From positions 1-23,309 of the IMG/VR virus record IMGVR_UViG_3300034200_002009: 23,309 bases of DNA; one strand, given 5' to 3'. Both the position numbers and the translations under genes were made by a program. Positions 1-23,309 of the stretch are shown one piece after another. The notes under the pieces were generated by a model. It saw only the letters and a program-made list of their open reading frames with translations, was not told the origin of the DNA and made no database searches. This DNA comes from a virus. Position 1 is the first letter of the stretch, and the number at the start of each line of letters is the position of its first letter.

Positions 1-1
1 C

Positions 2-126
2 AGGGCCGCCGCCTGGGACGCCGCCTGGGACGCCGCCGGGGACGCCGCCGGGGACGCCGCCTGGGTCGCCGCCGGGGCCGCCACCAGGGCCGCCGCCTGG
101 GCCGCCGCCTGGGCCGCCGCCTGGGC
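2..126 (+). repeat. 12-bp GC-rich coding repeat (Ala-Ala-Trp/Gly-Asp)
   Basis: There are about ten imperfect tandem units of 12 bp, with core gccgcc followed by tgg or ggg and gac, gcc or similar. The units are in frame with the gene, so changes in copy number would keep the reading frame. Confidence 0.75.
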
Positions 127-250
127 GCTGGTCGTGCGAGATCTCATCGGGCAGCACGGTTTCACGCAGGAGCACTACGACCTGCTGACCGGGCCGTGGC
201 GCACCGTCATCGGCCCGGTTCACCCCGACGATGCGGAGGTGGCCGGATGA
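2..250 (+). CDS. Alanine-repeat protein, C-terminal part (5' end outside window)
   Basis: The frame is open from the window edge to TGA at 248-250, giving 82 residues with no start in view. The first 40 or so residues are a four-residue repeat, mostly Ala-Ala-Trp/Gly-Asp and later Ala-Ala-Ala-Trp, made by 12-bp DNA units of the type gccgcctgggac. A non-repetitive tail of about 40 residues follows (key residues: LIGQHGF, then HYDLLTGPWR). Alanine-rich repeats of this sort occur in actinophage proteins of unknown function; the repeat should form a long helix. A second protein of similar design lies at 3000-3719. The frame is chosen because it overlaps the next start (ATGA at 247-250). No function can be assigned. 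Confidence 0.7.
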   Translation, partial: RAAAWDAAWDAAGDAAGDAAWVAAGAATRAAAWAAAWAAAWALVVRDLIGQHGFTQEHYDLLTGPWRTVIGPVHPDDAEVAG

Positions 251-336
251 ACTGGTCCGACCGCATCGCCGCTGTCGCCTGCCTGCTCGGCGGCTGCACC
301 CTCACCTACGTCTGGCTGCGCTGGTGCGACCGATGA
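247..336 (+). CDS. 29-residue putative membrane peptide
   Basis: ATG at 247 overlaps the upstream stop (ATGA), and the stop at 334-336 overlaps the next start (ATGA at 333-336). The peptide has a short charged N-terminus (MNWSDR), then a hydrophobic stretch rich in Ala, Cys, Leu and Gly (about residues 7-24), and ends RWCDR. This fits a single membrane segment. The main support is coupling on both sides. No family is recognised. Confidence 0.5.
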   Translation: MNWSDRIAAVACLLGGCTLTYVWLRWCDR

Positions 337-635
337 GCCGCCGACCGTTCACGATGCTGCTCGGCGGGCATGTCGCCAACCTGCGCCCGCTCGCCGACGC
401 TCGCCCGTTCGACTGGCAGGACGACGAGCCGCTGACGGCGCTCGACCTGCAGTTGATCCTCGCCGTGCTCGGCCGCAGCGACATCAAAGCCATCCGTGAG
501 GCTGGCCGTCGCCTCGAGCACCACCATCGCCGCACCAGCACATCCCCAGCCGGTGCAGGCCGCCAGGGCGTTCCCGGGACTCCTGCCCGGTCGCAGCGCC
601 CTGGCGTCATCGACCCCGACGGCGGTGTGGCGTGA
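333..635 (+). CDS. Hypothetical protein, 100 residues
   Basis: The start at ATG 333 overlaps the previous stop by four bases. The N-terminal half has an ordinary globular look (FTMLLGGHVANLRPLADARP, then DLQLILAVLGRSDIKAIREAGRRLE with helical pattern). The last 40 residues are rich in Arg, Pro, Gly and Ser and look disordered. The stop at 633-635 overlaps the next GTG start. An in-frame upstream start at 231 would run through the 247-336 gene and is less likely. No function is assigned. Confidence 0.55.
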   Translation: MSRRPFTMLLGGHVANLRPLADARPFDWQDDEPLTALDLQLILAVLGRSDIKAIREAGRRLEHHHRRTSTSPAGAGRQGVPGTPARSQRPGVIDPDGGVA

Positions 636-817
636 TCGTCCACATCCTCACCTTCGCCGCCGGCGTGCAGTTCGGCCTGGCCCTCACCCTGTGGCGGCTC
701 GGCGAGCAGCGCCAGGCGCTACGGGACGAAGCCGACCGGCTCGACGAGCGCGGCCGTGAACTCGACCGGCCGTGGAACATCGTCATCAGCGAGCGGCGTG
801 GGGGGTGCGGGCGGTGA
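632..817 (+). CDS. Small membrane-anchored coiled-coil protein, 61 residues
   Basis: GTG at 632 overlaps the preceding stop (GTGA). Residues 1-20 (start MIVHILTFAAGVQFGLALTL) form a convincing N-terminal membrane segment. A charged helix follows with Glu/Arg/Leu pattern (GEQRQALRDEADRLDERG), typical of a short coiled coil. The stop at 815-817 overlaps the exonuclease GTG start. Spanin-like or other membrane roles are possible, but nothing in this non-lysis context supports one. Confidence 0.6.
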   Translation: MIVHILTFAAGVQFGLALTLWRLGEQRQALRDEADRLDERGRELDRPWNIVISERRGGCGR

Positions 818-2337
818 AACTCAAGTACAGCGCCAAGGCGCACGGCTACTGGCTCAACGGCAAGCGGTGCAAGTCGCCGAGCGCCATCGCCAAGGTGCCC
901 GACGACTCATCGGCCCTCGACTTCTGGCGTCGCCGCCAGACCGCCATCGGGCTCGCACTGCAGCCGCACCTGCTGACCGCCATCGCTGCCAGCGCCGACG
1001 ACAAGCAGGCGCTCGACGCACTCTGCGAGGAGGCGATGGCCGCCGCCGGTGCGAACTCGGGCCGGGACTACGGCACGGCCGTGCACAAGATCACCGACCT
1101 GCTCGACGGCGGCATCTTCGTGCTGGAGACACCCGAGGTGCTTGCCATTCGTGACGCGTGGCGCACGCTGCTCGAAGCGCACGACCTGGAGATCGTCGCC
1201 AGCGAGCAGATCGTCGTCCATCCCGAGTTGATGATCGCCGGCCGCTTCGACCGGGTGGTGCGCCACCGGGCCAGCGGGCGGCTGTACATCCTCGACACCA
1301 AGACCGGCAAGAGTGCAGCCGACTTCCTGCAGGCGCACGCCGTGCAGCTCTACCTCTACGCCTCTGCGCCGCTGTGCGCCGACGGCCCGACCGGCGACGC
1401 CGACTTCGAGGTGGGCGAGTTCGTGCCGATGCACGCCGTCGATCAGTCGGTGGCGCTGGTTGCGCACCTGCCGATGGAGGGCGAGCCGTCGATCATCGGC
1501 ATCAACATCGCCGCCGGGCGGCAATGCTTCGAGCAGGTGATCCGGCCGACGTGGGCCTGGCGCAGCCGCACCGACCTGCGTGTCGATGGTTGGAGTGCTC
1601 CAACAGTTGCCGCACCGTCGCCCCGCATCGCCAACCTGCTCGGCCGGTTGCGCACCATCGCCGCCATGTCGCCGGAGATGGCGCAGTCGGTGCGGGCGTC
1701 GTGGCCTGCTGGCGTGCCGAAGTTGAGCGACGGTGGCCACACCGACGACGACCTCGACCGGATCGAGTGGCTCGTCGCTGACGCCGAGGATCGCATCTCG
1801 GCCCCGTTCGCCGACCTGCCCGCCGAGCCTGCGCCGCTGCGCACCGTCGAGGTTGCCGAGGTGCGGGCCCGGATCGTCCCCGACGAGGGCGAGCCTGCGG
1901 GCGAGGGTCGCATGGTGCAGATGCGTGAGTTGCACGGTGCGCTCAACGACGTGCAGCGGGCATGGATCGCTGCGCTCGCCGACCAGTCGCGCGCCGTGGC
2001 GTCGTTCCATCTGGCCGAGCGCAAGACGACGCGCAGCACTCGCATCGTGCGAGGGCTGATCGTCCTGGCGTCGAACGAGTGCATGGATGACGACCTCGTC
2101 AGGGCCGCTGCAGCGTTCGCGCTCGACTCCGACGAGCCGCTGCACCCGTCGCTGCCCACCGGTGCGGCAATCGCTGCGCTCGGGTTCTCGTCGGCGCTGA
2201 CCTTCCTCGCTGCCTGCGAGACGTTCGTCGCCGGCGGCATGGCCATCGACATCGACGACACCGGCGTCATGCGGCTCATCGACAAGCCGCTCACGGCCGA
2301 CGAAGCCGCCGCCCGCCTGGGTGCGCTGCCCGGCTGA
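814..2337 (+). CDS. RecB/Cas4-like PD-(D/E)XK exonuclease, 507 residues
   Basis: This is a probable phage recombination or replication exonuclease. The N-terminal 200 residues carry a full PD-(D/E)XK signature: GTAVH (His91), Glu131, GRFD with Asp146, DTKTGK with Asp161 and Lys163, and a downstream Gln178/Tyr182 motif as in RecB-type and Cas4 nucleases. The remaining 300 residues are acidic and match no domain I recognise. GTG 814 is chosen because it overlaps the upstream stop by four bases and starts directly before KLKYSAKAHGYW; ATG at 772 would run 46 bases into the previous gene. The next gene is a candidate ssDNA-binding partner and a RuvC-like resolvase lies nearby, which together suggest a recombination module. 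The nuclease class is firm; the exact substrate is inference. Confidence 0.85.
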   Translation: MKLKYSAKAHGYWLNGKRCKSPSAIAKVPDDSSALDFWRRRQTAIGLALQPHLLTAIAASADDKQALDALCEEAMAAAGANSGRDYGTAVHKITDLLDGGIFVLETPEVLAIRDAWRTLLEAHDLEIVASEQIVVHPELMIAGRFDRVVRHRASGRLYILDTKTGKSAADFLQAHAVQLYLYASAPLCADGPTGDADFEVGEFVPMHAVDQSVALVAHLPMEGEPSIIGINIAAGRQCFEQVIRPTWAWRSRTDLRVDGWSAPTVAAPSPRIANLLGRLRTIAAMSPEMAQSVRASWPAGVPKLSDGGHTDDDLDRIEWLVADAEDRISAPFADLPAEPAPLRTVEVAEVRARIVPDEGEPAGEGRMVQMRELHGALNDVQRAWIAALADQSRAVASFHLAERKTTRSTRIVRGLIVLASNECMDDDLVRAAAAFALDSDEPLHPSLPTGAAIAALGFSSALTFLAACETFVAGGMAIDIDDTGVMRLIDKPLTADEAAARLGALPG

Positions 2338-2397
2338 CAACCACATCGCTGCCAGTTGAGCGAACAACAACCCACAACTAACAGGGAGATACCTGCA
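2338..2397 (+). promoter_or_regulatory. 60-bp leader with Shine-Dalgarno site for the next gene
   Basis: This is one of few real gaps in the first 12 kb. It is A/C-rich compared with its flanks and ends with AGGGAG at 2383-2388, about nine bases before ATG 2398. That site favours ATG 2398 over an in-frame TTG at 2356. No promoter can be called with confidence. Confidence 0.45.
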
Positions 2398-3000
2398 ATG
2401 CCCATCGACATTCCCGAGGACCGGAACAACGCCCCGACGACGCCCGTGATGAAGCGTCAGGCGATCGGCGAGCGCACCCGCATCGCCATCGTCCGCTTCG
2501 AGCAGCGCCCGATCAAGAAAGACGGCGCCGACGTCATCAACCCCAAGACCGGCAAGCCCCGCCAGGAACTCGTCGTGCACGGCCTGGCGATGGAGGGCAC
2601 CACCGCCCCCTGCGGCAAGGGCGACGAGCAGTGGGTGCCGACGCCCAGCACGCCGGTGCGCGTCATCCTGAAGGGCGCCGGGTTCGGCGCCTGGATTGAG
2701 GCCCGCAAGACGCACCGCAACGGTTCGATGCGTGTCGGCGACGAGCTGCGCATGGCCGTCGAGTACGCCCAGGCGTACGACTCCGACGGCGGCATCCGTG
2801 GCGGCCAGATCACCGACCAGGCCGACGTCGTCGCCCTGCGCATGAAGGGCACCACCGTCGGCTTCTACGGCCCGGTCAAGTTGGCCGAGGGCAGCGACGC
2901 CACCATGATCGCCGCCGCCGAGCGCGCCTACCTCGACGCCACGTCGATCACGCTCGACGCCCCGAAGCCGACCGCCGCTGCTGCAGACGAGGCGTGGTGA
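2398..3000 (+). CDS. Hypothetical protein next to exonuclease, possible ssDNA-binding/recombination accessory, 200 residues
   Basis: ATG 2398 has the best ribosome binding site nearby (AGGGAG). The protein has a disordered N-terminus, a long segment of alternating hydrophobic and charged residues (RIAIVRFEQRPI, then RVILKGAGFGAWIEA, DELRMAVEYAQAYD, ADVVALRMKGTTVGFYGP) that reads as beta-rich, and a low-complexity acidic tail ending DEAW. Beta-rich core plus acidic tail, directly behind an exonuclease, is reminiscent of phage OB-fold ssDNA-binding proteins. That is inference from architecture and context, since no diagnostic motif is visible. The stop at 2998-3000 overlaps the next ATG. Confidence 0.75.
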   Translation: MPIDIPEDRNNAPTTPVMKRQAIGERTRIAIVRFEQRPIKKDGADVINPKTGKPRQELVVHGLAMEGTTAPCGKGDEQWVPTPSTPVRVILKGAGFGAWIEARKTHRNGSMRVGDELRMAVEYAQAYDSDGGIRGGQITDQADVVALRMKGTTVGFYGPVKLAEGSDATMIAAAERAYLDATSITLDAPKPTAAAADEAW

Positions 3001-3719
3001 TGGGCGCCGTCGACCATCCGCTCCGGCTCGCTGTCGGCTCGCACGAGGCGGGCAGCGGCAGGGGCTGCGCCATGAACGTCATCTCGTGGGAGAACGGCGA
3101 CACGACCATCACCGACTACCCCGACTGCGCCGACAGGCTGCTGGCAAAGATCGTGCAACGAGTGAACGACACGATCTGCACGCATCGTGACGGTGACCTG
3201 CTGTGCCCGGCGTGCTCGGTCGAGGTGCTCGCACTCGGGCACCGCATCGTCGGCACCGGGACGCATCTGCTGGCCGAACTGGAGCGGCGTCGGGTGTGGG
3301 TGCGTGTCGCCGCCGACCAGGCCCGCCAGGTTGCGCACCTGAACCCCGACCCTCGGGTGATGATTGCGATCCAGGCAGCCGAGGGCTGGTGTGATGGCAC
3401 GGTCTCGACCGAGCAATGCCGTGCCGCCGCCTACGCCGCCTACGCCGCCGCCCGCGCCGCCTACGCCGCCGACACCGCCGCCGCCGCCGCCGACGCCGCC
3501 GCCTACGCCGCCGACACCGCCGCCGCCGACGCCGCCGCCTACGCCGCCGACACCGCCGCCGCCGGCGTCGCCGCCGGCGTCGTCGAGCCAGCACAGCGGC
3601 TTGCACTGGCGCACCGGGCTGTCGACGTGTGGTGCGAGTGGGCCGGGTTCACGCCAGGCACACCCGACGCCGCTGTCACCGCTGCGGCCGTGCAACGGAT
3701 GCTGGAGGTGGCGCAGTGA
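3000..3719 (+). CDS. Alanine-repeat protein with conserved flanking domains, 239 residues
   Basis: ATG 3000 (TGATG overlap, GAGG about seven bases upstream) is taken as start. ATG 3072, preceded by AGGGG, is a good alternative that removes 24 residues. An N-terminal domain carries His and Cys residues (TICTHRDGDLLCPACSVEV, a possible zinc site). A mainly helical segment follows, then about 55 residues of Ala with regularly spaced Tyr, Asp and Thr (units like AAYAADT), and a C-terminal segment (LALAHRAVDVWCEWAGF). The repeat resembles the protein cut by the window start, but with Tyr instead of Trp. The Ala run should be a single long helix. No function is known to me. Confidence 0.7.
   Translation: MGAVDHPLRLAVGSHEAGSGRGCAMNVISWENGDTTITDYPDCADRLLAKIVQRVNDTICTHRDGDLLCPACSVEVLALGHRIVGTGTHLLAELERRRVWVRVAADQARQVAHLNPDPRVMIAIQAAEGWCDGTVSTEQCRAAAYAAYAAARAAYAADTAAAAADAAAYAADTAAADAAAYAADTAAAGVAAGVVEPAQRLALAHRAVDVWCEWAGFTPGTPDAAVTAAAVQRMLEVAQ
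3421..3583 (+). repeat. GCCGCC-rich in-frame coding repeat (Ala/Tyr/Asp/Thr)
   Basis: Tandem units built from gccgcctac, gccgccgac and accgccgcc encode the Ala-rich helix. A larger unit (tacgccgccgacaccgccg) occurs three times. The repeat gives long Arg-only or Pro-only readings in the other frames, which are artefacts. Confidence 0.75.
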
Positions 3720-4264
3720 CCGCCGTCGACCACCTCATCGCTGCGCTCGTCGAACTCGAGCAGCAGTCGATCGAGATCGAGCACCGGCAGTCGTTCATCC
3801 GTGTCGCCATCGAAGCGTTCGGCATTGACGCCGACGATGCGCTGCTGGTGGCGATGCGGCGGGAGGCGGACGATCCACTGGTCGACGCCAAGTGGTCTAG
3901 CTCGGTGCCTCTCGGGCCGCCAGCCCTCTCGGCCGAGCAGGGCGGCGTCGACCTCGCTCCCGAAACCGTGCGACAGGACTGCCCGAGGTCGATCGACGAC
4001 CTCTACGGGGGAGATGACTTCGCCCATTTGGCCGTTCACCCCGAAGGTCATCGTGGCCACAGTGAGCGGCTCGTGATCCCGGCACCGGTGTTCGCCTGCA
4101 GCGTGCACATGCTCGGCGCTTGGGTGATCGTCACCGAGGCGGGCGCTATCGCCTGCCCGACGAGGGCCGTCGCCGAGCGGGTGCGCTATCTGATCGGCGA
4201 GCACGGCATGGCCGACGGCGACCTGCCGACCTGCCCCGACTCGGTGGGGGGGATGCCGTGGTGA
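3716..4264 (+). CDS. Hypothetical protein, 182 residues
   Basis: GTG 3716 overlaps the upstream stop (GTGA), and the stop at 4262-4264 overlaps the start of the resolvase gene. The N-terminal 50 residues are a helical, acidic segment (LIAALVELEQQSIEIEHRQ). The middle is mixed and probably loop-rich. The last 60 residues include a hydrophobic stretch (FACSVHMLGAWVIVTEAGAI) followed by a helix (TRAVAERVRYLIGEHG). No motif gives a function. An upstream ATG in the same frame at 3416 would read the repeat region as poly-Arg and is rejected. Confidence 0.65.
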   Translation: MTAVDHLIAALVELEQQSIEIEHRQSFIRVAIEAFGIDADDALLVAMRREADDPLVDAKWSSSVPLGPPALSAEQGGVDLAPETVRQDCPRSIDDLYGGDDFAHLAVHPEGHRGHSERLVIPAPVFACSVHMLGAWVIVTEAGAIACPTRAVAERVRYLIGEHGMADGDLPTCPDSVGGMPW

Positions 4265-4719
4265 CCATCGGCATCGACCCCGGCATCGCCGGCGCTATCG
4301 CCGTCGTCAACGCCGCCAATGAGGTGCTCGTGTGGGACATGCCGACGATCGAGGTGCGAGGCAAGCGGCGCATCTCGGCCGTGCACCTGCGGGACCTGCT
4401 CGTCGACATCGGCCCGGCGCTGATGGTTGTCGTCGAGGACGTCCAGGGCGTGCAGGGCTCGGGCGCAACATCGGCGTTCGCGTTCGGCCGTGGCTGCGGT
4501 GTCATCGAAGGCATCCTCGTCGCACTGCAGCGACCGACGACCTACGTGCGGCCGCAGGAGTGGACGAAGGCGCTCGGCGTCGGCTCCGACAAGGGCGCAC
4601 ACCGCCAGGCGGCGCAGCGGCTGTGGCCGTTCGACGCCGACCTGTTCGGCCGAGTGAAGGACGACGGGCGGGCCGACGCTGCGCTGCTGGCATGGCACTA
4701 CATGAGGGGGCTGGGATGA
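4261..4719 (+). CDS. RuvC-like Holliday junction resolvase, 152 residues
   Basis: The protein shows the RNase H-fold resolvase pattern: GIDPG at the N-terminus (catalytic Asp6), an acidic cluster after a hydrophobic strand (MVVVEDVQGVQ, Glu59/Asp60), a Gly-rich helix start (FAFGRGCGVIEGI), and C-terminal acidic residues in DDGRADAALLAWH (Asp135, Asp139). The length fits the RuvC family (150-175 residues). It probably cuts branched DNA made in replication or recombination before packaging. Two GTG codons (4258, 4261) are candidate starts; 4261 is used and overlaps the previous stop. The stop overlaps the next ATG. Confidence 0.85.
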   Translation: MTIGIDPGIAGAIAVVNAANEVLVWDMPTIEVRGKRRISAVHLRDLLVDIGPALMVVVEDVQGVQGSGATSAFAFGRGCGVIEGILVALQRPTTYVRPQEWTKALGVGSDKGAHRQAAQRLWPFDADLFGRVKDDGRADAALLAWHYMRGLG

Positions 4720-4964
4720 AGCGCAAAGACGTCCAACGCCTCGCCGCCGAACTGGTCGACGGCATCGAGCAGATGCGCCGCGACCTCGCCCTGCGGGATG
4801 CGCAGGTGCAGCAGTTGACGGCTGAGCGCGACGAACTGCTGCTCGCATTGACGGACGCTGCAGGACAACTGTCGGCGACGGGGGCTTTCTCGCACCTTCA
4901 CCCACATGAAGTCCTCAGCGACCTTCGCAGTGATGCCCGAAGGATTGTGAGGGCCACCCAGTGA
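4716..4964 (+). CDS. Small coiled-coil protein, 82 residues
   Basis: ATG 4716 overlaps the resolvase stop (ATGA). Residues 1-55 form a charged heptad-like helix (DVQRLAAELVDGIEQMRRDL, then VQQLTAERDELLLAL), and the rest is a short second helix ending RRIVRATQ. The stop overlaps the next GTG. No family is recognised; it is probably a dimeric accessory protein. Confidence 0.6.
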   Translation: MKRKDVQRLAAELVDGIEQMRRDLALRDAQVQQLTAERDELLLALTDAAGQLSATGAFSHLHPHEVLSDLRSDARRIVRATQ

Positions 4965-5173
4965 CCCCCGACCCGACACCGATCCCGTCGAGCGGCATCA
5001 CTCGCGAGGAGCACGACGAGCTCGTCGCCGCCAAGAACCGCCCGCTCACGCAGGGGCCGATCCGGCGCCGCCGGCAGGTCGACGACACCGCCGACCTCGG
5101 CGGCCTGACCCCGCTCGACGGCGTACTCGCCGAGCACCTACGCAGACAGAAAGAGGAGAGCAATGACGCGTGA
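4961..5173 (+). CDS. Small hydrophilic protein, 70 residues
   Basis: GTG 4961 overlaps the previous stop (GTGA). The protein is charged and lacks Cys, Trp and membrane segments. It has a Pro-rich start, a basic stretch (IRRRRQVDD) and a C-terminal helix (LAEHLRRQKEE). It ends 11 bases inside the next gene. The coupling and third-position GC support it as coding; the function is unknown. Confidence 0.55.
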   Translation: MTPDPTPIPSSGITREEHDELVAAKNRPLTQGPIRRRRQVDDTADLGGLTPLDGVLAEHLRRQKEESNDA

Positions 5174-5345
5174 CGACTTGTACCCCATCATCGACGCAGT
5201 GCTCCATGATCGCTGCTACCCGTTCACCAACGCCGGCAGCGAGTGGATCGACACGTCCGGCGGCGACATCCAGTTGCGCATCCACGAACTGGCCGAGGCG
5301 CTGTGTGACGCCATCGTCGAGCGCATGGCGGGAGGGCCGTCGTGA
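5163..5345 (+). CDS. Small protein, 60 residues
   Basis: ATG 5163 follows a good Shine-Dalgarno site (AGGAG at 5154-5158). The sequence is mostly helical (YPIIDAVLHDRCYPF, then IQLRIHELAEALCDAIVERM). It overlaps its upstream neighbour by 11 bases and its downstream neighbour by four. A reading in the +1 frame at 5170-5352 is also open but lacks a binding site. No function is recognised. Confidence 0.55.
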   Translation: MTRDDLYPIIDAVLHDRCYPFTNAGSEWIDTSGGDIQLRIHELAEALCDAIVERMAGGPS

Positions 5346-5626
5346 GCGGTGACATTGTGGTCAACGGGACCACCTATCGACAGTACGACGGTGAATGGTT
5401 TGAAGTGGAGAGCGAATATCGCCGCCGCTTCTTGACGCCGCAAGAACATGCCGCCTTGGTCGAGATCGAACGGTTGCAGGCCGTGCTGAGCGCCATTGAC
5501 GCAGAGCACTGCTCAACCGAGGAGGTAGAGGGCTTCTCTGGCACTTTCTGCGCGGCTTGCGACGACTGGTGGCCCTGCGCCACGCACCGCCTGCTCCACC
5601 CCGAGGAGGCCCGTCGTGAGCGGTGA
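5342..5626 (+). CDS. Small protein with Cys/Trp-rich C-terminus, 94 residues
   Basis: GTG 5342 is preceded by GGAGG at 5331-5335. The N-terminus is beta-like (GDIVVNGTTYRQYDGEWFEV), followed by a helix (HAALVEIERLQAVLSAI). The end (CAACDDWWPCATH) has three Cys and a His spaced as in a small metal site. The first 20 coding-region bases match those of the next gene, and the tail overlaps that gene by 11 bases. Phages often carry such zinc-like small proteins in accessory regions; the role is unknown. Confidence 0.6.
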   Translation: MSGDIVVNGTTYRQYDGEWFEVESEYRRRFLTPQEHAALVEIERLQAVLSAIDAEHCSTEEVEGFSGTFCAACDDWWPCATHRLLHPEEARRER

Positions 5627-5921
5627 CATTGACATCGTGGAGCGGTTGCGGCTGTACGCCGCTGCCGAGGCGATCCACGCGCCCCTAAACGGCGGCGGGT
5701 TCGGCGTTATGCAAGAGGCCGCCGACGCCATCGAGGACCTGACGGCCGAGCGTGACGCATCACGGCTCATCATCAACGACCTGACGGCCGAGGTGGAGCG
5801 GCTGCGGGCGGCTGGCGACCGCGCCTACGAAGCGATCAATGCCGTGGTCTGTGGTTGGCCTCGGAACGAGATGGCCGAGTTGGCGGCGGCGTACATCGAC
5901 TGGGAGGCCCGTCGTGGCTGA
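5616..5921 (+). CDS. Small coiled-coil protein, 101 residues
   Basis: GTG 5616 has GGAGG at 5605-5609 and shares its start context with the genes at 5342 and 5914. The protein is largely helical: VERLRLYAAAEAI, then a leucine-rich coiled coil (EDLTAERDASRLIINDLTAEVERLRAAG, in two blocks). Similar 'two-helix plus heptad' proteins are common in actinophage early regions and usually stay uncharacterised. It overlaps the WhiB-like gene by eight bases. Confidence 0.65.
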   Translation: MSGDIDIVERLRLYAAAEAIHAPLNGGGFGVMQEAADAIEDLTAERDASRLIINDLTAEVERLRAAGDRAYEAINAVVCGWPRNEMAELAAAYIDWEARRG

Positions 5922-6345
5922 CTCCACCATGCAGCCGGTGCAGGCTCCACACCGCAACTGGCGCAACCTCGCCGCCTGTCGTGGGCTCGACCCCGACCTG
6001 TTCTTCGCCGAGCGGGGCGACACCCTGACGGTGCGCAACGCCCGAGCGGTCTGCGCTACCTGCCCGGTCGCAGCCGAGTGCCTCGAATACGCCATCGCCA
6101 ACGACGAAACCGTCGGCATGTGGGGCGGGCTCTGCGGCGACGAACTGATCCGGGAGAGGCGGCGACGGGCTGGCGGCCGCAAGGGGCCGAAGCCGGGCAC
6201 GTTGCGGAAGCCGATCGAGCACGGCACCGACGCCGCCTATCACCGCCACCGGGCGCACGGCACCACGCCATGCCAGCCGTGCAGGGAAGCGCACAACGCC
6301 CACAAGGCCGAGCGCAAGGCGGCACGGCGGGAGGCGGCGGCATGA
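5914..6345 (+). CDS. WhiB-like protein with extra C-terminal Cys motif, 143 residues
   Basis: Four Cys are arranged as in WhiB [4Fe-4S] regulators: Cys22 (AACRGLDPDLFF), then Cys47, Cys50 and Cys56 (CATCPVAAEC). The WhiB turn GMWGG (residues 68-72) and a following ERRRR basic stretch are present. Known WhiB proteins bind the host primary sigma factor or DNA; phage versions can repress host whiB genes. The last 55 residues are unusual for plain WhiB and hold HRHRAHGTTPCQPCREAHN, a likely second metal site that recurs in the gene at 7621. GTG 5914 fits the repeated start context; ATG 5929 is an alternative. It most likely acts as a transcription regulator, but its target is unknown. Confidence 0.85.
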   Translation: MADSTMQPVQAPHRNWRNLAACRGLDPDLFFAERGDTLTVRNARAVCATCPVAAECLEYAIANDETVGMWGGLCGDELIRERRRRAGGRKGPKPGTLRKPIEHGTDAAYHRHRAHGTTPCQPCREAHNAHKAERKAARREAAA

Positions 6346-7631
6346 GCCTCACCTTCGTATCGCTGTTCTCCGGTGTCGGCGGGTTCGACCTCGGACTGGA
6401 GCGCGCCGGGTGGCGATGCGTCGCCCAGGTCGAGTGGGACAAGCAATGCCAAGCGGTGCTGGCGCGGCATTGGCCTGACGTGCCTCGCTGGGCCGATGTG
6501 GCCGACGTGCGGGGCGACGAACTGCCGCCCGCCGACGTGGTCGCTTTCGGGTCGCCCTGCCAAGACCTGTCCGTCGCCGGCCGTCGTGCCGGATTCGTCG
6601 AGGGTGGCCGAAGCAACTTGTTCTTCGAGGCCATCCGAATCATCAAGGAGATGCGAGATGCAACAGATGGAACTCTTCCCCGATTCGTCGTATGGGAGAA
6701 CGTCGTCGGTGCCCTCTCAAGCAATCAAGGTGCAGACTTCGCAGCGGTCATCGACGCGCTGGCAGAAGTCGGGGCGGTGGACATCGGATGGCGAGTGCTG
6801 GACGCGCGCTGGTTCGGAGTGCCCCAGCGTCGTCGTCGAGTGTTCGTTGTCGCAGATCTTGCAGGCAGATGCGCCGGAGCGGTATCGACTGAGCCCGAGG
6901 GCGTGCGCTGGGATTCTGACGAGGGTGGAGCGGCGTGGGCGGGCGATCCCGGCGGAGCTGCGCGAGGCCTTGCAAGCGGTGGCGTCACGTTCGACATGAG
7001 CGAGCGCGGCCGCAATGGCGAGGTGTCGGTGGAGCCGACGAGAGAACTGGCCGCTGCGCTGCGGGCCGGTGATGGTGGGTCATCCCGAAGCAGAGTCATC
7101 GCACACACACACACAACCGCCCTCACGGCAGGACTTGCTAGTGGCGGGCCTGACGCCGCACACGCCTGCGCCGGTTGGCTGGTCAGCCACCGAGAAGGAC
7201 ATAGCAGCCCCGCTGCTGGCGTCGCAGGGCGGGCTACGGACGACCGATGTGGACGGTGCAACATGGGTGGTGGAGCAGTGAGCGACCCGCTGCCCTTCTC
7301 GAAAGCGGGTCGTGCCCGTTCCGTCGATGACGGTGAGACATGGGTACCGGGCGAGGTGTCGCCGACGCTCAACGCGTTCGACAACGGCACCGAATCACGG
7401 GCGACGGTGACCATCACCACCGGCACCGTAGTGCGCCGGCTGACCCCGCTGGAATGTGAGCGACTGATGGGCTGGCCCGACGATCACACCCGCTGGCGTG
7501 CCGACGGCACCGAAGTCAGCGACTCGGCCCGGTATCGCATGTGCGGCAACGGTGTCGCCTCGCCGGTCGCCGCCTACGTCGCTGCGTGCATCAACCGGGC
7601 ACTTGAGCAGGAGGCCACCGATGCTGCCTGA
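6342..7631 (+). CDS. C5-cytosine DNA methyltransferase (Dcm type), 429 residues
   Basis: It transfers a methyl group from S-adenosylmethionine to cytosine C5. Visible motifs in order: I FSGVGGFD (9-16), IV GSPCQDLS with catalytic Cys73, VI ENV (119-121), VIII PQRRRRVF (161-168), then a long target-recognition region, and IX-X LTPLECERLMGWPDDHTRW with MCGNGVASPVA near the end. ATG 6342 overlaps the WhiB gene stop. It probably protects phage DNA from host restriction. Oddities: codons 107-219 (6660-6998) are also read in +1 by another gene, with visibly poor third-position GC in this frame, and the stretch near 7180-7280 looks better coded in the +1 frame. It may therefore carry compensating shifts. 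Confidence 0.93.
   Translation: MSLTFVSLFSGVGGFDLGLERAGWRCVAQVEWDKQCQAVLARHWPDVPRWADVADVRGDELPPADVVAFGSPCQDLSVAGRRAGFVEGGRSNLFFEAIRIIKEMRDATDGTLPRFVVWENVVGALSSNQGADFAAVIDALAEVGAVDIGWRVLDARWFGVPQRRRRVFVVADLAGRCAGAVSTEPEGVRWDSDEGGAAWAGDPGGAARGLASGGVTFDMSERGRNGEVSVEPTRELAAALRAGDGGSSRSRVIAHTHTTALTAGLASGGPDAAHACAGWLVSHREGHSSPAAGVAGRATDDRCGRCNMGGGAVSDPLPFSKAGRARSVDDGETWVPGEVSPTLNAFDNGTESRATVTITTGTVVRRLTPLECERLMGWPDDHTRWRADGTEVSDSARYRMCGNGVASPVAAYVAACINRALEQEATDAA
6658..6999 (+). CDS. Overlapping +1-frame phage protein inside the methyltransferase gene, 113 residues
   Basis: ATG 6658 is preceded by AAGGAG at 6645-6650, seven bases upstream, a near-ideal ribosome binding site. The product begins MQQMELFPDSSYGR and has a Ser/Trp/Arg-rich middle. 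It ends with a helical motif, YRLSPRACAGILTRVERRG, then AIPAELREALQAVA. From memory, this 'LSPxACxGILRRAxxRGxxLPxxLxxAL' ending recurs in phage hypothetical proteins; the Ser-Glu-Cys/Trp-Pro-Ser stretch just before it is the shifted reading of Dcm motif VIII. By rough hand count about three quarters of third positions are G/C in this frame, against about 60% in the Dcm frame. Function is unknown. It could be a DNA-binding or methyltransferase accessory protein. Confidence 0.65.
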   Translation: MQQMELFPDSSYGRTSSVPSQAIKVQTSQRSSTRWQKSGRWTSDGECWTRAGSECPSVVVECSLSQILQADAPERYRLSPRACAGILTRVERRGRAIPAELREALQAVASRST

Positions 7632-8022
7632 CCGCACCCTGCTCGCCTGCACCGGCCGGGCCGACGAGATGTGTGTCGACTCCTGGCGGCCCGCCCACCA
7701 GCGCGCCAAGCAGGAACGCACCGGCAAAGCCATCTGCGCCGGCTGCCCCACCCTCGACCGCTGCCGGACATGGGTGCTGAACAAACCCGACGACCCGTCG
7801 CCGGTCATGGTCGTCGGCGGCATGACACCGGGCGAGCGGAGACGGGCACGCCCACCCGCACAACCGCCGCCCGAACGGCAACAGCTCGCCCCGTGCGGCA
7901 CAAACAGCGCCTACCAGCGGCACCGCCGCCGAGGCGAACACTGCCCCACCTGCGCCGCAGCGTGGAGCGCATACAGCCAGACGTACCACCAACTTCGCAA
8001 ACAGGGAAAGGGCGCAGCATGA
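7621..8022 (+). CDS. Second WhiB-like protein, 133 residues
   Basis: AGGAG at 7610-7614 precedes ATG 7621, which overlaps the methyltransferase by 11 bases. The WhiB-like cluster is Cys10, Cys39, Cys42 and Cys48 (CAGCPTLDRC), with an extra Cys18, followed by VVGGMTPGERRR, the WhiB Gly turn and basic stretch. The turn lacks the usual Trp. After a Pro/Gln linker the C-terminus holds CGTNSAYQRHRRRGEHCPTC, the same added motif as in the 5914 gene. Two diverged WhiB-like copies within 2 kb may regulate different stages or partners. That is inference. Confidence 0.8.
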   Translation: MLPDRTLLACTGRADEMCVDSWRPAHQRAKQERTGKAICAGCPTLDRCRTWVLNKPDDPSPVMVVGGMTPGERRRARPPAQPPPERQQLAPCGTNSAYQRHRRRGEHCPTCAAAWSAYSQTYHQLRKQGKGAA

Positions 8023-10550
8023 GCGCACTGCAAGACGACATCACCTATCACGACTTCCTCACCGACAAGCTCACCTTCTCGGCGTTCTACGGCCACGAAG
8101 TCGACGACGACGACATCCACCCGAGCCTGTACCCGCACCAGCGCGCCATCGTCCGCTGGGCCGTGCATGGCGGCCGTCGGGCGATCTTCGCCCGGTTCGG
8201 TCTCGGCAAGTCGGTGATGCAACTTGAGACGCTGCGCCTGACGATCGACCAAGCCGGCGGCCGTGGCCTCATCATCTGCCCGCTCGGCGTGCGCCAGGAG
8301 TTCAAGCGTGACGCCGCCCGGCTCGGGCTTGACCTGACGTTCGTGCGCCGCTCCGAAGAGGTCGACGCCGCCGACGGCCGCATGTTCATCACGAACTACG
8401 AGAGCGTGCGAGACGGCAAACTCGACCCCAACCTGTTCACCGCCGTGTCGCTCGACGAGGCGAGCGTGCTGCGCTCGTTCGGGTCCAAGACGTATCAGGA
8501 GTTCCTGACCCTGTTCGCCGCCGTGCCCTACCGGTTCGTGGCCACCGCCACGCCCTCACCGAACCGGTACAAGGAACTGATCCACTACGCCGGCTACCTC
8601 GGCGTGATGGACACCGGCCAGGCGCTCACCCGATGGTTCAAGCGCGACAGCACCCAGGCGAACAACCTCACCATCCACCCGCACAAGGCGGATGAGTTCT
8701 GGCTTTGGTTGTCGACGTGGGCAGCGTTCGTGCAGCAGCCGAGCGACCTCGGATTCAGCGACGACGGCTACACCCTGCCGCCGATGCAGGTGCACCGACA
8801 CGAGGTGTACGTCGATCACACCGCCGGTGGCCACGTCGACAACGACGGCACCGTGCAGCTCTTCCGAGGCGAGTCGATGTCGATGGTCGAAGCATCACGG
8901 GAGAAGCAGCGCACGCTCGACCTGCGCATCGCCGAGATGGTGACGATCATCGACCAGTATCGCGACGACGGCGACCTCGATCAGATCGTGCTCTGGTGCG
9001 ATCTGAACGTCGAGCAGGACGCCATTGAGCGGGCGCTGACCGACGCCGGCATCTCGTGGTCGTCGATCCACGGCTCGCTCGATGTCGACGAGGCCGAGGC
9101 CCGGATGGCGCAGTGGCGCAACCGGGAAACCGTCGCCCTCATCGGCAAGCCGGTCATGCTCGGCCAGGGCGTGAACCTGCAGCAGTGCAACAAGGCGATC
9201 TTCGTTGGCATCACCTACAAGTTCAACGACCTCATCCAGGCGACGCATCGCCTGCAGCGATTCGGCCAGACCCGAACCGTGCAAACACACATCATCCACG
9301 CTGATTCTGAGCGCAACGTCTGGACGACGCTCATGGAGAAGTGGGACCAACACAGGGAGCTAACCACCACCATGTCCGCACTCATCAAAGAACACGGCTT
9401 GTCGTCGATCTCGGTCGACCAAACCCTGAAGCGATCCATCGGCGTGCAGCGCCAGGAGGCGACCGGCGCCGGGTGGATGCACGTCCACAACGACACCGTC
9501 GCCGAAGGCGAACTGCTCGACACCGACTCGATCGACATGATGCTCACGTCGATCCCGTTCGCGAACCAGTACGAATACACCGCCGCCGCTGAGGACTTCG
9601 GGCACTCCGACACGCCCGACCACTTCTGGGCCCAGATGGACTACCTCACGCCGAACCTGCTGCGCGCCCTGCGTCCGGGCCGAGTGTTCGCCGTGCACGT
9701 CAAGGACCGCATCCTGTTCGGCAACCAGTACGGCACCGGCTCGCCGACCGTGTCGCCGCTGCACGCCCAAGCGATCGACCACTACCGCCGGCACGGCTTC
9801 GACTACTTCGGGATGATCACCGTCGTCACCGACGTCGTGCGCGAGAACAATCAGACCTATCGGCTCACCTATGGCGAGATGCGCAAGGACTCGACCCGCA
9901 TGGGCTGCGGGATGCCCGAGTATGTGCTGCTGTTCCGCAAGCCGCAGACCGACCGATCGAGGGGCTACGCCGACGTCCCAGTCATGCACGACCAGAGCGA
10001 CTATTCGCTCGCCCGCTGGCAGATCGACGCCGCCGCCTACTGGCGCTCCAACGGCGACCGCGCCCTCACGCCTGACGAGTTCGCCGCCCTCACCGTGAAG
10101 CAGCAGATTCACATGTTCACCCTGCACTCGCTCACCCACGTCTACGACTTCGACGAGCACGTCGCCATCGGCGAAGAACTCCTGAGCCGCAACCGGCTCC
10201 CCAAGACCTTCGCCCTGCTGTCGCCGGGCTCACACAACCCTGACGTGTGGCACGACGTGAACCGGATGGACACCGCCAACGCCGCCCAGGTGCGCGACGG
10301 CCGAGAGATGCACGTCTGCCCGATGCAACACGACATCGTCGACCGGCTGATCGAGCGCTTCACGAACAAGGGCGACCTCGTGTATGACCCGTTCGGCGGT
10401 CTGGCCACCACCGTCTACCGTGCGCTCGGCCTCGGCCGCCAGGGCCGAGCCGTCGAACTGAATCGCAACTACTGGGCCGACGGTGTCCGCTACTGCGAGA
10501 TCGCTGAGGCGAAGGCGTCGATGCCGACGTTGTTCGACATCGCCGAGTGA
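8019..10550 (+). CDS. SNF2-like helicase fused to N4/N6-type DNA methyltransferase, 843 residues
   Basis: Residues 35-450 form a superfamily 2 helicase core: Walker A RFGLGKS (59-65), motif II DEAS (146-149), motif III ATATPSP (175-181), and motif VI ATHRLQRFGQT (408-418). Residues 480-843 form an amino-methyltransferase: TSIPF (510-514) in place of the usual TSPPY/DPPY, a conserved block around VVRENNQTYRL, and the late SAM-binding motif DPFGGLATTVYRALG with an acidic VELN strand. This is a permuted, beta-type order. Fused helicase-methylases are known in phages and in DarB-type anti-restriction proteins; a role in modifying phage DNA while it is translocated or replicated is plausible. ATG 8019 overlaps the previous stop by four bases. 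The replacement of Pro by Ile in the catalytic motif is odd but seems typical of this phage group. Confidence 0.9.
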   Translation: MSALQDDITYHDFLTDKLTFSAFYGHEVDDDDIHPSLYPHQRAIVRWAVHGGRRAIFARFGLGKSVMQLETLRLTIDQAGGRGLIICPLGVRQEFKRDAARLGLDLTFVRRSEEVDAADGRMFITNYESVRDGKLDPNLFTAVSLDEASVLRSFGSKTYQEFLTLFAAVPYRFVATATPSPNRYKELIHYAGYLGVMDTGQALTRWFKRDSTQANNLTIHPHKADEFWLWLSTWAAFVQQPSDLGFSDDGYTLPPMQVHRHEVYVDHTAGGHVDNDGTVQLFRGESMSMVEASREKQRTLDLRIAEMVTIIDQYRDDGDLDQIVLWCDLNVEQDAIERALTDAGISWSSIHGSLDVDEAEARMAQWRNRETVALIGKPVMLGQGVNLQQCNKAIFVGITYKFNDLIQATHRLQRFGQTRTVQTHIIHADSERNVWTTLMEKWDQHRELTTTMSALIKEHGLSSISVDQTLKRSIGVQRQEATGAGWMHVHNDTVAEGELLDTDSIDMMLTSIPFANQYEYTAAAEDFGHSDTPDHFWAQMDYLTPNLLRALRPGRVFAVHVKDRILFGNQYGTGSPTVSPLHAQAIDHYRRHGFDYFGMITVVTDVVRENNQTYRLTYGEMRKDSTRMGCGMPEYVLLFRKPQTDRSRGYADVPVMHDQSDYSLARWQIDAAAYWRSNGDRALTPDEFAALTVKQQIHMFTLHSLTHVYDFDEHVAIGEELLSRNRLPKTFALLSPGSHNPDVWHDVNRMDTANAAQVRDGREMHVCPMQHDIVDRLIERFTNKGDLVYDPFGGLATTVYRALGLGRQGRAVELNRNYWADGVRYCEIAEAKASMPTLFDIAE

Positions 10551-12703
10551 TGCCCGCAACGACACCAGCACCGGACGACATGCACCAGGCGGCCGAGAAG
10601 CTCGCCGCCCTCGGCTTCAGGGTGCTACCGATCCGGCCCGGCATGAAACACCCGCCGATGTCGGCATGGCAGGAGGCGGCGACCACCCGCACCGACACGC
10701 TGCGGAACTGGTGGCACGGGCTGTACCGAGGATTCGGTGTCGGCATCGCAACCGGACATCTCGACACCGGCGAGCCGTTCTTCGTGCTCGACATCGACGA
10801 GCGCGACGCCTACTCGGGCGCCGACACGCTCGCCGACCTCGAGAAGCAGTACGGGCCGCTGCCGGCGACCATCACGTCGATCACCGGTAGCGGCAGTGAA
10901 CACCGCTTCCTCGCCGTGCCCGAGGGCCGCCCAGTGCCACGCAATGACCAGTCCGGGCGTCTCGGTGTCGGGCTCGACATCCGAGGCGAAGGCGGCCAAG
11001 TCGTCGTCGCCCCCACCATCCACCCGAACGGCAACCCGTACGCCTGGGAAGTCGGCCACGCCCCCGACGAGATCGACATGGCCGTCGCCCCCGACTGGCT
11101 GCTCGACCTGCTCGCCCCGGTGGAGCGCACCGCACCGACGACACCGACCGGCACCCGGCTACGCGACCCGTTCACGCTCGCCGCCTCGCCCGCCGACCGA
11201 TGGAACGACCGCACCACCTGGCCCGAGCTGCTCGAGCGGGACGGCTGGCAGTTGCACCACATCGACGCCGACGGCGAGCAGCACTGGACCCGGCCCGGCA
11301 AGGATCGGCGGGAAGGCACCAGCGCCACCGTCGGATGGCAAGGCAACGATGCTCTCAAGGTGTTCACCTCGGCCGTGCCGTGGCTCACCGCCGAGCGCAC
11401 CTACAGTCGATTCCAGTACGAGGCAGCGGCCCGGTTCGGCGGCGACGAGCGGTCGATGGCACGCCAGATCATCGCTGATGAAGGCGCCGCTGTCGTCGGT
11501 GCGCTCCCGGTGGTGCCCGTCGGCACCGAAGCGCCCGCCAGCGACGAACTGAGCGAATACGACGCCGCCCTGCGGGCGCTGCTGCTCGACTGGCCCGAGT
11601 TCTGGCGCAAGGACACCGCCGAGGCGACATGGATCGCCGAGCCGGTCGTCGCCGAGGGGCGCGCCACGGCGCTGTTCGCTCCCGGCGGGACCGGCAAATC
11701 GCTGTTTGCCCTGTGGCTCTGCGCATCGGTGGCGACCGGCTCGGCCGGGCTCGACGGCCAGCCGCTGCGCCGACGGCGAGTGCTGTACCTCGACTACGAG
11801 ATGACCGCCGACGACCTCGCCGAGCGGCTCATGGCGATGGATTTCGACGCCGACGTCGACCTGAGCGGCCTGCACTACGCCCTGCTGCCATCGCTGCCAC
11901 CCGCCGACGCCCCCGAGGGTGGCAAGGCCATCGCTCGGCTTGCGCAGATGGTCGACGCCGACCTGGTCGTCATCGACACCTTCGGTCGGGCCGTCGCCGG
12001 CGACGAGAACGACGCCGACACGGTGCGCAACTTCTACCGCTGGACCGGGCTGCACCTGAAGGCCGAGGGGCGTGCGTTCCTGCGGGTCGATCACGCTGGC
12101 AAGGACGTCGAGAAGGGCCAGCGAGGCACCTCGGCGAAGAACGACGACGTCGATGTGGTCTGGCGGATGATGAAGGCCGACGGCGGCTTCACCCTGAAGG
12201 CGACGAAGCGGCGCATGGGATGGGTGCCCGAGGAGGTCGTGCTGATGCAGCGAGACGAGCCGCAGCTGCACTACAAGGTCGGCATGGAGGCGGTGCCAGC
12301 GGGCACCACCGAAACCGTCAGCGACCTCGACGACCTCGGTGTCGCCCCCGACGCATCTGCCCGCAAGGCCGCCGAAGCGCTGCGGGCGGCAGGCCGCTCG
12401 GCGAAGAATGACCGCATCCGTGCAGCGCAGAAAGTGCGTCGTACGAGGCTCTTGCAGCCTGTGGATAACCCCATGAAAAGCGCGCCCCGAAGTGCGGGGC
12501 GCGGTCTCGAAACGGAGCGCGCCCCGATTCTGGGGGCGCACCGGGGCGCGGTTGACGAAACCCCTGCTCACGATGTGGGGCGCGGTGCGGGGCGCGGTGG
12601 GGCGCGGTACCCCGACGCAACTGGGGCGCGCCCCCCCTTTCTATTAGGGGGCGCACCCAGCGTGAGCCCCGACAAGCCAGTGCCATCAATGGACGACTTC
12701 TGA
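10550..12703 (+). CDS. Bifunctional primase-polymerase / RepA-like helicase ATPase, 717 residues
   Basis: The N-terminus is a prim-pol domain: KHPP (33-36), FFVLDIDERD with metal-binding Asp81 and Asp83, SGSEHRF (His118), and LDIRGEGGQVVVAP (142-155). A RecA/RepA-type ATPase follows: Walker A PGGTGKS (378-384), a DYE strand, and Walker B LVVIDTFGRA (about 472-481), with DHAGK sensor-like residues. It likely initiates replication by unwinding and priming. ATG 10550 overlaps the helicase-methylase stop by one base; GTG 10547 is an alternative. The last 90 residues are a low-complexity Arg/Gly/Ala/Pro tail, because the DNA there is an octamer array next to a DnaA box; the protein ends SMDDF. Confidence 0.88.
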   Translation: MPATTPAPDDMHQAAEKLAALGFRVLPIRPGMKHPPMSAWQEAATTRTDTLRNWWHGLYRGFGVGIATGHLDTGEPFFVLDIDERDAYSGADTLADLEKQYGPLPATITSITGSGSEHRFLAVPEGRPVPRNDQSGRLGVGLDIRGEGGQVVVAPTIHPNGNPYAWEVGHAPDEIDMAVAPDWLLDLLAPVERTAPTTPTGTRLRDPFTLAASPADRWNDRTTWPELLERDGWQLHHIDADGEQHWTRPGKDRREGTSATVGWQGNDALKVFTSAVPWLTAERTYSRFQYEAAARFGGDERSMARQIIADEGAAVVGALPVVPVGTEAPASDELSEYDAALRALLLDWPEFWRKDTAEATWIAEPVVAEGRATALFAPGGTGKSLFALWLCASVATGSAGLDGQPLRRRRVLYLDYEMTADDLAERLMAMDFDADVDLSGLHYALLPSLPPADAPEGGKAIARLAQMVDADLVVIDTFGRAVAGDENDADTVRNFYRWTGLHLKAEGRAFLRVDHAGKDVEKGQRGTSAKNDDVDVVWRMMKADGGFTLKATKRRMGWVPEEVVLMQRDEPQLHYKVGMEAVPAGTTETVSDLDDLGVAPDASARKAAEALRAAGRSAKNDRIRAAQKVRRTRLLQPVDNPMKSAPRSAGRGLETERAPILGAHRGAVDETPAHDVGRGAGRGGARYPDATGARPPFLLGGAPSVSPDKPVPSMDDF
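12460..12655 (+). other. Candidate replication origin: DnaA box and GGGGCGCG iteron-like array
   Basis: TGTGGATAA at 12460-12468 is a perfect complement of the DnaA consensus TTATCCACA. It is followed by nine exact GGGGCGCG octamers: forward at 12496, 12543, 12577, 12589, 12599 and 12623; reverse at 12481, 12518 and 12627. Two one-off copies (GGGGCGCA) lie at 12533 and 12648. Some pair into hairpins, for example a 9-bp stem at 12481-12489/12495-12503 with loop AAGTG. Position inside the initiator-like gene is typical of self-contained replicons. Origin function is inference. Confidence 0.5.
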
Positions 12704-12712
12704 GGAACCAAC

Positions 12713-13213
12713 ATGACCCGCACACGCATCGACATCCAACTCGCCGCCGCCGCCACCCTGCTCGAGCGCCTGGCCTCGTTGTACCCCTCGGCGCTCGGCC
12801 ACCTCGCCCGGGAGCTGCACATCCTCGACGGCCTGCCCAGCATCGCCAGCGGTGCCGGTGTGATCCGTGGCGCCACCGACGTCGAAGCGCTCACCGCTGT
12901 CGAACGGGTCGCCGACCGGCGCATCCGGTTCTCGACCGAGATCGACACGCTGCGCGAAGACGCCCAAGCGGTCGTCGACATGGTGCACGCCCTGGCGCAC
13001 ATGATCGACCGGGCCGCCGGCCTGCGGGCACCCGTCGAGGTCGCCCGCTGCCGGGACTCGCTGCACGGCCGTGACGGGGCCCTCGACTGGGGCGACCCGA
13101 CGTGCGAGGAGATCCCGGCGAAGGCTGGGCTGTGCTCGGCGTGCTACCAGCGCGAGCGACGGTGGCGCATCGCTGAGGGGCTGGCCGAGCGGCACACGGA
13201 GCCGGCGGCGTGA
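12713..13213 (+). CDS. Phage protein with C-terminal zinc-like site, 166 residues
   Basis: GAGGA at 12702-12706 supports ATG 12713. The first 115 residues are helical (LAAAATLLERLASLYP, then VDMVHALAHMIDRAAG). The last 50 carry four Cys (RCRDS, PTCEE, and LCSACYQRERRW), which fit a zinc ribbon. It stands between the replication initiator and the packaging genes, and its stop overlaps the next GTG by four bases. I do not recognise a named family; zinc-dependent DNA or RNA binding is possible. Confidence 0.7.
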   Translation: MTRTRIDIQLAAAATLLERLASLYPSALGHLARELHILDGLPSIASGAGVIRGATDVEALTAVERVADRRIRFSTEIDTLREDAQAVVDMVHALAHMIDRAAGLRAPVEVARCRDSLHGRDGALDWGDPTCEEIPAKAGLCSACYQRERRWRIAEGLAERHTEPAA

Positions 13214-13332
13214 AACCTGGCGATCTACCTGCGGCGATGTTGGACAATGAAACCAGCGGCCGCTATCGTCGGTGTAGTCAGCCGTCGTGTGCCCGCAGTG
13301 GCCCGGCGGCTGTGCCATGTCGGGAGTGCTGA
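13210..13332 (+). CDS. 40-residue four-Cys mini-protein
   Basis: GTG 13210 overlaps the upstream stop (GTGA), and its stop at 13330-13332 overlaps the next ATG (TGATG). The C-terminal half is RRCSQPSCARSGPAAVPCREC, with Cys at 22, 27, 37 and 40, a spacing that suits one zinc ion. It lies below usual gene-calling lengths. Tight coupling on both sides and the Cys pattern support it; the binding site before GTG is weak. Function is unknown. Confidence 0.5.
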   Translation: MKPGDLPAAMLDNETSGRYRRCSQPSCARSGPAAVPCREC

Positions 13333-13607
13333 TGCCTGGCCGGAACCGTTCCCACTACAGCGGCGACTATCAGCGCCGAGCCCGTGCGGTGCGCCAGGCA
13401 GCCAACGCCAACCCGCTCACCCGCTGCTGGCGGTGCGGCCGCACGCTCGACGAGCACGGCTCCGGTGTCCGCTGGGACGCTGGCCATCTCCGTGACGGCG
13501 ATCCGACATCGCCGCTCGCACCCGAGGCGAGCAGCTGCAACCGTTCGGCTGGTGCGGCTGCGGGCAACCGTCGCCGTCGTGGGCTTGAGGTGAGTCGCGA
13601 ATGGTGA
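13332..13607 (+). CDS. Small HNH endonuclease ahead of terminase, 91 residues
   Basis: A Cys pair (CWRCG, residues 34-38) and WDAGHLRDGDPTSPLAPE, followed by CNRSAGAAAG, match the small actinophage HNH family that sits next to terminase genes. The His of AGH and the Asn of CN are the likely catalytic and metal residues. In several phages such HNH proteins work with the terminase for cos cutting or packaging. ATG 13332 is coupled to the previous stop. A longer in-frame start at 13287 would overlap that gene. Confidence 0.8.
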   Translation: MPGRNRSHYSGDYQRRARAVRQAANANPLTRCWRCGRTLDEHGSGVRWDAGHLRDGDPTSPLAPEASSCNRSAGAAAGNRRRRGLEVSREW

Positions 13608-13634
13608 CCCCACCCGGGGGGACATGCGTTCCCG

Positions 13635-13648
13635 TGCATGAACATGCA
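13635..13648 (+). promoter_or_regulatory. Operator-like dyad 1 (TGCATGAACATGCA)
   Basis: The arms TGCAT/ATGCA are separated by GAAC and extend to 6-bp arms (GTGCAT/ATGCAC, 13634-13649). It matches dyad 2 in 12 of 14 positions. The identity of a binding protein is unknown. Confidence 0.45.
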
Positions 13649-13716
13649 CACACAGAGCACCCCGGAAACTTCGCCACGTATATTTACCCTGGTAGAGGGG
13701 TTGCACGCTGGCCCTT

Positions 13717-13734
13717 CCGACCGGCGCCGGTCGG
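13717..13734 (+). promoter_or_regulatory. 18-bp perfect palindrome CCGACCGGCGCCGGTCGG
   Basis: Every base pairs with its partner around the centre of GGCGCC. It could be a regulator-binding site or a nuclease/terminase recognition element. No T-run follows, so it is not a standard intrinsic terminator. Confidence 0.5.
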
Positions 13735-13740
13735 CCCGAG

Positions 13741-13754
13741 TGCATGACTATGCA
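13741..13754 (+). promoter_or_regulatory. Operator-like dyad 2 (TGCATGACTATGCA)
   Basis: The arms TGCAT/ATGCA are separated by GACT. It lies 12 bases ahead of the 13766 start and 106 bases after dyad 1, about ten helical turns away. Confidence 0.45.
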
Positions 13755-13765
13755 ATGAGGGGCGC

Positions 13766-14047
13766 ATGACCATCGCTGACGCCGCCAGATCGGGCGACCG
13801 CCGGGCCGCTCTGGTGGCCATGCGGGACAAACTTGCCCGAGACATGGACGACGCACCGCCCGCCGTCGTCGCTCAGATCGCCGGCCGACTGTCGGCCATC
13901 CTCGCCGAGATCGACGGCCTGGCCGTTGCAGGGGAGCGCAGCCTTGTCGACGAACTCAAGCAGCGCCGTGCTGATCGGCTCGCAGCGGCCGAGCCTGCTG
14001 CACCTGCCAAGCGGCCAGCGCGCCAGCGTCGGACCGGAGGCGGTTGA
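13766..14047 (+). CDS. Small helical protein before terminase large subunit, candidate small terminase, 93 residues
   Basis: ATG 13766 follows GAGGGG closely. The protein is helical: RRAALVAMRDKLARDMDDA, then AQIAGRLSAILAEIDGLAV, and a basic Ala/Pro/Arg tail (AKRPARQRRTGGG). Position directly upstream of TerL, with an 80-base overlap, and the short helical form fit a terminase small subunit or a packaging accessory. No helix-turn-helix is evident, so the assignment is positional. A typical actinophage small terminase is longer. Confidence 0.65.
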   Translation: MTIADAARSGDRRAALVAMRDKLARDMDDAPPAVVAQIAGRLSAILAEIDGLAVAGERSLVDELKQRRADRLAAAEPAAPAKRPARQRRTGGG

Positions 14048-15416
14048 TCTCGCTGCCAGCGCCGGGCTTGTGCTCGACGACTGGCAGTCGTGGTCCCTCG
14101 AACAGGGTCTGAGCGAAGCCGAGCGTGGCCAGTTCGCCGCCTTCGAGGTCGGGCTGGTCGTCCCTCGCCAGAACGGCAAGGGCTCCATCCTCGAGGCCAG
14201 ACAACTCGCCGGGCTGTTCCTGCTCGGCGAGCGCCTGCAGGTGCATACGGCGCACGAGTTCCGCACGACGTTCGAACACTTCCTTCGGCTCTGCACCCTG
14301 ATCGAATCGACGCCCGAACTCGACCGCATGGTCGCCCGCATCCGTCGTGGTGCCGGCGAGCAGGCGATCGAACTCAAGACCGGCGAACGGCTCCGGTTCA
14401 TCGCCCGGTCGGGCGGCTCGGGCCGTGGCATGTCGGGCGACACCGTCTACCTCGACGAAGCGTTCGCTGTCACTCCGGTGATGATGGGCGCGCTGTTGCC
14501 GACGATGTCGGCCCGGCCGAATCCGCAGCTGTGGCTCACGTCGTCGGCGCCGATGTCGTCGAGCGTGGTGCTGCACCAGTTGCGCCAGCGAGCGATCGCT
14601 GGCGACTCGCCCCGGCTGTTCTACGCCGAATGGGGCAACGATGAGGGCGTCGACCCTGACAGCGACGTAGCGGTCGCCAGGGCGAATCCTGCGCTCGGCA
14701 TCCGCATCCCGATCGAGTTCATCAGCGCCGAACGGGAGGCAATGCCAGCGGGCGAGTACCTGCGGGAGCGCCTCGGCGTGCCCGATCCGCTCCCCGAGGA
14801 CTCTGCTGCTCGTCCGGTGAAACTGCCCGCCGACGCCTGGTCGGCGACGGTCACCTACGACCAGGTGCCGATCAACCCCGGCGAGATCGGGCTGGCGTTC
14901 GACGTGTCGCCGGGTGGCGAGTGGTCGTCGGTCGCCATCGCCGCCGGGTCGCTCACTGACCCGTACGTCGAGGTGATCGAACATCAGTCGGGCACCGGCT
15001 GGCTGCCTGGCCGTCTGGTCGAACTGGTGCAGAAATGGCAGCCGACGTCGCTGATCTGCGACTCGGGCGGCCCGGCCGGCTCGGTCGTCGGCGCCGTTAT
15101 CCACGCCATGCGCCTGGCTGGCATCTCGTCGGACCTGCTCCATCAGGCGACGTTCGGTGAGATGAAGCAGGCGTGCGGTGCCTTCTACGCCGATGTCGTC
15201 GAGGGTCGCCTACGTCGCCCACCGAACCAGGGTCCGCTCGACAACGCTGCGGCCGACGCCGCCGAGCGCCGCCTGGGCGAGTCGTGGGCGTGGGACCGTC
15301 GTAACGCCACGGTGCCCATTTCGCCACTGGTGGCGGTGACGCTCGCCCGGTCGGTTCTGTCTGCGGTGTCTGCTGCCCCCGAATCCCACGCCTGGGCTTC
15401 CTATCTCGACCTGTGA
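13968..15416 (+). CDS. terL: Terminase large subunit, 482 residues
   Basis: The packaging motor ATPase and nuclease is recognised by Walker A PRQNGKG (66-72), Walker B VYLDEAF (160-166), a conserved LTSSAP coupling stretch (190-195), and nuclease-domain acidic strands AFDVSPGG (Asp312) and LICDSGGP (Asp365). The N-terminal GSQRPS block and LDDWQ (36-40) are usual in actinophage TerL. GTG 13968 is chosen because it begins directly before LIGSQRPS; an ATG at 13833 in the same frame would add 45 Ser/Pro-rich residues that look like an out-of-frame reading of the previous gene. The start lacks a clear ribosome site, so coupling to the 13766 gene is likely. Portal and capsid genes follow. Confidence 0.93.
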   Translation: MLIGSQRPSLLHLPSGQRASVGPEAVDLAASAGLVLDDWQSWSLEQGLSEAERGQFAAFEVGLVVPRQNGKGSILEARQLAGLFLLGERLQVHTAHEFRTTFEHFLRLCTLIESTPELDRMVARIRRGAGEQAIELKTGERLRFIARSGGSGRGMSGDTVYLDEAFAVTPVMMGALLPTMSARPNPQLWLTSSAPMSSSVVLHQLRQRAIAGDSPRLFYAEWGNDEGVDPDSDVAVARANPALGIRIPIEFISAEREAMPAGEYLRERLGVPDPLPEDSAARPVKLPADAWSATVTYDQVPINPGEIGLAFDVSPGGEWSSVAIAAGSLTDPYVEVIEHQSGTGWLPGRLVELVQKWQPTSLICDSGGPAGSVVGAVIHAMRLAGISSDLLHQATFGEMKQACGAFYADVVEGRLRRPPNQGPLDNAAADAAERRLGESWAWDRRNATVPISPLVAVTLARSVLSAVSAAPESHAWASYLDL

Positions 15417-15423
15417 GGTGATG

Positions 15424-15564
15424 ATGCGCGATCGACTGACCTCGCTGCTCGAGATCGCCTCGGGTGTCGCCATCGTCATCGGTGCCGCCTGCGCATCGTT
15501 CGCCCTCGGCTGGGTCGTCGGTGGCGTGCTCGGTCTGGTCTACGCCTGGCGGCTCGCCCGATGA
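15424..15564 (+). CDS. 46-residue putative membrane peptide
   Basis: GAGG at 15415-15418 stands about five bases before ATG 15424; ATG 15421 and GTG 15418 are in-frame alternatives. After RDRLTSLLEI, residues 11-42 are almost all small or hydrophobic (SGVAIVIGAACASFALGWVV, then GVLGLVYAW), which gives one or two membrane segments. The stop overlaps the portal ATG (ATGA). Tiny membrane proteins between terminase and portal are not rare; function is unknown. Confidence 0.6.
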   Translation: MRDRLTSLLEIASGVAIVIGAACASFALGWVVGGVLGLVYAWRLAR

Positions 15565-17231
15565 GTCTGCTCTTCCGCACCCGCCCGGCCGTCGCCGAGC
15601 GCAGCCAGATCGGTTTCGCCGAGTACACGAAGCTCATCGAGCCGTGGCTTCCGTGGTTCACGCAGAAGCCGACCAACCGGGAGACGACCGAGCGCACCCT
15701 CGCTGGGATGACCCGTCATGCCCATTCGACGAACGGCGTAGCGTTCTCGTGCGCCGCTGTGCGCATGCAGGTGTTCTCCGAGGTCACCTTCAAGTGGCAG
15801 GACAAGGCGACGAAGCGGCTGTACGGCACGCCCGATCTGTTGCCGCTCGAGCAGCCGTGGGTCGGCGCTGGCAGCGATGACCTGCTGGCCCGCATGGAGC
15901 AGGACGCCACCGTGGCGGGCAACTCCTACTGGGTCGACGAAGGCTCAATGGTTCGTGACGACCGGGTGAGCCTGCTGCGGCTGCAACCGGAGTACGTCAC
16001 CATCGTTCTCGAGGTGGTCGAGCATCGTCTCGGCGGCAACCTCGGCCGCAAGAAGGTCGGCTACGTCTACGCCGAGCCCGATCAGGAACCGGTCTATCTC
16101 GACGTCGCCGAGGTGGCGCACTTCGCTCCGCTGCCCGATCCTCGGGCGCAGTACCGGGGGATGTCGTGGCTGTCGGCCGTGCTGCCCGACGTCGACATCG
16201 ACACGTCGTTGCAGGACTTCAAGCAGAACTTCATCGCCAACCAGGCGACGCCGAACCTCGTGATCTCGTTCGATCCGACGGTGTCGCCGGAGCAGTTCGC
16301 TCGGCTGACCGAGGTGATCCGGTCGAAGGCGGCTGGCACGGCGAACGCCGGCAAGACTCTTGCCCTCGGTGGCGGTGCCGACGTGAAGGTGGTCGGGTCG
16401 AACTTCGAGCAGCTCGCCATCAAGGCGGTGCAGGGTGCGGGCGAAACCCGCATCGCCTCTGCCGCCGGTGTGCCGCCGGTGATCGTTGGTCTGTCCGAGG
16501 GTCTGTCGGGTTCGTCGCTGAACGAGGGCAACTACGGCCAGGCGCGCCGCCGGTTCGCTGACGCCACGATGCGCCCGAACTGGCGCAGCGCCACGACGGC
16601 GCTGGCGACGTTGGTGACGCCCCCCGATGGCTCTCGGCTCTGGTTCGATACGGCCGATGTCGCCTTCCTCCAAGAGGATCAGGCCGACGACGCAACGATC
16701 CGTGAGGCGCATGCTCGCACGATTCGCGCGCTGGTCGATGCCGGTTTCTCGCCTGAGGCGGCGGTGTCGGCGGCGACCGACGGCAACTTCGATGGCCTCG
16801 GTGCCTCGCACTCGGGCCTGTTCTCGGTGCAGTTGCAGCCTCCCGGTTCAGGCACGGAGCCTGCCCGGTCGGCGCTGGTGCCGCTGGCCGACGAGGTGCG
16901 CACCGCTGCGCCCGAGATGCACATCCACCTGCCGGAGACGATCGACGTGCAGATGCGCCAGGAGCCGATCATCATTCCGGCGCCGGTGGTGAACGTGCCC
17001 GCTCCGGTGGTGAACGTGACTGTGGACCCGACGCCGATCGAGGTCGCCGCTCCGGTCGTGAATGTCGCTGCCCCTGAGGTCACGGTGAACGTGCCGACGG
17101 TGCCGGTGCAGTTGTCGATGGAGATGCCCGAGAGCGAACCGGAGACCGAGGGCCCCGAGCGCAAGAAGGTGACCTTCCGTCGTGACAAGGACGGCCGGAT
17201 CGTGTCGGCCGAACTGGTCGAGGAGGACTGA
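15561..17231 (+). CDS. HK97-type portal protein with beta-repeat C-terminal tail, 556 residues
   Basis: The protein forms the dodecameric DNA entry ring at one capsid vertex. Portal hallmarks are an N-terminal AFSCAAVRMQVFSEVTFKW block, AGNSYWV, the Pro-rich strand HFAPLPDPRAQYRGMSWL, FKQNFIANQATPNLVI, GSNFEQLAIKAVQ, and AAGVPPVIVGLSEGLSGSSLNEGNYGQARR (given in parts). The core ends near residue 430. An acidic, repeat-rich tail follows, with APVVNV-like strands (about residues 472-515) and a charged end (KKVTFRRDKDGRIVSAELVEED, in two blocks). The tail is not part of a basic portal and may be an interaction or assembly element. ATG 15561 is coupled to the preceding gene. Confidence 0.92.
   Translation: MSLLFRTRPAVAERSQIGFAEYTKLIEPWLPWFTQKPTNRETTERTLAGMTRHAHSTNGVAFSCAAVRMQVFSEVTFKWQDKATKRLYGTPDLLPLEQPWVGAGSDDLLARMEQDATVAGNSYWVDEGSMVRDDRVSLLRLQPEYVTIVLEVVEHRLGGNLGRKKVGYVYAEPDQEPVYLDVAEVAHFAPLPDPRAQYRGMSWLSAVLPDVDIDTSLQDFKQNFIANQATPNLVISFDPTVSPEQFARLTEVIRSKAAGTANAGKTLALGGGADVKVVGSNFEQLAIKAVQGAGETRIASAAGVPPVIVGLSEGLSGSSLNEGNYGQARRRFADATMRPNWRSATTALATLVTPPDGSRLWFDTADVAFLQEDQADDATIREAHARTIRALVDAGFSPEAAVSAATDGNFDGLGASHSGLFSVQLQPPGSGTEPARSALVPLADEVRTAAPEMHIHLPETIDVQMRQEPIIIPAPVVNVPAPVVNVTVDPTPIEVAAPVVNVAAPEVTVNVPTVPVQLSMEMPESEPETEGPERKKVTFRRDKDGRIVSAELVEED
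16979..17107 (+). repeat. APVVNV-type in-frame repeat in portal tail
   Basis: About five units of the form (A/P)APVVNV, AAPVVNV, APEVTVNV occur in tandem; the DNA cores ccggtggtgaacgtg are exact in two adjacent copies. The strands would suit a triple-beta or collagen-free fibrous fold. Confidence 0.6.
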
Positions 17232-17689
17232 TGGCCGACAACGTCGGGTACACCCCAGGTACGGGGGCGCTCGTCGCCGCTGACGAGATCGGCGGCGTGT
17301 TGCACCAGCGGGTGAAGATCGGCGTCGGTGACGACGGCACTGCTGTCGACGTGTCGGCGGCGAACCCGCTGCCGGTCGAGGTCGTCGGTGTCGACACCAC
17401 GAACCCGCTGCCGGTGCGTGACGACGTCACCGAGCACCTGCTGTCGATGCTGCTGCGCCTGCTCGACTCGCCTCGTGGCTACGACAAGTCGCAGGCGCGC
17501 CAGCGCGGCACCGTCGTGCTCGAGTCGGGCACGCTGACGACGGTGACGACGGTGACGACGGTGACGACGGTCGGCACCGTTTCGTCGGTCGCCAACATCG
17601 CTGCGATCGGCGGCTATTCCGCGCAGATGCAGGTAATGGACACGAACCGGGCCGCATGGGCGCAGGTCGTGCGGACACGGATCACCTGA
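17231..17689 (+). CDS. Probable virion structural protein, 152 residues
   Basis: ATG 17231 overlaps the portal stop by one base. The sequence is beta-prone and small-residue rich: two NPLPV segments (about 46-60), a helix (HLLSMLLRLLDSPRG), a Thr/Val repeat (four TTV units), and an ending IGGYSAQMQVMDTNRAAWAQVV, split by its centre. That ending and the position after the portal are typical of phage head or neck proteins. Its exact role is unknown. There is no signal peptide or membrane segment. Confidence 0.7.
   Translation: MADNVGYTPGTGALVAADEIGGVLHQRVKIGVGDDGTAVDVSAANPLPVEVVGVDTTNPLPVRDDVTEHLLSMLLRLLDSPRGYDKSQARQRGTVVLESGTLTTVTTVTTVTTVGTVSSVANIAAIGGYSAQMQVMDTNRAAWAQVVRTRIT
17536..17571 (+). 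repeat. Four exact 9-bp repeats (GACGACGGT)
   Basis: Four exact tandem copies encode Thr-Thr-Val units. The length is in frame, so slippage would add or remove residues without a shift. Confidence 0.8.
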
Positions 17690-17702
17690 GGCAGGGACAC
17701 AC

Positions 17703-19316
17703 ATGGCCAACACCTTCAAGAAGGTCATCGACCGCCCGATGTGGGTACAGGTCGCTCCAGCACCGAACGCTCACGCCGCTGCTGGCTGCATTGCCAGCGA
17801 TCTCCGCTCCGACACGAGCCGTAACCCGTTCGTCTATCAGTTGGCGTCGGCGACGGTGCTCAACCGCTTCAACATCGTGACCAAGTCGTGGTCGCTCGTG
17901 CAGTCGCCTGCGCTGGCAGGCACGTTCGGTGCGGGCGCAGCGATGGGGTTCGCTCCGTCGCTCGGCACGGTCGGCACGATCGCTGCCGGTGCGACGACGA
18001 CGAGCGTGGTGCTGTCGACGGCGCTGCCGTCGGCCGTCGGTGTCAACATGCTCGCCAACCGTGGCGGCTCGGGCGACTTCGGTTTCAAGCTGCGCATCAT
18101 CGACACGACGGCAGGCAAGACCGAGGAGCGGTACATCACGGGCAACTCGGGCGGCACGACGCCGACGATCCAGGTCGGCACGGCGTTCTCGTTCACGCCG
18201 GCGACCGGGGCTCGCTACGAGATCATCGCTGGGCGCGTGCTGATGCTCGGTGCCGGTACGACGGCGGCGAACATCTGGCGCACGTTCGAGGTCGCTTCGA
18301 ACACGCTGTCGACGGGCCTGTCGACGACGGGCCTGCCCGCAACGATCGCCACCGATTCGGCGCTGACGGTGCTCGACGAGCAGTACGGGCCGCACAACAT
18401 GAAGCCGGGCGAGGGCATGATCCTCGGCAACCACGACACCGACGTGTCTGGTGGCGGCCGCAAAGCGATCGCTGCGACGGCGTCAGGTGCGAGCACGATC
18501 ACTGGCCGAGCCAGCGGCAGCGATGCGGCTGTGGTGGCGAACGAGTATCGCAACTTCCAGGTCCGCATCGTCGAGGACACGACTACCCCGACGGCAGCCG
18601 GTCAGCGCCGCATCATCGCCTCGCACACCGCCGGGCCGTCGCCGGTGTACACGCTCGGCACCGCCTGGTCGGTGACGCCGAGCGCAAACGCCAAGTTCGT
18701 GATCGAATTGCCGAACCTGGCGCTGCTGCGCTCGTCGGCGACGACGACGGTGTACACCTGGAACTACGGCGACGCCACGGTGAACAACGGCACGAACTCG
18801 ATCGCTGCGAACGCCTGGAGCACCACCTACTTCGGTGCGGCTCCGGCGGCGAACGCTTCGGGCGGCACGTGGGCGCCGTCGTGGGCGATCCAACCTGACG
18901 CCGCCCGCAACGCCCGCCATTCGTTCTGCTTCTTCTTCCGGGGCGGTGCGGTGACGCTCGACGTGCTCGACATCGCTGGGTCGATCACCGGCACCTGGAC
19001 GGGCGCCGTGGTGTACGACGGCTCGACCACGATCACTGCCGGCACGAGCAGCGCATACGGCGCCGCCGACTCCGAAGGTCGCATGACCTACCTGAACATC
19101 TACACCGCCTCGGCAGTGAACCAGATGTTCAGGTTCGACTCGCAGAACCGGGTACTGAGCCCCTACACCCCGACGGACTTCATCCAGGCGGGTGCTGCAG
19201 TGGTCGGCAACCGCATGGCCGCCTATGCGGCGATCGACGGGACCGACACCTACGACGTGGTGCTGCTGCTGTCGCATCTGTCGACAATCGCACAGGAGAT
19301 GGTGGTCCTCGTATGA
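17703..19316 (+). CDS. Large beta-rich virion structural protein with duplicated domain, 537 residues
   Basis: AGGCAGGGA lies about 5-14 bases before ATG 17703. The protein is rich in Thr, Ala, Gly and Ser, low in charge, and beta-prone. Two segments of about 80 residues resemble each other: the first contains FKLRIIDTTAGKTEERYI and VGTAFSFTPATGARYEI, the second FQVRIVEDTTTPTAAGQRRI and LGTAWSVTPSANAKFVI. The C-terminal 200 residues look like a separate beta domain with many aromatic residues (FCFFFRGGAV). It may be a head decoration, neck or fibre-like protein. Its place between portal and protease fits a virion component; the precise role is unknown. Confidence 0.75.
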   Translation: MANTFKKVIDRPMWVQVAPAPNAHAAAGCIASDLRSDTSRNPFVYQLASATVLNRFNIVTKSWSLVQSPALAGTFGAGAAMGFAPSLGTVGTIAAGATTTSVVLSTALPSAVGVNMLANRGGSGDFGFKLRIIDTTAGKTEERYITGNSGGTTPTIQVGTAFSFTPATGARYEIIAGRVLMLGAGTTAANIWRTFEVASNTLSTGLSTTGLPATIATDSALTVLDEQYGPHNMKPGEGMILGNHDTDVSGGGRKAIAATASGASTITGRASGSDAAVVANEYRNFQVRIVEDTTTPTAAGQRRIIASHTAGPSPVYTLGTAWSVTPSANAKFVIELPNLALLRSSATTTVYTWNYGDATVNNGTNSIAANAWSTTYFGAAPAANASGGTWAPSWAIQPDAARNARHSFCFFFRGGAVTLDVLDIAGSITGTWTGAVVYDGSTTITAGTSSAYGAADSEGRMTYLNIYTASAVNQMFRFDSQNRVLSPYTPTDFIQAGAAVVGNRMAAYAAIDGTDTYDVVLLLSHLSTIAQEMVVLV

Positions 19317-19477
19317 GCACGATCGACGAGTTCATCCGTCTGGCCGAGAACCGGCTGGCCAACCTCGGCCAGATGCTCGCCGAGGCGCAGCGTGTCGGCG
19401 ACATCGCTGCCATCGCCCGGATCGAGTCGGCGCTGGTCGACGTGGAGCAGACGCTCACGCAGCTGCGCGGTCTCTGA
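19313..19477 (+). CDS. 54-residue coiled-coil protein
   Basis: ATG 19313 overlaps the previous stop (ATGA). Nearly the entire length is amphipathic helix (IDEFIRLAENRLANLGQML, then ARIESALVDVEQTLTQLRGL). It may be an assembly or scaffold accessory because it sits in the head cluster. No family is recognised. It is too short for most gene callers but well coupled. Confidence 0.6.
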   Translation: MSTIDEFIRLAENRLANLGQMLAEAQRVGDIAAIARIESALVDVEQTLTQLRGL

Positions 19478-19492
19478 TCGAGAGGAGCGGCC

Positions 19493-19654
19493 GTGCTGCT
19501 CACACTGCTGCAGTCACAGGGAGTGACGCCACCGGAGCCGCCCGCTCCCGGCGGCGGCCCGGGTCGCAAGTTCCGACTACTGGAACCTCGGCTCATCATC
19601 GACGACGACGACGAGGCCATCGCCATCGCTCTCGTGCTGTTCCTCGCCGCCTGA
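19493..19654 (+). CDS. 53-residue protein with Pro/Gly linker and hydrophobic end
   Basis: GTG 19493 follows GAGAGGAG (19480-19487) at good distance. Features: LLTLLQSQG start, then PPEPPAPGGGPG, a short basic stretch, an acidic run (IIDDDDEAIA), and a hydrophobic C-terminus (IAIALVLFLAA). Similar short Pro-rich proteins sit in head operons of actinophages. Function is unknown. Confidence 0.55.
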   Translation: MLLTLLQSQGVTPPEPPAPGGGPGRKFRLLEPRLIIDDDDEAIAIALVLFLAA

Positions 19655-19681
19655 CGGCGACCACTCCCACCAGGAGGCCCC

Positions 19682-20425
19682 ATGCTCTCGTTTGAGCGCT
19701 ACGCCCCGCTGGACGACCTCGAGGTGCGTTCCACCTCGACCGGTCGCCAGTTGCACGCCTACGCAGCCGTGTTCGGCCGTGACCAAGAGATCCGTGACCG
19801 GGAAGGCCACTACCTCGAGCGGATCGCCCCGACGGCGTTCGACCGGACCATCTCGCAGCGCGGCAAGAACTTCCAGGTGCTGTTCAATCATGGCCGCACC
19901 ATCCACGGCGAATCGTCCGAGCGCTACTCCATGCCGATCGGTGTGCCCTCCGAGGTGCGTGCCGACGGCCGTGGCCTGTGGACCGTGACCGACATCGCTG
20001 CCACACCGCTCGGCGATGAGGTGCTCGCCCTCGCCGAGGGCGGTGCGCTGCGTGGCATGTCGTTCTCCGGCCAGTTCCGCTCGACCCGCTCGGGCGGCAA
20101 GGCCGACGGCCTGGCGATCAAGGAGCGCACCGAGATCGCGATGATCGAGTACGGCCCGACGCCGTTCCCTGCCTACGCCGACGCCGCCATCGTGGCGGTG
20201 CGCTCCGAGTTCTCGTCGCTGTCCGATGACGAACTCGCCCTGATCCTCGGGGAGGACGACGCCATGCGCGCCCGTCTCGCCGACCTGCTCGCCTCGCTCA
20301 CGCCCGCCACCGGGCACGGCGAGACCGAATCCCACACCTCGCTCGACACCGGGCACGTCGTGGTCCTCACCCCATCCCAGCGTCGCTTGCGCGACCTGAT
20401 CCTCACGAAGGAGCCCGCACGATGA
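19682..20425 (+). CDS. HK97-family prohead protease, 247 residues
   Basis: This U35-type serine protease cleaves the capsid delta domain during maturation. Evidence: an N-terminal strand with LHAYAAVFGRD, ERIAPTAFDRTI, catalytic His70 in VLFNHGRT, Ser127 in LRGMSFSGQF, and the later strand IEYGPTPFPAYADAAI. The family length is about 180-250. A strong AGGAGG (19672-19677) precedes ATG 19682. The Ala/Leu/Asp-rich end may be a scaffold-like tail. The stop overlaps the capsid ATG. Confidence 0.93.
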   Translation: MLSFERYAPLDDLEVRSTSTGRQLHAYAAVFGRDQEIRDREGHYLERIAPTAFDRTISQRGKNFQVLFNHGRTIHGESSERYSMPIGVPSEVRADGRGLWTVTDIAATPLGDEVLALAEGGALRGMSFSGQFRSTRSGGKADGLAIKERTEIAMIEYGPTPFPAYADAAIVAVRSEFSSLSDDELALILGEDDAMRARLADLLASLTPATGHGETESHTSLDTGHVVVLTPSQRRLRDLILTKEPAR

Positions 20426-21822
20426 ACCGTGCCGCACTCGTCGCCGAGGCCGAGGCCATCCGTGCCCGTCTCGCCGACATCAACCCCGACAACCTGACCA
20501 CCGAGCAGGCCGACGCCTTCGAGGCCGACGCTGCCCGCTTCTCCGACATCGAGGCCGACCTGGCCAAGATCGACGAGCGCGCCACCAAGCTCGACGCCAT
20601 CCGTTCCGGCAAGCTGGAGACCGTCACCGGCGACCAGCGCGACATCGTCGCCCCGACGGTGCTGAAGCGCAGCGCCGACCGTGACCTGTACGACATCGAC
20701 GGCGCTGGCCGTTCGACGTCGGCGAAGGACATCGTCGAGCGTGCGATGACCGCCGTGGAGCGCAACGCCGAGCGGTCGTACACCGACGAGCAGCGTGACG
20801 CCACGACCCGTCTGCTGGAGCGCAGCACCCGCTCGACGGCGAAGATCGCCGAGTACATCCTGCAGACCGGCTCGCCCGAGTACCAGGCCGAGTTCGAGGC
20901 GTTCGTGCAGACGCAGGGCCGTTCGTTCGGTCCGCTCCTGCAGCGTGCGGCGATGAGCCTCACCACGGCCAACGGCGGTGCGATGGTGCCCTACATCCTC
21001 GACCCCTCGGTGATGCTGACGAACTCCGGCGTGAACAACCCGGTGCGCCAGGCTGCCCGTGTCGAGACCATCGCCGGCTCCAACGAGTGGCGTGGCGTGA
21101 CCTCGGCCGGTGTCACGGCTGAGTGGCTGGCGGAAGGCGCCGAAGCGGCCGATGCGTCGCCGACGTTCGCCCAGCCGGCGATCCCCACCTTCAAGGGTGC
21201 GGCCTACCTGTTCGGCTCGTACGAGGTGCTCGCCGACAGCGGTTTCGCCTCGCAGGTGCAGATGCTGATCGGTGACGCCAAGGACCGCCTCGAGGGCACC
21301 GCCTTCACGACCGGCAACGGCACCTCGGCCCCGCAGGGCTTCATCACTGGCAAGGTTGCCGCTGGTTCGCTGGTGGCCTCGGCCACGACCGACACCTTCG
21401 CCGTCGCCGACGTGTACAACACGCAGGCTGGCCTCGCTCCCCGCTTCCGCAACTCGCGGTCGGCGTGGATGGCGAACGTGTCCATCATGAACCGCATCCG
21501 TCAGTTCGACGCCGGCGGCGGCTCGTCGCTGTGGGCGCAGCTTGCTGCGGCCGCACCGGCCGACCTGCTCGGTCAGCCGATCTACGAGACCAGCGACATG
21601 GACGGCACCATCACCGCCCTGGCCGACAACTACGTCTTGGCCTACGGCGACTGGCAGCAGGCCTACATCATCGTCGACCGGGTCGGCGTCGAGGTCTACT
21701 ACGACAACCTCGTGCTCGGCGCCAACCGCCGTCCTACGGGTCAGGCCGGGTTCTTCGCCTTCTGGCGTACCGGCGGTGAGGTCGTGGTTCCCGAGGCAAT
21801 TTCGCTTCTTAACGTAACCTGA
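20422..21822 (+). CDS. HK97-fold major capsid protein, 466 residues
   Basis: The N-terminal 150 residues are a coiled-coil delta/scaffold domain (ALVAEAEAIRARLADI, then FSDIEADLAKIDERATKLDAI). The shell domain follows: GGAMVPYILDPSVML, ARVETIAGSNEWRGVT, a P-loop-like EWLAEGAEAADASPTF, AYLFGSYEVLADSGFASQVQML, a GNGTSAPQGFI turn near residue 295, the long helix and the C-terminal YIIVDRVGVEVYYDNLVLG strands. Third codon positions are nearly all G or C, as expected for a highly expressed gene. It is coupled to the protease (ATGA). An inverted repeat centres on its stop codon. Confidence 0.95.
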   Translation: MNRAALVAEAEAIRARLADINPDNLTTEQADAFEADAARFSDIEADLAKIDERATKLDAIRSGKLETVTGDQRDIVAPTVLKRSADRDLYDIDGAGRSTSAKDIVERAMTAVERNAERSYTDEQRDATTRLLERSTRSTAKIAEYILQTGSPEYQAEFEAFVQTQGRSFGPLLQRAAMSLTTANGGAMVPYILDPSVMLTNSGVNNPVRQAARVETIAGSNEWRGVTSAGVTAEWLAEGAEAADASPTFAQPAIPTFKGAAYLFGSYEVLADSGFASQVQMLIGDAKDRLEGTAFTTGNGTSAPQGFITGKVAAGSLVASATTDTFAVADVYNTQAGLAPRFRNSRSAWMANVSIMNRIRQFDAGGGSSLWAQLAAAAPADLLGQPIYETSDMDGTITALADNYVLAYGDWQQAYIIVDRVGVEVYYDNLVLGANRRPTGQAGFFAFWRTGGEVVVPEAISLLNVT

Positions 21823-21833
21823 GGTTACGTAAA
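21809..21833 (+). other. Inverted repeat spanning capsid gene stop codon
   Basis: ACGTAACC (21812-21819) and GGTTACGT (21823-21830) pair exactly around the TGA stop (21820-21822). One mismatch and two further A-T pairs extend the arms. No T-run follows, so it is not a classic terminator; it may protect the mRNA end or limit read-through. Confidence 0.5.
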
Positions 21834-21889
21834 CGTGTGACGGTATGGTGGGAAACGTGAAAGCGCTTCCCGCCATGCCGTCATGCGTT
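21832..21889 (+). promoter_or_regulatory. 23-bp hairpin covering the start of the HNH gene
   Basis: Bases 21832-21854 pair with 21867-21889 without bulges: 19 Watson-Crick pairs and four G-T wobbles. The loop at 21855-21866 has 12 bases (ACGTGAAAGCGC) and includes GTG 21857. ATG 21845 and ATG 21875 lie in the stem. The wobble pairs are G-U in RNA, so the structure makes sense as RNA on this strand. It could block or time translation. Confidence 0.6.
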
Positions 21890-22645
21890 GCAACCGGATG
21901 CTCGTCCCCCAAGCTGCCCGGCAGTGGCCAGAACTACTGCGCGGCACACTCGCCGTCACTGCGCCCCAAAGCGGTCTGCGGTGTTGATGGGTGCGACTCC
22001 CCGAAGCGCCCCGGCAAGGGGGCGAGGTACTGCGAGTTTCATGCTGGCGGAGGGGGCCGTCCTGGCGGCCCCAGAAGTGTCACGCTCAACTGCCACGATT
22101 GCGGGGCGGACTTCACCCGAGGCAACACGCAGGGTTTTCGAGACCAGAGAACTGGCGTCCGCACGTTCCGGTGCCCGCCTTGCAGTGTTGTCCGGCGGAA
22201 ACTGAACGCAAGCACTCGGGTGGCGCCAATACTCAGGGCTCACCGCCAAGACCCCAAGCGGTTCTGTGCGCACCCCGACGGGTGCAGCAAGCCGACAGCG
22301 ACGCCCTACCAGAAGTACTGCAACATGCACCAGCGGCGACTTTCTGCAACTGGATCACTGGGCCCGGCGAAATCGCTGCGCCCCGGCGGCCGACGCATCT
22401 ACAAGAGCGGATACGCCTTTATCGGGGGTCGCCCCGAGCACCGCCTCGTCATGGAGCAGATGCTCGGTCGTCCGCTCGAGCGGTGGGAGAACGTCCACCA
22501 CATCAACGGCATCCGCCACGACAACCGGCCGGAGAACCTCGAACTGTGGGTGAGGGCGCAGCCTGCTGGCCAGCGCGCCAAAGACCTCGCCGAATGGGTC
22601 GTGGCGCACTACCGAGACTGGGTTGAAGCGGCACTGGAGCAGTAG
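21845..22645 (+). CDS. Zinc-finger HNH endonuclease, probable free-standing homing gene, 266 residues
   Basis: The C-terminal domain (about 198-240) matches HNH_3-type nucleases: [21 protein letters not shown], with His218/His219, Asn221, HDNRPENLE. The N-terminal part holds three copies of a C-x4/5-C...C-x2-H unit (Cys14/19/32/His35; Cys45/50/63/His66; Cys141/147/159/His162) and one four-Cys unit (83, 86, 110, 113), likely DNA-binding fingers. The gene has many A/T-ending codons, unlike the capsid gene, which suggests recent arrival. It sits immediately behind the capsid gene, a known type of homing location. The start is uncertain: ATG 21845, GTG 21857 (after GGTGGG) and ATG 21875 all lie in a hairpin. 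Confidence 0.85.
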
Positions 22646-22658
22646 CCCCGGAGGCACG

Positions 22659-23150
22659 ATGACCCCTCAGCGAGTCGGCACCGACCAACTCGCTGCTCTG
22701 CTCGACCTCGTCGGCCCGTTGTGGTCGGCGAGGTCGAGCGCCACCGAGACCGGTGTGCACGACGGCTACCGCCAGGTGACCATCGTGCACGCCGGTCGCC
22801 TGGCGGTGCCCGGCTTCGCCGAGGTGCTCGCCCAGTTCGCTCCGGTGCATGGGGCGTGGCTGTCGGGCCTTGCGCCTGGCGGCTTCATCGCCGAACACAT
22901 CGACGCGGGCCCGCACTGGGAGCGGTGGCAGTTGCCGTTCACGACGGCCGGCTGCCTGTTCCAGTGCGGCGCCCCGGTGCACCACAAGGTCGGCGTGCCG
23001 TTCCGGGTGGCGCACCACGACTGGCACAGCGTGGTCAACGCCGACGACACCGAACGGGTGGCGCTGGTGATCGACCGTGCCGTGCCGCTGTCCATTCCGT
23101 CCGCACCGCTGCAGGTGCGCAACATCGAGGAGGGGCGATGCCTCGTCTGA
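22659..23150 (+). CDS. Aspartyl/asparaginyl hydroxylase-like 2OG/Fe(II) dioxygenase candidate, 163 residues
   Basis: GGAGG (22648-22653 region) precedes ATG 22659. The core resembles the double-stranded beta-helix of Asp/Asn beta-hydroxylase-like enzymes: GGFIAEHIDAG with His80 and Asp82 (HxD), an Arg-aromatic strand ERWQLPFTTAG, FRVAHHDWHSVVN with His123 as the third metal ligand and Asn127, then ERVALVIDRAVPL with Arg133 likely to hold 2-oxoglutarate. The length of about 160 is right for the single-domain form. Possible roles include modification of a virion or host protein; no substrate is shown. The first 60 residues are less diagnostic. It overlaps the next gene by 13 bases. Confidence 0.7.
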   Translation: MTPQRVGTDQLAALLDLVGPLWSARSSATETGVHDGYRQVTIVHAGRLAVPGFAEVLAQFAPVHGAWLSGLAPGGFIAEHIDAGPHWERWQLPFTTAGCLFQCGAPVHHKVGVPFRVAHHDWHSVVNADDTERVALVIDRAVPLSIPSAPLQVRNIEEGRCLV

Positions 23151-23305
23151 CCGAGACCGTGCATCACGCATCGGGCACCTACGAGGCGGGCGCGATGCTC
23201 GCCGCCGATCACCCGCTGGTGAAGGCCGGGCCACACCTGTTCGTCGCCGACGAGCCGGTCGCCGCCAAGCCTGCCAAGCCTGCCAAGGTGAAGGCCGAGG
23301 GCTGA
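23138..23305 (+). CDS. 55-residue small protein with Lys/Ala/Pro tail
   Basis: GAGGAGGGG (23127-23135) precedes ATG 23138. The first 40 residues are mixed (HHASGTYEAGAMLAADHPLV, KAGPHLFVADE), and the end is a basic repeat (AAKPAKPAKVKAEG). Its position after the capsid block and its small size resemble short proteins found between capsid and head-tail connector genes in other phages. The stop at 23303-23305 lies just before the window edge. Function is unknown. Confidence 0.65.
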   Translation: MPRLTETVHHASGTYEAGAMLAADHPLVKAGPHLFVADEPVAAKPAKPAKVKAEG

Positions 23306-23309
23306 CGTG

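Follow-up and report, generated by a model that had tools for sequence, protein, structure and literature searches.

Predicted ARG boxes on both sides of a putative cos site suggest an accessory role for host ArgR in phage DNA packaging

At the locus described here, the gene of a small HNH-type endonuclease is separated by a gap (13608-13765) from the genes of the small and large terminase subunits, an HNH-gap-TerS-TerL order such as is found at the cos site of HNH-type tailed phages (Table 1). The window, that is the whole stretch of DNA analysed, is the complete virus record of 23,309 bp. The gap had been singled out in a sequence-only reading as the only long one; it is real, but others of 136, 144 and 398 bp are present in the gene set, which is provisional. 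When the DNA of the whole gap was searched against cultured phages, no match was obtained. Elsewhere in the window, a WhiB-family protein is encoded by the phage at 5926-6342 (PF02467, E 8.7e-21), and an ORF rich in Ala/Tyr/Asp repeats (AADTAAYA-like), with no assigned function, lies at 2994-3719.

Table 1. Genes and sequence features at and around the predicted cos gap of the window
Feature	Position	Strand	Remarks
Small HNH-type endonuclease gene	13287-13607	+	phrog_1808, weak, E 0.0022; start uncertain
Predicted ARG box 1, TGCATGAACATGCA	13635-13648	.	HNH (right genome end) side of predicted cut
GAGCACCCCGGAAACT, stretch up to predicted right genome end (~13670)	13655-13670	+	Compare L347 contig end, ...CCGGAAACT
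Predicted left genome end (cos cut)	13667-13674	+	17 or 10 bases before TTACC, from contig starts of relatives
Core element TTTACCCTGGTAGAGGGG	13683-13700	+	~16-33 bp inside predicted left end; TTACC part conserved
Perfect 18-bp palindrome CCGACCGGCGCCGGTCGG	13717-13734	.	Chance-level, unconserved
Predicted ARG box 2, TGCATGACTATGCA	13741-13754	.	Terminase (left genome end) side of predicted cut
Terminase small subunit	13766-14047	+	phrog_1459, E 1.5e-10
Terminase large subunit, conserved part	14040-15416	+	phrog_9, E 9.5e-56; true start slightly upstream
Portal protein	15561-17231	+	phrog_12, E 6.9e-33

Two dyads are found in the gap, identical in 12 of 14 positions and with starts 106 bp apart, as had been noticed from the sequence. 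They are the only exact occurrences of TGCATN4ATGCA in the whole 23,309-bp record, for which 0.027 would be expected per 23.3 kb under a first-order Markov null, and no pair spaced by 80-140 bp was produced in any of 150 genomes simulated under the same null; the pair is thus far above chance and the 14-mer has no further copy in the record. With two mismatches permitted the pattern falls to chance level (9 seen for 6.1 expected). The closest relatives keep the same layout of the gap, which supports the earlier view of the dyads as spaced, conserved, binding-site-like elements ahead of the packaging genes. The perfect 18-bp palindrome is likewise real, but it is probably incidental: 0.39 such palindromes are expected by chance per genome, none of eight relatives checked has one at the matching place, and L155 has a different hairpin. 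A packaging role of the palindrome, which had been suggested as an alternative, is not supported in view of this chance-level frequency and absence from relatives; the link to packaging lies in the dyads and in the core between them.

The position of the genome ends was examined through the relatives of the large terminase (the best 80 of 562 confirmed ones and 7 others, 87 loci in all). A contig start lies within the fetched flank in 65 of these loci, and 32 of the 65 starts fall 250-499 bp before TerL, for a uniform expectation of about 5.6 (Poisson 1.5e-14, to be read with the contigs being partly non-independent). Seven contigs (L240, L243, L244, L246, L250, L254 and L259) begin exactly 17 bases before TTA[CT], and two more (L256 and L284) begin 10 bases before the same element, which reads TTGC in L284; these first bases were judged by eye, an automatic regular expression being misled by earlier TTAC strings, and the two distances leave the length of the overhang unfixed. 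At the other side, the L347 contig ends 56-57 bases past its HNH gene, at ...CCGGAAACT, with the variant dyad CGCATGAACATGCG ahead of this end, and a contig of the same metagenome (L125) begins before TerS, 17 bases before TTACC. In the record G015 (33,848 bp) the dyads are at 42-55 and 33775-33788, one per end. Transferred to the coordinates of the window, these ends would lie between the dyads, at ~13670 (right) and at 13667 or 13674 (left). In six other members of the terminase family (L294, L296, L308, L310, L311 and L270) the contigs start, by eye, about 10 bases before TCTCTCC and not TTACC, apparently a second type of cos core within the same family.

The cultured phages BaileyBlu, CallinAllBarbz and EmiRose have their packaging genes first and their HNH gene last, and the matching gap therefore spans the genome ends; the HNH gene of the window is predicted to be the last gene of the linear genome. 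The contigs of relatives were also found to start or stop inside the gap, and a nearby position of genome ends was indeed one of the points that the earlier reading had recommended for checking. On the basis of these ends in relatives, the window contig itself running through the gap, 13608-13765 is very probably a cos site cut at ~13667-13674. By analogy with HK97, whose small terminase binds at positions 15-29, the core TTTACCCTGGTAGAGGGG is a candidate small-terminase recognition site. The HNH gene is directly at the cos gap in L123 and in the window, unlike in L121 and L122, where a P-loop kinase-like gene (L121:3107-3562) runs up to it, and gene 1 of BaileyBlu (L136:115-510), annotated as 'WhiB-like', occupies the small-terminase position and is possibly a mislabelled terminase small subunit.

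Regarding the identity of the dyads, the ARG box consensus of Streptomyces is given, in the accessible part of the source, as AWTGCATRWWYATGCAWT with the core TGCAT-RWWY-ATGCA (PMC4865122). Box 1 matches this core in full with the centre GAAC, and box 2 in 13 of 14 positions with the centre GACT (RWWY 3/4), while the outer bases AW...WT of the 18-bp consensus are matched at 0/4 in box 1 and 3/4 in box 2. The purine and pyrimidine at the edges of the centre are present in 65 of 66 phage dyads (41 of 42 family representatives) as against 66 of 250 dyads of a genome scan. A scoring matrix built from phage dyads only (14 loci) was then applied to 27 actinobacterial argC loci, over the 250 bp preceding the gene. 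Scores of at least 14 were reached in 18 of the 27 argC regions and in 2 of 237 equal windows of the same loci, and scores of at least 18 in 15 regions and in none of the 237, these controls being mostly coding DNA. The best argC sites lie mostly 25-75 bp before the gene, and many are accompanied by another box at a distance of exactly 20 bp. For S. clavuligerus argC, two 18-nt boxes with 2 bp between them are described in the portion available of PMC3293853. Two boxes, TGCACGGTCATGCA and GGTATGGTCATGCA, precede argC in Modestobacter with a spacing of 20 bp, and the same genome carries a dyad-bearing element. The dyads of the window are thus, with high confidence from their sequence, ARG boxes and predicted sites for the hexameric ArgR of the host. 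The exact 16-mer of the M. tuberculosis operator had no match in the literature as covered. An Arg-box-like sequence is no proof of ArgR binding, since the P1 loxP site, according to the part of the report available, matches an Arg box at 16 of 18 positions and yet was not bound by E. coli ArgR.

A total of 2.9 million viral contigs were scanned, by pattern alone, for two dyads 85-115 bp apart. The yield was 25 stretches, in 23 of which TerL is within ~600 bp of the pair or overlaps it; of the 25, L067 duplicates the L002 family in truncated form and L150 (GC 0.37) is a probable chance match. The terminases flanked by these pairs are highly diverse, with identities down to ~24% and, in some, an HNH domain fused to TerL. 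In 17 of 18 whole records 2-4 exact dyads were present and confined to one place or, in G015, to both ends, whereas a backward control pattern gave zero matches in the 18 records. Additional boxes outside the inner pair are common (for example in L147, L151, L102 and L154). The inner spacings cluster at 103-108, 115-121 and 126-129 bp, with outliers at 139 and 160, and are weakly phased on a helical repeat of 10.5 bp (Rayleigh p ~0.004 for n=18 and 0.03 for the 14 less redundant).

Searches at other spacings gave nine stretches at 116-146 bp, five of them known arrays, and five stretches at 54-84 bp, of which L341-L343 look unrelated. The box pair of L337 (10356-10519) is 3' of TerL and that of L338 (9157-9324) is 5.4 kb from TerL, and in both the position of cos may differ. 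An array of four ARG-like boxes followed by the core TTTATTTACCGGGG, which resembles the TTTACC element of the window, was seen at L340:9129-9222, a locus with no match to the terminase panel. The contig L343 (GC 0.50) has, at 5711-5918, three dyads of the TGCATWWTTATGCA type at intervals of 96-98 bp, next to a helix-turn-helix protein as a possible small terminase; this is perhaps the same arrangement outside actinobacteria.

In prokaryote genomes, 80 stretches matched the pair pattern (many of them in cyanobacteria or metagenome bins), and the 79 other than that of Modestobacter served as a chance control in which some true ARG boxes may be included. The Modestobacter genome (sp. VKM Ac-2985, 4.7 Mb) has its sole two exact dyads 103 bp apart (L179), adjoining a Terminase_4 small subunit gene and a gene that is HNH-like by eye, with no Pfam match, and the element is read as a prophage. 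A slightly stricter pair pattern was found in none of the other actinobacterial genomes of a class sample (0/393) and of a phylum sample (0/395).

The boxes are not a constant companion of the terminase. An exact box no more than 900 bp upstream of TerL is present in 11 of the 87 loci (best 80 of 562 and 7 others) and is not found in 76. In the lineage of the window, the contigs L120 and L246 are without box 2 and box 2 of L127 has one mismatch; the boxes are therefore not essential to this terminase and, together with their presence in 11 of the 87 relatives, these losses point to accessory elements that are gained and lost. The ends of 14 cultured actinophages carry no box, either exact or with one mismatch, and in phiC31 one site with one mismatch is located at 29391 of 41,491, away from the ends. 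In the Corynebacterium phage EmiRose (L140 and L141), the ends are flanked on both sides by dyads of the same halves with other spacers, GTGCATGATATGCAC towards the right end and GTGCAAAGTATGCAC towards the left; these looser dyads were not counted as ARG boxes.

A search for the ArgR DNA-binding domain found none in 14 phage records, while the control detected it in 9 of 14 genomes. With no phage ArgR in these records and with the match to the ARG box, host ArgR is therefore the likeliest binder. ArgR forms hexamers and often binds paired boxes, according to the available portions of PMC4865122 and PMC3293853. At the predicted cos site, concatemeric DNA would be cut at ~13667-13674 into unit genomes; the HNH gene would close one unit and the terminase genes would open the next. 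In the mechanism that we propose, both boxes would be held by a single ArgR hexamer, or by separate hexamers on the two sides, and the ~100 bp between them would be bent or looped, keeping the two sides of cos together. The small terminase, HNH and large terminase would thereby be offered the cut and the TTTACC core, which would help cutting or the start of packaging, and as a by-product packaging could respond to the level of ArgR or to arginine. Such bridging or bending of cos by ArgR as a packaging accessory, which we infer by analogy with IHF at lambda cos and ArgR at cer, is on balance somewhat favoured. The identifications of cos and of the ARG boxes are strong, and the packaging role is inferred. 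As a whole, a cos site with ARG boxes and ArgR as packaging accessory is the best explanation of the locus, to which we assign a probability of about 0.6.

The strongest competitor of the packaging role is a regulation of late transcription by ArgR. In DNA that is circular or joined into concatemers, a promoter of the packaging operon, late or leaky, would then lie between the boxes, and ArgR would loop across it as a transcription regulator. This would be in line with the usual function of ARG boxes, which are normally operators in the literature as far as available, and with Streptomyces promoters having two separated boxes, described in the accessible text of PMC3293853, as well as with the short distance of ~11 bp from the end of box 2 to the small terminase gene and with TATATT at ~13679-13684 between the boxes. 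This last string, which had been read as an AT-rich -10-like patch, is indeed present, but it is not kept as such in relatives and the gap has no sigma-70-like site in a promoter scan that is of limited value in actinobacteria, the sole match being at 13241-13269. Moreover, in relatives the physical ends of the genome lie between the two boxes, the pair keeps its position across many terminase types, including those with HNH fused to TerL, and transcriptional control appears rather unlikely to be the explanation. No intrinsic terminator was found in the gap.

The dyads could instead be bound by a packaging protein of the phage, either the small terminase or an HNH dimer, their identity with the ARG box then being coincidental. 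Their location at cos, the HNH proteins of several dyad loci and the binding of the HK97 small terminase 15-29 bp inside the cut, in the source as available, are compatible with this proposal. The motif, however, is constant while small terminases vary (phrog_1459-type, Terminase_4 in the Modestobacter prophage, none seen) and TerL identities fall to ~24%, and a matrix made only from phage dyads detects the argC operators of hosts, which makes a packaging protein an improbable binder. Resolution of dimers or concatemers, in which the boxes would act as at cer, where ArgR with XerCD is an established accessory factor in the material available, and not in packaging, is considered very unlikely, the core between the boxes coinciding with the genome ends. 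Finally, a lysis-lysogeny or late-gene switch worked by an unseen phage repressor or a WhiB-like protein, as first suggested and as the phage-encoded WhiB-like protein might invite, has a negligible likelihood, the sites matching the ARG box of host ArgR instead, being common to unrelated phages and being confined, in each of 17 records, to a single location (the cos-like region or both ends).

The reading of the locus as a cos site assisted by ArgR can be compared with several known systems. In the accessible part of a work on lambda, IHF bends the DNA of cosB for the small terminase and the yield is ~30% without IHF (PMC4856287). In both cases, a site for a host DNA-binding protein, here a predicted one, is beside the cut and the host factor may help without being essential. 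However, lambda cosB consists of repeated R sites with IHF on one side only of cosN, whereas the two dyads of the window, as matches to the ARG box, lie one to each side of the predicted cut and belong to a packaging module that contains HNH. The HK97 cos, with the HNH protein gp74, is similar in the HNH gene adjoining the terminase genes and in the placing of the conserved element, which here spans ~+16 to +33, counted from the predicted cut, close to the TerS site of HK97 at 15-29 bp inside the cut; the HNH protein also stimulates cutting in the available text (PMC11331095), which in its accessible portion makes no mention of ArgR sites at the HK97 cos. The actinobacterial operators argC, argG, argH and arcB share the core TGCAT-RWWY-ATGCA with the phage boxes, and one matrix finds both, but hosts use two boxes 20 bp apart whereas the phages have single boxes or small arrays ~100-130 bp apart around the cut. 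At ColE1 cer, ArgR has an architectural role as far as the source is available (PMC2409434), and would be likewise an architectural, non-regulatory factor on mobile DNA. The difference is that cer serves recombination and not packaging. SPP1 is a pac (headful) phage. Its pacL and pacR are also recognition sites at a packaging site, contrasted with the one-sided cosB of lambda in the part of the source available. There they are described, differently, as TerS-binding sites with no sequence in common.

Searches of full-text literature, with most subscription journals outside coverage, gave nothing on ArgR in phage packaging among the papers listed, the nearest being the P1 paper. The use of a host architectural factor at cos is rated as known; ArgR in this function and the two-sided layout are rated as new. 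If true, ArgR would be the second host architectural protein in phage DNA packaging, after IHF, and the binder of a conserved and so far unexplained phage DNA element would be named. The paired ARG boxes provide a sequence marker by which cos could be located in contigs of uncultured actinophages, and a clear question is opened, whether loss of argR or the supply of arginine alters phage packaging. Taken together, these results suggest that phages with flanking ARG boxes borrow a metabolic regulator of their host to help package their DNA. More tentatively, many actinophage lineages with different terminases may have surrounded their cos with ARG boxes of the host, and ArgR might then be a general cos-synapsis factor of actinobacteria, a counterpart of IHF by which packaging would be tied to the arginine state of the host.
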